DNA of 64,000 nucleotides, taken from the NCBI GenBank assembly GCA_003222675.1, contig QHWT01000060.1, positions 1-64,000 of the forward strand, in the 5' to 3' direction. Under the pieces are notes generated by a model that was not told the DNA's origin, did no database searches, and saw only the letters and a program-made list of their open reading frames with translations. The position numbers and the translations under genes are program-made. Below, one piece after another: positions 1-64,000 of this stretch. The DNA comes from Acidobacteriota bacterium. Its GTDB lineage: Bacteria; Acidobacteriota; Vicinamibacteria; Vicinamibacterales; 2-12-FULL-66-21. Position 1 is the stretch's first letter, and every line of letters begins with the position of its first letter.

Positions 1-372
1 GTCGATCCCAAGATGCGGGTCGCGCGCGAAGAGATCTTCGGGCCTGTGGTCTCCGTGATGCGGTGCACGTCGCTCGAAGAGGCGATCGCGATCGGCAATG
101 GTGTCGAGTACGGCCTGTCCGCCTCGATCTACACGCAGGACATCAACCGCGCGTTCACGGGGATGCGCGATCTCTACACCGGCATCTTCTACGTAAATGC
201 ACCCACGATCGGCGCCGAGGTCCACCTGCCATTCGGCGGCACGAAGAACACCGGCAACGGCCACCGCGAGGCGGGAATCGCGGCGCTGGATGTCTTTTCG
301 GAATGGAAGTCCATCTACATTGATTTCAGCGGCAAGCTCCAGCGCGCGCAGATAGACGTCGAGCAGATCTAG
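1..372 (+). CDS. Aldehyde dehydrogenase, C-terminal part (5' end outside window)
   Basis: The reading frame is open from the first base, so this is the last ~123 residues of an NAD(P)+-dependent aldehyde dehydrogenase. It shows the C-terminal signatures of the superfamily: REEIFGPVV, the [12 protein letters not shown] segment of the cofactor/oligomerisation region, and [13 protein letters not shown] near the end. The catalytic Cys and Glu lie upstream of the window. The closing residues ([13 protein letters not shown]) resemble ALDH7/aminoadipate-semialdehyde-type enzymes, but the fragment is too short to name a substrate. It runs on the same strand as the next gene, 116 nt away. With acyl-CoA genes further downstream, a semialdehyde-oxidising role is possible but inferred. 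Confidence 0.9.
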
Positions 373-488
373 TCGATGCTGACCGGCGAATCTGAATGCC
401 ATTTGTCGTTGTTGACGTGACCACTGGCGTTTGGCATTTTCTACCTCATCCATGCTAAGCTAGTCCTGCTCCATACTTTAAGGGCCCT

Positions 489-2987
489 TTGCGATACCTG
501 TTGCGTGGGATCGTTTATGTCGGCGTTTACGCGCTGCTGGCGGCGGTGTTTCGCAATCATCGGCTTGCGCAGTCGGTGTTCGGCAACGTCGGCCTGCTGA
601 TTCCTGCCCTGACGGTCTGCTTCATCGTTGTGCGCCGCCGCTCGGACTGGCGAGGCGCGCAGCGTCTTTTCTGGGACAGTTGCCTGCTCGGCATGGTCTT
701 GTGGTCCGTCGGCCATGTGGGCTGGGCGTTCAGCGATCTCGTGCTGCAACAGGTGTCATGGGTGCAGTGGCACGCACTCTTCAGCCTGTGCGGCGGGCTC
801 GGGCTGCTCGTCGCGTTGCTGGCACGGCCACATCTCGGTCCGCGTGAGAACGCGACCGCTGCCATCGCCGTGAAGCTGGTCAGCTACGGAGTACTGGGAG
901 GCTTCATCTACGCGTACTTCGTGCTCGTGCCGAGCGTCGTGCCGACCGGCGCGCCCGGCGCAGAGAGCATGATGCTGACGCTCGTGCAGATTCAGCGCCT
1001 GTTGCTCCTGCTTGGCACAGGGGCAGCCTTTTATATCGCGCGGCGTACGGAATGGGCGTCGACATATCGGCTGCTGTTCATCGGCGCGACTGCCGGCTTC
1101 TTCCTCCGCTTTCTCACGAGTCTCGCGATTGCCGGAGGGTCGTATCACAGCGGCTCATTGTTCGATCTCGCGTGGATCATTCCTTACCTGTGCTATGCCT
1201 GGGCGGCGCTCGAGGCGCCAGCCTCGCCGCACGACGCCGCGGCGCAGGTGCAGGTGCAGGCGTCGGGCGGCGCACCCTCGGCAGTGTTGTCGGCGATCCC
1301 CGTGCTGCTCATCCCGTTGATCGGATACGGGCTGCTGCGCCTGGAACCGCTCGGCGAGCCCGGCGATTCCTTCCGTATCCTGCTGACGACGATGACGACG
1401 GTTGTGGGCCTCGGCCTGGTCACACTGCATCTGTCGATGCAGGGAACCGAGCTGCAGCGCACGGACGCGCGTCTCAGGCTGCTGGCCACGGCGACGGAGC
1501 AGACTGGCGACCTGATCCTCATCACGAAGGCCGACGGCGGCTTCGAGCACGCGAACGACGCGTGCGTACGCGCGCTCGGCTACTCGCGCCGCGAGCTGTC
1601 GGCGCTCTTCCTTCACGATCTGCTGGAGCCAGGGTTCGAACGGATCGTCGAACAGATTCCTGCGGAAGTGCGCGTGAAGGGTGTCTGGCGCGGCACGCTA
1701 TTGCACCGCCGGCGCGATGGATCCGTGTTTCCCGTTTCGAGCACCGTCGCGGCGTTGAAAGATGCGGAAGGACGGGTGGTGCACTACGTCGCCGTCGAGC
1801 GCGACATCGCCGACGAACTGCGGCTGCGGGATCAACTGGTGCACAGTGAACGCTTGTCCGCAGTCGGCGAGCTCGTCGCGGGGGTCGCTCACGAGATCAA
1901 TAACCCGCTACAGACGATCGTCGGCTGCGTCGAGCTCCTCCTCGAGGAACGGAAAGGGGACGAGGATCAGGTGCGCGACCTGCAGCTCGTGCGGCAGGAA
2001 GCGGCGCGCGCCGGCCAGATTGTCCGCAACCTGCTCGCGTTCGTGCGTCGCGGCGCGTCCGATCGCACCAGCACGGATCTGAATCAGATCGTGAAGACGA
2101 CGGCCGATCTGCGCGAATATCACCTTGCGCACCAAAACATCACGCTTCTCATGGACCTGCACCCCGGGGCCCTTCCCGTGCTGGCAAACCGCGAAGAGAT
2201 CCAGCAGGTCGTGCTCAACCTGCTGATGAATGCCGAGCAGGCGATCGTCTCGGGCCCGGGCATCGGCACCATACTGGTGAAAACAACGTCGACGGGCACG
2301 TCACACACCTTGCAGGTGGCAGACGACGGCCCGGGGATCGGACAGGAGCTCCGCGGCAAGATATTCGAGCCGTTCTTTACGACGAAGGAGGTGGGACAGG
2401 GAACCGGCCTGGGCCTCTCGATCTCCCTCGGGATCGCCTCGTCGCACGGCGGGGCGCTCGAGCTGTGCCCCTCGACAGGGTCGGGCCACGCTGCGCGCCT
2501 CGAAGGGGCTGAAGGGGCTGATTCGCCGAAAGGCGCATGCTTCAAGCTGACGCTACCGGCGCAGGTGCTCGCGCCGGTGCGCGCGCTGGAGGCCCCCGGC
2601 GTTTTCAATGGCGCGGCAAAAGAAGCGCGATTGCGCGCGCTCATCATCGACGACGAGAGCGCCATTCGTGACCTGCTGACGCGGATCCTCGATCGCCGGG
2701 GCTTCGCCGTCGCGCAGGCGCCGACGGCAGCGGAAGGACGTCGCCTCATGCAGCAGCGGTTCGATCTCGTCTTGTGCGACGTCAAGCTCGGCGACGGATC
2801 GGGGATTGACTGCTACCACTACCTGCGCCACAAAGGCGCGTTATCCTCGACCCGCTTCGTGTTCATTACCGGAGATGCGGGCGCGATCGAGGACATGCCC
2901 GACGCCGCGGATGTCTCGGTTCTCGCGAAGCCCTTCACCGCGTCGGACCTGGATCGATTGCTGTCCGGCATGCAGGTCGGTGTGTAG
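489..2987 (+). CDS. Hybrid sensor histidine kinase with membrane N-terminus, PAS and receiver domain
   Basis: An 832-residue hybrid kinase. The first ~310 residues hold several hydrophobic helices (roughly 8-25, 33-50, 65-90, 95-110, 125-150, 165-180, 195-215 and 265-315), so it is a polytopic membrane sensor. A PAS domain follows at about 330-440 (TGDLILITKADGGFEHAND; YVAVERDI). The HisKA domain has its phospho-acceptor at H468 in GVAHEINNPL, and the ATPase domain shows N, G1 (DDGPGIG) and G2 (GTGLGLSI) boxes. The C-terminal receiver has D764 (LCDVKLGDG) and K814 (LAKPF). The start is TTG; no in-frame ATG precedes the first membrane helix. No output regulator is adjacent, so the signal and target are unknown. 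Confidence 0.9.
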   Translation: MRYLLRGIVYVGVYALLAAVFRNHRLAQSVFGNVGLLIPALTVCFIVVRRRSDWRGAQRLFWDSCLLGMVLWSVGHVGWAFSDLVLQQVSWVQWHALFSLCGGLGLLVALLARPHLGPRENATAAIAVKLVSYGVLGGFIYAYFVLVPSVVPTGAPGAESMMLTLVQIQRLLLLLGTGAAFYIARRTEWASTYRLLFIGATAGFFLRFLTSLAIAGGSYHSGSLFDLAWIIPYLCYAWAALEAPASPHDAAAQVQVQASGGAPSAVLSAIPVLLIPLIGYGLLRLEPLGEPGDSFRILLTTMTTVVGLGLVTLHLSMQGTELQRTDARLRLLATATEQTGDLILITKADGGFEHANDACVRALGYSRRELSALFLHDLLEPGFERIVEQIPAEVRVKGVWRGTLLHRRRDGSVFPVSSTVAALKDAEGRVVHYVAVERDIADELRLRDQLVHSERLSAVGELVAGVAHEINNPLQTIVGCVELLLEERKGDEDQVRDLQLVRQEAARAGQIVRNLLAFVRRGASDRTSTDLNQIVKTTADLREYHLAHQNITLLMDLHPGALPVLANREEIQQVVLNLLMNAEQAIVSGPGIGTILVKTTSTGTSHTLQVADDGPGIGQELRGKIFEPFFTTKEVGQGTGLGLSISLGIASSHGGALELCPSTGSGHAARLEGAEGADSPKGACFKLTLPAQVLAPVRALEAPGVFNGAAKEARLRALIIDDESAIRDLLTRILDRRGFAVAQAPTAAEGRRLMQQRFDLVLCDVKLGDGSGIDCYHYLRHKGALSSTRFVFITGDAGAIEDMPDAADVSVLAKPFTASDLDRLLSGMQVGV

Positions 2988-3138
2988 ATTTCGGGTGTTC
3001 GGATAGCGGGTGCGACTTCAGTACGTCTCACCAACGAGAGCTCTGCGCGCTCCGGGACCTCCGCGTCAGACCGTACGGTAACAGCGGCAACGTACACGAA
3101 CGTTCTCACGCAGATCAGAGAATTTCAACTCGATTCAG

Positions 3139-3900
3139 TCAACGTCCGCCGGTCTTCTTTCTTTTCTCAATATCGCTCTTCAGCGCAGGGTTGACCTTGA
3201 ACCCTGACTTCTCGGCGGCCTTCACTTCCGCCTCCGCCAGCTCGTAGCGCTCTGTGACGAGATACAGCGCCGCAAGGTTGCTGTGCGCTTCGCCGAACGA
3301 CGGTGTGACCGCGACGGCCGCTTTGTATTCGCGTTCCGCGTCTTCGTAGCGCCCCAGACGAAAGTACGCGCTGCCAAGCGCCATCGAGAGACCCGCGGGC
3401 ACGCTCTGCGGCGAGTCGTGGTCGCGGCGCGCGCGCCGGTTTTCGAGCAGCTGAATATGGCTGTGAATCCGCTGGGTGGCCGCCGCCAGGTTCTGCGGCG
3501 TGCTGGCCTGGCTGGTCCTCTGCAGGTTGCGTTCGGTGTCCTTCAATACGTCGATTTGATCGCGAAGCCGTTGATCGGCGACGACATCCCCCATAGCCTC
3601 GGCTGCAGCGTTGTGATTGAACGCCTCGCGGCAATCAACGTACGCCTTCAGCGCATCGGGATACTGCCGCTTGCGCATGAAGGTCTGACCCAGTCCGTAC
3701 AACGCACCCTCGAAATCCGCCTCGAGGCGGATAGCGCGCTGGAACTCCGCTTCTGCTTCCTCGTAGCGTTCGGATTCGAGCGCGACCATCCCCGTACGGA
3801 AATGCGCGAGCGCTTCGATGTGCGATTGCGCCGGTGACGGCTGCGCGACCGCGCTTCGGGCAAACAACAGCAGCAGTGTACCGATCATGAAGGGTTGCAT
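3139..3900 (-). CDS. Secreted TPR-repeat protein
   Basis: 253 residues starting at ATG 3900, chosen because GGAGG lies about 10 nt upstream and the protein then begins with a clean signal peptide (MQPFMIGTLLLLFARSAVAQ). Helical TPR pairs follow at about residues 30-110 (AHFRTGMVALESERYEEAEAEFQRAI) and 175-240 (GSAYFRLGRYEDAEREYKAAV; LAALYLVTERYELAEAEVKAA). A Gln/Arg-rich helical spacer separates the two TPR blocks. Its architecture and closing sequence (KAAEKSGFKVNPALKSDIEKRKK) closely match the second TPR protein at 9242-10015, so the two are paralogues. Both lie beside TonB-dependent receptor genes, which suggests a periplasmic adaptor role. That role is inference from context only. Confidence 0.85.
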   Translation of the reverse strand: MQPFMIGTLLLLFARSAVAQPSPAQSHIEALAHFRTGMVALESERYEEAEAEFQRAIRLEADFEGALYGLGQTFMRKRQYPDALKAYVDCREAFNHNAAAEAMGDVVADQRLRDQIDVLKDTERNLQRTSQASTPQNLAAATQRIHSHIQLLENRRARRDHDSPQSVPAGLSMALGSAYFRLGRYEDAEREYKAAVAVTPSFGEAHSNLAALYLVTERYELAEAEVKAAEKSGFKVNPALKSDIEKRKKTGGR

Positions 3901-4057
3901 TACCCTGGTCCCTCCGTTCGCGTCAGGGCGAGCGTTCGAAGTGACGTACGATCTCACGCTGAGCTCGCGGAGGACACAGCGCGGCTCCTTCTTAACGGTA
4001 ATCAATGTAACGCTCTCTGCCAGCACTGCGAGCTCCGCGGGAGTACGTCCGTGGTTC

Positions 4058-6058
4058 TCACCCCGGTCCAGTGGACTTCAGATATTGGCGCAACTTGGGT
4101 TGATTGGGATCGAGCTCCAGCGACCGGCGAAAGCTTTTCTGCGCGGCTGTCTGATCCCCGGCGCACGTTTCCGCGAGGCCGAGCGACGCAAACGCGGCCG
4201 GGTTGGCCGGCGCGAGCTCGGTCGCGCGGCGGATATCGACGACCGCTGCCGGGCAGTCGCCCGCTTCGACACGGTAACGTCCTCGGAAGAGCAGGACCTC
4301 GGCGTCATCCGGCTTTGCGGCCGCCGCCCGGTTCAGCAGGCGCACGCTGCGATCCATGTCGCCGGCGCGTTGATATCCGATCGCGCGGCCAATCAGGTAT
4401 CGGCGGCCTTCGGGCAAGTCGTGCGCATACGCGCGGACGAGCAGCGCGTCCGACTTGTCCAGCGCGTTCTGAGCGAAGAGCAGGTCGCTCAAATTCCAGA
4501 GGGCAGACGCGAGGTTGGGATCCACGCTGATGGCGGTGTCGAACGCGTCACTTGCCTCCTTCGTCCTGCCCGCGCCTTTGAGCAGCAGCCCTTCGTTGTT
4601 GAACGAGCCGGCCGTTCGCGTGCCCGCGGATCGCCCCGTCGCCTCCGCCGCGCCAATGTAGCCGAGCGCGCGCAGCTTTGCGAGCGTGTCCTCGTCCACG
4701 CGCGATTGCTCTCCCGATCCGGCGCCCGCCATCGCGGCCATCGGCGTGAAATGTTGACGGTAATCGAACGGCTCGCCGGCAGCGGACGAAGGGGTGCCGG
4801 GCAGGGGCGGGCCGAGCACGTCTTTGCCGGGCGGCAGTCCCATGAGCGCCAGCAGCGTCGCCGAGAGTTGCTGCACGCTTCCGTGCCCCGAGTGTCGGTC
4901 GCTCGGCGAGACGGGCTGTCCCCAGAGGAGATAAATGCCGTTTTCGGTGTGCCACCGGGCAGCGGTCGCGTTGGCGACGCTCGATAAACCTGCGGGACGT
5001 CCCTCGGTCCACGTGAATCCGTGATCGGATCCAAGCATCAGGACGCTACCCGTCGATTGGGCGAGCGCTCGGTACTTCTCCAGGATCCGATCGACATGTG
5101 CAAAGTAGTGTGCCGGTACACCGCTGTAGCGCGCGAAATCGTCGGCGCTCACCGAGGATTGCCGCGGAGGAGCATACGGTGCAAACACGTGCCCGATGCT
5201 GTCGGTCCCCTGAATGTAGACGACGAGCAAGTCCGGCTTGTGGTCTGCGAGCCACCGCAGCCCCAGATCGCTGTACACCTCCGTTTCGATCAGGATGCGT
5301 CGTAGCGCGCTGACCGGGTGCGCGTAAGGATCCGTGATCGCCGCCGCCTCATCGTAGCGCGCTCGGTCGAGCCACGGAAGCATCGCCTTCAGTGACGCGT
5401 AATCCCCCGCGGACTGAGCGCGCCGCAGGCCCTCGATCGTCCAGTCTTGAAGGTCCGCGGGATACACCACGTCGGGCGGGGGTGCGGTCTCGCTGTAAAG
5501 GAACGTGAAGAGACGATCCGAGATCATGAGGCCGTTGACAGGTTCGGCCGGATACGTCGCCCAGAAACCGAGCGCGCCGACGCGTTTGCCGGCAGCGCTT
5601 GCCATGTTCCAGATGGCCGGCACCCGGCGTTCATCGCTGGTGATCGGTTCGCGTTGACGGGTCGCGGGGTTCACGCGTAGAAAGTCGAGAATGCGGTGAT
5701 CGAGCGGGCTCGTCCCGGTGAGCATTGACGTCCAGACGAGCGGGGAGAGCGGCGGATGCAACGTGGCCAGCGTGCCGCTCGTGCCCTCCCGCACAAGTCT
5801 CGCAAGCGTCGGCATCGTCCCATCCTTTATGTACGAATCGAGCAGGGACCAGTCGGCGCCATCGAGACCGATGAAGATGACACGCCGTCCGTCGCGGACG
5901 CGCGACACCAGATCCGGGACTGCCTCAGCGCTGAGCGTGGATCGGGCGCGAACCGCTGCAGGACGCGACTGTGAGCCGCGCCACCACCAGAACGCGACAC
6001 CTGTCGCGAGCGCGATCGCGACGGCAGCGATTGCTGTGCGACGAGTTATCACAGACAT
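4058..6058 (-). CDS. Alkaline-phosphatase-superfamily phosphodiesterase fused to TPR repeats
   Basis: 666 residues. An N-terminal hydrophobic helix (about 8-25, AIAAVAIALATGVAFWWW) anchors or exports it. Residues ~57-400 form a type I phosphodiesterase/nucleotide pyrophosphatase domain: IFIGLDGADW gives the first metal-binding Asp, PPLSPLVWTSMLTGTSP contains the candidate Ser/Thr nucleophile, and LGSDHGF supplies the second metal site. Residues ~480-660 are TPR-like (NNEGLLLKGAGRTKEASDAF; LFRGRYRVEAGDCPAAVVDI). ATG 6058 has GAGG 5-6 nt upstream. It follows the TonB receptor at 6153-9074 on the same strand, behind that gene's terminator, and precedes the TPR gene at 3139. The substrate cannot be read; glycan-lipid phosphodiester or nucleotide is possible. 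Confidence 0.85.
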   Translation of the reverse strand: MSVITRRTAIAAVAIALATGVAFWWWRGSQSRPAAVRARSTLSAEAVPDLVSRVRDGRRVIFIGLDGADWSLLDSYIKDGTMPTLARLVREGTSGTLATLHPPLSPLVWTSMLTGTSPLDHRILDFLRVNPATRQREPITSDERRVPAIWNMASAAGKRVGALGFWATYPAEPVNGLMISDRLFTFLYSETAPPPDVVYPADLQDWTIEGLRRAQSAGDYASLKAMLPWLDRARYDEAAAITDPYAHPVSALRRILIETEVYSDLGLRWLADHKPDLLVVYIQGTDSIGHVFAPYAPPRQSSVSADDFARYSGVPAHYFAHVDRILEKYRALAQSTGSVLMLGSDHGFTWTEGRPAGLSSVANATAARWHTENGIYLLWGQPVSPSDRHSGHGSVQQLSATLLALMGLPPGKDVLGPPLPGTPSSAAGEPFDYRQHFTPMAAMAGAGSGEQSRVDEDTLAKLRALGYIGAAEATGRSAGTRTAGSFNNEGLLLKGAGRTKEASDAFDTAISVDPNLASALWNLSDLLFAQNALDKSDALLVRAYAHDLPEGRRYLIGRAIGYQRAGDMDRSVRLLNRAAAAKPDDAEVLLFRGRYRVEAGDCPAAVVDIRRATELAPANPAAFASLGLAETCAGDQTAAQKSFRRSLELDPNQPKLRQYLKSTGPG

Positions 6059-6073
6059 TCTGCCTCAAAGAAA

Positions 6074-6102
6074 AAGGGCCTCGCGATTGCCGCGAGGCCC
6101 TT
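6074..6102 (-). terminator. Rho-independent terminator of TonB receptor gene
   Basis: A perfect 12-bp stem (6074-6085 with 6091-6102, 5-nt loop ATTGC) is followed on the minus strand by a T-rich tract (TTTTTCTTT). It lies about 50 nt after the stop of the receptor gene at 6153 and just before the start of the phosphodiesterase gene. The two genes are therefore probably separate transcription units. Confidence 0.85.
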
Positions 6103-6115
6103 CACCCGTGGCTTC

Positions 6116-6154
6116 CACCTTCAGGCCGAAGGTGCTTGGAAGCGGAAGCACCTT
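6116..6154. repeat. Two overlapping inverted repeats after TonB receptor
   Basis: CACCTTC-N5-GAAGGTG at 6116-6134 and AGGTGCTT-N8-AAGCACCT at 6131-6154 share bases, so only one hairpin can form at a time. They sit between the receptor stop codon and the terminator at 6074-6102. The first resembles the palindromic REP-like elements elsewhere in the window. Confidence 0.5.
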
Positions 6155-9074
6155 AGAACGTGAAGCGCACACCCAGCCGGATACTGCGCTGGCCGGTAAA
6201 CGCGGTGCCCTTCTGCAGGAAATCAGGGTTCGGTGCCGTCGACCGCGGATTGGTCAACGTGCCTGCCGGCGTCAGATTGTTGCCGGTGGTAGCAATACCA
6301 CCGTCTCCATTGCAGAAGTCCTCAAGGCCTGCGCATGGCAGGTCGCTCGACAGGTTGTAGCGCTGATCGAGCTGAATGATCGTCTGGCGGTCGAAGAGAT
6401 TGAAGATATCGGCGATCAGGTTCAGGTTCTTCGCACCGCCGAACCGGACGGGATACGCAATGTGCAGATCCGCATCCCAGTCGCTCGGGCCTCTTCCCAG
6501 CGAGCCGCGCGGGACGAGGTAGTACTCCCAGTTCTGGTACGCGAACGAGTATCCGTACGCATTGAGCGGCGTCCCCGAATACCAGTGCGTCGCCACGCCG
6601 AAGTTCAGCCCGCTCACCGGCCCCTTCGGGACTTCGTACGAGCCGAAGAACTTGAACTGCACGTCGCGGTCGTTGCTCAACTTTCCATCGGCGTTCACGA
6701 GGAAGTCCGCGTAGTCGAACGCCGAGTTGATGTTTGGATCGAGCTGACCCGTGGACGCCTGGAACGTGCCGTCGTAGTTGCCTTCGAGCTTCGAGAACAC
6801 GAGACTCGCGAGCAGCTGGACGTTGTTGCTGAACCGCTTCTGGGTCGTGACCTCGAACGCATTCTCGATGCGCTTCGGCTTCGGCGCCGGCGCGGTGTGA
6901 ACGAAGTCGTAGAACCCCATCTCTGAGCCGATGCCCTTGCTGGGATTGGCAATGAAGTAATTTCCCTCGGAGGGAATGAGAAAGTCCTCGATGACGCGGC
7001 CAAGATTGCGGTGCACGTACTTGGTGCCGAGCACGATCCCGCTCTTCAGTTGATACTCGAAGCCGGCCAGATATTCGTCGATGTACTGCCCTTTCAGCTT
7101 GGGATCGACCGCCTCGGTGCTGCCGCCGAGCAGGTTCGAGCGCCGCGGCGCATTCGGGTCAGGAACGGTGTTTGATGCGCTCGGATCGAAGTTGTAGCAG
7201 AAACACTGAATCTCGCCGCCGAACGCGCGGATGTTGATATCCATCGGGATGCTCTCGTAGAACCGGCCCCAGTTCGCATACAGCTTGCTGCGGCTGTTCC
7301 CGGCGACGTCCCAGACGAACCCGGCGCGCGGCGCCCAGTTGTCCTTCAACTTGAATGCGCTCACGTTATCGCGGTTGCGAACGTTCTGTCCTTCCCAGCG
7401 CACGCCGCCGTTGATCGTGAACGTGCTGGTGATCTTCCAGCTGTCCTGCGCGAAGAACGACACGTTGTGCGAGTCCGGTTGGGACGTCAGCGGCAGCGCG
7501 ATCTGCCACGTAGTGGGATCCGCCCGTACGAAGCCGGGCGCGCGGTCGTTCACGTAATAGCGGTGCCGGTAATAGACGGTCCCGTCCGCCGTTGCGAACT
7601 TGTAGATGCGCTGCCCTGCGCCGCCATTGAAGTTGTTGTTGATTGCGCTGATGTGCTCCCAGTCAGCCCCGGCCTTGATGTTCTGAGCGCCCCAGTACTT
7701 GGTGATGTCGCCCTTCACGACGTCGCGGGTGAAGTCCTGGTCCTGAAAGAAACCGAAGCCACCGGACGTCGCGACCGGTGTCACCGTGTTGTCGAGCAAC
7801 TGCGGGACGTCGCGGCCCGCGCCGAAGACGTGGTCCTTTTCCCTATGTCGCGCGGTGAGACCCTGGATGAACACCGTGCTGCCGAACACGCCGTTGTAGC
7901 GGCCGACGATGTCGACGCCACCGGTCTTGCGCTGGCCAGTAAATGTGCTCGGCGGCCCGCTGATCAGGAAGATGTTCCCATCGCGCTTGGCGGGATCGCC
8001 GTTGACGTTGAAGTTGAACGTGTGCGCCGCTCCCGCGCGTGCCGTGAGCTTCACTGCATACAGGTCGCGATTGGTGGTCAACGGCACCACGTCGTTGACG
8101 CCCGGCGATCCAGGCGACGCGATTTCACGGATGACCGTAGTCTCGTCACGTTCGTTGACGCGGTTGTAGGCACCGAAGTACCAGAGGCGATCCTTGAGGA
8201 TGAACCCGCCCAGCTCCACGCCCGCATCGGCCTGGTGGGCGATGTCTTGAACCTGCGTCGTCCACGCCGGCCGCTTCGAGGCCGTGCTGTTGTTGCTCTG
8301 CAGCGCGCCCCCTTCCCCGAACCCGAACAACGAGCCGTGCATCGTGTTTCCGCCGCTCTTGGTCAGCACGTTGACGACGCCGCCGGTCATCCGGCCATAT
8401 TCGGCGGGGAGGCCGCCCGTCTTCACTTCGACTTCCTGAATGAAATCGTTGTTCAGGGTCTTGCCCTTGTCGCCGAGCTCGACGCCGGTCGTGTTGAGAC
8501 CATCGATGATGTACTGATTTTCCGCGCTGGATGAACCGTACATGATCGGACCGACCGCATCACTCGTGACGCCGGGCGCCAGGGTTGTCAGCCCGTAGAA
8601 GTCGCGGCGCACGGGCAGCCGGTTGAAGAGCTCGGGCGTGACGTTCACGCCCGTGGTTGTCGTCGAAACGTCGACGACCGGAGTCTGCGCCTGCACCTGC
8701 ACAGTCTCAGTGAGCGAGGCCAGCTGCAGTTTCAGGTCGAGCGTGACGGTGCGGTCGAGGCCGACGTCAACATTCGGCTGCTCCGCCGTCTTGAAACTGG
8801 ACAACTCGGCTTTCAGCGAATAGCGTCCGGGCGGCAGGCTGAGGAAGCGGTAATTGCCCTGCGCATCCGTGACCTGGACCTGGGTGCCTTGGAGCTGGGG
8901 ACTCGAGACGGTGACAGTAACGCCGGGGAGGACCGCTCCCTGCGCATCCGAAATCTGCCCTACGATGCGGCCCGTGGTCTGGGCGGATACTGCGGTCGCC
9001 GGGGCGAACACACATGCGGCAACGACGAGCACCGCGCCAAGCGGTGTCCTGATAGACCGTAGACACGTATTCAA
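6153..9074 (-). CDS. TonB-dependent receptor, Oar-like, with carboxypeptidase-regulatory N-domain
   Basis: 973 residues. TTG 9074 is preferred over the TTG at 9086 because GGAGG lies 5 nt before it. A signal peptide ends near TAVSAQ. Residues ~35-115 form a carboxypeptidase-regulatory-like beta-sandwich (GRIVGQISDAQGAVLPGVTV ... LPPGRYSLKAE). A plug follows (LPVRRDFYGLTTLAPGV; YIIDGLNTTG; GGLPAEYGRMTGGVVNVLTK), then a long 22-strand-type barrel that ends in the aromatic signature GVRFTF. This is the Oar-like receptor type of Acidobacteriota and Myxococcota, which imports polymers or siderophore-like ligands across the outer membrane. The ligand is unknown. It has its own terminator downstream. 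Its upstream region shares sequence blocks with that of the second receptor at 10086-13097. Confidence 0.93.
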   Translation of the reverse strand: MNTCLRSIRTPLGAVLVVAACVFAPATAVSAQTTGRIVGQISDAQGAVLPGVTVTVSSPQLQGTQVQVTDAQGNYRFLSLPPGRYSLKAELSSFKTAEQPNVDVGLDRTVTLDLKLQLASLTETVQVQAQTPVVDVSTTTTGVNVTPELFNRLPVRRDFYGLTTLAPGVTSDAVGPIMYGSSSAENQYIIDGLNTTGVELGDKGKTLNNDFIQEVEVKTGGLPAEYGRMTGGVVNVLTKSGGNTMHGSLFGFGEGGALQSNNSTASKRPAWTTQVQDIAHQADAGVELGGFILKDRLWYFGAYNRVNERDETTVIREIASPGSPGVNDVVPLTTNRDLYAVKLTARAGAAHTFNFNVNGDPAKRDGNIFLISGPPSTFTGQRKTGGVDIVGRYNGVFGSTVFIQGLTARHREKDHVFGAGRDVPQLLDNTVTPVATSGGFGFFQDQDFTRDVVKGDITKYWGAQNIKAGADWEHISAINNNFNGGAGQRIYKFATADGTVYYRHRYYVNDRAPGFVRADPTTWQIALPLTSQPDSHNVSFFAQDSWKITSTFTINGGVRWEGQNVRNRDNVSAFKLKDNWAPRAGFVWDVAGNSRSKLYANWGRFYESIPMDINIRAFGGEIQCFCYNFDPSASNTVPDPNAPRRSNLLGGSTEAVDPKLKGQYIDEYLAGFEYQLKSGIVLGTKYVHRNLGRVIEDFLIPSEGNYFIANPSKGIGSEMGFYDFVHTAPAPKPKRIENAFEVTTQKRFSNNVQLLASLVFSKLEGNYDGTFQASTGQLDPNINSAFDYADFLVNADGKLSNDRDVQFKFFGSYEVPKGPVSGLNFGVATHWYSGTPLNAYGYSFAYQNWEYYLVPRGSLGRGPSDWDADLHIAYPVRFGGAKNLNLIADIFNLFDRQTIIQLDQRYNLSSDLPCAGLEDFCNGDGGIATTGNNLTPAGTLTNPRSTAPNPDFLQKGTAFTGQRSIRLGVRFTF

Positions 9075-9086
9075 ATCAGCCTCCAA

Positions 9087-9241
9087 CAGAAATGAGCGAT
9101 TGACGGTTAACTCGTAGCACGCGATGTGCCCGTCACGCTCAACGGCTGATCAGTCCTCCTTTCCTGCCGTTTCACCAAGTTGGCCCATCAGTTCGTCACA
9201 CAACATGTACCAATTTGGACTGATTGATCCGGAAATCCGGC
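9087..9241 (-). promoter_or_regulatory. Upstream region of TonB receptor 1, blocks shared with receptor 2
   Basis: Three blocks here recur in the same order upstream of the second TonB receptor: the GCGATGTGCCC ... CAGTCC block at 9118-9156 (versus 13238-13276), CCAATTTGG at 9210-9218 (versus CCAATCTGG at 13321-13329), and GGAAATCCGG at 9231-9240 (versus GAAAATCCGG at 13349-13358). On the minus strand both copies of block 1 can form a short GCAC/GTGC stem. A common regulator site or leader RNA is likely; its identity is unknown. Confidence 0.5.
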
Positions 9242-10015
9242 CTAGCTGCCCGTTTTCAGCTTCTTTTCGATGTCGTCCTTCAGGTCGGGATTCACCTTGA
9301 AACCGGCCTTTTCGGCGCTCTTTATCGCTGTACGCGCGTCTGTTGCACGCCCGGTCATGAGGTAGAGCACCGCGAGATTATTGTGTGTCTCACCCGACTC
9401 GGGATTCGCCTCGAGAGCCATGTTGTACTCACGTTCCGCATCGGCGAATCGGGCGCTGCGGAAGTAGGCGGCACCGAGTGCGAGCGGCACGAAATAGGGG
9501 ACCTTGGCGTCGACGCCCAGATCCAGATTGCGAGAGCGCGCCTGCTCGAGTCTATCGATCTGCGCCTGAAGTTCGCGCACCATCAAGCTCTGACTCTGGG
9601 TCTGCGATCTGACACCGCCCCTTTGATTCGCCTGATTCAGCGCGGTGCGGAGTTCCAGGATTCGATCATCAATCCGTCGCGTTGCCTCGAATTGATTGGT
9701 GAAGCGCTCGCCACCGAACGCTACGTACAGCTCCCGGCATTTGAGGTACGCGTCGATGGCTTTCGGAAAGTCGCGGAGACTCATCTCTGCACGGCCGAGT
9801 GAGTAATACGCGAGCGTGAACTTCGGATCGTTGTCGATCGCCTGCTGGAATTCGCGTGCTGCCTCGGCCCACGCTTCCGCACGCATGGCCTCCCAGCCTT
9901 TTTTGTAATGTTGATTGGCGCGTTGCGCTTCCGGACTCGCGCTGTTCGGGTTTTGCGCAGTTGCGGTTGAGGGGATCGCCAGCACGGTCAGCAGGACGAG
10001 CACGTGAACGCGCAT
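9242..10015 (-). CDS. Secreted TPR-repeat protein, paralogue of the one at 3139-3900
   Basis: 257 residues with a signal peptide (MRVHVLVLLTVLAIPSTATAQ). TPR motifs appear at about 30-110 (QHYKKGWEAMRAEAWAEAAR; LAYYSLGRAEMSLRDFPKAI) and 180-250 (LGAAYFRSARFADAEREYNM; NNLAVLYLMTGRATDARTAI). The centre is a coiled-coil-like Q/R-rich segment (LQAQIDRLEQARSRN). The end (KSAEKAGFKVNPDLKDDIEKK) is nearly the same as in the 3139-3900 protein, which supports a shared role. It sits between two TonB receptor genes on the same strand. The start ATG lies just after the terminator of the upstream receptor, so it probably has its own promoter. No clear Shine-Dalgarno was seen. Confidence 0.85.
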   Translation of the reverse strand: MRVHVLVLLTVLAIPSTATAQNPNSASPEAQRANQHYKKGWEAMRAEAWAEAAREFQQAIDNDPKFTLAYYSLGRAEMSLRDFPKAIDAYLKCRELYVAFGGERFTNQFEATRRIDDRILELRTALNQANQRGGVRSQTQSQSLMVRELQAQIDRLEQARSRNLDLGVDAKVPYFVPLALGAAYFRSARFADAEREYNMALEANPESGETHNNLAVLYLMTGRATDARTAIKSAEKAGFKVNPDLKDDIEKKLKTGS

Positions 10016-10036
10016 GGATGTGTTCCCGTAAAAAAA

Positions 10037-10062
10037 GCCCCGCGAGCCGAAGCCCGCGGGGC
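10037..10062 (-). terminator. Rho-independent terminator of TonB receptor 2
   Basis: An 8-bp GC stem (10037-10044 with 10055-10062, extendable inside by further pairs) is followed on the minus strand by a run of T (complement of the A run at 10030-10036). It lies 24 nt after the stop codon of the receptor gene at 10086. Confidence 0.85.
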
Positions 10063-10085
10063 GTCATTCGAAAACGCGCTCCGGC

Positions 10086-13000
10086 TTAGAAAGTGAACCT
10101 GACGCCGAACCGCGCCTGGATCGGATCCTGATACCGGTTGGCCAGCAGGAACTGCGGATTCAACGTCATTCGTCCCGCAGCGACCGAGGTATTAATCAGC
10201 TGATCGAAATCGAGCTGACCCGCATAGAACTGCGCCTCCGTGTAGAAGCCCGGTCCGAGCGGAATCGCGCCGGTGCGCCGGATCGTCGACACCTTGTCGA
10301 GCACGGTTCGCTGATTGAACAGGTTCAGCAGGGTCGCGTTGATCTGGATTTCCCGTCCTCCGCCGATCCTGAAGCCATGCTGGACATACAGATCCGACTG
10401 CGTCAGGAACGGCGTCCGGCCTTCGCTTCCGCGTCCGCGGTACCGAATCGGGTAGTTGTCCGGCGCGATGATCGGCACCTGCCGCGTGACCGGCGTGCCG
10501 CTCAGCGCGTACTGATTCAGACCGATCGACGTACCCCACTTGAATTGGTACAGCGCCTGCGCCTTGATCTGGTGCGTCCGATCGGTATCGAACACTCCGT
10601 CAAGCACGACGCCCCTTCCGTCGAACACCATCGAGGGATAATCGTAGTCGCGGGAGTTGTTCGGATTGTCACGGCCGTTCTCGTCGGACGATGACAGGCC
10701 CGAATAGTTCCCGGCATCGCGTGTCCAAGCGTAGCTGCCGTAGAACATCCAGCGGTTCGCCAGCCGTTTGGTGAGGGCGAACTCGACGGCGTTGTAGTTC
10801 CGTGTCGCCTTCGGCATTGCGATCAACTGCGGATTCGCGCTGAATCCCTGCGGCCTGAAGAGGCTGGTGCCGGTCGAGATATCGAATTGATCGACAAGGC
10901 CTTCACCCGGGTTCGCAATGATGTAGGTCTCGGCGCCGGCACCGCACTCCGACGGCGGGCACAAATCGCCGATATCATCGATTGCGCGATCGAGCTGCTT
11001 GTGCACGAAGCGGACGCTCGCGGACATTAGATTGCTCAACTGCCGCTCGAAGCCGAACGACAGCTCCTGCGACCGCATTGGCTTCAACGTGCCAGGCTCC
11101 TCGACATCCAGACCCGACTTCACTGAGGGTGCACGGAAGTCTACGCTCCCGAGGAAGGTCCCCGGGCACGTCGGCGGGCAGTTCGGTGAATCCCTGAGCG
11201 TCTCGAAATTCGGCGTATCGAGCGTGTAGTAGTACGAGATCCATTTCTCTCCGCCGAACGAGCCGCGCGGCATGTTCAGCTTGAAGATGTCGTAGAACAC
11301 TCCCCAGGAACCGTACACCTTCGTGCGCCCATCGCCGGTGAGGTCGTAAGACGCGCCGACGCGAGGCGCGAACTTGTCCTGCCACCTGAACTTGATGGGA
11401 TTGGGCGTGACGCTCGGATCGGTCGTGTATGCGGGGACGTTTTCCTCCTCCGTCCTCACGCCGGCGTTGATCGTCAGCTTGTTGCTCACCGACCACGTGT
11501 CCTGCACGAACAGACCGTTCACGTTCGACTTCACATTGCCCTGCGTGATGAAACCCTGCTGTGGCGATGGGCCGTTGCCGCGCACCTCGTAGTAGCCAAA
11601 CGCGCCCGACACAGGAGTCGCCCCGCCGGTGTACGGCACGCCCCACCTGAGACTGATCAAGTTCTGCAGCTCGCCGCTGACGACGTCATTGGCGCGACGA
11701 TCGAACTGCACACCGCCCTTGATCTGGTGCGAGCTCGAGCCCGTTCTCGCGAACCATGTCGCATCGAGCTGCGCGTAATTGCGGGTCTGCGTATCGTGAT
11801 CGACGCCGCTGTTGTTTGCGACGTTGTTGAATCCGGCGGGATGCTGGAACTGCTCCGGCACGCCGGCCATGCCGATGTTCGTCGTGCCATCAGCGAACAG
11901 GAAGCGGACCACATTGTTGACGTTGAAATCATGGGTGTCCTGGAGGTAGCGTCCGGCGCGCGCGCCGATCACGAGATTCGACGTCAATGTGTAGTCGGCC
12001 GTCCCCGAGACGGTCCAGTTCGGGAACTTGGTCCCTTTGGTGTAAACAGTGGACGCTCGGTCGCTGCCCGTCACCGACGCGAGCTGACCGTCGGTCTTCG
12101 ACCAGCTGTTGTTGTACGCCACGCGTGTGCGGAGCTTGTTGCCGAACTGGTTCGTCACGTTCGCGGTGACGTATTGAACTTCCTGCTTCTGCGTCGTGAC
12201 GGAAGGAGTCGCGGAGGCGATGCCCGAAGAACCACATCTTGTCGCGGAAGACCGGTCCGCCGACGGAGAAGCCGGGCTCGAAGCGATCGTTCTTGTCCTT
12301 CGGATACGTGTGGTATTCGGCCTGTGTCGGTACGCCAAATACGGCGCGCAGCGTCTGATTGTTTTCCCCCGTGACGCGCGAACCCTGATAGAACGTCAGC
12401 GCGCTTCCGTGGAACGCGTTCGTGCCGCTCTTCGTGAGCACATTGATGACGCCGCCCGTCGAACCGCCGTACTCCGCTGGATAGCCGGTCGACTTGACCT
12501 GCACTTCTTCGACGTAATCCGTGAGCACGTTCTTGCCCGACAGGCCGCCGATGATGTTCGTCGTTTCGATGCCGTCCACGACGTAGCGGTTCTCCGCTGC
12601 GGCGGCGCCATCGATCATGATTCCAGCCTGGCCCGCTGGCGCTGATTTGAACTCGTTGTTGACGCCGGGCGCCTGGGTGAGAAGCGAGGTGTAGTCGCGG
12701 CCATGCGGCAGCAGCTCGACCTGCTCGGCGCGGATGTTGGTCGACTTGGCGCTCGTCTTGACGTCGACGAGTGGCGATTCCGCCGTGACGGTCACCGCTT
12801 CGGTGACGGTGGCGAGTTGCAGGTTGAGGGCACCTTCGCGGGCTTGAATCCCGAGAGCGTCGCCTTCACTTCATACGTGCCAGGCAGCACCGACGGAAAT
12901 CGGAAATTGCCGCCGGCATCCGCGACCGCCGACAACACGCCGCTGCCCGCGCTGCGAGCTTCCACGGTGGCGCCCGGAAGCACGCCGCCGGACGCGTCTT

Positions 13001-13097
13001 TGACGATGCCTTGAATAGAGCCGCGCTGTTCCTGCGCCGCCGCTGGCCACGCCAGCAGCACCGCAGCGAGCACCGCCGCCAGTGTACGTAAACGCAT
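10086..13097 (-). pseudogene. TonB-dependent receptor, Oar-like, interrupted by two compensating frameshifts
   Basis: A complete-length (~1,000-residue) receptor readable only in three pieces. Piece 1 runs from ATG 13097 (AGGAGG 9 nt upstream; signal peptide MRLRTLAAVLAAVLLAWPAAAQ; regulatory domain EQRGSIQGIVKDASGGVLPG) until about 12840. Piece 2, in another frame, holds the plug (TVTAESPLVDVKTSAKSTNI; LPHGRDYTSLLTQAPGV; STGGVINVLTKSG) until about 12225. Piece 3 returns to the first frame and holds the barrel, ending GVRFTF. The second shift sits at a CCC run (12223-12225) and is explained by one extra base; the first lies in 12830-12845. Because the shifts cancel, the ends are in frame with each other, but the first frame stops at 12792. 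Real decay and assembly error are both possible. Confidence 0.85.
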
Positions 13098-13415
13098 TGT
13101 CTCCATCCTCCTCATGAACCGAGACCCTGAAGCACGCACAAGCCCGCACAAGAACCGAACGGTAGAAAGGCGCCGAGAGTGAAAGAACCTCGTAGAAGAC
13201 ACGGGACACCAGGAAATCCCGCAGGATAGCCATAAAGCACTCGATGTGCCCAACTCGCCCAACCGCTTATTAGTCCCTAATTGGCCGTAACTCGTCAAGT
13301 TTCCAGCGCAGCCCATCATTCCAATCTGGTTTCTTGGATTTCGAATCCGAAAATCCGGGAGGCGCTCACCCGGACGGCCCCGCAGCCGGTCGTCCGTTGA
13401 TATCATCCGGAGGTT
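13098..13415. other. 318-nt divergent intergenic region (TonB receptor 2 / thiolase)
   Basis: No gene is seen here. The left half contains the receptor's upstream blocks shared with receptor 1 (13238-13276, 13321-13329, 13349-13358). The right end carries a TATCAT -10-like element at 13401-13406, 9 nt before the thiolase start. No terminator or repeat array was found. Confidence 0.6.
13401..13406 (+). promoter_or_regulatory. Candidate -10 element (TATCAT) of thiolase gene
   Basis: TATCAT lies exactly 9 nt before ATG 13416, so transcription would begin at or next to the start codon. The GGAGG at 13409-13413 is only 2 nt from the ATG, too close for a normal ribosome site. No convincing -35 was seen. 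Confidence 0.4.
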
Positions 13416-14621
13416 ATGGCCCTTCCGGAGGTCGTCATCGTGGGTGCCGCGCGCACCCCTATTGGCCGCTACGGCGGGTCGCTGCGCAGCATCCATCCGG
13501 CGGAACTCGGTGCGGTCGCCGCCCGCGCGGCGATCGAGCGCGCCGGGATCACGCCCAACCGGATCGATGACGTGCTGATCGGTCACGGCCGTCAGGCGGG
13601 ATCGGGACCGAATCCGGCGCGTCAGGTCGGGCGCCGCGCGGGTGTGCCCGAGACCGTCCCCGCGCAGACGATCAATAAGGCGTGCGCGTCCGGCATGCAG
13701 ACGATCGCCAGCGGCGCGCAGGCGATCATGCTCGGCGAAGTCGACACGGTGCTGGCCGGCGGCATCGAGTCGATGAGCCGCATGCCGTATTTGATCGACT
13801 CGGAAGAGGCGCGATGGGGCCACAAGATGGGGAACTTCACGCTGGTTGATTCGATGTATCGCGACGGCTTCACGTGCTCGGTCTGCGGCATGATCATGGG
13901 CGAGACGGCGGAAGTTCTCGCACGTGAGTACGGGATCACCCGCGAGCAATCGGATGCCTATGCACTCGAGAGCCAGCGCCGCGCGGAGCGCGCAATCGCC
14001 GAAGGGAAGTTCCGGGATGAGATCGCGCCGGTGCCGTTGAACGCCGGGTCTAAAGACCCGGCCTACCTGACGGAGGATGAACATCCGCGCGCGGGAACGA
14101 CCATCGAGAGCCTGACGAAACTGCCGCTCGTGTTCGGTGAGGTCGATGGCCAGCGCGGCATCATCACTGCGGGATCGTCGTCGGGGATCACCGATGGTGG
14201 CGCCGCCGTCGTCTTGATGAACGCGCAGAAAGCGAAAGCGGACGGCGTGAAGCCGCTCGCGCGAATCGTGGGCTGGGCGAGCGCCGGCGTCGATCCACGT
14301 CTGATGGGCATCGGGCCGGTCCCCGCGGTGAAGAAGCTGCTGGATCGCACAGGCCTCCGTCTCGAAGACTTCGATCTCGTCGAGTTGAACGAAGCGTTCG
14401 CGCCGCAGGTGCTCGCCGTCCTGCGCGATCTGCCAATCCCGATGGACAAGGTGAACGTCAACGGCGGCGCCATTGCCCTCGGCCATCCCATCGGCGCCAC
14501 CGGCACGCGCATCGTCGTCACGCTGCTGTACGAGATGATGCGCCGCCGCGTGCGGCTTGGTTTGGCGACCCTGTGTGTGAGCGGTGGGATGGGAATGGCG
14601 CTGGCGATAGAGAGAGCGTGA
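13416..14621 (+). CDS. Thiolase (acetyl-CoA acetyltransferase / 3-oxoacyl-CoA thiolase)
   Basis: 401 residues, a full-length thiolase. The nucleophile is C90 (INKACASGM), the base H357 ([14 protein letters not shown]) and the second active-site Cys C387 (TLCVSGGMG). It condenses two acetyl-CoA or cleaves 3-oxoacyl-CoA; the direction cannot be told from sequence. A degradative role on 3-oxoadipyl-CoA would fit the benzoyl-CoA genes at 42-45 kb, but a short-chain enzyme is equally possible. An exact REP-like palindrome (14043-14062) is read through in frame as NAGSKDPAYL, in the variable part after the first domain. Downstream are a dehydrogenase and a second thiolase on the same strand. Confidence 0.92.
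   Translation: MALPEVVIVGAARTPIGRYGGSLRSIHPAELGAVAARAAIERAGITPNRIDDVLIGHGRQAGSGPNPARQVGRRAGVPETVPAQTINKACASGMQTIASGAQAIMLGEVDTVLAGGIESMSRMPYLIDSEEARWGHKMGNFTLVDSMYRDGFTCSVCGMIMGETAEVLAREYGITREQSDAYALESQRRAERAIAEGKFRDEIAPVPLNAGSKDPAYLTEDEHPRAGTTIESLTKLPLVFGEVDGQRGIITAGSSSGITDGGAAVVLMNAQKAKADGVKPLARIVGWASAGVDPRLMGIGPVPAVKKLLDRTGLRLEDFDLVELNEAFAPQVLAVLRDLPIPMDKVNVNGGAIALGHPIGATGTRIVVTLLYEMMRRRVRLGLATLCVSGGMGMALAIERA
14043..14062. repeat. REP-like palindrome inside thiolase coding sequence
   Basis: GCCGGGTC-TAAA-GACCCGGC, a perfect 8-bp inverted repeat identical in its arms to copies at 35163-35182, 37530-37549 and 41109-41128, which lie between genes or at gene ends. Here it is translated in frame as part of the enzyme. 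Confidence 0.75.
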
Positions 14622-14707
14622 GCGCGCGTGCGGGTGACGCCCTGCAGAGTCGCGAATCCAAGCGGCTCGTTGTCTCGCGACATGATCGCGAGCGTAAGCG
14701 AGCGCAG

Positions 14708-14731
14708 GCGTTGGGGGTGGGGCCCCAACGC
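14708..14731. repeat. Hairpin before dehydrogenase gene
   Basis: GCGTTGGGG and CCCCAACGC form a perfect 9-bp stem with a 6-nt loop, 17 nt before the ATG at 14749. There is no T-tract, so it is not a standard terminator. Confidence 0.4.
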
Positions 14732-14748
14732 CATTGATAAATGCTGAC

Positions 14749-15801
14749 ATGAAGCTCGCGATCATCCCCGGTGACGGGATAGGCAAAGAGGTCACAGCCG
14801 AAGCCTTGAAAGTGCTCACGCGCGTCGGCGAGGTGTTCGGCCGCACGTTCGAGTTCGAGCACCTGCCCTGGGGAGCGGACTATTTTCTCGAGACCGGCGT
14901 CACGATGCCGCCAAGCGGCTACGCGATGCTGCGCGACGACTTCGATGCGATCTTCATCGGCGCGCTCGGCGATCCCCGCGTCCCCGACAATCGGCACGCG
15001 CGCGAGATCCTGCTCGGGACGCGGTTCGAGCTCGATCTCTACGTCAACTATCGGCCGGTGAAGCTGCTCGACGAGCGGCTGTGTCCGCTTAAAAATCGCG
15101 CGCCGAAGGACGTGAACTTTGTCGTGTTCCGCGAGAACACCGAGGGCCTTTACGTCAGCGTCGGCGGGCGCTTCAAGGCTGGAACAGAAGACGAAGTCGC
15201 CATCCAGGAGGAGCTGAATACATGGAAAGGCGTGAACCGGATCGTCCGCTACGCCTTCGACTTCGCGGCATGCCGGGGCCTCACGAAGGTGTGCATGGCA
15301 GACAAGAGCAACGCGATGCAGCAGGGTCACGCGCTGTGGCAGCGCGTGTTCAAGGACGTCGCGGCGCAATATCCAACCATCCAACCGACGCACTACTACA
15401 TCGACGCGCTCGCGATGTACATGGTGCTCGACCCCGCGCAGTTCGAGGTCATCGTCACGAACAATCTGTTCGGCGACATCGTCACGGATCTGGGCGCCAC
15501 GTTCCAGGGTGGCCTCGGGATGGCGGCCTCGGGCAACATCCATCCCGGGAAGACATCGATGTTCGAGCCCGTGCATGGCTCGGCGCCGAAGTTCGCAGGG
15601 AAGAACATCGCGAACCCGATCGGCGCGATTTCGTCAGCCGCGCTGATGCTGGAGACGATTGGATTGACGCGGGAAGCCGCGGCCATTGACGCCGCGGTCC
15701 TGAAGGCCGTGCGCGACAATCAGGTCACCAGTGATATTGGTGGAAAGCTGGGCACCCGCGAAGCGGGCGATTCCATCGCGAACAGCATTCGCGAACCTTG
15801 A
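14749..15801 (+). CDS. Isocitrate/isopropylmalate-type decarboxylating dehydrogenase
   Basis: 350 residues from ATG 14749 (MKLAIIPGDGIG); a TTG five codons upstream is less likely. It belongs to the metal-dependent beta-decarboxylating dehydrogenases: nucleotide-binding start IIPGDGIGKEV, substrate loop VVFRENTEGLY, the aspartate-bearing motifs ALAMYMVLDP and NLFGDIVTDLGA, and the cofactor loop EPVHGSAPKFAGKNIANPIG. The RENTEGLY loop is closer to isocitrate, homoisocitrate or tartrate dehydrogenases than to LeuB, so the substrate is left open. The VHGSAPK loop suggests NAD+. Its stop codon lies inside the heptamer repeat that separates it from the next thiolase, which suggests co-transcription with that gene. 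Confidence 0.88.
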   Translation: MKLAIIPGDGIGKEVTAEALKVLTRVGEVFGRTFEFEHLPWGADYFLETGVTMPPSGYAMLRDDFDAIFIGALGDPRVPDNRHAREILLGTRFELDLYVNYRPVKLLDERLCPLKNRAPKDVNFVVFRENTEGLYVSVGGRFKAGTEDEVAIQEELNTWKGVNRIVRYAFDFAACRGLTKVCMADKSNAMQQGHALWQRVFKDVAAQYPTIQPTHYYIDALAMYMVLDPAQFEVIVTNNLFGDIVTDLGATFQGGLGMAASGNIHPGKTSMFEPVHGSAPKFAGKNIANPIGAISSAALMLETIGLTREAAAIDAAVLKAVRDNQVTSDIGGKLGTREAGDSIANSIREP

Positions 15802-15890
15802 ACCGTGAACCGTGAACCCTGAACCGTGAACCCTGAACCGTGAACCCTGAACCGTGAACCCTGAACCGTGAACCGTGAACCGTGAACCGA
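15793..15890 (+). repeat. Heptanucleotide tandem array, 14 units of GAACCNT type
   Basis: Fourteen consecutive 7-nt units: eight GAACCGT, four GAACCCT and one variant at each end (GAACCTT, GAACCGA). The array includes the stop codon of the upstream dehydrogenase (15799-15801), and its last base is the A of the next gene's ATG. It thus fills the whole gap between the two genes. Confidence 0.95.
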
Positions 15891-17068
15891 TGACCGACAT
15901 TTACATCCTCGGCGGCGCGCGAACCCCCATGGCGGATTACGCGGGCAAGCTGAAAGATTTCTCCGCGCTGGAGCTCGGCGCGATTGCGGCGCGCGCGGCG
16001 ATGGAGCGCACGGGCGTCAAGCCGGACGACGTGGACCACGTGGTGTTCGGCAACGTGCTGCAAACCAGCTCTGATGCCGTGTACGGCGCGCGTCACGTCG
16101 GGTTGAAGGCAGGCATACCGGTCGAAGTCCCCGCGCTGACGGTGAATCGCCTGTGTGGATCCGGCATCCAGGCGGCCGTCAATGGCGCGCAGATGATCCT
16201 TCTCGGCGAAGCCGACATCGTCCTCAGCGGCGGCATGGAGAGCATGAGCCAGGCGCCGCACGTCATTCGCGGGTTGCGAAGCGGCCTGCGGCTCGGACAA
16301 GGGCAGCTCGAAGACACGCTCTGGTCAGCTCTGCTCGATACGCATTGCGGCTGCACGATGGCCGGCACGGCCGAGAACTGCGCCGCGAAGTACAACGTCA
16401 GCCGCGAGGCGCAGGACTGCTACGCGATCCGCAGCCAGCAGCTCGCCGCCAAGGCCTGGAACGAAGGACGGCTGAAAGAAGAAGTTGTTCCGATCGAGAT
16501 CAAGTCTCGCAAGGGCGTCGAGGTCTTCGCGCAGGACGACCACATGCGCCCGGATTCCACGATGGAAACGCTTTCGAAGCTGCCGCCTGCGTTCAGCAAG
16601 AATGGCTGCGTGACGGCGGGGAATGCGAGCGGGATCGTCGACGGTGGCGCCGCGCTGTTGCTCGCGTCGGGGAAAGGCGCGAAAGAGCACGGCCTGAAGC
16701 CTCTCGCGAAGCTGACCGATTGGGCGTACGTCGGCGTCGAGCCGACGCTCATGGGTATGGGCCCCGCGCCCTCGACGCGCAAGGTCCTCGAGAAGGCCGG
16801 GCTGTCGTTGAAGGACATCGATCTGATCGAGGTGAACGAGGCATTCGCGGCTCAATACCTCGCCGTCGAGAAGGAGCTCGGGCTCGATCGGGATCGCGTC
16901 AACGTCAACGGCGGCGCCATCGCGCTCGGCCACCCCCTCGGCATGACGGGCACGCGTTTGCTGCTCACGCTGACGCTCGAGCTCGGCCGTCGCGGCTTGA
17001 AGCGCGGCCTGGCGACCGCGTGCATTGGCGGGGGACAAGGCATCGCGGCGATCGTGGAAACCATCTGA
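15890..17068 (+). CDS. Thiolase (acetyl-CoA acetyltransferase family), second copy
   Basis: 392 residues from ATG 15890; the open frame continues upstream only through repeat DNA, so [19 protein letters not shown] is the natural start. Active-site residues are C89 ([10 protein letters not shown]), H348 (GHPLGMTG) and C378 (ACIGGGQG). It differs clearly from the thiolase at 13416-14621 (for example [20 protein letters not shown]), so it is a separate subfamily rather than a recent duplicate. No Shine-Dalgarno is present because the heptamer array abuts the start codon; translation may be coupled to the upstream gene. A 3-hydroxyacyl-CoA dehydrogenase follows on the same strand, giving a thiolase/dehydrogenase pair typical of beta-oxidation or butanoate metabolism. 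Confidence 0.92.
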
Positions 17069-17075
17069 CCTGTAG

Positions 17076-17120
17076 GCCGGTCTTCAGACCCGGCGCGTCC
17101 GGCGGACCTAAAGGTCCGCC
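17076..17120. repeat. Pair of REP-like palindromes
   Basis: A degenerate GCCGG(G)TC-N4-GACCCGGC element at 17076-17094 (one G missing in the left arm) is followed by a perfect GGCGGACC-TAAA-GGTCCGCC at 17101-17120. The same two types are again adjacent at 37530-37591, so they behave as a paired unit. Confidence 0.75.
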
Positions 17121-17141
17121 CTACAAACGACAGAGAGCGAC

Positions 17142-17990
17142 ATGCAAATCAAAACCGTGGGCGTATTGGGCTGCGGGCTGATGGGATCCGGTATCGCGCA
17201 GGTCTGTGCGGCCTCAGGTTACAAGACGATCGTGCGCGAAGTCGAAGATCCATTCCTGAAAAAGGGGATGGGACGTATCGAGAAGTTCCTCAGTGACGGC
17301 GTCGAGAAGGGCAAAGTGACGGCGGATGCGAAGCAGACGACGCTCGGTAGCCTCTCCGGCACGACGAAACTCGAGGACCTGAAAGGCTGCGACTTAATCA
17401 TCGAGGCGATTATCGAGAACGTCGACGAGAAAGCGAAGGCGTTCGGCGTCCTCGACGGCGTCGTGGGAGAGCGCACGATCTTCTGTTCGAACACCTCGTC
17501 ATTGTGCATCACCGAGCTCGCGGCGAAGACAAAGCGTCCGGATCGATTTGCCGGCCTGCATTTTTTCAACCCCGTGCCGCTGATGAAGCTCGTCGAGGTG
17601 ATTCGCGCGCTCACGACGAGCGACGAGACCTATCAGCAGGTCTTTGCGTTCGCGCAGTCGCTGGGGAAGGACCCCATCACCGCGCCGGACAAGCCAGGCT
17701 TCATCGTCAACCGCCTGCTCGTGCCGTACCTGCTGGATGCGATCCGCGCATACGAGAACGGTCTCGGCACGCTGGAAGACATCGACAAGGGCATGAAGCT
17801 CGGGACGGGGTACCCGATGGGCCCGTTCACGCTGCTCGACTTCGTTGGCCTGGACACGACGTACTACATCGCGAACATCATGTTCGACGAGTATCGGGAA
17901 CCGGCGTATGCGCCGCCGCCGCTGTTGAAGCGCATGGTGCTTGCGGGACGCCTCGGGAAGAAGTCAGGACAAGGCTTTTACAAGTACTGA
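17142..17990 (+). CDS. hbd: 3-hydroxybutyryl-CoA dehydrogenase
   Basis: 282 residues, the usual size of a single-function short-chain 3-hydroxyacyl-CoA dehydrogenase. The Rossmann start [18 protein letters not shown] binds NAD(P)H. The catalytic His lies in [17 protein letters not shown], with the paired Glu in IIEAIIEN. C-terminal helices show [15 protein letters not shown] and [16 protein letters not shown], and the family end GQGFYKY is present. It interconverts 3-hydroxyacyl-CoA and 3-oxoacyl-CoA and lies 73 nt after a thiolase on the same strand, so the two probably act in sequence. A second, diverged homologue lies at 48347-49198 near the benzoyl-CoA genes. Confidence 0.93.
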
Positions 17991-18033
17991 CGCCTGTGAT
18001 GCGGAATGCCGATGACCCACAGACCTCACGCTC

Positions 18034-18528
18034 TTGCTGCCGCGCTTCTGTGGGCCTATTAGCGGCAACAAGATTAGCAACGTATTTGACGCAGGAATCG
18101 AAGGCGTCAATGCCGTGACGAATACGACGATCGCCGACAACACCATAACGAACGCCATCATTGCTGGAATCAGTTCCTATCATTGCACCGCCTGGCAGGG
18201 GAATACCATGTCGGGCAATCGGGTCTCCCAGAGTCTGTCGGTGATGAAGGCGTACGTTTCCATAGACGTGAACTGTTTTTCATATCCGAATCCTCCGTCC
18301 GTCGGATTCTTCAAGGACAACGTGATCGCGAATAATGTCCTAAGGAATGCCCTGGGGGACTCAACATTCGGTCTGTCTCTCTTATTTAACGCCCGAGCGT
18401 CGTCCGCGGCTGGCAACCTGCTGCAGGGAAACGACGTCGGCGGCAGTGGGATAGAGCTTCAGCCGATCAGCGGATTCAGTGATGGCGGCGGCAATAGCTG
18501 CGGCCCGCAGGGGAACTTCAAATGTTGA
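18034..18528 (+). pseudogene. Fragment of right-handed parallel beta-helix protein
   Basis: About 155 residues with the Asn-rich ladder of parallel beta-helix proteins (GNKISNVFDAGIEGV, TTIADNTITNAII, GNTMSGNRVSQ, DNVIANNVLRNAL, GNLLQGNDVGGSGIEL), ending NSCGPQGNFKC. There is no signal peptide and the ladder begins abruptly. It therefore looks like the C-terminal end of a larger secreted beta-helix protein (pectate-lyase or NosD-like fold) whose 5' part is missing. The frame is open only from about 18034 (TTG); no good start is visible. It directly follows hbd and precedes a block of REP-like palindromes, which suggests rearrangement at this point. No enzymatic activity can be assigned. Confidence 0.6.
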
Positions 18529-18552
18529 CCGGCAACAGCGGCGCCCTGAAAG

Positions 18553-18664
18553 GGGGACACTCACACTTATTCGCGAAAATGGGAATAAGTGTGAGTGTCC
18601 CCGTTTTCGGAAAGCGGGACACTCACCGTTAATCGCGAAAGTGGGAATAAGTGTGAGTGTCCCC
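18553..18664. repeat. Tandem pair of long palindromes, GTGAGTGTCCC family
   Basis: The first element has two perfect 20-nt arms (18553-18572 and 18583-18602, loop of 10 nt). The second (about 18614-18664) repeats the design with mismatches. The core GTGAGTGTCCC recurs at 55889-55899. The size and pairing recall BIME/REP elements mobilised by REP-associated tyrosine transposases; no such transposase lies in this window. Confidence 0.8.
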
Positions 18665-18674
18665 GTTCGGCCGG

Positions 18675-19430
18675 TCACCTGCGCAGAGTCTGGAGCAGAC
18701 GCTCTGCTTTCGACTTGAACTCCCTGTCCTCGGGCGCCCACTGCGGATCCACAGGAACGTCGAGAAGCTTCTGCAGCGTCGCGCGCGCTTCGTCCCTGCG
18801 ATTCATCGCGACAAGGGTCTCCGCGAGGAAATACAGCGTCGCCGTGCTGTTCGGGTTGTATGTGAGCGCCTTGCGCAGGTGCTCTTCTGACTTCCTGTTG
18901 CTCCCGCCGAACAGGCCCGGCACCTTGTTGTACCAGCGCCCGAGGGCGCGATCCGCGGAGCCCTGCTGAAATGCCGGATCGATTGTCAGCACCGTCTCGA
19001 GTTCGTCTTTGATCTCGCCGCGATACTTGAGGCCCTGTCGCATGCCAAACGATTCGGCGAGCGCACCCATGTTCGCCGCAAGCCAGAAATGTCCTTCAGG
19101 CTTGTTCGGCGAGACAGCAACCGCCGCGCGGCCGGCGGCAATGCCTGCCTCGTAGAGCGCCTTGCGATCCTGATCTGTCGCGTGGCCGCCGAGCCAATAT
19201 CGCGCGCGCGCCAGCTTCCATGCGGACGCGAAGTCCTTTGGATCCCGCGCGAGGCGATCGGCCCAGATCCTTTCAGCCGCGCGTGCGTTCGCCAGATGCT
19301 CGCGACGCGCGTAGAGTTGATCAGGATCTGCCGGCTGAAGCCGGAAGCCGCGTGAATCGGAAACGAACGCCGCTCGGGCTTCTTCCACACCGCAATGCGC
19401 GAGATAGAATAAGAGGATGCAGGAGATCAT
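18675..19430 (-). CDS. TPR-type helical protein, TatT-like, probably lipoprotein or secreted
   Basis: Up to 251 residues. The body (about 45-245) resembles the TatT-like helical-repeat proteins linked to TRAP transporters: [60 protein letters not shown] and [20 protein letters not shown]. No TRAP transporter genes are present. The start is uncertain. ATG 19430 gives [13 protein letters not shown], a weak lipoprotein-like leader, but overlaps the divergent folE start at 19417; GTG 19388 is an alternative. The segment encoding [10 protein letters not shown] is a CCGGCT/AGCCGG palindrome (19331-19344), so repeat DNA may have entered the N-terminus. Confidence 0.7.
19405..19410 (+). promoter_or_regulatory. 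Candidate -10 element (TAGAAT) of folE
   Basis: TAGAAT lies 6 nt before ATG 19417. The 14-nt string TAGAATAAGAGGAT is repeated exactly at 28633-28646 upstream of aceE. A leaderless or very short-leader mRNA is implied. Confidence 0.4.
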
Positions 19431-20040
19431 CCGTCAGTTGCTCGTGGAGCTGGGCGAGGACCCCTTGCGCGAAGGGCTGCTCAACACCCCCATGCGCGTC
19501 GAGAAGGCGCTCCGTTTCCTCACGAGCGGCTACACCGCCGACGTCGACACCGTACTGAACGACGCGCTGTTCACGGTGGATTATAACGAGATGGTGATCG
19601 TCAAAGACATCGACTTCTACAGCCTGTGCGAGCACCACCTGCTGCCGTTCTTCGGCCGTTGTCACATCGCCTATATCCCGCAGGGGAGGGTGATCGGCCT
19701 CAGCAAGATCCCGCGGCTCGTGGAAGTCTTCGCGCGGCGGCTGCAGATCCAGGAGCGCATGACAAATCAGATCGCCGAGACCGTCCGCGAGAAGATCCAG
19801 CCGCTCGGCGTCGCCGTCGTCTGCGAGGCGACGCACTTGTGCATGTCGATGCGCGGCGTGGAAAAACAGAACTCGTTCGCGCTGACCAGCTCCATGCTCG
19901 GCACGTTTCAGTCCGATGCGCGCACGCGCATGGAGTTTTTGGAGCTGATCAAGCGCCCCGTGCTGACAGGATCTCTTGGAGGCGGCGCAAGCCTTCTGTC
20001 AGCGACGCCGGTCCCGGCTGCAGGATGTAGCTCGACTTGA
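19417..20040 (+). CDS. folE: GTP cyclohydrolase I
   Basis: 207 residues. It converts GTP to 7,8-dihydroneopterin triphosphate, the first step of tetrahydrofolate synthesis. The zinc ligands are C71 and H74 ([11 protein letters not shown]) and C142 ([12 protein letters not shown]). The substrate-binding segments [20 protein letters not shown] and [15 protein letters not shown] are also intact, so this is a type IA enzyme. The last ~26 residues (after KRPVLTG) are not part of the family core and overlap the 3' end of the convergent gene at 19949-20734 by 92 nt, so the tail is probably an unstructured extension. No other folate gene is adjacent. Confidence 0.96.
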
Positions 20041-20734
20041 TTTCATAGATGCGATCGTCGCGGACCGCATTGATCCCGTCCCATCCCGGCCGCTCGACGA
20101 TCGTCCGCTTCTTCATCGCCTTTCCGCACCACGACGCGACGATCACGTCAGGGTTCCGCTCGACCACCGCCGCGGGATCGACAACACGATCCTTTCCCAG
20201 GCGACGGTCGCGCAGCTCCGGAAAAATCGGATTGCCGCCGGCAATCTCGACGAGCTCGTCGACCCAGCAGATGCCGGAAATGACCGGCTCGTCCCATTCC
20301 TCGAAGAACACGCGCGGCCGCCGGTCGAGCGCGGCCGAGCGCGCGCGCGCAGTCTCGAGGCCCGCTTCGAGTCTCGCGACGAGCGCATCGCTGGCGTCTC
20401 CCCGGCCGACCAGCGCGCCGACGATCCGGATCATCTGGAGGATCTCGGCGACCGTGCGCTGGTTGAACGTGTAGACGGGATACCCGCGGCGAATCAGTTC
20501 CGCCGCGATGTCCGCCTGCAGGTCGGAGAAACCGAGCACGAGATCCGGCTTCAGCGCCTCGATCTTGTCGAACCGCGCGTTGATGAACGCGGAGACCTTC
20601 GGCTTCTCGCGCGCTTCGGGAGGACGAACGGTGTAGCCGGACACGCCGACGACCCTGTGGCCTTCGCCGAGCAGATACAGCGTCTCGGTGGTTTCTTCGG
20701 TGAGACACACGATGCGCGATGGGTATGTGCTCAA
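19949..20734 (-). CDS. BtuF-like cobalamin/corrinoid-binding protein without signal peptide
   Basis: 261 residues of the periplasmic-binding-protein class III fold used by BtuF and Fhu[20 protein letters not shown] at the start, a conserved [14 protein letters not shown] segment, the long backbone helix ([20 protein letters not shown]), and [20 protein letters not shown] in the second lobe. The start is TTG 20734; no signal peptide or lipobox can be found, whereas transporter-linked BtuF proteins are exported. Members without a leader are widespread next to lone genes and may bind corrinoids in the cytoplasm. No btuC, btuD or btuB lies nearby. The 3' end overlaps folE on the opposite strand. 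Confidence 0.8.
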
Positions 20735-20748
20735 CTGGCGATGAAAAT

Positions 20749-20754
20749 TATACT
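20749..20754 (+). promoter_or_regulatory. Candidate -10 element (TATACT)
   Basis: TATACT ends 6 nt before the ATG at 20761, between the divergent starts of the BtuF-like gene (20734) and the secreted protein gene. It implies a leaderless mRNA for the latter. Confidence 0.4.
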
Positions 20755-20760
20755 TGGACC

Positions 20761-21435
20761 ATGAGTCGCGCTGGTCGTCGATTGGGCCTCCTCGTCATCG
20801 TCGTGATCGCTCTGTCAGCGGAGGCGCACGCGCAGAGCCGCCGCGCGCCAGCGAGGAAACCGGCGCCGAAGCCCGCTCCGGTGGCGCGGAAGACGACGAC
20901 GCCCGAGTCGACGTGCCCGTCGCTGCTCGGTATGGGCGTAAAGACGATCCGGAGTTTCTGCGACGTGCCGGCTGGACGCGATCCGGCGCAGGGCCTGCTC
21001 GTCACGTTTCCGCCGCATACCGGACCGCTGACGCTCTCGTTCGATCTGCACGCGCGGCACACCTACTCCGAAGAGCTGACGAAGAGCGGCAAGGGCTACG
21101 CGCGGTATCGCGCGATCATCGGCGTGTTGTCGATGAAAGGAGACCTGATCGAACGCGCCGCGGTCGAAGGGGAGTTCCGCAGCGCAACGGATCTGTTCGA
21201 TCGGATCGGCGGCGGCGCCGGCCCCGCCGGTGTGAAGGCCGTGGCGCCGGTCGGCCACGAAGAGATCTACATCACGATTCCGGCAGGAATCGACCAGGTG
21301 AGCCTGCTCGGTGAAACCCTCGATTCAATCACGCCGGCAGGCCACGAGACCGTCATCATGCCAGGGCGGCCCGTCGCCATCGTCAGCAATCTGCTGGTGG
21401 AGTACAAGCCGGCGCCGGCGGCGCGCAAGCGGTGA
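20761..21435 (+). CDS. Secreted protein of unknown function
   Basis: 224 residues from ATG 20761, chosen because MSRAGRRLGLLVIVVIALSAEAHAQ is a complete signal peptide. A Pro/Ala/Lys-rich linker (ARKPAPKPAPVARK) leads to one globular domain rich in beta-strands: PHTGPLTLSFDLHARHTYSE, YRAIIGVLSMKGDLIERAAV, EEIYITIPAGIDQVSLLGET and VAIVSNLLVEY. Two Cys (TCPSLLG and SFCDVPAG) could form a disulfide. No family was recognised. It converges on the Lon-domain gene across an inverted repeat block (21437-21540). Confidence 0.75.
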   Translation: MSRAGRRLGLLVIVVIALSAEAHAQSRRAPARKPAPKPAPVARKTTTPESTCPSLLGMGVKTIRSFCDVPAGRDPAQGLLVTFPPHTGPLTLSFDLHARHTYSEELTKSGKGYARYRAIIGVLSMKGDLIERAAVEGEFRSATDLFDRIGGGAGPAGVKAVAPVGHEEIYITIPAGIDQVSLLGETLDSITPAGHETVIMPGRPVAIVSNLLVEYKPAPAARKR

Positions 21436-21436
21436 C

Positions 21437-21540
21437 GGCTTCGGGCTTTCAGGCTTCAGGACTCAGGCTTCAGGCTTCGGCGCTCCAGGCCAGAAGTCCG
21501 AGGCCCCTGAGGCCGGAAGGCCGGAGCCCGAAGCCTGCTC
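21437..21540. repeat. Inverted block of CAGGCTT-type heptamers between convergent genes
   Basis: The left arm reads (T)CAGGCTT/CAGGACT with 7-nt spacing. The right arm carries the complementary GAAGCCTG/GGCCGGAG type sequence. The block fills the gap between two convergent genes and could act as a bidirectional terminator. Confidence 0.65.
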
Positions 21541-22170
21541 TCAGTGGACGCCGTCGCGCTCCCAGCTATGCCGCGAGACGATGACCTTCATCTCCAGCAG
21601 CTCGATGAGCGAGCGGCAGCGATCGAGCAGGCCGTCGCGCTCGAGGAGGGCTTGTTTCTCGACCGGCTCGAATTCGAGATACTGCGCAAGCGCGTTGACC
21701 AGATCTTCGTCCGGCATCGACGACGGCACCTTCGGGTCGCGCTGTCGCTCGGGTTGCGGCACGAGCAGCGCCTCCAGGCGCCGGCGTTCGCCCCGCATCT
21801 CGGCGCGGCAGTTCTCCGCCGGCGGCTCGTTGATCGATTCCACTTCGGCGATTCGATACGCGCGGCTGTGGTCTTCGCCCGTCACGCGGAACTTCTCCAT
21901 GCCTCGCAGCACGATGTTGAAGCGCCCTTCCTGCAGGCGTTCCGCGTGCGTGATGACGCCGGCGCATCCGACGGGATAGACGGGCGGCCGTCCTTCGTAA
22001 TTCCCCTCCCAGCCGGGACGCAGCAGCACCATCCCGATGATGCGATCCCCTTTCAGCGCGTCCTCCACCATCTGCCGGTACCGCGGCTCGAAGATGTGCA
22101 ACGGCAGAAAGACATTCGGGAACAGGACGACGTTCGGCAGCGGAAAAATCGGGATGGTCGGCGGCAGCAA
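21541..22170 (-). CDS. Lon-substrate-binding (LON N-terminal) domain protein
   Basis: 209 residues from TTG 22170, which has GAGG about 6 nt upstream and begins where the domain begins (LPPTIPIFPLPNVVLFPNVF). The family hallmarks PLHIFEPRYRQMVEDAL, IGMVLLRPGWEGNYEGRPPV, YPVGCAGVITHAERLQEGRF and NIVLRGMEKFRV are all present. This is a stand-alone LON domain with no AAA+ or protease part, a widespread bacterial family thought to bind unfolded or hydrophobic segments; its cellular role is unclear. It begins 8 nt after the stop of the VWA gene and is probably the last gene of the MoxR-like AAA/VWA transcription unit. Confidence 0.88.
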   Translation of the reverse strand: MLPPTIPIFPLPNVVLFPNVFLPLHIFEPRYRQMVEDALKGDRIIGMVLLRPGWEGNYEGRPPVYPVGCAGVITHAERLQEGRFNIVLRGMEKFRVTGEDHSRAYRIAEVESINEPPAENCRAEMRGERRRLEALLVPQPERQRDPKVPSSMPDEDLVNALAQYLEFEPVEKQALLERDGLLDRCRSLIELLEMKVIVSRHSWERDGVH

Positions 22171-22178
22171 ATCGCACC

Positions 22179-23576
22179 TCAGTGAATCGTCCGCGTTTTT
22201 TTGTCCATGTAGTCCATGAGCACGTAGCGACCCAGGGTTCGCGGCGTCGTGAAGTACGCCTTGCCGTGGCAGATCTCCGCCACCTTTCGTACGAAGCTGA
22301 CCAGATCGTAGTCGCGCGCGAGCATGAACGTGTTGATCAGGATCCCCGCCTTGCGGCACGCAGCCACTTCGGCGAACGTCTCGGAGACGATGTACGGATC
22401 GAGGCCGAACGCGTTGCGGTAGATGCGACCGTCCGCGCGCGTGAGGGCCGAAGGCTTGCCGTCGGTGATCATCACGATCTGCCGCATGTCCTTCTGCTGC
22501 CGTTCGAGGATGCGGCGCGCCAGGCGAAGACCTTCACGCGTGTTCGTGTAGTACGGGCCGACGCGGACGCGGGCGAGCTGCCCCAGCGGAATCTCTTCGG
22601 CGGAATCGTGGAAGAGGACGACCTTCAGCGCATCGCCGGGGTACTGCTGCCGGATCAGGTTCGCGAGCGCGAGCGCGACGCGCTTGGCCGGCGTAAAGCG
22701 ATCCTCGCCATAAAGGATCATGCTGTGGCTGCAGTCGAGCATCAGCACCGTCGCACAGGAGCTCTGATACTCGCCCTGCGCGACCATGAGGTCTTCATAG
22801 TCGACGGCGATACCGCCTTGACTTCCGCCTGAAGGCGGAGGCCCCGGGTGTTTGGAGTAATCGTCGAGGCCTTGCTTTCCAATCTCGTGACTTCCGCTCT
22901 CGTGGCTTCCGCCTACAGGCGGAACATCCACTCCTTGCAAAAGGGCCTCGCGCCGCATCCGCGACACGGCGTTCAGGATCGTTGCGCTCGCGTCGAGGTT
23001 CATCATGTCGCCGAACTCGTAGCGCTTCGGCGCGCCGCTCGCCTCGATGCCCGTTGCCATCTCGCGCGTGTCGTGGCGCCCGAGGCTGCTCTTGCCCAGC
23101 GACCCGAGCAGATCGCGCAGCGCACGGTACCCGAGGAAGTCCAGGCTCTTGTCGGTGATCTCGAAGCGGTACTGCTCGGGGTTCCCCATGCCGCCGCCGC
23201 CCGGACGCTCGCGCTGCTCACGGTCGCGCGCCATGTCCGGCGGTCCGGTCAGGTAGCCCTGCGCCTGCAGCTTCTCGATGATCTTCTGAATGAGCGCGTC
23301 GAGCCGTTCCTCGGCGTCCTCGGCGGTCTGCCAGTCCTTGCCCAGCAGACGCTCCAGCGTTTCGTCGGACAGCATGCCGCCGTTCAGCAGCGCTTCCATG
23401 ATCGCATCGTGCAGCGACTGCCACGAGTGTCCCGGATCCTCATCGTCGTACGGCACGCCGTACGGATTATCGAAGCCGCTCGACAACAGGAGGTCCGAGA
23501 GCTTCGAGAGCAGCTCTTCGAGATCGATCCCGTCGAGATCCTCGCCGGTGAACTTCGAGTAGCGGTAGCGGGCCAC
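22179..23576 (-). CDS. VWA-domain protein partnered with MoxR-like ATPase
   Basis: 465 residues. The N-terminal 210 residues are helical and charged ([20 protein letters not shown] ... [20 protein letters not shown]). The C-terminal von Willebrand A domain (about 280-460) has the MIDAS motif DCSHSM, the following Thr/Asp loops and [11 protein letters not shown]. Between them a Gly/Ser/Pro linker ([15 protein letters not shown] ... [10 protein letters not shown]) is encoded by two REP-like palindromes, so repeat DNA has been domesticated as linker. It lies about 110 nt downstream of the AAA gene. MoxR-like AAA/VWA pairs act as chaperone-like complexes that insert metals or activate enzymes; the client is unknown here. 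Confidence 0.88.
22824..22924. repeat. Two REP-like palindromes inside VWA coding sequence
   Basis: TCCGCCT-GA-AGGCGGA at 22824-22839 and TTCCGCCT-AC-AGGCGGAA at 22907-22924. Both are translated in the linker of the VWA protein. Confidence 0.7.
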
Positions 23577-23689
23577 GGGTTTACTGGAGAGTTGCCTCGA
23601 GTTTCAAAGCGGGCCGCGCCGATGTCGCGGCCCGCAATTCGCATTCGGATGCTTGCGACGATGCCTGCATTGTCAGTTCTTCCGGTCCG

Positions 23690-25201
23690 CTAGTTGTAGT
23701 ACTTCTTCTTGTTGCCGAGATTCGGAATCTCGCGCTCGGCCAGCGGATCCTGTGCCATGCGCGGGGCGCGTTTCACCTGCTCGGCGGCCTGGAACTGTCC
23801 TTCGTCCGAGCGGCTGATCTTCCGCTGGGCGTACATTCCCTCGAGAACGAAATCGACGCCCGCTGCGAGCATCGGATCCGACGGCTTCTTGCCGAGGCGT
23901 GCTTCGCGCGCGAGATCCTGCAGCCCCTGGACCTCCGCGGTACGAGCAAGCAGCTCCGCGGCGGACAAGCTGTCGTCGACGTGCAGCGTGCCGCCGAGAT
24001 CGAACCATTCCGTCACCTGCCGGAGGTCCGCGGTCGGATACCAGCCGCTGAAGACGTTGCCGACCGACGTGCGAATCAGCTCGCGCGCGACGTTGTCGGC
24101 CCCCTTCAATTCCCCTTCGTACTCGAGCTCGAACTTGCCGGTGATCGCGGGGAGTGCGGCGTAGATGTCCGTGACGCGGGGAACCGCCACCGATTCACCG
24201 GTCGCGAGCGCGCGCCGCTCGGCGTTCGAGACGACGTTCTCGAGGAGGGAAATGGGAAGCCGCTGGCTGACGCCGGATCGTTTGTCGATCTTCTGATCCT
24301 GCCGCGCCTGGAACGCGACCTCCTCGACCACCTCGCGCACGAATTCCGGGACGACCAGTTGAAGCTCCACACCGTCACGCACGGTCCACGCTTCCTGCTG
24401 CGTGATCTGCATCGCGTGATGGCGGCTCACCGGGTAATGCGTCCGGATTTCCGATCCGATGCGATCCTTCAGCGGTGTGATGATCTTGCCGCGCGCGGTG
24501 TAGTCCTCCGGGTTCGCGCTGAACACCATCAGAAGATCGAGCGGCAGCCGCACGGGGTAGCCCTTGATCTGGACGTCCCCTTCCTGCAGGATGTTGAACA
24601 ATCCCACCTGGATCTTGCCGGCGAGATCCGGCAGCTCGTTGATGGCGAAGACGCCCCGGTTGGCCCGCGGCACCAGACCGTAATGCATCGTCATCTCGTC
24701 GGAGAGCTGCAGGCTCGCGCGCGCCGCCTTGATCGGATCGAGGTCGCCGATCATGTCGGCAATCGTGACGTCGGGGGTCGCGAGCTTCTCGACATAACGC
24801 GCGTCGCGCGGCAGCCATTCGATCGGCAGATCGTTTCCCGCCTGTGCGATTCGCTTGCGGCACGCGGCGCAGAGGGGTGCGAGCGGATCGTCATGGATCT
24901 CGCAGCCCGGGACGACGGGCAGCGCTTCATCGAGCAGCGATATGAGCGCGCGCAGGATGCGGCTCTTCGCCTGACCGCGCAAGCCGAGCAGGATGAAGTT
25001 GTGCCGCGACAGAATCGCATTGACGATCTGCGGCACGACTGACTCGTCGTATCCGACAATCCCGGGAAACAGCGTGTCATTCGCGCGCAGCTTACGGATC
25101 AGGTTTTCACGGATTTCAGTTTTTACGGGGCGCCGCGGCACGCGGCCGGCATCGACCTCTTTCCGCAGCGCGCCCAGAGTTCCAGGCTTCGGGAAGGACA
25201 T
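23690..25201 (-). CDS. MoxR/magnesium-chelatase-type AAA+ ATPase
   Basis: 503 residues from ATG 25201 ([19 protein letters not shown]); an earlier GTG lies in the repeat array and is less likely. The Walker A region is [18 protein letters not shown], with Ala before Lys as in many MoxR proteins. The Walker B position reads [10 protein letters not shown], with Asn where most AAA+ proteins have Asp. The segment [20 protein letters not shown] carries sensor 1, and [17 protein letters not shown] the arginine region. An insert with [17 protein letters not shown] holds three Cys that may bind metal. It is followed by the VWA gene, the usual partner, and the pair probably works as one complex. Confidence 0.9.
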
Positions 25202-25217
25202 ACAGTTGATCTTAACA

Positions 25218-25340
25218 GGGTTCACGGTTCACGGTTCACGGTTCACGGTTCACGGTTCACGGGTTCACGGGTTCACGGGTTCAGTTCAGCGTTCAGGGTT
25301 CGGGGTTCGAGGTTCGGGGTTCGGCTTCAGGGTTCGCTGA
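25218..25340 (-). repeat. Heptanucleotide array, GTGAACC type, minus orientation
   Basis: On the plus strand GGTTCAC units repeat every 7 nt from 25218 and then degrade to 8-nt and GTTCGGG variants after 25258. It lies between the AAA gene start and the 3' end of the phosphodiesterase gene, whose last ~19 codons are read from the degenerate part. It is the same heptamer as at 15793-15890 and 26184-26274. Confidence 0.85.
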
Positions 25341-26146
25341 TTCACGGTTCGGGCCCGGATGACCTCGACTGCGATGTCGGGTCGATCGCTGATGATCCCG
25401 TCGACGCCCCAGTCGATCAGCCTGTTGACGTCCGACTCGGTATCAACGGTCCAGACCTGCACGGCGATGCCGCAACGGTGCGCATGCTCGACGAAGCGTC
25501 GCGAGACGACGCGCGTGGCGCCGGCGAATTCAGGGACTTGGTACGCATCAAACGGTGGACTCGAGACGGGCCACCGGCACCACGATCGATAGAGCGCGAG
25601 CCGGGTTTCGTCCCTGGATGAGCCCGTGTGAATGCGTGGCTCGTAGATGCGTGCCGCTCGGAGCACGCGCGTGCCGAAGGAGCCGAGCGAGACGCGATCG
25701 ATCGTGTCGGCGGCGCGCACTTCGTCGATGGTGCGGTGAGCGAGCGTGGGCTCATTCAGTTTGAGTTCGATGATCATCCAGATATCCCGGTAACGCTGGA
25801 GCACTTCTCGAAGCGTGGGAATGCCGAAGCCGGCGCCACGGAACGGCGGCTGGCCCGACCGACCGCGCGGTACAAAGTTGTGCCCCGCGTCCACGCGTGC
25901 GAGCTCGGCGGCCGTCAGCGCCGCCACCGGACCGCGATGGTCCGTGGTCCGGTCGAGCGTTGCGTCGTGATGGATGACCACAACGCCGTCGCGCGAGAGG
26001 TGCACGTCGAACTCGAGCCCATCCGCGCCGAGGGACAGTCCGTGATCGAATGCCGCGATCGTATTCTCCGGCCGAAGCGCTGCGCCTCCACGGTGCGCGA
26101 AGACCTGGGCACGGCCAACGCCGAGCGCCCGATGTGGTCGTGGCAT
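25286..26146 (-). CDS. Glycerophosphodiester phosphodiesterase
   Basis: 286 residues from ATG 26146; the longer open frame upstream is pure repeat DNA. The GDPD TIM-barrel hallmarks are clear: VFAHRGGAALRPENTIAAF (catalytic His and Glu), EFDVHLSRDGVVVIHHDATL (second His, metal ligands), WMIIELKLNEP and VQVWTVDTESDVNRLIDWGV, then GIISDRPDIAVEV. It hydrolyses glycerophosphodiesters to glycerol-3-phosphate and an alcohol. No signal peptide, so probably cytosolic (UgpQ-like). The final residues (VNQRTLKPNPEPRTPNPER) come from the degenerate heptamer array, so the original stop was probably lost. Heptamer arrays of opposite orientation flank the gene. Confidence 0.9.
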   Translation of the reverse strand: MPRPHRALGVGRAQVFAHRGGAALRPENTIAAFDHGLSLGADGLEFDVHLSRDGVVVIHHDATLDRTTDHRGPVAALTAAELARVDAGHNFVPRGRSGQPPFRGAGFGIPTLREVLQRYRDIWMIIELKLNEPTLAHRTIDEVRAADTIDRVSLGSFGTRVLRAARIYEPRIHTGSSRDETRLALYRSWCRWPVSSPPFDAYQVPEFAGATRVVSRRFVEHAHRCGIAVQVWTVDTESDVNRLIDWGVDGIISDRPDIAVEVIRARTVNQRTLKPNPEPRTPNPER

Positions 26147-26183
26147 GCATCGAATCTTATCTGCAACGCGAATCGCGGCCTGG

Positions 26184-26274
26184 TGAACCCTGAACCCTGA
26201 ACCGTGAACCGTGAACCGTGAACCGTGAACCGTGAACCGTGAACCGTGAACCGTGAACCGTGAACCGTGAACCG
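26184..26274 (+). repeat. Heptanucleotide array, 13 units of GAACCGT type
   Basis: Two GAACCCT, ten GAACCGT and one GAACCGG unit in unbroken 7-nt register. It lies between the divergent phosphodiesterase and BON-LysM genes and runs in the opposite sense to the array at 25218-25340. Confidence 0.95.
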
Positions 26275-26319
26275 GCATGTGCCTTGAGTACCATCCCCGT
26301 TTGGCGAAAGGAGGACCGA

Positions 26320-26721
26320 ATGGATTTGCGCAACAAATACGATCATGCGATCCAAACTGCCAAGAAGCTGGGCTTCGACGGATCGGCTCAGCAGGAGGGA
26401 GAAAAGCTGAATTTCCGCGGGACCGTGCGTTCCGAGGATGAAAAGAACCAGATTTGGAACGCGCTCAAGACCGTGCCCGACTGGCAGAAGGACATCAACG
26501 CCGACATCAAGGTCGCGCCTCAGGCCCAGCCCGTCGGCACAAGCGGCGCGGCAAGCCCCGGGAAAACTTACACGGTGAAGCCTGGCGATACGCTCAGCAA
26601 GATCGCCAAGGAGCACTTGGGCGACCCGAACGCCTACAACAAGATCTTCAACGCCAACCGCGATCAGTTGACCGATCCGGACAAGATCAAACCGGGACAG
26701 GTGTTGAAGATCCCCTCGTAG
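26320..26721 (+). CDS. BON-LysM protein, Kbp/YgaU-like
   Basis: 133 residues from ATG 26320 with a strong AAAGGAGG 5 nt upstream, one of the clearest ribosome sites in the window. An N-terminal BON-like domain (about 1-65; LGFDGSAQQEGEKLNFRGTV, NQIWNALKTVPDWQKDI) is joined by a short linker to a LysM domain (about 82-132; TYTVKPGDTLSKIAKEHLGD, GQVLKIPS). The order, size and lack of signal peptide match the cytosolic K+-binding protein Kbp (YgaU) of E. coli, which senses potassium. The K+ role is by homology only. The gene sits alone between two repeat blocks. Confidence 0.85.
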   Translation: MDLRNKYDHAIQTAKKLGFDGSAQQEGEKLNFRGTVRSEDEKNQIWNALKTVPDWQKDINADIKVAPQAQPVGTSGAASPGKTYTVKPGDTLSKIAKEHLGDPNAYNKIFNANRDQLTDPDKIKPGQVLKIPS

Positions 26722-26732
26722 GTCGATTGAGT

Positions 26733-26809
26733 GATTTGGTGACTTCGTGATTTGGTGATTTGGTGATTTCACATCACCAAATCATCGAATCACCAGATCA
26801 CCAAATCCA
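26733..26809. repeat. Inverted GATTTGGT-type repeat between convergent genes
   Basis: The left arm has tandem GATTTGGT units and the right arm the complementary ATCACCAAATC units, giving a long imperfect hairpin exactly between the BON-LysM gene and the convergent peptidase gene. A bidirectional terminator function is plausible. Confidence 0.75.
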
Positions 26810-26811
26810 CT

Positions 26812-28620
26812 TCACTTTTTCGTCAGTTCCGCCGCGGTCGTGAACTTCGGCTCGATGTCGACCGGCACGCCCGCGAGCTTGTCCAGGACCCTCTGCACCT
26901 CCGGCCGCACGACGCCGAGGCGATCGATGAGATCCTTGGCCTTCGCGTAATTTCCCTCTGCCTGCAGCGTCATGATGTCGCGCGTGAGCGACGTCACGGC
27001 GTCGCCGATCTTCACGTTGTCGACCGTGAACGTGCCGTCCTGCCGCGGCTTGAACGCGCCCGCGTCGATGAAGTAATTGAGCTGCACGGCGATGCCGCGT
27101 CCGTGCGCCTCGTTCACGCCGAAGCGGATCGATCGAAACGCCGAAGCGAGAAACGTCGTGTACATCGTCTTCGCGATCGCCGGTTCGATCTGCTTCCTCT
27201 CCGCCAGATAGCGGAGCGCCCAGAGACCGGACACATCGGCCTTGGCCTCTTCGATCGCGCTGTAGGTCTCCTTCAGTTCCTGCCGCACCGTTGTCTGCCG
27301 GCCGCTGACGGTGATGTTGTGCGGGCCGAGGCCGTGCATCAGCTCGTGCATCAGAATGTGCGTGAAGAAGGCGTCGAACGAGATCTTCGCCTGGTCCGCC
27401 GCGGGCAGCGCGACTTTCGAGATCGGCAGGAGCACGATCTTGAACTTCGCGTCCTGCACGTTCTTCAGCATGACGCGCTTGGTGCCCTTCTCGCGGACGA
27501 CGCGCTCGTCGTTCGGCAGGTTGAACGCGGCGGTCTGCACGCCCCGATTGGCATCGCCGGCCACGAAGATTTCGTTCACCACCGCAATCGGCGCGAGCGC
27601 GCCCAGCTTCGCATTGCGGTACTTCGGATCGATTGGCAGGTTGTCCTCGAGCTCCTGCAGATGGCCGCTGAACGACTGCAGCTTCTTCGTCTCCGTTTCA
27701 TCACGGACCGTGACGAACGCTTCGAACGCCGCCTTGAAATTGAACCACTCGTCCTCGTAAACCTCGTACGGTCCAATCGTCGGCTCGATTGCCGCATCGA
27801 GCTCCATCCAGGCCACGTCGCTCGCGTAATAGTCGTTGCTGAGGAAGGCGTCCGCGCGGGTCGTGAGGAATCTCTTCAGCGTTCCGTCGCTCGTGAGATC
27901 GGCGGCCTCGCGCAGCAGCACTGCGGCGCGCGCCAGCTCCCCCTGGTATTCGATGTTGTACGGCACGGCGACGAACGAATCGTCGCTGCGCCGAATGGTC
28001 GTGAAAAATCCCGTTGCGGCGGGCTTCGAGTCCCCGGACAGGCCCTCGAGCCACTTCTGCACTTCCTCTTTTGTGGTCGCCGCCGGATAAAAATTCGCCG
28101 ACTCCGGCTTCGCCGGCGCGCCCGGCACGAACGGGCGATTGTGGTCGAGCCGGTCCCACGGGCCCTTGTTGATCAGGAAGTAGTGCAGGCGCGCCGCCTC
28201 GGCGCGCGCGGCGCGCGGCCCCGCGGGCGAGGCGGCCCGGCGCGCGAGATCCTGCAGCATCGCGTCGTTCCCCGCCCACACCTGGCGCAGGAACAAGGCG
28301 TCCATGATCCGCGCGGCATCGACCAGACGCGCGAGCGTGTCGCGTTCGTTCTTCGCGAGCGCGGTGACGTCCGCGCCAATCTCCGCAGGCGCGAATCGCG
28401 CCGTCATCTTCTGAAGCTCGGCAAGCGTTGGCATCTGGGTATTGTCCTGGGCCACGGCAACGCCGGGCCGGTTGTTGTTGAGCAGGAAGCCACAGAAAAA
28501 CACTGAACAACACAGCCGCAATATCTGTGTTCTTCGGTGTCCGTCTGTGGCCGTTCTTCGGTATTCGTCTGTGACGGTCCTTCTGTGTTGGTCTGCGGCG
28601 GTGGTTGCTGTGGCGCTCAT
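26812..28620 (-). CDS. M49-like (dipeptidyl-peptidase III-related) zinc hydrolase
   Basis: Up to 602 residues. The zinc motif H425-E426-x-x-H429 (MHELMHGLGPH) and the third-ligand motif EEAKAD (E457/E458) match the bacterial branch of the dipeptidyl-peptidase III/M49 superfamily, in which the motif spacing differs from eukaryotic DPP III. It would hydrolyse short peptides. The first ~33 codons (HRRTVTDEYRRTATDGHRR) are periodic repeat DNA, so translation probably starts later, for example at TTG 28521, which gives a leader MRLCCSVFFCGFLLNNN that ends near VAVAQ and would export the protein. The gene is divergent from aceE. Confidence 0.82.
   Translation of the reverse strand: MSATATTAADQHRRTVTDEYRRTATDGHRRTQILRLCCSVFFCGFLLNNNRPGVAVAQDNTQMPTLAELQKMTARFAPAEIGADVTALAKNERDTLARLVDAARIMDALFLRQVWAGNDAMLQDLARRAASPAGPRAARAEAARLHYFLINKGPWDRLDHNRPFVPGAPAKPESANFYPAATTKEEVQKWLEGLSGDSKPAATGFFTTIRRSDDSFVAVPYNIEYQGELARAAVLLREAADLTSDGTLKRFLTTRADAFLSNDYYASDVAWMELDAAIEPTIGPYEVYEDEWFNFKAAFEAFVTVRDETETKKLQSFSGHLQELEDNLPIDPKYRNAKLGALAPIAVVNEIFVAGDANRGVQTAAFNLPNDERVVREKGTKRVMLKNVQDAKFKIVLLPISKVALPAADQAKISFDAFFTHILMHELMHGLGPHNITVSGRQTTVRQELKETYSAIEEAKADVSGLWALRYLAERKQIEPAIAKTMYTTFLASAFRSIRFGVNEAHGRGIAVQLNYFIDAGAFKPRQDGTFTVDNVKIGDAVTSLTRDIMTLQAEGNYAKAKDLIDRLGVVRPEVQRVLDKLAGVPVDIEPKFTTAAELTKK
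28522..28615. repeat. Degenerate CACAGAC / GAAGAAC-type repeat
   Basis: Related units (CACAGAC, GAATACC, GAAGAAC, GACGGAC) recur with 7-nt steps through the nominal N-terminus of the peptidase gene. The translated product here is repetitive Arg/Thr sequence and is unlikely to be real protein. Confidence 0.6.
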
Positions 28621-28632
28621 GTAGTTTTGACC

Positions 28633-28646
28633 TAGAATAAGAGGAT
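28633..28646 (+). promoter_or_regulatory. Candidate promoter of aceE operon
   Basis: TAGAAT at 28633-28638 within TAGAATAAGAGGAT, identical to the folE promoter region. TTGACC lies just upstream but is too close for a -35. The start codon is 44 nt further on, so this transcript would have a normal leader. Confidence 0.35.
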
Positions 28647-28682
28647 TGTAGCCCGACCAGATTCCTCAAGGATTCATCCGCG

Positions 28683-31358
28683 ATGAGACACACCGCTCCA
28701 CGCGACAACTCCGAGCTTGAAGCTCTCGAACAGCGCGAATGGCGCGAGTCGCTCGACTACGTCATCCAGCAGGGGGACCGTGGCCGCGTGCATCGGCTGC
28801 TCTCGACCCTTCGTCATCACGCGCAGACGCAGGGCGTCGCCCTGCCGTTCTCGGCGATCACTGCGTACGTCAACACGATTCGGCCGGAAGACGAGGTGCC
28901 GCTCCCGGGCAGCCAGGAGATCGAGCGGCGCATCAAGAGCCTGATCCGGTGGAACGCGATGGCGATGGTGGTGCGTGCGAACCGGGTGTCGGACGGCATC
29001 GGCGGTCACATCTCGACCTATGCCTCCGCGGCGACGCTATACGAAGTCGCGTTCAATCACTTTTTCCGCGGCCACGGCGCGAACGGCGAAGGGGACATCA
29101 TTTATTTCCAGGGGCACGCGTCGCCGGGCATCTACGCTCGCGCTTTTCTGGAAGGACGCCTGTCGGTCGAGCAGCTCGGCAACTTCCGTCATGAGCTCCG
29201 TCCCGGCGGTGGCCTCTCATCGTACCCACACCCGTGGCTGATGCCCGAGTTCTGGCAGTACCCGACGGTGTCGATGGGCCTCGGGCCGATCATGTCGATC
29301 TACCAGGCGCGCTTCAATCGATACCTGGAAGATCGCGGGCTGAAGAAGCCGTCGGATAACAAGGTCTGGGCGTTCCTTGGCGACGGCGAAACCGACGAAC
29401 CGGAGACGCTCGGCGCGATCAGCCTCGCCGCACGCGAAAAGCTCGACAACCTGATCTGGGTCATCAACTGCAACCTGCAGCGCCTCGACGGACCCGTGCG
29501 CGGCAACGGCCAGATCATCCAGGAGCTCGAAGCGATCTTCCGCGGCGCCGGGTGGAACGTCGTGAAAGTGATCTGGGGCTGCGATTGGGATGCGCTGTTC
29601 GCGCGCGATCGCGACGGTCTGCTCACCAAGCGGCTCGGTGAAGTGGTCGATGGCCAGTTCCAGAAGTACGCGGTCGAATCGGGCGCCTACTTCCGCGAGC
29701 ACTTCTTCGGCGCCGATCCGCGCCTGCTGGAGATGGTCAAGCACCTCTCCGACGATCAATTGAAGCGGCTGCGTCTCGGCGGTCACGATCCGGTGAAGGT
29801 CTACAACGCGTATCGGCTCGCAGTCGAGACCAAGGGGCAGCCGACCGTCGTGCTCGCACGCACGATCAAGGGCTACGGGCTCGGCGAGGCGGGTGAAGGC
29901 AAGAACATCACCCACCAGCAGAAGAAGATGAACGAGTCGGACCTGCGGACCTTCCGCACGCGCTTCGGGATCCCGATCTCGGACGAGCAGATCGCCGAGG
30001 CGCCGTTCTATCGGCCGGCAGACGACAGCCCCGAGATGGACTACATGCGCGAGCGCCGCAAGGCGCTCGGTGGAGCGGTACCGGCCCGGAGCGTCGGCGC
30101 GCAGCCACTCAAGGCCTCCTTCGAGGACGTCTTCGAAGAATTTTACAAGGGCACCGAGGGTCGTAAAGCGTCGACGACGATGGTGTTCGTGCGGATGCTG
30201 TCGAAGCTGCTGCGCGACAAGGAAATCGGCGACCTCGTGGTGCCGATCGTTCCTGACGAAGCGCGCACGTTCGGCATGGAGGCGCTCTTCCGCGCCGTCG
30301 GCATCTACTCGCACATCGGCCAGCGCTACGAGCCCGTCGACATGGACACCCTCCTCTATTACAAGGAAGCCAAGGACGGCCAGATCCTCGAAGAAGGCAT
30401 CACCGAAGCGGGATCGCTCTCCTCGTTCATCGCCGCGGGGACCGCGTACGCGACGCACGGCGTCAACACGATCCCCTTCTTCATCTATTACTCGATGTTC
30501 GGCTTTCAGCGCGTCGGCGATCTGATCTGGGCGGGCGCCGACTCGCGCGTGCGCGGCTTCCTTCTCGGTGGCACCGCCGGACGCACGACGCTGGCGGGCG
30601 AAGGGCTACAGCACCAGGACGGCAACAGCCACGTGTATTCGCTGTGTTACCCGAACTGCGTCTCGTACGACCCCGCCTATGCGTACGAGCTCGCCGTCAT
30701 CATCCAGGACGGCATCCGCAGGATGTATCACGACGGCGAGAGCATCTTCTATTACCTCACCGTGATGAACGAGCAGTACGCGATGCCGGAGATGCCCAAG
30801 GATTCCCGCGAAGGAATCCTGAAGGGCATGTATCGCCTCAAGCCCGCAGCGGACGCAAAGGCGAAGCTGCGCGCGCAGTTGTTCGGCAGCGGCGCGATCC
30901 TGAATGAAGTCGTCGCCGCGCAGGAGATTCTCGCGAAGTACGGTGTCGCGGCGGACGTCTGGAGCGTCACGAGCTACCAGGAGCTCTATCGCGAGGGTCA
31001 CGCGTGCGAGCGCTGGAACATGCTCCATCCAGGCGAGAAGCCGCGCGTGCCCTATGTCACCCAATGCCTTTCCGATGCCCCAGGCGTGTTCATTGCGGCG
31101 TCAGATTATTTGAGGGTGCTGCCCGATTCGATCGATCGCTGGATGCCGCGGCGCATTCGCTCCCTCGGCACCGACGGCTTCGGTCGCAGCGAGGATCGCC
31201 AGGCCCTGCGCAATTTCTTCGAGGTCGACGCGAAGTTCGTCGCTGTCGCGGCGCTCGCCGAGCTGCTCAAGGAAGGGCAGATCGACGCCAAGGTTGTGCA
31301 GAAGGCGATCAAGGATCTCGGCGTCGACGCGGACAAGAAGGATCCGGCGAAGGCATAA
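28683..31358 (+). CDS. aceE: Pyruvate dehydrogenase E1 component, homodimeric
   Basis: 891 residues, close to the 887 of E. coli AceE. It decarboxylates pyruvate with thiamine diphosphate and acetylates the lipoyl group of E2. The N-terminal helical arm (NSELEALEQREWRESLDYVI) is the part that docks on E2. The ThDP motif starts at WAFLGDGETDEPETLGAI and ends near INCNLQRLDGPVRGNG. The pyrimidine-binding domain includes ARTFGMEALFRAVGIYSHIG and YYKEAKDGQILEEGITEAG, and the C-terminal domain TDGFGRSEDRQALRNFFEVD. The stop is 1 nt before aceF, and lpd follows: a compact three-gene PDH operon. Confidence 0.97.
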   Translation: MRHTAPRDNSELEALEQREWRESLDYVIQQGDRGRVHRLLSTLRHHAQTQGVALPFSAITAYVNTIRPEDEVPLPGSQEIERRIKSLIRWNAMAMVVRANRVSDGIGGHISTYASAATLYEVAFNHFFRGHGANGEGDIIYFQGHASPGIYARAFLEGRLSVEQLGNFRHELRPGGGLSSYPHPWLMPEFWQYPTVSMGLGPIMSIYQARFNRYLEDRGLKKPSDNKVWAFLGDGETDEPETLGAISLAAREKLDNLIWVINCNLQRLDGPVRGNGQIIQELEAIFRGAGWNVVKVIWGCDWDALFARDRDGLLTKRLGEVVDGQFQKYAVESGAYFREHFFGADPRLLEMVKHLSDDQLKRLRLGGHDPVKVYNAYRLAVETKGQPTVVLARTIKGYGLGEAGEGKNITHQQKKMNESDLRTFRTRFGIPISDEQIAEAPFYRPADDSPEMDYMRERRKALGGAVPARSVGAQPLKASFEDVFEEFYKGTEGRKASTTMVFVRMLSKLLRDKEIGDLVVPIVPDEARTFGMEALFRAVGIYSHIGQRYEPVDMDTLLYYKEAKDGQILEEGITEAGSLSSFIAAGTAYATHGVNTIPFFIYYSMFGFQRVGDLIWAGADSRVRGFLLGGTAGRTTLAGEGLQHQDGNSHVYSLCYPNCVSYDPAYAYELAVIIQDGIRRMYHDGESIFYYLTVMNEQYAMPEMPKDSREGILKGMYRLKPAADAKAKLRAQLFGSGAILNEVVAAQEILAKYGVAADVWSVTSYQELYREGHACERWNMLHPGEKPRVPYVTQCLSDAPGVFIAASDYLRVLPDSIDRWMPRRIRSLGTDGFGRSEDRQALRNFFEVDAKFVAVAALAELLKEGQIDAKVVQKAIKDLGVDADKKDPAKA

Positions 31359-31359
31359 C

Positions 31360-32853
31360 ATGCCCACTACCGACTTCAAGCTCCCCGAACTGGGTGAAAA
31401 CGTCACGGCCGGCGACGTCGTCCGGGTCCTCGTGAAGCCGGGTGACGGCATCGCGAAAGATCAGCCGGTGCTGGAGCTCGAGACGGACAAGGCGACGATC
31501 GAAGTGCCGTCGAGCGTCAGCGGCACCGTCAAGGACGTGAAAGTCAAGACCGGCGAGAAGGTGAAGGTCGGTCAGTCGATCCTGACCGTGGATGAAGATG
31601 GCGGGGACGCGCCGAAAGCAGAGGCGAAGCCTGGCGGACCCGATGCGCAGCCGGCCGACGCCGTGGCCGAAGGGGGAGTGAGCCAGAAAGCCACGACCGA
31701 ATCGAAGCCCGCGCGGGCCGAGGCGAAACCGTCAGAGCCTCGAGAAGAAGAAAAAGAAGAAGAAAAGGACGAGGACGAGGACCAGGAAGAAGAACAGGAC
31801 GAGGACGAGGACCAGGACCAGGAAGAAGACCAGGACCAGGAAGAAGAACAGGAACAGGAGGCAGCTCCGCGACAGAAGCGCGGCGAAGTGGTCGACATCA
31901 GCCGCGCGCCGCGCGCGGCACCCGCGGCAACGCCCGCGGCAGCGCCTGAAGCGCCTGCCGGTCCGGCGGCGCCGGCCGCACCGTCCGTGCGCCGGATCGC
32001 GCGCGAACTCGGCGTCGACATCCGTCGAGTCCACGGATCGGGGGCGGCAGGAAGAATTACCGTCGACGACGTGCAGGCGTTCGTGCGGGAGGCGATGGCG
32101 GGTGATGCTGCGCCCGGCGCGCCGGCGTCGCGACAGCTCCCGGACTTTTCGAAGTGGGGGAAGATCGAGCGCAAGCCGATGAGCAACATCCGGCGCAAGA
32201 CGTCGGAGCACCTCGGTTACGCGTGGAACGTGATTCCCCACGTCACGCAGCACGACAAGGCGGACATCACCGGCTTCGAAGCGCTGCGCAAGCAGTACGG
32301 CGCGCAGGTCGAAAAGAGCGGCGGCAAGCTCACCGTCACGGCAGTTGCGTTGAAGATCCTCGCGGGCGCAATCCGGAAGTCCCCGCAATTCGCCTCATCG
32401 ATCGATCCATCACGCGGCGAGCTCGTCTACAAGAAATACGCGCACATTGCCGTCGCGGTCGACACCGACCGCGGGCTGCTCGTGCCCGTGATTCGCGATG
32501 TGGACGCAAAAGGGATCATCGAGCTCGCCGCGGATCTGGCGAAGGCCTCGGAGAAGGCGCGCGCCGGCAAGCTGTCGTTCGACGAGATGTCGGGCGGCGT
32601 CATGACGATCACGAATCTCGGCGGCATCGGCGGCACGTCGTTCACGCCGATCGTAAATTGGCCGGAGGTCGCGATCCTGGGCATCTCGCGCGGCAGCTAC
32701 GAGCCCGTATTCGACGACACGGAGTTCCGGCCCCGACTGATGCTGCCGCTGTCGCTCTCCTACGATCACCGCGTGATCGACGGTGCGGACGCCGCACGCT
32801 TCCTGCGCTGGGTCGCCGAAGCGTTCGAGCAGCCGTTCGTGTTGGCGCTGTAA
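31360..32853 (+). CDS. aceF: Dihydrolipoyl acetyltransferase (PDH E2) with highly acidic linker
   Basis: 497 residues. One N-terminal lipoyl domain (1-78) has the modified lysine K44 in ETDKATIEVP. A linker follows that is extremely acidic (residues ~129-167, runs of E, D and Q) and then Ala/Pro-rich (~183-208), whereas most E2 linkers are only Ala/Pro-rich. The peripheral subunit-binding domain spans ~209-245 (VRRIARELGVDIRRVHGSG). The catalytic domain ends with SYDHRVIDGADAARFL, H470 and D474 being the active-site pair. It transfers acetyl to CoA and forms the core of the complex. K44 needs LipA, encoded at 35860-36783. lpd starts 1 nt after its stop. Confidence 0.96.
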   Translation: MPTTDFKLPELGENVTAGDVVRVLVKPGDGIAKDQPVLELETDKATIEVPSSVSGTVKDVKVKTGEKVKVGQSILTVDEDGGDAPKAEAKPGGPDAQPADAVAEGGVSQKATTESKPARAEAKPSEPREEEKEEEKDEDEDQEEEQDEDEDQDQEEDQDQEEEQEQEAAPRQKRGEVVDISRAPRAAPAATPAAAPEAPAGPAAPAAPSVRRIARELGVDIRRVHGSGAAGRITVDDVQAFVREAMAGDAAPGAPASRQLPDFSKWGKIERKPMSNIRRKTSEHLGYAWNVIPHVTQHDKADITGFEALRKQYGAQVEKSGGKLTVTAVALKILAGAIRKSPQFASSIDPSRGELVYKKYAHIAVAVDTDRGLLVPVIRDVDAKGIIELAADLAKASEKARAGKLSFDEMSGGVMTITNLGGIGGTSFTPIVNWPEVAILGISRGSYEPVFDDTEFRPRLMLPLSLSYDHRVIDGADAARFLRWVAEAFEQPFVLAL

Positions 32854-32854
32854 C

Positions 32855-34291
32855 GTGCCGGTCTCGACACAGGTTGCTGTCATTGGCGCCGGCCCCGGCG
32901 GATACGCAGCCGCATTCTACGCGGCGGATCGTGGACTCAAAGTCGCTCTCGTCGATCCAGAGGCCAATCCCGGGGGCGTGTGCCTGTACCGCGGGTGTAT
33001 CCCGTCGAAGGCACTCTTGCACGTCGCGGACGTCATCAACGAGTCGCAGCACGCCAAGGACTTCGGCCTCACGTTTGAGCCCCCCAGAATCGACCTCGAC
33101 AAACTACGCTCCTTCAAGAACGGCGTCGTCTCGCAGCTGACGGGCGGCACGGGGCAGATCGCGAAGCTGCGCAAAATCGAGTACGTCCAGGGACGTGCAG
33201 GATTCCGCGATGCGCGCACGCTCGACATCCAGCGGGAGGGCGGCGGCAGGGACACGCTGTCGTTCGAGCACGCGATCGTCGCCACCGGCTCCCGGCCCTC
33301 GAAGATTCCGGGGCTCTCGATCGACAGTCCGCGCGTGATGGATTCGACCGGCGCACTCGATCTGCCTGACGTTCCGAAGTCGTTGCTCGTCGTCGGCGGC
33401 GGATATATCGGTCTCGAGCTCGGAAGCGTGTACGCCGCGCTCGGCAGCCGCGTCACCGTCGTCGAGATGACCGGCGGCCTGCTGCCCGGCGCGGATCGCG
33501 ATCTCGTGAACATCCTTGCAAAGAGAATCGAGAAGATTTGCGAAGCAGTCCTGCTGAACACGAAGGTCGTCGGAATCAAGGCGGCTAAGGAGGCCGTCAC
33601 CGTCGCCTTTGACCCTTCGACAAGCGCAGGGCAGGCCGAGGTGCCGAAGCAGAAGTCGTTCGATCGCGTGCTGATCTCGATCGGACGCCGGCCGAACTCC
33701 CAGGTTCCCGGTCTCGATCGCACGAAAGTCCAGGTGGACAAGCGCGGCTTCATCGTTGTCGACGAGAGCCGGCGCACGGCGGAGCCCACGATCTATGCAA
33801 TCGGAGATGTCGTCGGCGAGCCGATGCTCGCCCACAAGGCGTCCCACGAAGGGCGCACCGCGGTCGATGCGATTGCCGGCGATCGGCACGTCGCGTTTGA
33901 ACCGCTCGCCATTCCGGCGGTGGTGTTCACCGATCCGGAGATCGCGTGGTGCGGGTTGACGGAGACCGACGCGGAGAAGCAGGGCCGCAAGGTCAGCATC
34001 GCGCGCTTTCCATGGGCGGCGTCTGGTCGTGCGATCACGCTCGGCCGCACCGACGGCGTCACGAAGCTCGTGCTACACCCGGAGAGCGGGCGTGTCCTCG
34101 GCGTGGGGATCTGCGGTTCCGGCGCCGGCGAGTTGATCTCGGAAGGTGTGCTCGCCGTCGAAATGGGCGCGAATGCGAAAGATGTCGCCCTCACGATTCA
34201 CCCCCATCCCACCTTATCCGAGACGGTGATGGAGGCGGCCGAGGTCTTCTTCGGTCACGCGACGCACGTTTATCGGCCTAAACGGGCCTAG
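32855..34291 (+). CDS. lpd: Dihydrolipoyl dehydrogenase (E3)
   Basis: 478 residues from GTG 32855, immediately after aceF; the frame upstream runs inside aceF. The FAD-binding start is VAVIGAGPGGYAAAFYAADR. The redox disulfide lies in GGVCLYRGCIPSKALL (CxxxxC). The NAD+ motif is LLVVGGGYIGLELGSVYAAL, the second FAD contact TIYAIGDVVGEPMLAHKASH, and the C-terminal active-site His-Glu pair is in IHPHPTLSETVMEAAE. It reoxidises dihydrolipoamide with NAD+. As the third gene of aceE-aceF-lpd it is the dedicated E3 of this complex, though it may also serve other 2-oxoacid dehydrogenases. Confidence 0.96.
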   Translation: MPVSTQVAVIGAGPGGYAAAFYAADRGLKVALVDPEANPGGVCLYRGCIPSKALLHVADVINESQHAKDFGLTFEPPRIDLDKLRSFKNGVVSQLTGGTGQIAKLRKIEYVQGRAGFRDARTLDIQREGGGRDTLSFEHAIVATGSRPSKIPGLSIDSPRVMDSTGALDLPDVPKSLLVVGGGYIGLELGSVYAALGSRVTVVEMTGGLLPGADRDLVNILAKRIEKICEAVLLNTKVVGIKAAKEAVTVAFDPSTSAGQAEVPKQKSFDRVLISIGRRPNSQVPGLDRTKVQVDKRGFIVVDESRRTAEPTIYAIGDVVGEPMLAHKASHEGRTAVDAIAGDRHVAFEPLAIPAVVFTDPEIAWCGLTETDAEKQGRKVSIARFPWAASGRAITLGRTDGVTKLVLHPESGRVLGVGICGSGAGELISEGVLAVEMGANAKDVALTIHPHPTLSETVMEAAEVFFGHATHVYRPKRA

Positions 34292-34297
34292 CTGCGG

Positions 34298-34441
34298 TGA
34301 CCAGTTGCCAGTTGCCGGTCTCCAGTCTCAGTTCCCAGTTTCCCGTTTCCAGTTTCCAGTTTCCAGTTTCTTGAACTGCCTACTGGTAACTGGTAACTGG
34401 TAACTGGTAACTGGCAACTGGTAACTGGCTACTGGCAACTG
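34298..34441. repeat. Inverted CCAGTTN / AACTGGT heptamer block between convergent genes
   Basis: The left arm (to about 34370) repeats CAGTTTC/CAGTTGC, and the right arm (from about 34382) repeats AACTGGT in 7-nt steps. The two arms are complementary in type, centred near 34376. It fills the gap between lpd and the convergent lipoprotein gene. Related heptamers recur at 43624-43780. Confidence 0.9.
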
Positions 34442-34442
34442 C

Positions 34443-35051
34443 CTACTTTCTCTCTTCACACGACTCCGCCAGCTTCGAGATTTTCTCCACCGCGATTTTC
34501 GGCGCGTTGCCGTTGGCATTGGCCCCCAGCGGCGCGGCCGTCGTCGGCGGCATGGCGCGATCCGGGTTCGCCGACGCGTCGCGCGAGGACTGCTTGACCT
34601 TGTCGTGGTCGCTCGTGGCTTCCTTGTTCGGCAGGTTCGGCAGCACCCGGCCCGAGGTGCCGAGCGTGTTCTCCCCGCGGTCGATCACCTCGCCTGTGAT
34701 CGATACGCGTTGTCCGACGTAGTTCTTCAGGTCTTCTCCGCCTGGCGAGATCCGCACCCAGGATCCCGCTGCGACCAGAGGTCCGTGCGCCATTGTTTCC
34801 TGTCCCTGCGGCTGCGTTTCCGGCTCAGGCATGGTCACGCGCGCGAGGACGTATTCCCGGCCCGGCGTCCCCGGTGCGCCCTGGAGGCACCCTTCCACTC
34901 TGACCATTTCGTTCTTTCCACGTTCGCCTCCGCCCTGGACCTTTCGTTCGTTGTCGACCGGATTGTTGCGGCCTGAACATGCGACGGCCAGCGCCGCGAT
35001 GAGTATCGCGATGCACGCGTGAGCGGCTCGGTGTGACCTTCGATGCGTCAT
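34443..35051 (-). CDS. Putative lipoprotein of unknown function
   Basis: 202 residues from ATG 35051 with GGGGGAA upstream. It has a lipoprotein leader (CIAILIAALAVAC, lipidated Cys at residue 25). The mature part has one beta-rich domain (MVRVEGCLQGAPGTPGREYV, WVRISPGGEDLKNYVGQRVS, ITGEVIDRGENTLGTSGRV), which reads like an OB-fold or SH3-like small barrel. The C-terminal tail is low-complexity. No family was recognised. It converges on lpd and is not obviously linked to PDH. Confidence 0.75.
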   Translation of the reverse strand: MTHRRSHRAAHACIAILIAALAVACSGRNNPVDNERKVQGGGERGKNEMVRVEGCLQGAPGTPGREYVLARVTMPEPETQPQGQETMAHGPLVAAGSWVRISPGGEDLKNYVGQRVSITGEVIDRGENTLGTSGRVLPNLPNKEATSDHDKVKQSSRDASANPDRAMPPTTAAPLGANANGNAPKIAVEKISKLAESCEERK

Positions 35052-35101
35052 CTCATTCCCCCGATCGGAATCCTGCAAGATTCGCAGCCTCAGCCGTTGA
35101 T

Positions 35102-35182
35102 GCCGGGTCTGAAGACCCGGCGTGCGAGACGATTCGGCGGCCGCTCCGGATCCTTAGTGTAGGCCGGGTCTTTAGACCCGGC
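35102..35182. repeat. Two REP-like palindromes downstream of the uracil-DNA glycosylase gene
   Basis: GCCGGGTC-TGAA-GACCCGGC at 35102-35121 and GCCGGGTC-TTTA-GACCCGGC at 35163-35182. The second overlaps the last codons of the glycosylase gene and supplies its TAA stop. Confidence 0.85.
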
Positions 35183-35900
35183 TGCGATTGATCTCGCGAC
35201 GCGCGAGACGGAAGACCGATGCGAGCATCGACGCTGTCAGCTTGCCGGTGTTCGTGTTTTGACGGCTGGGGTGATATGAGCCAATCACGGTGAGGCTGCT
35301 GGTCCGGTAGATCGTGCCATGGCCGAAGAGCGGACGCGGGCGCACGACCACGCCGCCCGAAGCGAGCAAACGCCACGCAGCCTCGAAAGCAATCCTGCCG
35401 AGGCAGAGGATCGCGCGCAGGTGCGGAAGCGACGCCACTTCCGCGACGAGGTGAGAGTGACACGCGGCGATCTCGACGGGCGACGGCTTGTTGTCGGGTG
35501 GCGCGCAGCGAACCGCGGCCGCGATATACGCGTCCGAGAGTGTCAGCCCATCGTCGGCGCGTCGCGACGTGGTGAGGTTCGCGAAGCCCGAAGCGTGCAT
35601 CGCCGTCATCAGGAAATCGCCCGAGCCGTCGCCGGTAAAGGCCCGTCCGGTGCGATTCGCCCCGTGCGCGGCGGGAGCGAGGCCGAGCACCAGCAGCCGC
35701 GCGTTCGGATCGCCGAAACCCGGGACCGGCCGGCCCCAATAGATCTCATCACGATGCGCTGACTTCTTCTCGCGCGCGATCCGCTCGCAATACGTGCGCA
35801 GCCGCGAACATTTCGTGCACGCGACGATGTCGCGGCGAACGAGATCGAGGCGGTTCAAATCAGCGTGACGCTTCGTACGATTGGGTTTGTTCGTGCGCAT
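35172..35900 (-). CDS. Uracil-DNA glycosylase, family 5 (UdgB-like)
   Basis: 242 residues from ATG 35900. The hallmark of family-5 UDGs is present: GLAPAAHGANRTGRAFTGD (~73-91), preceded by EIYWGRPVPGFGD. The second catalytic-region motif is GSYHPSRQN near the C-terminus. Cys residues C28 and C31 (VACTKCSRL), C38 and later Cys (AVRCAPPDN, ILCLGRIAF) could supply the four ligands of the [4Fe-4S] cluster known in this family. It removes uracil and other deaminated bases from DNA. The start overlaps the 3' end of lipA by 41 nt, so the two are probably co-transcribed. The stop codon is provided by a REP-like palindrome. Confidence 0.92.
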   Translation of the reverse strand: MRTNKPNRTKRHADLNRLDLVRRDIVACTKCSRLRTYCERIAREKKSAHRDEIYWGRPVPGFGDPNARLLVLGLAPAAHGANRTGRAFTGDGSGDFLMTAMHASGFANLTTSRRADDGLTLSDAYIAAAVRCAPPDNKPSPVEIAACHSHLVAEVASLPHLRAILCLGRIAFEAAWRLLASGGVVVRPRPLFGHGTIYRTSSLTVIGSYHPSRQNTNTGKLTASMLASVFRLARREINRSRV

Positions 35901-36783
35901 GGTACGAGCTGCGCACGAGCGGACCGGATTCAACGTGCCCGAAGCCAAGATCCAGGCCGATCCGTTTGAGCTCGGCGAATTCCGACGGCGTGTAGTAGCG
36001 CGTCATCGGCAGATTCGCGGGCGAGGGACGGAGGTATTGGCCGATAGTCACAATCTCGCAGCCGGCGTCGCGCATGTCGTGGAGGGTCGCGACGACTTCA
36101 TCCCATTCTTCGCCGAGACCCACCATGATTCCCGACTTCGTTGGAATATCCGGCGCGTACTGGCGTGAGCGGCGCAGCACGCCAAGCGCGCGCTCGTAGC
36201 GTCCTCCGGGCCGCGCCGTCCGATAGAGACGCGGGACCGTCTCGATGTTGTGGTTCAGCACGTCGGGGCGTGCATCGAGGACGGTGCGCAGCGACGCCTC
36301 GCTCCCCTGGAAGTCCGGGATGAGCACTTCGAGCCGGCAGTCGGTGCGTGCGCGCGTCTCGAGAATGGTCCGCGCGAAGTGCGTTGCGCCAAAGTCAGGG
36401 AGATCGTCGCGATCGACCGATGTGACGACCACGTAGCTCAATTCGAGCGCGTGAATCGCGCTCGCGACCCTCACGGGCTCGTGCGGATCGGGCGCGTTCG
36501 GCGCGCCGTGGACGACGTTGCAGTAACCACAGGAGCGGGTGCACGTGTCGCCCAGAATCATGAACGTGGCGGTGCCGTGGTGCCAGCACTCGCCGATGTT
36601 CGGACAGTTGGCCTCCTCACACACGGTGTGCAGGCCAAGCCCGCGCATCAATCCCTTGAGCCGGTGGTAGTTTTCGGACCCGGGTGCGCGCACTTTCAGC
36701 CATTCGGGTTTCGGCTGGCGAGGTAGCTCGTCCGCGCGTTTCTTCCGTCCACGAATGAAATTGAGGGGAGCGGTGCTCAACAA
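35860..36783 (-). CDS. lipA: Lipoyl synthase
   Basis: 307 residues, a radical-SAM enzyme that inserts two sulfurs into protein-bound octanoyl groups to make lipoyl. The auxiliary cluster ligands are C55, C60 and C66 (CEEANCPNIGEC). The radical-SAM cluster ligands are C81, C85 and C88 (CTRSCGYC). The C-terminal Ser that ligates the auxiliary cluster is in VRSSYHA. The start is TTG 36783, 9 nt after a TAGTAT -10 element. No lipB or lplA lies in the window. The substrate domain is on AceF (31360-32853), less than 5 kb away, so the proximity makes sense. It overlaps the glycosylase gene at its 3' end. Confidence 0.96.
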   Translation of the reverse strand: MLSTAPLNFIRGRKKRADELPRQPKPEWLKVRAPGSENYHRLKGLMRGLGLHTVCEEANCPNIGECWHHGTATFMILGDTCTRSCGYCNVVHGAPNAPDPHEPVRVASAIHALELSYVVVTSVDRDDLPDFGATHFARTILETRARTDCRLEVLIPDFQGSEASLRTVLDARPDVLNHNIETVPRLYRTARPGGRYERALGVLRRSRQYAPDIPTKSGIMVGLGEEWDEVVATLHDMRDAGCEIVTIGQYLRPSPANLPMTRYYTPSEFAELKRIGLDLGFGHVESGPLVRSSYHAHEQTQSYEASR

Positions 36784-36791
36784 CTCGATTT

Positions 36792-36798
36792 TATACTA
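36792..36798. promoter_or_regulatory. Overlapping divergent -10 elements (lipA / UPF0173)
   Basis: Plus strand TATACT at 36792-36797 lies 7 nt before ATG 36805. Minus strand TAGTAT at 36798-36793 lies 9 nt before TTG 36783. The two hexamers share five base pairs, so RNA polymerase could serve only one gene at a time. Both transcripts would be leaderless. Confidence 0.5.
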
Positions 36799-36804
36799 GC
36801 CCGC

Positions 36805-37502
36805 ATGTCTGGACTGTCCATCACCTGGTTCGGGCACGCGACGTTCGTGCTCACGTCACCCGGCGGCAAGCGGATCGTCTTCGATCCCTGGCTCGAGGGG
36901 AACCCGAAGGCGCCCTCCGGCGCGAAGATCGACAAGGCCGACGTGATCTGCGTGTCGCATGGACATTCGGATCACACGACCGACGTGGTCCCGATCGCGC
37001 GAGCGACCGGCGCGCCCGTCGTCGCGGTCTACGAGCTGGCGAACTACTTCCAGGACAAGGGCCTGAAGAACGTGGTTGGCATGGGAATCGGTGGCACCGT
37101 GGAGTTGGCGGGCCTGAAGATCTCGATGACTCTCGCGGTGCACACGAGCAGCGCGACCGAAGACGGTCGCACGATCTATCTCGGCGAGGCGGCAGGCTTC
37201 GTCGTGCGCCTCGAGGATCAACGCGCGATTTACTTCGCGGGCGACACGGCGCTGTTCAGCGACATGCGATTGATCCGCGAGTTGTACGCGCCGGAGATCG
37301 CGTTTCTGCCGATCGGCGATCACTTCACGATGAATCCCGAGGCGGCGGCGCTCGCGGTCGACATGCTGGGCGTCCGGCAGGTGGTGCCGATGCACTACGG
37401 ACGTTCCCGCTGCTCACCGGGACGCCCGATCGGCTGAAGAAACTGGTCGACCCGATGGGCGTGGACGTGCTCGTGCTGAAGCCGGGAGAAACGGCGACAT
37501 AG
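36805..37502 (+). pseudogene. UPF0173 metal-dependent hydrolase, frameshifted near C-terminus
   Basis: A beta-lactamase-fold hydrolase of the UPF0173 family (usually ~225-235 residues). The start SITWFGHATFVLTSPGGKRI and the metal-binding loop SHGHSDH (H52, H54, D56, H57) are normal, as are AGDTALFSDM and GDHFTMNPEAA. After VPMHYG the frame runs into RSRCSPGRPIG and stops at 37437. The expected continuation TFPLLTGTPDRLKKLVDPMG is found in the next frame up to a TAG at 37502. One base is missing at about 37400. If real, the protein loses its last ~30 residues, including the TFPLLTG motif. The substrate of the family is not known. It is divergent from lipA. Confidence 0.85.
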
Positions 37503-37529
37503 CACGGCTCATGGCTCATGACTCATGAC

Positions 37530-37591
37530 GCCGGGTCTAAAGACCCGGCCTACCCGTGCAGCCACTTGTAGGGCGGACCTTTAGGTCCGCC
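37530..37591. repeat. Pair of REP-like palindromes
   Basis: GCCGGGTC-TAAA-GACCCGGC at 37530-37549 and GGCGGACC-TTTA-GGTCCGCC at 37572-37591, both with perfect 8-bp arms. They form the same two-type pair as at 17076-17120. Confidence 0.85.
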
Positions 37592-37615
37592 GTTCTGAGC
37601 CCTGAGCCCTTCTGC

Positions 37616-37621
37616 TACACT
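37616..37621 (+). promoter_or_regulatory. Candidate -10 element (TACACT)
   Basis: TACACT lies 9 nt before ATG 37631 of the O-methyltransferase gene, again the spacing of a leaderless start. Confidence 0.4.
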
Positions 37622-37630
37622 GCGCTGCCG

Positions 37631-38317
37631 ATGACTTCCGATTCGCGATGGATCGACGTCGACAAGTATGTGAACGGTGTACTGGCGGCAGATGATGAGG
37701 CGCTGAGCGCCGCCATCCAGGCCAGCGACGCGGCGGGGTTGCCGCCGATCAGCGTCACGCCGCAGCAGGGCAGGTTTCTCTACACGCTGGCGCGCTCGAT
37801 TCGATCGCGGGCGATCCTCGAGGTTGGTACGCTTGGCGGCTACAGCACGATCTGGCTCGCACGCGCGGTGGAGCGTGGCGGACTCGTGACCACGATCGAG
37901 GCGGACGCCAGGCACGCCGAGGTCGCGCGCGCCAACATCACCCGTGCGGGCGTCGAACGCCTCGTCGATCTGAGGATCGGGCGCGCGCAGGATGTGCTGC
38001 CGCAACTCGAAGCGGAGCGCGCGGGCCCATTCGATTTCGTGTTCATCGATGCCGACAAGCCGAGCACGACCGACTACTTCAACTGGGCGCTGAAGCTCTC
38101 ACGCCAGGGCTCGCTGATCTTCGTCGACAACGTCGTCCGCAACGGCGGTCTCGGCGATGCCGCTTCGGCGGATGCGGATGCACAAGGGATGCGGCGCTTC
38201 ACCGAAGCGCTGGGGCGGGAACGGCGCGTCACCGCGTCGGTGATTCAGACCGTCTGCTCGAAAGGCTACGACGGATTTGCGCTCGCGCTCGTCAACGGCG
38301 AGGAGCGACGCGCATGA
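37631..38317 (+). CDS. SAM-dependent O-methyltransferase (CCoAMT-like)
   Basis: 228 residues of methyltransferase family 3, the cation-dependent caffeoyl-CoA/catechol O-methyltransferase type. The SAM-binding motif I is ILEVGTLGGYSTIWLARAV, motif II IEADARHAEVARANI, the metal/substrate Asp region FDFVFIDADKPSTTDYFNWA, and the late motif IFVDNVVRNGGL. The N-terminal YVNGVLAADDEAL is typical of the bacterial branch. It would methylate a hydroxyl group on a small molecule; the substrate is unknown. Its last codon overlaps the start of the Dabb gene (ATGA), so the two are translationally coupled. Confidence 0.92.
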   Translation: MTSDSRWIDVDKYVNGVLAADDEALSAAIQASDAAGLPPISVTPQQGRFLYTLARSIRSRAILEVGTLGGYSTIWLARAVERGGLVTTIEADARHAEVARANITRAGVERLVDLRIGRAQDVLPQLEAERAGPFDFVFIDADKPSTTDYFNWALKLSRQGSLIFVDNVVRNGGLGDAASADADAQGMRRFTEALGRERRVTASVIQTVCSKGYDGFALALVNGEERRA

Positions 38318-38616
38318 TGGTACACGCGGTCTACTTCTGGCTGAAGGAGGATCTGACGGACCAGCAGCGGCGGATGTTCGAGGAGCATCTCAACGCCCTG
38401 GCCAAGATTCCGCACGTCAAGCGCGGCCACGTGGGGCGCCCGGCCGGCACCGAAGCCCGGGACGTGGTCGATCACAGTTTCTCATTCGCGCTGGTCCTCG
38501 AGTTCGCCGACGTCGACGCGCACGACGCGTATCAGGAGCACCCCACGCATCACCGCTTCACCTACGAGTGCAAGACGCACTGGCGCAAACTCATGATCTA
38601 CGATTCTGCGAGCTGA
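38314..38616 (+). CDS. Dabb (stress-responsive A/B barrel) domain protein
   Basis: 100 residues, a complete dimeric ferredoxin-like alpha-beta barrel: VHAVYFWLKEDLTDQQRRMF, HVKRGHVGRPAG, HSFSFALVLEFADVDAHDAY and HPTHHRFTYECKTHWRKLMI. Stand-alone Dabb proteins are common, usually of unknown activity; some are cyclases or dehydrogenases in aromatic and polyketide pathways. The ATG overlaps the stop of the O-methyltransferase by 4 nt. The permease gene begins 5 nt after its stop. Confidence 0.88.
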   Translation: MMVHAVYFWLKEDLTDQQRRMFEEHLNALAKIPHVKRGHVGRPAGTEARDVVDHSFSFALVLEFADVDAHDAYQEHPTHHRFTYECKTHWRKLMIYDSAS

Positions 38617-38621
38617 GCCCG

Positions 38622-41108
38622 GTGCTCCACGATCTGCGCTACGCGTTTCGGACGCTCCGCCGTTCTCCCGGGTTCACCGTCAGCGTCATTCTCGCGCTCG
38701 CGCTCGGCATCGGCGCCAACACCGCGGTGTTCTCGATTGTGTATGCGGTTCTCCTGAAGCCGCTCCCGTATGCGGAGCCGGATCGCCTCGTGCGGCTGTA
38801 CGAGCGCAATCCGGCCCATGGGATCGAGCGGGGTGAAGTGTCGCCCGGCACATTCGTCGACTGGCGCACGCGCAGTCACACGCTCGAGAGCGTCGCCGTT
38901 TTCACGTGGAACCGCGCGCTCTGGGCGTTCGGCGATCGATCTGACATCGTCACATTCTCTGCCGTATCGCCCGCGCTGTTCGACGTGCTTGAAGTGACGC
39001 CAGTCCTGGGCCGCACCTTCCGCCCTGAAGCCAAGCAGGACCGCCCGTTCGGCGACAGCGGGGAGGTCGTCATCAGTTTCGATCTCTGGCAGCGCCGGTT
39101 CAGCGGGAGCCCGTCAGTGCTCGGGCGAACCGTCTCCGTCGAAGGACGATTTCCGTTACAGATCATCGGCGTGATGCCGCGTGGCTTTTCTTTCCCGGAG
39201 GGTGTCGACGCATGGGGCAACCTGGCATTCGTGCGTCCGATTGGTACCAACCAGCGCCAGATGCGTTACTACGACGCGGTTGCGCGACTTGCGCCGAACC
39301 GAACGATTGCGGACGCACGCACCGAACTTTCCGCGATCTCGGCCCAGTTGGCGGCCGAGCAGCCGCCAAGCAACGCCGGATGGACGGCGCAGATCGAATC
39401 GCTCGACGAGGCGACAACGGGCGGGGCGCGCACAGCGCTGCTGGTCTTACTGGGTGCCGCGGGAGGCGTGCTGTTGATCGGCTGCGTCAACGTGGCCAAC
39501 CTGCTCCTCGCGCGCGCGACGGCGAGACGTCGCGAAATGGCCGTGCGCGTGGCCCTCGGTGCGGGAACGGCGCGCCTTGTCCGGCAATCGTTCACCGAGG
39601 TGGTCCTGCTTGCCGCGCTCGGAACGGTCGCAGGCGTTCTCCTGGGCCATTGGCTCACCGCTGTTCTCGTCAGTCTGGCTCCATCCGACATCCCTCGGCT
39701 GTCGGGTGTCGGCATGAACCGAACGCTGCTGCTGTTCGCCGCGACGGCTGGACTCGCGAGTGCGGCGTTCATCGCCCTAATGCCCGCGCTACAGGTCAGG
39801 CGCGCCGAACAGCATCGCGGGCTGAAGTCTGACGCGCGCGTGTCGACCGATCGTGCCGCGCGCGTGCGTCGGGTGCTGATCGCGGCGGAGATGGCGATCG
39901 TTATTCTCCTTCTCACGGGAGCGATGCTGCTCATACGCAGCTTCGTGAAGCTCCGCGGCGTCGATCTTGGCTTCTCTGCGCAGCACGTGCTCGCCGTCGA
40001 GATGCGATGGCCGACAGGACGCTTCAACGTGCCGTCGCGGCGTCCCTGGTTCATGGTCCAGCAGCGCGTGAATGGTCTCATCGCAGCGATCGAGAGCGTG
40101 CCTGGAGTCGAAGCGGCCGGGCTCGTCACGGATCTGCCGCTTGCGGGAGATGCGAGCGGCGAGACGCTGTGGCGGGCAGATGCGCCTGGCGCGTCCGGCA
40201 CCAAGCCTCCAGCCTCTGCTGCAGATCAATGGCAGGCGGACCTCAGCGTCGTGACGCCTGGATACTTCAATGCGCTCGGCATTCCGATCGTACGCGGCCG
40301 CAACTTCGCCCAGAGCGATCGGCTGACCGAGCAGGAGCTCACAGACTCCGACCTGCCGCGTTCGGGGGTGGCCATTATCAACACGGCGTTCGCGTCGCGT
40401 TATTTCCCGAAAGAGGATCCGCTCGGCCATCGGCTCGTCTTGCGCGACGACATCACGTTCGGCGCTTCTCGCACGATCGTGGGGATCGTCGCGGACGTGC
40501 GCGGCCGCGCCGTTGGCGAAGAGGGTAGCCCCGCCGTCTACCTCCCGCACGCGGAGCATCCTGACGTGTTCCGGCCGACGGTCGTGGTGCGCTCGACGCT
40601 GCCGCCAGACGCGATTGCCGCGGCGATCCGCGAGCGCGTGCGCGTGTTCGATCCGCAGCTGCTGGTGATGCGGATGCGGCCGATGGCGGAGGTTGTGTCG
40701 GGCGCATTGGCGCGCCCGCGATTCAATCTGCTCCTTGTTGGAGGATTCGCGCTGCTGGCGTTATCGCTGGGAGCGATCGGCATCTACGCGGTCGTCGCGT
40801 TCGTGGTCGCGCAGCGGACGCGCGAGATTGGGGTCCGAATCGCGCTCGGTGCCCGCCGCCGCAACGTGCTGATGCTGGTATTGGGCGAGGGTCTCGCGCC
40901 CGTCGTCGCCGGCGCCGTGCTCGGGCTCGGCGCCGCGGCGCTCGCCAGGCGCGCGCTGCGGACGCTGGTGTTCGGCGTCACGCCGCTCGATCCCGTCAGC
41001 TTTGCGTTGTCCCCGGTGGTGCTCGTCAGCGTTGCAGCGCTCGCCTGCCTGTTGCCCGCCGTCCGTGCGACCCGCGTGGATCCCATCGTGACGCTTCGCG
41101 ACGAGTAG
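38622..41108 (+). CDS. MacB/FtsX-type ABC permease without ATPase (ADOP family)
   Basis: 828 residues from GTG 38622. It begins with the family signature LHDLRYAFRTLRRSPGFTVS and first membrane helix (VILALALGIGANTAVFSIVY). Then come a MacB-type periplasmic domain, a three-helix FtsX domain (about 265-400; LLIGCVNVANLLLARATARR), a second periplasmic domain, and a final FtsX domain (about 700-815; LSLGAIGIYAVVAFVVAQRT, REIGVRIALGARRRNVLMLV). This duplicated permease without its own ATPase is the 'acidobacterial duplicated orphan permease' layout. Substrate and partner ATPase are unknown. It ends right before a REP-like palindrome and overlaps the 3' end of boxR on the other strand. Confidence 0.92.
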   Translation: MLHDLRYAFRTLRRSPGFTVSVILALALGIGANTAVFSIVYAVLLKPLPYAEPDRLVRLYERNPAHGIERGEVSPGTFVDWRTRSHTLESVAVFTWNRALWAFGDRSDIVTFSAVSPALFDVLEVTPVLGRTFRPEAKQDRPFGDSGEVVISFDLWQRRFSGSPSVLGRTVSVEGRFPLQIIGVMPRGFSFPEGVDAWGNLAFVRPIGTNQRQMRYYDAVARLAPNRTIADARTELSAISAQLAAEQPPSNAGWTAQIESLDEATTGGARTALLVLLGAAGGVLLIGCVNVANLLLARATARRREMAVRVALGAGTARLVRQSFTEVVLLAALGTVAGVLLGHWLTAVLVSLAPSDIPRLSGVGMNRTLLLFAATAGLASAAFIALMPALQVRRAEQHRGLKSDARVSTDRAARVRRVLIAAEMAIVILLLTGAMLLIRSFVKLRGVDLGFSAQHVLAVEMRWPTGRFNVPSRRPWFMVQQRVNGLIAAIESVPGVEAAGLVTDLPLAGDASGETLWRADAPGASGTKPPASAADQWQADLSVVTPGYFNALGIPIVRGRNFAQSDRLTEQELTDSDLPRSGVAIINTAFASRYFPKEDPLGHRLVLRDDITFGASRTIVGIVADVRGRAVGEEGSPAVYLPHAEHPDVFRPTVVVRSTLPPDAIAAAIRERVRVFDPQLLVMRMRPMAEVVSGALARPRFNLLLVGGFALLALSLGAIGIYAVVAFVVAQRTREIGVRIALGARRRNVLMLVLGEGLAPVVAGAVLGLGAAALARRALRTLVFGVTPLDPVSFALSPVVLVSVAALACLLPAVRATRVDPIVTLRDE

Positions 41109-41871
41109 GCCGGGTCTTTAGACCCGGCACCTCAGCCGCCCCCACGACCTCGCGCACGTTCTCGATGACCCGATCGATTGTCTGTCCAGACGTATCGACG
41201 GTGAAATCCGCGGTCGCATACAGCGGCTGCCGCGCGGCGAGCAGCGCCCGCAGGTCCGCCATCGCCTGCGGATGATCTGCCATCGGCCGCCGATCTCCCT
41301 GGCCGACGACCCGATTCCAGTGATCTTCTGGTGACGCGCGCAGCCACACAGTCACCGCCGACCGTCGGAGCAGCGCGAACGTTTCGGCTGCGGCGACGAT
41401 CCCGCCTCCAGTCGCGAGGACCATCGGCCGGCGCTCCGCGAGCACCTCGACGAGCGTGTCGCGTTCGAGCCGACGGTAGTACTCCTCGCCGTGCAGCGAG
41501 AACAATTCTTCCAGCGAGAGATCCGCCGCCTGTTCGATGCAACGATCGAGCTCGATGAAAGGCAGGCGCAGTCGGCGCGCGAGCCGGCGGCCGATCGTCG
41601 TCTTGCCCGCTCCGCGCAATCCGAGCAGCGCGATCACCTGGGGCGCCGTGTCCTCGTGGTCGTCGAGCAGATCGGCGGGCGATCGATCGAGCGCCCGCGC
41701 GAGGTCGGCCAGACGGCGCACGGAGATGTTGGCGCGCCCCGCTTCGAGCTGCACGAGGAACCGAACCGAGAGGCCGGATCTTTCGGCGAGGTCCCGCCGC
41801 GTCCAGTTGCGCGCTGCGCGTCCTTCGCGCACCAAGCGGCCGACGAGCTGCAGGAGCGGTTCGATCGCCAC
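41026..41871 (-). CDS. boxR: BoxR-type regulator: XRE helix-turn-helix fused to shikimate-kinase-like domain
   Basis: 281 residues from GTG 41871. This start is preferred over ATG 41913 because a TATACT -10 lies 9 nt upstream and the helix-turn-helix then begins as in relatives. Residues ~5-70 form an XRE DNA-binding domain (WTRRDLAERSGLSVRFLVQL; AGRANISVRRLADLARAL). Residues ~80-245 form a shikimate-kinase-like P-loop domain (IALLGLRGAGKTTIGRRLAR; LATGGGIVAAAETFALL). This fusion is the BoxR architecture known from Azoarcus and Thauera, where the kinase-like domain binds benzoyl-CoA and releases repression. It is divergent from boxC. The C-terminus (VPGLKTRPTRREASR onward) is read from a REP palindrome and the antisense of the permease gene. 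Confidence 0.88.
   Translation of the reverse strand: MAIEPLLQLVGRLVREGRAARNWTRRDLAERSGLSVRFLVQLEAGRANISVRRLADLARALDRSPADLLDDHEDTAPQVIALLGLRGAGKTTIGRRLARRLRLPFIELDRCIEQAADLSLEELFSLHGEEYYRRLERDTLVEVLAERRPMVLATGGGIVAAAETFALLRRSAVTVWLRASPEDHWNRVVGQGDRRPMADHPQAMADLRALLAARQPLYATADFTVDTSGQTIDRVIENVREVVGAAEVPGLKTRPTRREASRWDPRGSHGRRATGRRALQR
41109..41128. repeat. REP-like palindrome between permease and boxR 3' ends
   Basis: GCCGGGTC-TTTA-GACCCGGC, perfect arms, directly after the permease TAG stop and inside the last codons of boxR. Confidence 0.85.
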
Positions 41872-41876
41872 GAAGA

Positions 41877-41952
41877 GTGCAGTATATCGCACACGACGGC
41901 GGTTGACAGGCATTATAGTGCCTTGACACTGCCGGATTTCAGGCGATAGGCT
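41877..41952. promoter_or_regulatory. Divergent boxR/boxC promoter region with candidate operators
   Basis: For boxC (plus): TTGACA 41923-41928, an 18-nt spacer, TAGGCT 41947-41952, then 9 nt to ATG 41962. For boxR (minus): TATACT 41886-41881, then 9 nt to GTG 41871. Candidate operators are the inverted repeats GTGC-N8-GCAC (41877-41892, overlapping the boxR -10) and GGCA-N6-TGCC (41909-41922, just before the boxC -35). BoxR/BzdR sites in Azoarcus contain TGCA half-sites, so these are reasonable targets; the assignment is inference. Confidence 0.5.
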
Positions 41953-41961
41953 GAAGCGGTT

Positions 41962-43623
41962 ATGGAAGCCGCGACCGGGACTGCAAAGCCCAACGTGTCC
42001 TTCGAGACCTCTCCCGAAAAGTACAGGCATTGGAAGCTGGCGTTCGATGGTCCCGTTGCCACCGTGTCGATGGACGTGCAGGAAGACGCGGGCCTCTCGC
42101 CGGACTACCGCCTCAAGCTGAACTCCTACGATCTCGGCGTCGACATCGAGCTGGCGGATGCGATTCAGCGAATCCGCTTCGAGCATCCGGAAGTCCGCAC
42201 CGTCGTCATCACCAGTCTCAAGGAGCGGATTTTCTGCGCCGGGGCGAACATTTTCATGCTGCGCGGATCGACACACGCGTGGAAGGTGAACTTCTGCAAG
42301 TACACCAACGAGACGCGGCTGGCGATCGAGGATGCGAGCGAGCACTCGGGCATCAAGTTTCTCGCGGCGCTGAATGGCATCTGTGCGGGAGGAGGTTACG
42401 AGCTCGCGCTCGCATGCGACGAGCTTATCCTCGTCGACGACGGCAATTCGGCGGTCAGCCTGCCGGAGACACCGCTGCTCGGGGTCCTGCCCGGGACAGG
42501 CGGTCTCACGCGCGTCGTGGACAAGCGCAAGGTCCGTCGCGATCTCGCGGACTTCTTCGGCACGATCGCCGAAGGGATCAAGGGCAAGCGCGCGGTCGAG
42601 TGGCGGCTCGTCGACGCCGTCTATCCAACGAGCCAGTTCAGGCAGCGTGTCGCCGATCGCGCAAAGGCCCTGGCGGACCGATCGGATCGACCTTCCGACG
42701 CGGCAGGCATCCGATTGAACCCGCTCAACCCGTCAATCGACGAGAACCGCTACAAGTACTCGTTGGTGGATATCGAGATCGATCGCGACAAACGGGTCGC
42801 GACACTCACGGTGAGCGGTCCCATAGGGGACGCCCCGGTGTCAGTCGATCAGATCATCGCCGCCGGCGATCAGTTCTGGGCGCTGCGCGCGTTCCGCGAA
42901 CTGGATGATGCGCTGTTGCGACTGCGGATCAACGAACCGCTGATCGGCACCGTCGTCATCAAGACACGCGGCGACCAGCGAGCGATGCTCGCGATGGACG
43001 CGTTCCTGATCGCGCACGCGCAGCACTGGCTGTTGCGCGAGATTATCAACTTCATGAAGCGCACGTTGAAGCGGCTCGATCTCACGTCGCGCAGCTTCTT
43101 CGCGCTCATCGAGCCCGGAAGCTGTTTCGCGGGCTCGCTGTTCGAGCTCGCCATTGCCGCGGACCGTTCGTACATGCTCGACGATCCCGAGCAGGAGAAC
43201 ACGATTGCGCTCTCCGGCATGAACGGCGGTCCGCTGAAAATGAGCAACGGCCTGACGCGGCTGGAAACGCGGTTTCTCGCGGACCCGCAAAAGGTGAAGG
43301 CCGCGCTGGCCGACGACGGTCCGTTTGATCCGCAGGAAGCGATGGCCGCGGAACTGATCTCGTTCGCTCCCGACGAGCTCGATTGGGACGACGAGGTCCG
43401 TCTCGCGATCGAAGGGCGCGCGGCGCTTTCGCCGGATGCCCTTACCGCCATGGAGGCAAACCTCCGCTTCGCAGGGCCGGAGACGATGGAGACGAAGATT
43501 TTTGGCCGGCTGACTGCCTGGCAGAACTGGATCTTCATCCGTCCCAACGCGGTGGGTGAGAAGGGGGCGCTGACCGCGTACGGATCGCAGTCGCGGCCTG
43601 AGTTTGATTACAACAGAACGTAG
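41962..43623 (+). CDS. boxC: Benzoyl-CoA dihydrodiol lyase
   Basis: 553 residues, the size of characterised BoxC (~555). It hydrolytically opens the ring of 2,3-epoxybenzoyl-CoA to 3,4-didehydroadipyl-CoA semialdehyde and formate. The N-terminal crotonase-like domain has TVVITSLKERIFCAGANIFM and NGICAGGGYELALACDELIL; the C-terminal half is a second, degenerate crotonase-like unit (ALIEPGSCFAGSLFELAIAA; GMNGGPLKMSNGLTRLETRF), as in the family. A promoter with TTGACA and an immediately following start codon lies upstream. boxB follows on the same strand after a heptamer array, and boxR is divergent. Confidence 0.93.
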   Translation: MEAATGTAKPNVSFETSPEKYRHWKLAFDGPVATVSMDVQEDAGLSPDYRLKLNSYDLGVDIELADAIQRIRFEHPEVRTVVITSLKERIFCAGANIFMLRGSTHAWKVNFCKYTNETRLAIEDASEHSGIKFLAALNGICAGGGYELALACDELILVDDGNSAVSLPETPLLGVLPGTGGLTRVVDKRKVRRDLADFFGTIAEGIKGKRAVEWRLVDAVYPTSQFRQRVADRAKALADRSDRPSDAAGIRLNPLNPSIDENRYKYSLVDIEIDRDKRVATLTVSGPIGDAPVSVDQIIAAGDQFWALRAFRELDDALLRLRINEPLIGTVVIKTRGDQRAMLAMDAFLIAHAQHWLLREIINFMKRTLKRLDLTSRSFFALIEPGSCFAGSLFELAIAADRSYMLDDPEQENTIALSGMNGGPLKMSNGLTRLETRFLADPQKVKAALADDGPFDPQEAMAAELISFAPDELDWDDEVRLAIEGRAALSPDALTAMEANLRFAGPETMETKIFGRLTAWQNWIFIRPNAVGEKGALTAYGSQSRPEFDYNRT

Positions 43624-43780
43624 TAACCAGTAGCCAGTAACCAGTAGCCAGTAACCAGTAGCCAGTAACCAGTAGCCAGTAACCAGTAACCAGTAACCAG
43701 TAACCAGTAGCCAGTTTCCCGTAGCCAGTTGTCAGTGAATAGTAACCGGAAACCGGAAACCGGAAATCGAGACTGGAGAC
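43624..43780 (+). repeat. Heptanucleotide array, CAGTAAC/CAGTAGC type
   Basis: Alternating CAGTAAC and CAGTAGC units in 7-nt register from 43627 to about 43707, then degenerate forms and (GGAAACC) units to about 43765. It lies between boxC and boxB on the same strand. Confidence 0.9.
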
Positions 43781-43798
43781 TGGTCACCGAGGTTCTCG

Positions 43799-45197
43799 AT
43801 GATCTCCGCCGAAAAAATTCCGAACAATGTGGGTCTGTCGAGCAACAAACGGCTGCAGCGGGCGCTCGAGCACTGGCAGCCGGCTTACATCCAGTGGTGG
43901 AAGGAGATGGGACCGCAGGGGTTCCAGGACTATCACCAGGTGTACGTGCGCACGGCGGTGAGCGTGGATCCGTCGGGGTGGGCGCACTTCGAATACGTCA
44001 AGCTACCGGAATACCGGTGGGGGATCTTCCTCGCCGATCCCGTCCACGATCGGCGCATCGGCTTCGGCGACTTCATGGGGCAGCCGGTCTGGCACGAAGT
44101 CCCCGGGGAGTTTCGCAACCAGCTGCGGCGGTTGATCGTGACGCAAGGAGATACCGAGCCGGCCAGCGTCGAGCAGCAGCGATGGCTGGGGCAGCGTTGC
44201 CCATCGCTGTACGACCTGCGCAACCTGTTCCAGGTGAACGTCGAAGAAGGACGTCATCTCTGGGCGATGGTGTACCTGTTGCACTCGTACTTCGGGCGCG
44301 ATGGGCGCGACGAAGCGGAGGAGCTGCTCGCGCGCCAGAGCGGCAACCGCGACAAGCCGCGCATCCTCGACGCGTTCAACGAGCCGATCGACAACTGGCT
44401 CGACTTCTTCATGTTCACGATGTTCACCGATCGCGACGGCAAGTCGCAGCTGCTCTCGCTGTCGGAGAGCTCATTGGATCCGTTGGCGCGCACCACGCGT
44501 TTCATGCTCACCGAGGAAGCGCACCACATGTTCGTGGGGGAGACCGGCGTGGCGCGCATCCTCGAGCGCACGTGCCAGCTGATGAAACAGTCCGGCTTTT
44601 CAGAAGACGTGCGCTCGGTCGGCGGCATCGATCTGCCAACGATTCAGAAATTCGTCAACCTGTGGTTCAGCCTCAGCCTCGATCTGCACGGCAATGAGAT
44701 TTCCACGAACGCCGCGTCGTATTTCGCGAATCGAAGACAAGTGGGACGATCACAGCGTCACGGAGGTGATGTACGAGCTCGAGGTGGCGCATGACGGAAC
44801 GCTCGATCGCCGGCATATCCCGATGCGCACCGCGATGAACGAGGTGCTGCGCGACTGGTATGTCGGCGACTGTCAGGCCGGAGTCACACGGTGGAACAAG
44901 CTCATCGAACGGCACGGCATCTCCGATCGCCTGCGGCTGCCCGACCGCAAGTTCAACCGCGGCATCGGGATGTTCTCGTCGCTCCACTTCGATCCGCTGG
45001 GTCAGCCGCTCACAGACGATGAGTGGGAGCGCCGCCGGCATGAATGGCTGCCGTCGCCGCAGGATCGCGAGTACCTGCTGAGCATCATGAACGAGCCGGT
45101 GTACGAGGCGGGGAAGTTCGCCAACTACATCGCGCCGCCGCAGCGCGGCATCAAGGGGCTTCCGCTCAATTTCGAGTACGTCAGGACGGAGGCGTAG
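43799..45197 (+). pseudogene. boxB: Benzoyl-CoA 2,3-epoxidase subunit B, disrupted by a small deletion
   Basis: About 465 residues in two frames. The first part (from ATG 43799) holds the ferritin-like diiron core: QVNVEEGRHLWAMVYLL and LTEEAHHMFVGETGV carry the ExxH-type metal ligands, and FFMFTMFTDRDGKSQL lies between them. After NEISTNAASYFA the frame is lost. The protein resumes in the next frame at RIEDKWDDHSVTEVMYELEV and runs to the normal end (VYEAGKFANYIAPPQRGIKG, stop 45197). The join is near 44735; by comparison with known BoxB a few residues seem to be missing, so a short deletion that is not a multiple of three is likely. BoxB with the reductase BoxA epoxidises benzoyl-CoA; boxA is not in the window. 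Confidence 0.88.
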
Positions 45198-45203
45198 CTG
45201 GCA

Positions 45204-45436
45204 ATGCTGAACGCAGATCCCGATTTCAAGTACTGCTTCTGCCTGCATGCGAACGAGACCCTGAGTCGCCTGGAGCAGACGCCAGAGCTCGTGATCGCGG
45301 CGCTGAACGGCCACGGGTCGGCGGCGGACTCGAGGTGGCGCTCGCCGCCGACCTTCGCATCGGAAAGAAGGACGCCGGCAAGGTCGGTCTGCCCGAAGTT
45401 GCGCTCGGCTTTGTGGTCTTCGTGATGCACCCGTGA
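45204..45436 (+). pseudogene. Enoyl-CoA hydratase remnant
   Basis: Only about 75 residues of a crotonase-fold protein remain. Frame 1 gives LNADPDFKYCFCLHANETLSR and TPELVIAALNGH. After one missing base near 45315 the next frame gives VGGGLEVALAADLRIGKKDA and GKVGLPEVALG, and the text then ends FVVFVMHP. These are the central oxyanion-hole and helix segments; the first ~75 and last ~110 residues of a normal ~260-residue enzyme are absent. It follows boxB by 6 nt and precedes the aldehyde dehydrogenase by 11 nt. A hydratase acting on dehydroadipyl-CoA would fit the pathway, but this copy cannot work. An assembly deletion is also possible. Confidence 0.75.
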
Positions 45437-45447
45437 GGTCGTGACAA

Positions 45448-46908
45448 GTGGCCACCGCTGCAATCGAACAGAAGAAACTCTTCATCAACAACGAATGGCG
45501 TGACGCCTCGGGCGGAAAGACCATGGAGGTCACCAATCCCGCCACCGAGGAGGTGATCGCGACCGTCGCGTCGGCCGAGAAGGGCGACGTCGATGCGGCG
45601 GTACAGGCGGCGCGCGCGGCGCTCGCCGGACCGTGGGGATCACTCTCGGCGCGCGAGCGCGGACGGCTGGTCCGCAGGATCGGCGAGCGGCTGCTCGAGC
45701 GCGCCGACGAGATCGCCCGGCTCGAAACGCTGCACAACGGCAAGCCGATTTTCGAGTCACGCCAGATTGAGATTCCCGCGGCCGCCGAATGCTTCGAGTA
45801 CTACGGCGGCTGGGCGGACAAGGTGATGGGAGAAACGATCCCCGTCAAAGGGAACTATCTCACCTACACGCTTCGCGAACCGATCGGGGTCGTGGCCGCC
45901 ATCGTTCCCTGGAATTTCCCGCTGCTGCTGACGGCATGGAAGGTCGCGCCGGCGCTGGCCTGTGGCAACACCATCGTGATCAAACCCGCCAGCCAGACGC
46001 CGTTGACGGCAATCGCGCTCGCGGAGGTCGCCGCCGAAGTCGGCCTGCCGCCCGGCGTGCTCAACGTGATCACGGGTCCCGGCTCGAGCGTCGGCCAGGC
46101 AATCGTCGAGCATCCGGGCATTGACAAGATCGCGTTCACTGGCGATACGGCCACTGGCAAGTCGATCATGCGCTCCGCCGCCGATACACTCAAGAAGATC
46201 ACGCTGGAGCTCGGCGGCAAGTCTCCGAACATCATCTTTCCCGATGCAGACCTCGACGCGGCGCTTCGCGGCGCAACGACCGGGATCTTCTACGGCAAGG
46301 GTGAAGTGTGCGCCGCCGGATCGCGGCTGCTCGTCGATCGATCGATCAAGGATCAGTTCATGGAGAAGCTGGCCGCGCGCACGAAGAAGATGGTAGCGGG
46401 CGATCCGCTGGATCCCAAGACGCGCTACGGCGCGCTCGCGTCGAAGAAGCAGCTCGAGACGGTGCAGCGCTACGTGGACACCGCGAAGAAAGAAGGCGCG
46501 GCGCTCGTCGCGGGTGGCGCTCGCGCCGACATCGGGACCGGCAAAGGCTACTTCTTCCAGCCGACGGTGTTCGATAAGGTCACCCCGGAGATGACCATCG
46601 CGCGGGAGGAGATCTTCGGCCCGGTGCTCGCGACGATCGACTTCGCCGATCTCGACGAAGCGATTGCGCGGGCCAACAGCACGCAGTACGGCCTCGCCGC
46701 CGCGGTCTGGACGAGAGACATCAAGAAGGCCCACTACGTCGCGCGCAAGCTGCAGGCGGGCACCGTCTGGATCAACACCTACAACATCTACGACACCGCC
46801 GCGCCGTTCGGCGGCTACAAGGCCAGCGGGTTCGGCCGCGAAATGAGCGCGCACGCGCTCGAGCACTACACGCAGGTGAAGAGCGTGTGGGTGGATCTGA
46901 ATATGTAA
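45448..46908 (+). CDS. NAD(P)+-dependent aldehyde dehydrogenase
   Basis: 486 residues, complete, starting at GTG 45448 with GAGG upstream. The family landmarks are in order: substrate/cofactor segment VAAIVPWNFPLLLTAWKVAP, Rossmann loop FTGDTATGKSIMRSAA, general base ITLELGGKSPNIIFPDADLD, nucleophile GEVCAAGSRLLVD, then EEIFGPVLATIDF and the C-terminal PFGGYKASGFGREMSAHALE. It is closest in style to betaine-aldehyde and semialdehyde dehydrogenases. Its place behind boxC-boxB suggests it oxidises 3,4-didehydroadipyl-CoA semialdehyde, but it does not obviously look like BoxD, so this is an inference. Confidence 0.92.
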   Translation: MATAAIEQKKLFINNEWRDASGGKTMEVTNPATEEVIATVASAEKGDVDAAVQAARAALAGPWGSLSARERGRLVRRIGERLLERADEIARLETLHNGKPIFESRQIEIPAAAECFEYYGGWADKVMGETIPVKGNYLTYTLREPIGVVAAIVPWNFPLLLTAWKVAPALACGNTIVIKPASQTPLTAIALAEVAAEVGLPPGVLNVITGPGSSVGQAIVEHPGIDKIAFTGDTATGKSIMRSAADTLKKITLELGGKSPNIIFPDADLDAALRGATTGIFYGKGEVCAAGSRLLVDRSIKDQFMEKLAARTKKMVAGDPLDPKTRYGALASKKQLETVQRYVDTAKKEGAALVAGGARADIGTGKGYFFQPTVFDKVTPEMTIAREEIFGPVLATIDFADLDEAIARANSTQYGLAAAVWTRDIKKAHYVARKLQAGTVWINTYNIYDTAAPFGGYKASGFGREMSAHALEHYTQVKSVWVDLNM

Positions 46909-46913
46909 CCTGA

Positions 46914-47059
46914 CGGGATGCGGGGTGCGGGACGCGGGGTACGGGGTGCGGGGCGCGGGATGCGGCACGCGAAATCGCGGGCGATTTGGGCAGCGATCTT
47001 GGCACCCTGGATTCCGCACCCCGCACCCCGCACCCCCGCACCCCGCACCCCGCACCCCG
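46914..47059. repeat. Inverted GGGTGCG / GCACCCC heptamer block
   Basis: The left arm (46914-46967) repeats GCGGGGT/GCGGGAC-type units. The right arm (47013-47059) repeats GCACCCC in near-perfect 7-nt steps. The arms are complementary around a unique centre of about 45 nt. It fills the space between the aldehyde dehydrogenase and the kynureninase-like gene; the same heptamer recurs at 63213-63325. Confidence 0.9.
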
Positions 47060-47061
47060 AT

Positions 47062-48246
47062 ATGATCGATGTCTTGTATTGGCGCCGCGAGTTTCCGATC
47101 CTCGACACCTGCACCTACCTGGTGAGCCATTCACTGGGCGCGATGCCACGTCGCACGGCGGACTATCTGCGCGACTACGCCGACACGTGGTCGACACGCG
47201 GCGTGCGGGCGTGGCATGAGGGCTGGTGGGAGATCGGCCGCGAGACGGGCAACCTGCTCGCGCCGATTCTCGGCGTCAAGCCGAACACGATCTCCATGCA
47301 CCAGAACGTGACGGTCGCCCAGGCGATCATCGCGTCCTGCTTCCGCTACGACGCGCCGCGGCGGAAGATCGTCATGACGGATCTCGAGTTCCCGTCGAAC
47401 CATTATCTGTTCGAAGGCTTCCGCCGCTATGGCGCGGAGATCGTCTACGTGCCGTCGCCGGACGCAGTGCGGATCGATCTCGAACGGCTCATCGACGCCA
47501 TCGACGAGCGCACGGTGCTGGTCCCGCTCTCGCTCGTGCTGTTCAAGAGCGCGTTCATCACAGACGTCCGCGCGGTGATCGAGAAGGCGCATCGCGTCGG
47601 CGCGCACGTCAGCGTCGACGCCTACCAGGCGGCGGGCACCGTGCCGATGGCCCTCGATTCCTGCAACGCCGACTTCGCCGTTGGTGGATCGGTGAAGTGG
47701 CTGTGCGGCGGCCCTGGCGCCGGATATCTTTACGTGCGGCCTGATCTCGCCGCCACGCTCCAGCCTGGATTCATCGGGTGGGCGGCGCACGAAGCACCGT
47801 TTGCGTTCGCCACGGGACCCGCGCGCCTCGCCGGAAACCCCGAGCGATTTCAGAGCGGCACGCCGAACGTGCCGGCGCTCTACGCCGCCCGCGCGGGTTA
47901 TGAAATCGTTGGGCAGATCGGCGTCGAGGCCATTCGCCGCCGATCCGTCGCGCTGACGCGGCGGCTGATCGAGACCGCGCAGGCGGCTGGCTTCCGGCTG
48001 AACACGCCGCTCGCCGATCACGAACGCGGCGGATCCGTCATTGTCGACGTGCCCGACGGCGAGGCGGTCGCCGACGAATTGCTGCGGCGCAACGTGATCA
48101 TCGATTATCGTCCCGGCGCCGGCATCCGCATGGCGCCGCACTTCTACAACACCGAGGACGAGATCGATCACGCCATGCGCGTGCTGGTGGACATCGTGCA
48201 ATCGAGGAATCCGAAGAAAAACGAAGCAGTCGAAAGAGCGCCTTAA
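47062..48246 (+). CDS. Kynureninase-like PLP enzyme (class V aminotransferase fold)
   Basis: 394 residues from ATG 47062; the frame upstream is repeat DNA. The fold-type I PLP signature is VDAYQAAGTVPMALDSCNADF followed by the Schiff-base lysine K212 in GGSVKWLCGGPGAGYLYV, which is very close to kynureninases. FIGWAAHEAPFAFATGPARL and RFQSGTPNVPALYAARAGYE match that family as well. Kynureninase cleaves kynurenine to anthranilate and alanine, so it would feed aromatic catabolism. No tryptophan dioxygenase or formamidase lies in the window, so a related cysteine-desulfurase-like activity cannot be excluded. The next gene on the strand is a 3-hydroxyacyl-CoA dehydrogenase. Confidence 0.82.
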   Translation: MIDVLYWRREFPILDTCTYLVSHSLGAMPRRTADYLRDYADTWSTRGVRAWHEGWWEIGRETGNLLAPILGVKPNTISMHQNVTVAQAIIASCFRYDAPRRKIVMTDLEFPSNHYLFEGFRRYGAEIVYVPSPDAVRIDLERLIDAIDERTVLVPLSLVLFKSAFITDVRAVIEKAHRVGAHVSVDAYQAAGTVPMALDSCNADFAVGGSVKWLCGGPGAGYLYVRPDLAATLQPGFIGWAAHEAPFAFATGPARLAGNPERFQSGTPNVPALYAARAGYEIVGQIGVEAIRRRSVALTRRLIETAQAAGFRLNTPLADHERGGSVIVDVPDGEAVADELLRRNVIIDYRPGAGIRMAPHFYNTEDEIDHAMRVLVDIVQSRNPKKNEAVERAP

Positions 48247-48346
48247 CCTGGTCGAAGGAGTGCCTTCATGTCAGAGTGCCCCTGCGATACTGCAAGGTGC
48301 TCCTTCGATACTTCGACATACTTCGAGTCCTTCGATTGCAAAAGAC

Positions 48347-49198
48347 ATGACTCACATTCGAAGAATCGCGGTGCTCGGGGCCGGGACCATGGGGCATGGC
48401 ATCGCGCACGCGGCGATGACGGGCGGGTTCGAGACCTTCATGTACGACGTGTCGGACGAGGCCGTTGCGAGGGGAAGCGCGACGATCGAGCAGATCGTGC
48501 GGAAAGGAGTGGAGCTCGGGAAGGTTGGCGCGACAGACGCGGATGCCATCCTCGCGCGCCTGACGGCCGGCACGCGGCTCGACGAGGCGCTGCGCGACGT
48601 CGATTTCGTGATCGAGGCAGCGCCCGAACAGATCGACGTCAAGCTCGCGTTATTCGCCGGGATCGAGCGCCTCGCGCCAGCTTCCGCGGTGATCGCGTCG
48701 AACACATCCGCTTTGAGCATCACCGAGCTGGCAGGGTCGCTCGCGGATCCATCACGCGTGGCCGGAATGCATTTCTTCAATCCCGTCCACAAGATGAAGT
48801 TGATTGAGATCGTTCAGGCGCTGGAGAGCTCGGCCGCGACGCTCGACGCCGTCCAGGAGGTTTCACGCAGGATGGGGAAGGAAACCGTCCTCGTGCGCGA
48901 GTCGCCTGGCTTCATCACGACGCGCGTCAACGCGAGCATCGGCAACGAGGCGTTCTACATGCTGATGGAAGGGGTGGCCTCCGCGCGCGACATCGACAAG
49001 GCGCTCAAGCTCGGACTCAATCATCCGATGGGACCGTTCGAGCTCGTCGATCTCGTCGGACTCGACACGCGCCTCAGCATTCTCGAGTACCTCCACCGAA
49101 GCCTCGGCGAGAAGTACCGCCCGTGTCCGCTGCTCGCGCAGTACGTGAAGGCCGGCCGGCTCGGGCGCAAAGTCGGCAAGGGCGTCTACGAGTACTAG
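48347..49198 (+). CDS. 3-hydroxyacyl-CoA dehydrogenase, second copy
   Basis: 283 residues from ATG 48347. The NAD-binding start is RIAVLGAGTMGHGIAHAAMT. The catalytic His and neighbours are AGMHFFNPVHKMKLIEIVQA, the paired Glu lies in FVIEAAPEQ, and the C-terminal domain shows GFITTRVNASIGNEAFYMLM, LNHPMGPFELVDLVGLDTRL and the end KGVYEY. It is clearly diverged from the hbd at 17142-17990. Its place at the end of the box region makes 3-hydroxyadipyl-CoA, an intermediate of the benzoyl-CoA and phenylacetate routes, a reasonable substrate, but the sequence alone does not settle this. Upstream (48247-48346) there is only degenerate CTTCGA-rich repeat DNA. Confidence 0.9.
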   Translation: MTHIRRIAVLGAGTMGHGIAHAAMTGGFETFMYDVSDEAVARGSATIEQIVRKGVELGKVGATDADAILARLTAGTRLDEALRDVDFVIEAAPEQIDVKLALFAGIERLAPASAVIASNTSALSITELAGSLADPSRVAGMHFFNPVHKMKLIEIVQALESSAATLDAVQEVSRRMGKETVLVRESPGFITTRVNASIGNEAFYMLMEGVASARDIDKALKLGLNHPMGPFELVDLVGLDTRLSILEYLHRSLGEKYRPCPLLAQYVKAGRLGRKVGKGVYEY

Positions 49199-49290
49199 CC
49201 GCAGATTAGCTGCGTCAAAAGGTTCTTGGCCTATCAGATTCCACAGCTATTGATGCGGCTGGTTGACTCCGCAGGCGGTTACGTGGCGAG

Positions 49291-49551
49291 TCAGCGAGTG
49301 ACGGCCAGGACAATCAGCAGGGCAGCGCCGGCGAGCGCCGCGAATGCCGCCAGCAAAACGAGCAGACACCCCTTCCCGAGTCCTACAGTCGTTCGATTGT
49401 AAACGCGGTTGTATGCGGCCTTCTTTGGATTGGTGAGCCAGCCATAGCCGCGAGGCGCCTTGACCCCGAGATTGTGGCGCACGACCCGCTTCCATGAGGT
49501 GCGGGCGGCAATGCGCTTGCGCAGCGAAGGCCGACGAAAGCCGAACTTCAT
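49291..49551 (-). CDS. Small membrane protein of unknown function
   Basis: 86 residues from ATG 49551 with GGAG 4 nt upstream. The N-terminal ~55 residues are basic and aromatic (RRPSLRKRIAARTSWKRVVR, RGYGWLTNPKKAAYNRVYNR), and the C-terminus is one long transmembrane helix (GCLLVLLAAFAALAGAALLIV). The cytosolic basic half looks like a conserved domain of small bacterial proteins, but no function is known to me. The start overlaps the stop of the 3-keto-disaccharide hydrolase gene by 4 nt, which implies co-translation. Confidence 0.75.
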   Translation of the reverse strand: MKFGFRRPSLRKRIAARTSWKRVVRHNLGVKAPRGYGWLTNPKKAAYNRVYNRTTVGLGKGCLLVLLAAFAALAGAALLIVLAVTR

Positions 49552-50426
49552 CGCTCCTGTCCGAACTCCGGCGGCACAGCGTTGATCGGCCGGATCTCGA
49601 TGTCGCGATAGAAAATCTCTGCCCCCTCCGACTGAAGGATGATCGGGCCGGAGGTGACGATGGTAGGCGTGTCGCCGTTGATGCGCGTCGGGCTGTGAAG
49701 GCGCATCACGACCTTGCCGTTCACGATGTGAATGCTCTCGTCGCGCAGGCAGATCAGTTCGACCGTGTTCCACTCGCCGGTCGGCTTTTCGTTGTCCGGC
49801 TGCTTGATGCATCGCCCGGGCGATCCCTGGCTTTGCGAGAAGAAGGTCCACTCGCCGGCGGGATCGTAGTCGTACAACGCCGGCTGCGTGCCGGCGCGCC
49901 GCTTCGCGCGAACCGCGATAGCGGATCCGACAGCGTACAAATCGCCGACATCATGCTCCTGGATCTGCAGCTCGATCGAGCGCGCCCAGGTGCGTCCTTC
50001 TGCGCCTGGCTCGGCGTGCACGTGGTAGAGCAGTCCGCTGTCACGCGGGACGCCGGGCTGGTCGCGCGGCGGCCACCTCTTTGCCCCCCATTTGAATTGC
50101 AGCCGCAGGTGGTAGTCCTTGAAGGAGGCCTTGGTGCGCAATTCGCCGAAGACCTCGCCGGAGATTCGGATCGCGGGCCGGCCGTCGGTATCTGCGACAA
50201 CCGTGAAGACTTTGAGCGGGTCGCGACCCGATCCGATCGGGTCCACATACTTGCCGTCCGCGTCGCGCGTCAGACCTGGCAGCTCGGAACCCGGTTCCGG
50301 CTGTCGCATCCACGTCGTCCAGCCATCGAGATTCCTGCCGTTCCAGAGCGGCCTCCAGCCGCGCTCGGCGTGAATCGTGAAGCCGGCGAGGAAGAGGCCG
50401 AGGATGATTGAAAATCGACGTCGCAT
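49548..50426 (-). CDS. DUF1080 (3-keto-disaccharide hydrolase) domain protein
   Basis: 292 residues from ATG 50426 with a signal peptide (MRRRFSIILGLFLAGFTIHAE). The mature protein is one concanavalin-like beta-sandwich: GWRPLWNGRNLDGWTTWMRQ, DYHLRLQFKWGAKRWPPRDQ, RDSGLLYHVHAEPG, SIELQIQEHDVGDLYAVG, WNTVELICLRDESIHIVNGK and GPIILQSEGAEIFYRDIEIR. Members of this family cleave 3-keto-glycosides in the periplasm. The gene is divergent from a sugar-isomerase-like TIM-barrel gene, a combination often seen in such pathways. Oxidoreductases that would make the 3-keto sugar are not in the window. Confidence 0.88.
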   Translation of the reverse strand: MRRRFSIILGLFLAGFTIHAERGWRPLWNGRNLDGWTTWMRQPEPGSELPGLTRDADGKYVDPIGSGRDPLKVFTVVADTDGRPAIRISGEVFGELRTKASFKDYHLRLQFKWGAKRWPPRDQPGVPRDSGLLYHVHAEPGAEGRTWARSIELQIQEHDVGDLYAVGSAIAVRAKRRAGTQPALYDYDPAGEWTFFSQSQGSPGRCIKQPDNEKPTGEWNTVELICLRDESIHIVNGKVVMRLHSPTRINGDTPTIVTSGPIILQSEGAEIFYRDIEIRPINAVPPEFGQER

Positions 50427-50546
50427 GACAGATGAGGGCGCTATCCTAACACCGCGTGTGCAGCCACCCGTACAAAGTCGCTTGCATCGCCGAGCCGCGG
50501 CGTTGAACACTGAAGTCCGCATGAACCTGTTTCCGGGAGCCGACAG

Positions 50547-51434
50547 ATGCTGCGCGTCCTTGTGCTGTCCCTCGCGTTCACGGCATTCACTGTCCAGGAG
50601 CGACTTCACGGCTCCGGCCCGTTGCGCCTGCGTTATGGCGTGGCCGCGTTCGGCGCGGTAAATCCGCTGCAGTCGATCGAGACGCTGCGCTCGCTCGGCT
50701 TCGACTACGCCGAGCCGGCGCTTTCACAGACGCTCGCGCTCGATCCTCAGGCGCTCGCGTCAGCCCGCGCAAAGACAGCGGAGACCGGCGTTCACGTCGA
50801 GACGATGAACTGGTTCCTGCCGGGGACCGACATCAAGCTGACAGGGCCCGACACCGACCCGGCGAAAATCCGCGCGTACGTCGAAAAGGCTCTCGCCCTC
50901 GCGGAAAGCTTCGGCGCAAAGGTCATCGTATTCGGCAGCCCCGGCGCTCGCACCGTCCCCGATGGCTTTCCGCGAGAGAAGGCCTGGGCGCAGCTGAAGG
51001 ATTTCCTGCAGACGTGCGGCGACGTGATCCAGTCGCGCGGCTACGGCATGGTGATCGGCATCGAGGCGTTGCGCAAGCCGGAGACGAACATCGTCAATTC
51101 CGTCGCGGAGGCGCTGAAGCTCGCAAGAGAGGTAAACCATCCGAAGATCCGCATCATCGTCGACTTCTATCACCTGACGTTCGAACATGAGGACCCAGCC
51201 GTGATCCTCGACGCGGGTGACATGATCGTTCACCTCCAGATCGCCGATCCCCGTGAGCGGAGGTTCCCAACGAGCGACGCGGGCGAGCCGCGCTATGCCG
51301 CGTTCTTCAAGAACCTGCGCGCGATCGGGTATCGCGGACGAATCAGCATCGAGGCGAATTCCAGCGACGTCGAGACGGACGCCCGCGCGTCGCTGGCTTT
51401 TCTCAAAGAGATGGCCGACAAGTACGGCCGTTAA
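50547..51434 (+). CDS. Xylose-isomerase-like TIM-barrel protein (sugar phosphate isomerase/epimerase family), exported
   Basis: 295 residues. The short hydrophobic leader MLRVLVLSLAFTAFTVQE suggests export. The rest is an AP-endonuclease-2/xylose-isomerase-type barrel: LRYGVAAFGAVNPLQSIETL, VHVETMNWFLPGTDI, AKVIVFGSPGARTVPDGFPR, MVIGIEALRKPETNIVNSVA, IRIIVDFYHLTFEHEDPAVI, VHLQIADPRERRFPTSDAG and RGRISIEANSSDVETDARAS. The Glu, Asp and His at strand ends would bind a divalent metal. It is divergent from the DUF1080 gene, so both probably act on the same keto- or aldo-sugar. Exact reaction unknown. Confidence 0.88.
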   Translation: MLRVLVLSLAFTAFTVQERLHGSGPLRLRYGVAAFGAVNPLQSIETLRSLGFDYAEPALSQTLALDPQALASARAKTAETGVHVETMNWFLPGTDIKLTGPDTDPAKIRAYVEKALALAESFGAKVIVFGSPGARTVPDGFPREKAWAQLKDFLQTCGDVIQSRGYGMVIGIEALRKPETNIVNSVAEALKLAREVNHPKIRIIVDFYHLTFEHEDPAVILDAGDMIVHLQIADPRERRFPTSDAGEPRYAAFFKNLRAIGYRGRISIEANSSDVETDARASLAFLKEMADKYGR

Positions 51435-51519
51435 TGACTTCTGCCTGATTCCACCCGAGGCCGCAGAGCTCATCGCAACCTCGCTCAGCCAGCCCGACCC
51501 GATAGTACGATCATCGTCG

Positions 51520-51548
51520 TTGACATACGACAGATGTCGTAGTAATAC
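51520..51548 (+). promoter_or_regulatory. blaI promoter with BlaI/MecI-type operator in the spacer
   Basis: TTGACA (51520-51525), a 17-nt spacer and TAATAC (51543-51548) form a near-consensus promoter. The perfect palindrome TACGACA-GA-TGTCGTA (51526-51541) fills the spacer and contains the ACA-N2-TGT core of BlaI/MecI operators. ATG 51556 is 7 nt after the -10, so the mRNA should be leaderless. The layout predicts tight autorepression. Confidence 0.8.
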
Positions 51549-51555
51549 CTGAGAG

Positions 51556-51936
51556 ATGACTTCGCCGCCCCCCACCGACGCCGAACTGGAAATCCTCCGC
51601 ATCATCTGGACACGCGGTCCCTCGACGGTGCGAGAAGTACACGAACGCATCAGCGACATGAAAACCGTCGGCTACACCACGGTCCTCAAGCAGATGCAGG
51701 TGATGCACGGCAAAGGCCTGCTTGCGCGTTCCGATCGCTTTCGATCGCACGTCTATGAGCCGGTTCAGAGCAGGACACAGACTCAGCGGCAGCTGGCCGC
51801 CTCAATGCTTCGGCAGGTCTTCGACGGATCGGCGAGGCAGCTTCTTCAGAGCGCGCTTGCGGGGCGCAAGGTGGACCCGCGAGAGCTGAAGCAGATTCGT
51901 GAGTTGCTGGACAACTACGAGAGGAAATCGAAATGA
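51556..51936 (+). CDS. BlaI/MecI-family transcriptional repressor
   Basis: 126 residues. The winged helix domain (1-~75) shows LTDAELEILRIIW-like spacing (PTDAELEILRIIWTRGPSTV), the recognition helix region VGYTTVLKQMQVMHGKGLLA and the wing SDRFRSHVYEPVQSR. The C-terminal part (SMLRQVFDGSARQLLQSALA) is the dimerisation helix pair. The repressor would bind the palindrome at 51526-51541 in its own promoter and be inactivated by proteolysis triggered by the BlaR1-like membrane protein. The stop overlaps the next start (ATGA), the usual blaI-blaR1 coupling. No beta-lactamase gene is adjacent, so the inducing signal may not be an antibiotic. Confidence 0.93.
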   Translation: MTSPPPTDAELEILRIIWTRGPSTVREVHERISDMKTVGYTTVLKQMQVMHGKGLLARSDRFRSHVYEPVQSRTQTQRQLAASMLRQVFDGSARQLLQSALAGRKVDPRELKQIRELLDNYERKSK

Positions 51937-53621
51937 CGCCGGGACTCGCGTCGCTGGACAACCGCTACCTCGTCCTCGTCGGCTGGACGCTCTTCATGAT
52001 TCTCTGGGAGACGACCGTTGTAGGCGTGCTGTTCGTGGGCTGGCGGGTGTGGCGCTCTCGCGCATCGGCCGAGCGCCAGCACGACGCCGCCGTCGTGGCG
52101 ATGATTGCGGCGGTGGTTATCGCGGCGGCAACGCCGGGCATCCTCGCGGCGCTGCCCGTATCGGCATCGCCCTCTGCTACGTCGATGGCCGTGGCTCGCC
52201 ATATTTCGCCGGAGCCGCCGCGCGCCGACGAGCCTCGCGCCTTTATGGTGGGCGGCGAATCGACGAGCCGCGGGACGAGTGCAGTGCTCGATCACGTCGC
52301 CGCCGCTGCGGCGGTCGCCTGGGCGCTTGGCGTGCTGATTTTTGGGGGTCGACTCTTGGGCGGGTGGGTCCTCGCCCGCGCGATTGCCAGACGCGCGGAG
52401 CATCTCGCCAATGATTCCGTCAACACAACGGCTTTGCGGCTCATCGAGGAGCTGCGCCTCGGCCTCGATATCAGAGTGGTTCAGTCGCCTGAGGTCGACG
52501 CGCCGGCCGTCATTGGCTGGCGCCGTCCCACGCTGATTCTGCCGCCAGAGGCCGGCAGTCTGTCGCCGGACATGATTGCCGCGCTGCTCGCTCACGAGTT
52601 CGCTCACATCCGGCGCCGCGACTATGTCGCAAACCTCGTCCAGTCATCGATCGAAGTGTTTCTCTTCTTCAGCCCGGCCGTCGTGTGGATATCGCGGCGT
52701 ATTCGCGAAGCGCGCGAATTCTGCTGCGACGACATCGCCGTCGCGCGATGCAAAGACGCCAGGCACTACGTTCATGCCCTCACCACGCTTGCGGCGCTGG
52801 GGACGATGAACACCGCGCGGCCGGCGCTGGGCGCCGCGGGCCCGCGTCTCATCACTCGCGTCCGCCGCCTGCTTCAGGGGGAAGCCATGCCGACATTCAG
52901 CTCCGTGCGCCTGGTCGCGCTCGCGGCCGCGTTGATCGTGTTAGTTGCCGCTGGCTCGCGTGTATCGCTCGCGTCAGCGGCCCGCGTTCCGCGCGCAGCA
53001 CCTGCTGCCGGTGCTCCGCGTCAGGACAAGATCCCATTCGGCTATGCCACCGAGCAGCACGGATCGGGTGTGGTGCTTGAAAAGGTCATCTCGTCAGCGG
53101 AAGCACCTGCGCAAAGAGCTACCGTCCGTAATATCAGCTCTGAGCGGATCATCGGATTACGGTTCGTGGCCGCTGTCGAACGCTTCGGCGCCACGCCGCG
53201 TTCCGTACGGCTTTTCACTTCCGACGTCATTCCCGCATCGATTGCTTCAGGTCAGTCGCTGGACGTGTCTCCAAACGTCCTGAGTGCTGCCCAGGTGCAA
53301 GACGTCGCCGCCGAAACACCGGAGGGCCACCTACAGTTCTTCATTGGATTGCAGTCTGTCCAGTTTGCCAACGGATACCTGTGGAGCATGACTCCAAACC
53401 CGGCGGCGCTGACCGGCGAAGACGCACTGAATCTTCAGCACCCCATTTACTCGCGCGATCTGATCACGCGCGACGCCCGTCGGCCGCAAGTGCCCGATGC
53501 GGCGTGCCGCGACGAGCAGAACGCCGCGACCTCGCACGGCGGGGTCGTCTCGATCCTGAACGAGCCGGGACGCTTCATGCGGTGCGACAACGGCCGATGG
53601 ATTGAAACGGCCCTCAAGTAG
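51933..53621 (+). CDS. BlaR1-like M56 membrane metallopeptidase
   Basis: 562 residues. N-terminal membrane helices at about 10-35, 50-75 and 110-140 are followed by the M56 zinc protease domain: RVVQSPEVDAPAVIGWRRPT, LLAHEFAHIRRRDYVANLVQ (HExxH with H221, E222, H225) and a further Glu in REAREFCCDDIAVARC. A last helix (about 325-345; LVALAAALIVLVAAGSRVSL) leads to an exported C-terminal domain of ~210 residues. That domain is not a penicillin-binding-type sensor as in classical BlaR1; it has no SxxK motif that I can see. It presumably senses another signal and triggers cleavage of the BlaI-type repressor. Confidence 0.9.
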   Translation: MTPGLASLDNRYLVLVGWTLFMILWETTVVGVLFVGWRVWRSRASAERQHDAAVVAMIAAVVIAAATPGILAALPVSASPSATSMAVARHISPEPPRADEPRAFMVGGESTSRGTSAVLDHVAAAAAVAWALGVLIFGGRLLGGWVLARAIARRAEHLANDSVNTTALRLIEELRLGLDIRVVQSPEVDAPAVIGWRRPTLILPPEAGSLSPDMIAALLAHEFAHIRRRDYVANLVQSSIEVFLFFSPAVVWISRRIREAREFCCDDIAVARCKDARHYVHALTTLAALGTMNTARPALGAAGPRLITRVRRLLQGEAMPTFSSVRLVALAAALIVLVAAGSRVSLASAARVPRAAPAAGAPRQDKIPFGYATEQHGSGVVLEKVISSAEAPAQRATVRNISSERIIGLRFVAAVERFGATPRSVRLFTSDVIPASIASGQSLDVSPNVLSAAQVQDVAAETPEGHLQFFIGLQSVQFANGYLWSMTPNPAALTGEDALNLQHPIYSRDLITRDARRPQVPDAACRDEQNAATSHGGVVSILNEPGRFMRCDNGRWIETALK

Positions 53622-53650
53622 CAGCATCGACCGCCGATTCCCGCGAGCAG

Positions 53651-54079
53651 CTAGCGCTTCTTGCGGGATCCCTGGCCGGCGCCCGAGCGCGAGCCCGACC
53701 GGCGACGCCCGGAACTGCCGCTGGTCCCCTTCTTCGACCCGGTGCCCGATGCGCCGGCTCGATTCGCGCTCTTCCGGGCGCCGGTGGAACCGCGCCCGGA
53801 GGTTTGCCGCTTTCGGCCGCGTGGGGCAGCGGATTTCGATCCTCTGCCTTTCGGCGAGGCCTGTGAACCGCGGGCGCCGCCTGCGGTTCCTTCGACTTCA
53901 CCGCGGCTCTCCGATGTGGTGCGCGCCTTTTTGGGTGACGCCGTGCCTCGCGCGCGGCCGCCGCGCCCTCCTCCGCCACCACCGGCTGTCTCGTCGCCCG
54001 CCTCGCGCTCGGTTCCGGCGTCGCGCTCCGCGTCAGTTTGCGCGTCTCCCGTGTATTCCCTCTGGTCGTTATCTGCCAT
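53651..54079 (-). CDS. Low-complexity protein with acidic N-terminus and very basic Gly/Ser/Arg/Lys C-terminus
   Basis: 142 residues from ATG 54079 with GGAGG 9 nt upstream, a good ribosome site that supports a real gene. The first ~30 residues are acidic (MADNDQREYTGDAQTDAERD). The rest is almost only G, S, R, K, A and T (RGSKSAAPRGRKRQTSGRGS, KKGTSGSSGRRRSGSRSG). It resembles histone-H1-like or stress-related disordered nucleic-acid-binding proteins, but no family can be named. An overlapping longer frame exists on the same strand; the ribosome site and the plausible acidic start favour this one. Confidence 0.6.
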   Translation of the reverse strand: MADNDQREYTGDAQTDAERDAGTEREAGDETAGGGGGGRGGRARGTASPKKARTTSESRGEVEGTAGGARGSQASPKGRGSKSAAPRGRKRQTSGRGSTGARKSANRAGASGTGSKKGTSGSSGRRRSGSRSGAGQGSRKKR

Positions 54080-54402
54080 TCCGGTGCCTCCGCGTCACGC
54101 GCCGCAAGTCGCGTTCCTTTTTGTGCGCGCGCGAATGCCGCCGACGTGACACGTGGATCAATGGCAAATGAACCGCGCGGCCGGTGATGGCGCCTCGCCT
54201 GGAGCGTGGTGAATGAACGGGCCGGACTATCCTTTCCGGGTTGTGCTAACGGCCGAGCCTTTGGACGCACGTAAGGAGGCTGGAGCATCGATTGTTCGGC
54301 GTGTTGGCGAACAGCACGCGCATACCGGGCGAAACGGTCAATGCGTTCGGGCCGGCGCCAGCGCTCGTGATCGCGACCAGATCTCGGATCTCGGACCTCG
54401 GC
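54080..54402. other. 323-nt intergenic stretch without recognised content
   Basis: Between the low-complexity gene and the cupredoxin gene. I see no convincing gene, terminator or repeat array. There is a short direct repeat of ATCTCGG-type units at about 54382-54403 near the cupredoxin stop. Confidence 0.5.
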
Positions 54403-54840
54403 TTACTGGATATTGATCGAGCCATGCAGGCTGCGATTCGAGTCGTCCAGATGGTCGTGGTATCCGCACGTCCCAGCGTTCGCGAATGCGTGCGTCGACC
54501 TGCTCTGCCCTGGAGAGAGCGTGGCGAGTCCCGCCTCGATAGACGGGCACGACCCGTGTTGCGGGTGCGGATCCGATGCGATCTCGTGCGAGCGCGAATC
54601 GTTGTTGATAAACGTGACGCTCTGGCCGACCGCGACAGTCACGGCCGACGGGTTGACGCCGGCTGACGTGATGGTTACCGTCGCGCCGGTTTGACTGCCG
54701 GTGCCGCCGTCACGCGAGATGACCGTGACTCCGCTTCCGGATGGAGCCGAAGGAGAACTGCCGCACGCGAATGAAGAGGCGAGTACGCCGAGTGCAAGGC
54801 CGCCGACGATGAAGGCGTGACATGAAGGCTGTTGAAGCAT
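54403..54840 (-). CDS. Cupredoxin-domain lipoprotein (plastocyanin-like)
   Basis: 145 residues. A lipoprotein leader ends LASSFAC (Cys26). After a Ser/Pro/Gly linker, residues ~50-145 form a cupredoxin: VTITSAGVNPSAVTVAVGQS, VTFINNDSRSHEIASDPHP and FANAGTCGYHDHLDDSNRS. Likely type-1 copper ligands are H85, C125 and H128 or H130; a Met is absent in the last loop, where His could take its place. It would carry electrons or bind copper at the outer face of a membrane. It starts 3 nt after the DUF5777 gene on the same strand, so the two form an operon. Confidence 0.88.
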   Translation of the reverse strand: MLQQPSCHAFIVGGLALGVLASSFACGSSPSAPSGSGVTVISRDGGTGSQTGATVTITSAGVNPSAVTVAVGQSVTFINNDSRSHEIASDPHPQHGSCPSIEAGLATLSPGQSRSTHAFANAGTCGYHDHLDDSNRSLHGSINIQ

Positions 54841-54843
54841 GTA

Positions 54844-55725
54844 TCAGAAAAACTTTCGCGCGATGTTGAACCCGATGAACCACGAGTGCTGGTCGAAATC
54901 GATGCCGCCGTTGTGCGCGAGCTGCCCCAGTGTCGTGCCGAAGCCGTTGGAGAAATTCACCTGAAACAGGTGACCGCCGGATCGGACCTCGATGCCAAAG
55001 CTCGCCTGCGCCTCGCCCGGCTGGTAGCCCCACAGCCGCGGCGTGATCTCGCCCACCAGGTAGACCACCGGCCTGATGCGGATGCGGCCGCCGAGACCGA
55101 GCATGAACGTGTCGTTCTCCGGCGCGTCGCTGGAGGCAGGCCTGGTGTTGATCATGTAGATCGGTTCCGCATACAGCGCGACAACCCCGCCGACCTTGCG
55201 GGAAGCCAGCACTCCGAGGGCTGAGGAGAGTTGGTCCCGCATATTGTTCGTCCCTTCGAGCGTGACGATCGCGTCGAGGCCGAGCGGGTGGCCGTCGCGC
55301 TGTTGCCAGAAGCTTTGCTGGTCGAAGATCTGGATCGTGCGATCGCTCGTCCTGTGCACGCCGATCTGATTACTGTTGATCAGCCCGTACCGCAGCTCGA
55401 GTCCGATCTGCGCACCGGAATCGAATCCGAAGAAATCCGCCACCAGATCGCCGATGTCGCCGCGCCCCAGGGACCGCGTGAACCGGTGCGTCACGCGGAA
55501 ATCGAGTTTGTGAACGGGCATTCGGAGCGTGACCGGCAGCGCAGCCAGGTTGAAGTCTGGCTGCAGGGGATCCACCCGCGCATTCGGGTCCGCCTGCTCG
55601 GGGGGCGGCTGCGGGGCCGCAGGATCCTGCGCGAAGGCGGGCGCAGTCAGCGCCGTGCATGCGAGGAGGCCGGCCAGCACACAGCGGCCCACCATGGCTC
55701 TCGAGAAAGTAGTCACGCGGGCCAT
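54844..55725 (-). CDS. DUF5777-family beta-barrel protein, exported
   Basis: 293 residues with a signal peptide (CVLAGLLACTALTAPAFAQ). The mature part is a string of amphipathic beta-strands: HKLDFRVTHRFTRSLGRGDI, DLVADFFGFDSGAQIGLELR, YGLINSNQIGVHRTSDRTIQ, VVALYAEPIYMIN, DTFMLGLGGRIRIRPVVYLV, ASFGIEVRSGGHLFQVNFSN and a final FIGFNIARKFF with aromatic C-terminus. This matches DUF5777-type outer-membrane barrels often found with small copper or cytochrome proteins. It is upstream of and nearly fused to the cupredoxin gene, so the two likely serve one respiratory or detoxification step. Its precise function is unknown. Confidence 0.82.
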   Translation of the reverse strand: MARVTTFSRAMVGRCVLAGLLACTALTAPAFAQDPAAPQPPPEQADPNARVDPLQPDFNLAALPVTLRMPVHKLDFRVTHRFTRSLGRGDIGDLVADFFGFDSGAQIGLELRYGLINSNQIGVHRTSDRTIQIFDQQSFWQQRDGHPLGLDAIVTLEGTNNMRDQLSSALGVLASRKVGGVVALYAEPIYMINTRPASSDAPENDTFMLGLGGRIRIRPVVYLVGEITPRLWGYQPGEAQASFGIEVRSGGHLFQVNFSNGFGTTLGQLAHNGGIDFDQHSWFIGFNIARKFF

Positions 55726-55819
55726 TATCGCAAACCGGGTGCCCCGGGATAATGACCTCTAAGTGAAATATCCGTGGCACTTACACCGTTTGCCATTACG
55801 TCGCGGGTAAGCGCTTACG

Positions 55820-55899
55820 GTGTCCGAAAGCCAGAAACGGTGACAGTCACAGTTTCCGGTCGTCTGTTATCCGCTTTCGAGAAGAACTGTGAGTGTCCC
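55820..55899. repeat. REP-like palindrome, GTGAGTGTCCC family
   Basis: GAAACGGTGAC-A-GTCACAGTTTC at 55834-55856 (11-bp arms, one mismatch), followed by the GTGAGTGTCCC core at 55889-55899. It is related to the tandem pair at 18553-18664. It lies between the regulator gene and the DUF5777 gene, and the tail is close to the regulator's stop codon. Confidence 0.7.
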
Positions 55900-55903
55900 G
55901 GTT

Positions 55904-57268
55904 CTATTCGATGCGGTGCTTGGCCAGGTAGTAGCTCAGGGCGCGCTGACTGATGCCCATCGTCTCGGCCGCGTCCTTCTTTACCCCAGACGACGTTTCG
56001 AGCGCGCGACGGACGGTCTCGCGCTCCGCCCAATCAAGGTTCTGCCGCAGGTTCAGCGATGGTAGTCCCGCGGGCGGGCTCGAGGAGACGCCGAGCAGCC
56101 GCACGACTTCGGGACTGATGAGTGAGTTCGGCGAGAGTACGACGGCGCGCTCGACGGTATTCTCCAACTCACGCACGTTGCCGGGCCAGTCTGCCGCCTG
56201 AAGCGCCTCGAGTACGTGCGGCTCGATGCCGTCGATGCGCTTCCCGGCGCGCTGCGCGTGCTTCTGGATGAAATGATCGACGAGGACCGGGATGTCGTCG
56301 CGCCGTTCGCGCAACGGCGGGATCTGAATCGGGATGACGTTCAGCCGATAATACAGATCTTCCTGGAACCGCCCGTCGGTGACCATCGCGCGCAGATCCC
56401 GGTTCGTCGCCGCGATCACGCGCACGTCCACTTTCTGGCTGCGTTCCGATCCGAGCGGCTCGAACTCCCGCTCCTGCAGCACGCGCAGGAGCTTCGCCTG
56501 CAGCGACGGCGACATCGTTCCGATCTCGTCGAGAAAGATCGTTCCACCGTCGGCCAGCGCGAACTTGCCCTTCTTGCTCGTTGCGGCGCCGGTGAACGCA
56601 CCGCGGACGTGGCCAAAGAGCTCGGACTCCAGCAGGTTTTCCGGAATGGCTGCGCAGTTGACCTTGATGAGCGGCATCTCGCGCTGCGCACTGTGATAGT
56701 GGATCGCGCGCGCCACCATCTCCTTGCCCGTCCCGGTCTCCCCGGTGATGAGGACGGTGCTCTTCGACTTCGCTACGACCTCCGCCGTCTTGATCACCTC
56801 CTGCATGCCGCGACTCCGGCCAACGATGCCGTAATGGTTGAACTCTTCCGCGCGTTCGCTGAGCAGGTAGCGGTGCTGGGTGCGCAGCCGCTGATGATCC
56901 AGTGCGCGATTCACCACGACGAGCAGCTCGTCGATGTCGAACGGCTTCTGCAGGTAGTCGAGCGCGCCGAGCTTCATCGCTTCAATCGCGCTTTCGACGG
57001 TCGCGTGCGCCGTCATGAGCAGGATCTGCGGGCGGTCGCTCTCCGCGGTGGAGGCGAGGAGCTCGCGAATCAGATCCAGGCCGGTCAGCTCCGGCATGAG
57101 GTTGTCGACGAGCAGCACGTCGAAGACGCGGCGTCCGAGCAGGCGTTGCGCCTCGCGCGGGCTCTCCGTTGCGGTCACCTCGTGGCCGTCTTCACGGAGC
57201 GCCTGCGCGAGCGCGTTGCGGATCTTCGCTTCATCGTCCACGAGAAGGATGGAGCCGGTGACAGTCAT
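55904..57268 (-). CDS. NtrC-family sigma-54-dependent response regulator
   Basis: 454 residues from ATG 57268. The receiver domain (1-~120) has phospho-acceptor D55 ([13 protein letters not shown]) and the Lys in [11 protein letters not shown]. The AAA+ domain (about 145-380) has Walker [16 protein letters not shown], the sigma-54 contact loop [13 protein letters not shown], Walker [11 protein letters not shown] and sensor residues [10 protein letters not shown]. The C-terminal Fis-type helix-turn-helix is [20 protein letters not shown]. It activates sigma-54 promoters when phosphorylated by the kinase encoded immediately upstream; the start codons overlap (ATGA at 57265-57268). Its targets may include the operon itself; no sigma-54 promoter was identified. 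Confidence 0.95.
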
Positions 57269-58963
57269 GCGGTAGCTGGGGGCTGCATGGGCAGCTCGAT
57301 GCGAACCTCCGTGCCGCGATTGCGTTCGCTCGAAACCGTGATGCGGCCGCCGAGTCCCTCGATGATATTCCTCGAGATGGCGAGCCCGATACCCGTGCCC
57401 GTACGGCGGGTGGTGAAAAACGGATCGAACACGCGCGGCAAATCTTCCGGGGCGATGCCCATCCCCTTGTCTGTGACGGTGATCGCGACGCGGCGGCTCG
57501 TGATCTTGGCGGTGCGCAGCCGGATAGGATCGCCGTCGGCAGGCGTCTCTCGCGAGTCGACCGCCTGGATCGCGTTCCCCACGATGTTGACGAGCGCCAG
57601 CCGCAGCCGCTCGGCATCGGTCGTGACGTCGGGAATCGTGGTGTCGAGATCGAGCTTGACCTTCGCGTGGGCCACGCCGGCGTCCGCGGCCCTGACCGCG
57701 TCGCGCGCGAGCGCGTTGAGATTGGCCGGCGCGAGATCGAACTTGATCGGCCTCGCGAAATCGAGCACCTCGGCGACGATGCGGTTGAGACGCGCGATCT
57801 CCTCGTCGATGTCGTGCGCGACGGCACGCACCTGGTCCGGCTGCACATTTTCGCGCCGCAGCGTGCGGAGGGCGGACTTGATGATCATCAAGGGATTGCG
57901 GATCTCGTGCGCGACGACCGTCGAAAGCCGCCCGAGCGAGGACAGCCGCTCGCGCTGCGTCGCCTCGCGCTGGAAACGCTCGATCGAATCCGTCATGGCG
58001 TTGAACGTCGTCACCAGCAGGATCGCCGGTCGCCGTCATCTCGCGCATCGTCGACGTGATTGTGCCGAGCGGGCGCGTGACGGTGCGCGCGATCGCGTAG
58101 CTCAAAAGCACGGCGATCATGACCGCCATGACGGCGGTGGCGGCCAGCTGCGTGTGGAGCGCGCGAAGGAAGCGCAGCCGCTCGCTCCGCGAGCGGAGCA
58201 CGATCGCCATCGGCTGCCCGTGAGCCCCGGATGTCGCCAGCGGCTTGCTGACGGCAAGGTACTCGTTGCCGTTGAGCGTGATGGCGTGCGTGCCGGGTCT
58301 TTCGAGGAGCGGCACGAGGTTGCTCCACGTGTCGCGCGGCAGGGTCGCTGTTTGAATCGACCCGCCGAGGCCGAAGGCAATCTCGCTGTCCGTGAGCTGT
58401 TTGAACCGAAGCGCCTGCCGCTCGTCGAGGCTTGCGCCGACGGTGAGCGTGCCCAGTAGCTCTGGCTGTTGCGGCCCGACGAGAATCGGCACCGACGTCA
58501 CGAGGAGGATCCCATGCGGTTGCGGCCAGAACGCCGTACCCGCGCCTCGCGTCGCGCCGCCTCGCATCGCCGCCGACAACGCTTCGTCGGGCACCTCGGT
58601 CGCGCCGAGGCGCACGAGCACCTGTCCCTGGCGATCCGCGACGGCAAAGAGATCGGCGTTGGCCAGCTGTTCCTGGTAATCCTCCGCGATCGGTTTTACA
58701 GTCACGGGATCGCGCGTGTCGACGGCCGCCTTGAGCTTCGGCAGATCCGCGATGAAGCGCGCGTCGCGATTGAAGTTGTCGAACAGGATCGTGCGGTACT
58801 CCTCGACGAGCGTGGCCGCCTCCTGCAGCCCCCTCCGCAGCTCTTCCTCCGCCTGCTCCGTCACCGACCGGTTGACGATGTAAATCGCCGCACCGGTAAA
58901 GATGACCGCCAGCAGCGTGGTGGCGAAGAAAATCCGATTCGTCAGCGAAGAGAAAACGTTCAT
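57265..58963 (-). pseudogene. Membrane sensor histidine kinase, frame broken in HAMP domain
   Basis: Cognate kinase of the NtrC-type regulator, about 566 codons in two frames. The first part (ATG 58963) has a membrane helix (IFFATTLLAVIFTGAAIYIV), a periplasmic sensor domain of ~230 residues, a second helix (AVMAVMIAVLLSYAIARTVT) and the beginning of a HAMP domain (STMREMTATGD). The frame is then lost near 58018. In the next frame the protein resumes at VTTFNAMTDSIERFQREATQ, followed by HisKA with VVAHEIRNPL and a full ATPase domain (DKGMGIAP, GTGIGLAIS). Compared with usual HAMP length some residues are missing at the join. If real, the sensor is dead; an assembly deletion is equally possible. 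Confidence 0.85.
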
Positions 58964-59643
58964 CGAATGGTGAAGTCGGCGTCGACGTCGGCCCCCTCCG
59001 CAGCAATGGCGATGGCGCGGCGCGGCGCGTCGCCGCGCACCGTCTCGTTCCACACCGTCAGCGTGTATGACCCCGCCGGCACGTTCGGCAGCCGATATCG
59101 CCCGTCGTCGTCCGTCACCGTGAAGTAGCGATGCGCAAAGACGAGAATGAACGCGTTCATATGCGAATGAATGTCGCAGAACACGCGGACGATCCCCGGC
59201 TGATCGAAGCGCACCGACTTCGACCTGCCTGCGGCGTAGCGGCCGAGATTGAACGGCTTCGCCTTCGACAGTGAGAACACGCTGTGGTACGTCGCATCAT
59301 CGTTTGGAAAATCCACTGTGGTCCCGGCGATGATCGGCAGCACATGCGGTACGAAGTTCTCGTTCAACTGATCCATGCTGGCGCGCGGCTCCTCGCTGGG
59401 ATCGAACGCGCCGCGCGGCGCAGTCTCGAGATACACGACGCTGCGACGGCGATCCGGACGGTCGTGCGCGGCGTGCATGCCGAGGGCCGCGACGTCAGGT
59501 CGCAGTTCGGTGGTCCCGCTGGTTCGAACGTCAATGCGCCCGCGAATCGTCCCCGTCACCGTGCGCGAGCGCTGCTCGCGCTGCGCGCTCCCGAGCAGCA
59601 GCGCCGCGCAGGTGAGGATGGTGAGCGCGTGCATGAGTTTCAT
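58960..59643 (-). CDS. Exported plastocyanin-like/carboxypeptidase-regulatory protein
   Basis: 227 residues from ATG 59643 with a signal peptide (MKLMHALTILTCAALLLGSAQ). Residues ~70-165 look like a degraded cupredoxin: SVVYLETAPRGAF, LPIIAGTTVDFPNDDATYHS, VFSLSKAKPFNLGRYAAGRS, VRFDQPGIVRVFCDIHSHMN. The ligand set H (TYHS), C and H (VFCDIHSHM) and Met is intact. Residues ~170-227 form a carboxypeptidase-regulatory-like beta-sandwich (TDDDGRYRLPNVPAGSYTLT). Such proteins are often called methylamine-utilisation-like. Its stop overlaps the kinase start and its start overlaps the stop of the upstream barrel gene, so all four genes are translationally coupled. Confidence 0.88.
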   Translation of the reverse strand: MKLMHALTILTCAALLLGSAQREQRSRTVTGTIRGRIDVRTSGTTELRPDVAALGMHAAHDRPDRRRSVVYLETAPRGAFDPSEEPRASMDQLNENFVPHVLPIIAGTTVDFPNDDATYHSVFSLSKAKPFNLGRYAAGRSKSVRFDQPGIVRVFCDIHSHMNAFILVFAHRYFTVTDDDGRYRLPNVPAGSYTLTVWNETVRGDAPRRAIAIAAEGADVDADFTIR

Positions 59644-60905
59644 CAGAACCAGAACGCAATCTGCCCGGAGACGAATGTGCGCTTGTGAATAAATCCCCCG
59701 TCGCGCCAGTTGCGCTGCACCACAGCGCGCACGGTGAGGTTGCGCTGAATGTAGACTCCGCCGCCCGCTTCGACGCGGCCGACCGGCGCATCCCACGTCG
59801 TGGGCACACCGCTGAAGACCTTCTCCCCGGAGATGCGCGAAAACCTCAAGCCGTCGAGGCGCGCGGCGGCGAACAGCCGCGGCGTGAAGCGGTAACGTGA
59901 TTCGACGAACGCGGCAGTCGCGTCGAGCGGACCATGGATGAACGGCGATGACAGGGCGGGAAGCCGCCACCGGCTGCGAATGAACTCTCCGCGGACGAGC
60001 CAGTAGTCGCGCGAGTATTCCGCATCGAGACCGAACGCTTCCTGAGGATAGCGCTGGCCCGAGTGGATGACGGAAGAGAGGCTGTCACGCAGCGCGCCAT
60101 TCAGCCATTCGCCGTGAGCATACGATCCGCCGATCACCAGGCCGACGACCGGCTTCCATCCGACGCGCGCGGAGATCTGGCGTCCATCGTTGTCATCGTC
60201 TACACGCGGGTTCGACAGCGTTCCCGACGTGACGGCGGCCGCGGCGTCGATGTGCTTCGTGGCCACACTGGCCTCGATGCCGACGTCCCACTGGTACGCG
60301 CTAATGATCGGCACGCCGGGCCCGGATGCGGGCGAACCGACCGGATATCTGGCGAGCCAGCCACGCCCACGCATGACGAGGAGATCGTCGGCGGATGCCG
60401 GTATCGCGCTCGGCCGAAGCGATGTCAGGTATTGATAGGCGAGGGGCTGCCCGATCAGCCAGTTGTCGGGACCATACACGTGCCGGGAATACGCACCGAA
60501 GACAGGCGGAATGCGGCCGGCCTGCACGTCGAAGGCGTGCGTGGTCCATGGACGGACGCGGACGTACAGGGCATACGGGCGGAATCGTTCCCGGTCTTCA
60601 GAGCGGATTTCGGTGAGAAAGGCGAGCCGCCGCGAAGGCCGCCAGGCGCCAGAGAACGACACGCGGAACATCCGCAACGCGTTGTGCTCGTAATCGGTGT
60701 AGTTGAAGAAGGCCCCACAACGCCGTGGGCATTCCGGGGGCGCGGCATCGTCGCGAGCACCAATCGTGGCGGCGATGTCGGCGGCGACGGTGACCTGACC
60801 GTTGGCCAGCTCGAGCGGACCGCTCGGCAGCGACTGAGCGGACCCGGCACGCGTGCCCATCAAGGCCAGAGAGAGAGTCGCCAAGAGAACTCGCGCGCGC
60901 CTCAT
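59643..60905 (-). CDS. Outer-membrane beta-barrel protein of unknown function
   Basis: 420 residues with a signal peptide (MRRARVLLATLSLALMGTRAGSAQ). The mature chain is rich in alternating strands typical of porin-like barrels (LRMFRVSFSGAWRPSRRLAF, HAFDVQAGRIPPVFGAYSRH, YWLVRGEFIRSRWRLPALSS, GGGVYIQRNLTVRAVVQRNW) and ends with FVSGQIAFWF, a good outer-membrane insertion signal. Two Cys in APPECPRRCGAFF are unusual for a barrel. It is the first gene of a four-gene unit with a plastocyanin-like protein, a sensor kinase and an NtrC-type regulator. A copper-linked or redox-linked outer-membrane role is possible but inferred. Confidence 0.78.
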   Translation of the reverse strand: MRRARVLLATLSLALMGTRAGSAQSLPSGPLELANGQVTVAADIAATIGARDDAAPPECPRRCGAFFNYTDYEHNALRMFRVSFSGAWRPSRRLAFLTEIRSEDRERFRPYALYVRVRPWTTHAFDVQAGRIPPVFGAYSRHVYGPDNWLIGQPLAYQYLTSLRPSAIPASADDLLVMRGRGWLARYPVGSPASGPGVPIISAYQWDVGIEASVATKHIDAAAAVTSGTLSNPRVDDDNDGRQISARVGWKPVVGLVIGGSYAHGEWLNGALRDSLSSVIHSGQRYPQEAFGLDAEYSRDYWLVRGEFIRSRWRLPALSSPFIHGPLDATAAFVESRYRFTPRLFAAARLDGLRFSRISGEKVFSGVPTTWDAPVGRVEAGGGVYIQRNLTVRAVVQRNWRDGGFIHKRTFVSGQIAFWF

Positions 60906-60998
60906 GATATATATTTAGTCTGAAGCTGGTTGGAACGCCATTCCGTATGTTGGAATGACGCAGTTTAACAGCGAAATGACGAACGCGAGTTGCCCACT
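60906..60998. promoter_or_regulatory. Divergent region (barrel operon / iclR) with GGAA-N5-TTCC element
   Basis: An AT-rich stretch (60908-60917) adjoins the barrel gene start and may hold its -10. The inverted repeat GGAA-CGCCA-TTCC lies at 60932-60944, and a half-site TTGGAATG at 60950-60957. IclR proteins often bind such short inverted repeats between their gene and a divergent target, so these are candidate operators. Confidence 0.4.
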
Positions 60999-61739
60999 GT
61001 GTCCGTTGAACCATTGAAGGAAGGCCAGACGTCGCTGGAGAAGGCGCTCGAGGTCTGCGAAGCGCTCGCGGGAGCGAAACGCGGCCTGAGCGTCACCGAG
61101 CTGTCGCGGGCCGTCAACCGGCCCGTCTCCACCGTGCACCGACTGCTGGCGGTCCTGAAACGCCGCGGCTACGTGCGGCAGGAAGAAGACACAGCCCGCT
61201 ACACGCTGACGCTCAAGATGCTCGATCTGAGCTTCCGCCTGCTGGGACGATCCGAGCTGCGGCTGCACGCCTATCCCGTACTGCGCGAGTTCGCCCTGCG
61301 CGGCGGGCCCCGCGCGTTCATGGCGATGCCGTCGGCCGGCGAGGTCACCTACGTGTGGAAAGCGGGACCCGACGAAGTGAGCATGCACACTGCCTACGGC
61401 CGGGAGATGCCGGGGCACTGCGCGATGTTCTTCCAGGAAACCCCTGCGCGACGACTGAGCTGCGTACGGCTCGCCAACGCGCGGGACGCGGTGCAGGCCG
61501 ATCGCGTGCTCCTGCGGTTCGGGCCGCCGGAAACATCACACGGCGCGCAGCGCCTGCTGTGCACCTGCGCGCCCGTCCACGATTACACGGGACGCGAGGT
61601 CGCGCGCGTCGGCGTTTTCGCACACGGCGCGAGCGAATCGCCGTTTGTTGGCGAGCAGCCGAAGAGCGCCATCGAGCTCGCGCGCCTCATTTCATTGAGG
61701 CTTGGACACGTGTCGGGCCTCGCGGCCAATGTTCAATGA
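60999..61739 (+). CDS. IclR-family transcriptional regulator
   Basis: 246 residues from GTG 60999; a TTG three codons earlier is an alternative. The winged helix domain (about 8-75) contains SLEKALEVCEALAGAKRGLS, VTELSRAVNRPVSTVHRLLA and VLKRRGYVRQEEDTARYTL. The effector-binding domain follows with the expected MLDLSFRLLGRSELRLHAYP, VLREFALRGGPRAFMAMPSA, YGREMPGHCAMFFQE and APVHDYTGREVARVGVFAHG. IclR proteins commonly control aromatic or acyl-CoA catabolism. It is divergent from the barrel/plastocyanin/two-component operon and could control it. The ferredoxin and nuoB-nuoI genes follow on the same strand. Confidence 0.92.
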   Translation: MSVEPLKEGQTSLEKALEVCEALAGAKRGLSVTELSRAVNRPVSTVHRLLAVLKRRGYVRQEEDTARYTLTLKMLDLSFRLLGRSELRLHAYPVLREFALRGGPRAFMAMPSAGEVTYVWKAGPDEVSMHTAYGREMPGHCAMFFQETPARRLSCVRLANARDAVQADRVLLRFGPPETSHGAQRLLCTCAPVHDYTGREVARVGVFAHGASESPFVGEQPKSAIELARLISLRLGHVSGLAANVQ

Positions 61740-61815
61740 TCAATGTTCGATGTCCAATCGTTGAAAAACGCGAGATCCGAAGCGTGAGCACGCTGAGCAT
61801 TGAACGTTGAACATT
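61727..61815. repeat. Inverted CAATGTT heptamer block
   Basis: CAATGTT, CAATGAT, CAATGTT and CAATCGT units in 7-nt steps at 61727-61760 are mirrored by TTGAACGTTGAACATTG at 61800-61816. The block lies after iclR and before the ferredoxin gene. Confidence 0.65.
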
Positions 61816-61838
61816 GTTTGTTTTCGGAGGGATTGAGT

Positions 61839-62099
<261 letters not shown>

Positions 62100-62100
62100 G

Positions 62101-62190
62101 CTGCCAGCCACCAGCCGCCAGCTTTCAGCAGCTGGCAGCTAACGGCTGGAAGCTGATGGCTGGAAGCTGATAGCTGGAAGCTGGAAGCTT
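62101..62190. repeat. Inverted block of AGCTGGAAGCTGAT-type repeats
   Basis: The left side has CAGCCAC/CAGCCGC units, and the right side GCTGGAAGCTGATG (two heptamers) repeated with small changes. The sides are complementary in type. It fills the gap between the ferredoxin and nuoB. Confidence 0.7.
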
Positions 62191-62191
62191 A

Positions 62192-62727
<536 letters not shown>

Positions 62728-62731
<4 letters not shown>

Positions 62732-63198
62732 ATCGCGTCGTGCGTTTTCTCAAATCGATCCTGCTGATCGATCTGATCAAGGGCATGCGCGTGACGCTGC
62801 GCTACGCGCCGCAACCCGCGTTCACGTTTCAATATCCCGCCGAACGCCGTCCTGTGGCGGCGCGGTTCCGCGGCATTCTCCGCCTCCAGGTCGAGCCCGA
62901 GACCGGCGCACCGACCTGCATCGTGTGCGACCAGTGCGCCAAGGTGTGTCCCGACGATCTGATCGCGCTCGGCGGCCACCGCGAACCGGGGCAGAAGATC
63001 AAGATCCTCGATTACTTCGATTTCAATCTCTCACGCTGCAGCTTCTGTGGCCTGTGTGCGGAAGTCTGCCCGACGCGGCCCATCAAGGCGCTCATCATGA
63101 GCGAAGACTACGAGCTCGGCAGCTACACGCGCGATCGCCAGGTACTTCGGATCGACGAGATGTACGACGGCCTCCCGATCGAGAATTACGTCCGCTGA
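62728..63198 (+). CDS. nuoI: NADH-quinone oxidoreductase subunit I
   Basis: 156 residues from GTG 62728, overlapping the nuoB stop. It carries two [4Fe-4S] clusters: C64, C67, C70, C74 ([12 protein letters not shown]) and C104, C107, C110, C114 ([12 protein letters not shown]). The N-terminal amphipathic helix ([20 protein letters not shown]) docks it to the membrane arm. The segment [18 protein letters not shown] is characteristic of NuoI. It passes electrons to the N2 cluster of NuoB. Pairing with NuoB without NuoCD is unusual. It is followed by a heptamer array and a TPR gene. Confidence 0.95.
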
Positions 63199-63212
63199 GA
63201 TTCGGTATTCCG

Positions 63213-63325
63213 CGCCACGTACCCCGCACCCCGCACCCCGCACCCCGCATCGCGCACCCCGCACCCCGCATCCCGCACCCCGCACCCCGCATCCCGCACC
63301 CCGCACCCCGCATCGCGCACCCCGA
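63213..63325 (+). repeat. Heptanucleotide array, GCACCCC/GCATCCC type
   Basis: About 15 units of GCACCCC with GCATCCC and GCATCGC variants in 7-nt register, between nuoI and the TPR gene, ending a few bases before the TPR gene's -10 element. The same heptamer forms the right arm of the block at 46914-47059. Confidence 0.92.
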
Positions 63326-63332
63326 TCTTTGC

Positions 63333-63338
63333 TATAGT
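63333..63338 (+). promoter_or_regulatory. Candidate -10 element (TATAGT)
   Basis: TATAGT lies 9 nt before ATG 63348 and immediately after the GCACCCC array, so the -35 region would be repeat DNA. A leaderless mRNA is implied. Confidence 0.4.
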
Positions 63339-63347
63339 CCGCCAATC

Positions 63348-64000
63348 ATGCGCAGGACCTGCCTGCTGGCCGTCCTCTCGACCGCGCTCCTGATTCCGTT
63401 GATCCTCGTCGCGCAGGGGCCTCAGTCCGCCACGGGAGAGATCGAACTTCAGCTTGGCGATCTGCTGGCCGGCGAGGCGCGATTCCGCGAGGCGGTCGAC
63501 TCATATCGACGTGCGGTTGCCGGCGCAGGGGAGGACGGCGCGCTCCGCCGGCGGGCGCAGGCGGGACTCGTGCTGGCGCTGCTGCGCACGGGCGATTTTG
63601 CGAGCGCGCGCACGGAGGCGCAGCAGCTGGTCGCTGCCGATGGCGGCAATGCGCGCGCGCTCGCGCTGTTCGCGGACACGCTGTGGGCGTCAGGGCTGTT
63701 CGAAGAAGCAGAAGTCGCGTACGAGGACGCGCTCAAAGCAGACGCGGGAGAAGCGCGCGCCCATCACGGCCGCGCGCGCATGCTGACCGCGCGAAGCCGG
63801 CTGGGAGACGCGCTCGTCGAGGCGCAGGAAGCGCAGCGTCTGGCGCCGCGTGAAGCGGAATACCATCACGACGCCGGCGTGATCTACGAGCGGCAGCACC
63901 GCTTCGAGGAAGCCGCCGCCGCATTCGGCAACTACGTCAATCTGCTCCCGAACAAGGATCGCAGCGACAAGGCGGCGTGGACGCGTGCCGAGGTCCGCTT
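63348..64000 (+). CDS. Secreted TPR-repeat protein, N-terminal part (3' end outside window)
   Basis: 217 residues visible, open at the window end. A signal peptide (TCLLAVLSTALLIPLILVAQ) is followed by tandem TPR helices: IELQLGDLLAGEARFREAVD, SYRRAV; AQAGLVLALLRTGDFASART; LALFADTLWASGLFEEAEVA; AHHGRARMLTARSRLGDALV; YHHDAGVIYERQHRFEEAAA. TPR arrays of this kind mediate protein contacts in the periplasm. It is not closely similar to the two TPR paralogues at 3139 and 9242. The true length and any C-terminal domain cannot be seen. Confidence 0.85.
   Translation, partial: MRRTCLLAVLSTALLIPLILVAQGPQSATGEIELQLGDLLAGEARFREAVDSYRRAVAGAGEDGALRRRAQAGLVLALLRTGDFASARTEAQQLVAADGGNARALALFADTLWASGLFEEAEVAYEDALKADAGEARAHHGRARMLTARSRLGDALVEAQEAQRLAPREAEYHHDAGVIYERQHRFEEAAAAFGNYVNLLPNKDRSDKAAWTRAEVR

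Follow-up and report, generated by a model that had tools for sequence, protein, structure and literature searches.

The DNA analysed here, a 64,000-nucleotide stretch of an acidobacterial genome (the window), carries a palindrome lodged in the promoter of a gene for a BlaI-family repressor, which is followed by a gene for an M56 membrane protease. This raises the question of what the palindrome controls, and whether the gene pair is a classical antibiotic switch or something else. From the arrangement of the DNA and the families of the two proteins we consider it likely that an autoregulated BlaI/M56 operon has its control region at 51506-51556 and works by the switch mechanism proposed below (features in Table 1).

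Table 1. Features of the BlaI/M56 locus, in positions of the window
Feature	Sequence	Position	Strand	Remarks
Operator 1 (distal)	TACGATCATCGTCGTT	51506..51521	+	last 2 bases are the first 2 of the -35
-35 hexamer	TTGACA	51520..51525	+	6/6
Operator 2 (proximal)	TACGACAGATGTCGTA	51526..51541	+	TACGACA-GA-TGTCGTA; inside the promoter spacer
-10 hexamer	TAATAC	51543..51548	+	17-nt spacing; 3/6 vs TATAAT, weak
blaI		51556..51936	+	repressor, 126 aa, recognition helix GYTTVLKQMQVM, PF03965
M56 membrane metalloprotease gene		51933..53621	+	562 aa, HEFAH at 221-225, PF05569
Presumed exported sensor tail		52953..53618	+	last 222 codons of the M56 gene; no Pfam family

The sequence-only reading had described one palindrome filling the 17-nt spacer between a consensus -35 and a consensus -10. 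The palindrome is real, with perfect 7-bp arms around a GA centre, and its placement is exact with one extra base, as operator 2 and a single G at 51542 make up the entire spacer; what was overlooked is the second operator, which starts 20 bp upstream and extends into the -35. The single-operator reading was dropped once homologous promoters were compared, as these show two operators. Operator 1 agrees with TACGAN6TCGTA at 9 of the 10 fixed positions, and the two operators differ at their 3' ends (TCGTT in operator 1, TCGTA in operator 2). When the 125 bases preceding operator 2 were shuffled, an equally good operator arose at offsets 18-26 in 37 of 200000 composition shuffles and 12 of 60000 dinucleotide shuffles. 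The 16-mer of operator 2, with up to 3 mismatches allowed, occurs at a single place in the window, with one match per strand, these 2 matches comparing with a mean of 0.22 in 100 shuffles, two of which gave 2 or more; TACGACNNNNGTCGTA has one place in the whole 7.16-Mb genome. The -35 does equal the consensus, whereas "consensus" is too strong a word for the -10, because only three of its six bases match and a sigma-70 scan across 51000-54000 reported no promoter. The start codon lies 7 nt past the -10, as had been claimed, and from this geometry the blaI transcript probably begins at or beside the ATG, that is, leaderless. The distance from -10 to start, with start codons chosen by script, is 6-10 nt in 16 of 22 protein-found promoters; among the closest four orthologues (L019-L022), L020 and L022 have 21 and 18 nt.

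We then examined how far this arrangement recurs. Searching 60 related genomes at the protein level turned up blaI homologues in 47 of them, at no fewer than 30 loci. Twenty-five promoters were examined, those of the 24 higher-scoring listed loci (L018-L041, among them the window's own) and of a paralogue in the same genome (L003), leaving out six lower-scoring loci (L042-L047) with another repressor type. Among these listed matches, found by protein and not by DNA, tandem operators with offsets of 20-24 stand upstream of 22 of the 25 blaI genes; L026 and L038 have the proximal operator alone and L039 has none. In a sample of 396 genomes of the phylum, the exact tandem pattern TACGAN6TCGTTGAN(2-5)TACGAN6TCGTA occurs at 63 places spread over 46 genomes and is missing from the other 350; the reversed pattern, our control, has none in the same 396. 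As judged by an HMM built from the BlaI proteins of the window's own genome, a blaI start lies within 250 nt at 58 of the 63 places and is absent at 5; adding nine protein-search places outside the 63, all before blaI, brings the total to 67 of 72. Per-position conservation is partly circular, since most of the promoters concerned were found via the arm pattern, and the protein-found set is to be preferred.

The spacing of exactly 20 bp is a narrower trait, present in 6 of 162 genomes searched in the order. It marks the window's clade and also L027 and L149 outside it, while offsets of 21-24 are found in the remaining tandem promoters of the phylum. Unlike the window's promoter, that of L033, with an offset of 24, has a complete TCGTA and then a separate TTGACA; in a paralogue on contig C22 of the own genome, the TACGAA operators of the tandem have an offset of 22. 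That L027 gained its 20-bp spacing independently was not borne out, as an AU test does not reject one clade (p 0.34). Outside the phylum, two Verrucomicrobiota loci (L015, L017) have two TACGAC palindromes each, 26 and 25 bp apart.

The protein encoded directly downstream scores 92 bits against PF03965, beyond the curated cut-off of 22.6, and also matches BlaI and MecI chains in the PDB (1sd4, E 0.00027; 1okr, E 0.005). At the level of sequence, the promoter of the operon that encodes it carries a palindromic operator. The family of this repressor, together with the operator core GACAGATGTC, which fits the CopY core KACANNTGTM given in excerpts of PMC7253601, upholds the earlier description of the operator as BlaI-type. 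The partner gene, which overlaps blaI by 4 bases, encodes a protein with 89.7 bits against PF05569 and the HExxH-bearing M56 domain of BlaR1 and MecR1; H221, E222, H225, E262, C265, D266 and D267 do not differ between the window and the orthologues of G027 and G028.

We propose that two BlaI dimers would bind the two operators, whose 20-bp distance is about two helical turns, the distal dimer reaching the -35 and the proximal one sitting between -35 and -10. So placed, BlaI would block its own promoter. Some signal outside the inner membrane would act on the M56 tail, and the zinc protease domain would then lead to inactivation of BlaI and derepression of the operon, with transcripts probably starting at or next to the ATG. 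Against this reading stand the weak -10, missed by the promoter scan, the loss of a cleavage site known from BlaI (see below), the 350 genomes that lack the exact pattern, the three of 25 promoters in which the tandem is incomplete or absent, the loose tie between operator spacing and helix residue, and helix-operator correlations that may go back to few events. Self-control is the only demonstrable target, because the own genome has no second 20-bp tandem at up to 3 mismatches and neither a beta-lactamase nor a PBP gene appears among the eight neighbours scanned; further targets may have other forms of operator.

An alternative is that the pair is a regulator with wider targets, such as export or envelope genes, and that self-control is mere feedback. 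The evidence for this comes from two other genomes. In G280, offset-20 tandems lie ahead of a duplicated ADOP permease (801.6 bits for TIGR03434, where the cut-off is 622.3), whose ATG lies 14 nt past the operator, and of a 479-aa protein that matches no family; in G316 one precedes a DUF3738/TIGR03435 protein, after a 14-codon open frame (the three loci are L126, L127 and L130). These make the window-type system a candidate for the control of one ADOP permease and one DUF3738 protein. Each target is nevertheless seen in one genome only, G280 and G316 share one other genus, and whole-genome offset-20 scans of eight further genomes gave no places beyond those already known. Within the own genome, where the sequence-only reading had proposed a scan for regulated genes, the 20-bp tandem stands alone, and the six single palindromes TACGAN6TCGTA gave no clear target: two are blaI promoters, those on C38 and C77 lie by eye inside open frames, and another is on C151. 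A wide regulon in the own genome was rejected on these grounds, and we regard the alternative as a whole as possible but doubtful. At G000:C4:127039-127054 (L139), the single palindrome TACGATGCGTTTCGTA stands just before a 483-aa open frame and may mark a further target. Two further places without blaI, L132 and L135, are of the TACGAA type, L135 with an AhpC-TSA match.

A second alternative, which we think improbable, is a classical BlaI/BlaR1 beta-lactam switch whose sensor has diverged past recognition. The gene pair and the operator core are as in the bla and mec systems: the BlaI/BlaR1 and MecI/MecR1 pairs of Firmicutes likewise unite a PF03965 repressor and an M56 membrane protease in one operon with palindromic operators, and excerpts of PMC3305447 describe multiple operators per control region, three (OP1-OP3) in B. 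licheniformis. The window differs in having its tandem 20 bp apart and running into the promoter elements, in its half-site TACGAC, and in its repressor, where the Asn-Phe cleavage site of the B. licheniformis and S. aureus BlaI is not preserved and aligns with Ser-Ala. The Asn-Phe site is not required for PF03965 membership at large. In the BlaI described in PMC3305447, the bond cleaved is Asn101-Phe102.

Against a beta-lactam switch stands the tail of the protease, which had been said not to be penicillin-binding. As far as sequence families go this is borne out, neither Pfam nor NCBIfam giving a penicillin-binding match there. At E<=1 Pfam finds only M56 and M48 in the whole protein, and at E<=10 nothing in the last 222 residues (HMMER filters discard most weak matches), while NCBIfam blaR1_generic covers residues 118-279 only, with 66.7 bits, short of the cut-off of 400. 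A single-sequence AlphaFold model of the tail has a mean pLDDT of 34.2 and is unusable, and a viral scan found no relatives of it. Relatives of the M56 protein were found by contig search at 4 loci only. Over the whole protein the orthologues share 34% (L051, whose alignment reaches residue 559) and 29% (L052) identity with the window's; the G028 match stops at residue 489 on its contig, and a piece matching 478-559 lies on another contig, which leaves the end of the G028 protein uncertain. Among 10 M56 sequences of related loci none has a transpeptidase or beta-lactamase domain at E<=0.01; TonB_C occurs in three (one also with CarboxypepD_reg) and seven have no known tail domain. The Gln-type M56 of G316 (L125) has two TonB_C copies, and L129 of G280 resembles it by eye. 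As for the surroundings, the next non-overlapping gene-like open frame downstream is by eye on the opposite strand (53651-54079), and eight neighbouring genes, two of them without any match, include no beta-lactamase, PBP or transpeptidase match.

Less probable still is a CopY-like copper control, in which the two operator repeats would be the known layout of cop operons. CopY and CopR belong to the same repressor superfamily, NCBIfam TIGR02698 (CopY_TcrY) matches our repressor with E 5.7e-12, and passages of PMC7253601 describe CopY promoters with two 21-base repeat operators, the distal suggested to keep sigma off the -35 and the proximal to occlude polymerase; a cupredoxin-like protein lies close by at 54406-54840 (21.3 bits, under the cut-off of 27). 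The TIGR02698 score of 46 bits is nevertheless below the cut-off of 121.95, and the repressor, having no cysteine at all, lacks a Cys-X-Cys motif. The partner is a protease and not a copper exporter, the eight scanned neighbours include no copper ATPase, and the outermost operator bases, T and A, misfit the R and Y of the 16-base consensus in those passages. Finally, that the palindromes are chance, or sites of another regulator, is a reading we give almost no weight, their recurrence before blaI genes and the empty reversed control in 396 genomes having largely refuted chance.

The proposed autoregulated BlaI/M56 operon is not without precedent. Going by the excerpted text of PMC3305447 and PMC7253601, the two-operator principle is already known, because CopY promoters and B. 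licheniformis OP1-OP3 have it, and the CopY paper also refers to two operators for BlaI; the window's control region is a variant of this known BlaI/CopY two-operator design. Among the matches listed, a literature search of titles and beginnings of abstracts gave nothing on BlaI operators of the phylum, and the tight promoter overlap, its recurrence in the phylum and a correlation between helix and operator were not found in the literature searched.

This last correlation concerns the recognition helix. In the protein-found set, TACGA operators accompany the Lys helix YT(T/S)xLK in 27 of 29 repressors (not L016 and L039), and Thr at the Lys position goes with TACTA in six of eight, four as 16-mers and two (L002, L042) only as a 23-base pair by a looser rule, the remaining two (L045, L011) having no TACTA operator; seven repressors with other helices have neither. 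Position 6 of the half-site was tabulated for 64 different tandem promoters with a script-readable helix, leaving out L090, L119 and L123 as identical promoters and L111, L112, L114 and L128, whose helix VYTGVLK(L/M), mostly with TACGAA, the script missed. It is C or T in 30 of 32 half-sites of the eight Gln-type promoters, A in 188 of 220 half-sites of the 55 hydrophobic-type promoters, many of which are near copies from one family, and T or C in all four of the single Thr-type promoter. Position 4 is not free in this table and position 6 alone is, because most of the promoters were found by the TACGA pattern. In the tree, 78 rows that have the Lys-type helix group into one clade (98/97), and the eight Gln-type rows likewise make up a clade (97/96); L010, L012 and L070, with Lys in a different helix, fall outside the Lys-type clade. 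Since the Gln and Lys types are each one clade, the correlations may rest on one or a few events. Over this small number of independent events, operator bases follow the helix: TACGA accompanies Lys, TACTA accompanies Thr, and a pyrimidine at position 6 accompanies Gln.

Other BlaI/M56 pairs of the genome and phylum share the gene order of the window's class, which differs from them in having C or T at base 6 of the half-site where theirs is mostly A, an offset of 20 where theirs is mostly 21-24, Gln in the helix where theirs is hydrophobic, and different M56 tails. Spacing and residue are not strictly tied, because offset 20 also occurs with Thr (L027) and Leu (L149); L149, found later and absent from the table, has by eye mixed half-sites, and shows that Gln, the pyrimidine and the 20-bp spacing do not always go together. 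Outside the phylum the position-6 rule fails, the Verrucomicrobiota loci pairing Leu with TACGAC.

The own genome has 12 BlaI-family (PF03965) matches, one precisely at cut-off, and 11 M56 matches, nine of them above cut-off, which is beyond the needs of one beta-lactam switch. The match at cut-off (L013, G000:C151:57119, 22.6 bits) reads by eye as an ArsR-type domain fused to a methyltransferase, and is therefore probably not a BlaI. Different, partly imperfect palindromes lie near the starts of the paralogues L004, L006, L007, L010 and L012 (GCGAATA-TATTCGC, for example, precedes L010), and as these differ, the channels may be separately addressed. A readable tandem operator offers a direct handle on assigning repressors to genes, and a testable helix-to-operator code. 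Tentatively, and with less conviction than for the operon itself, we posit that several phyla may hold parallel envelope-sensing BlaI/M56 channels, each with its own tandem operator embedded in the promoter. A simple helix code, pairing base 4 with Lys or Thr and base 6 with Gln or a hydrophobic residue, would help to separate them; M56 tails would be exchanged freely, and the window's class would directly control members of the ADOP permease and DUF3738 paralogue families.

Elsewhere in the window there are tandem arrays of differing units with a 7-bp period, at 15793-15889, 25219-25350, 26183-26274, 34301-34447, 43622-43736, 46914-47059, 62145-62189 and 63210-63324; a comparable repeat was seen by eye in translation near G000:C151 68722 (L142). 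At 18548-18667 a 62-nt unit is repeated 1.9 times and contains an inverted repeat with GGGACACTCACACTTA and TAAGTGTGAGTGTCCC, REP-like by eye, and GTGAGTGTCCC is also present near 55890.
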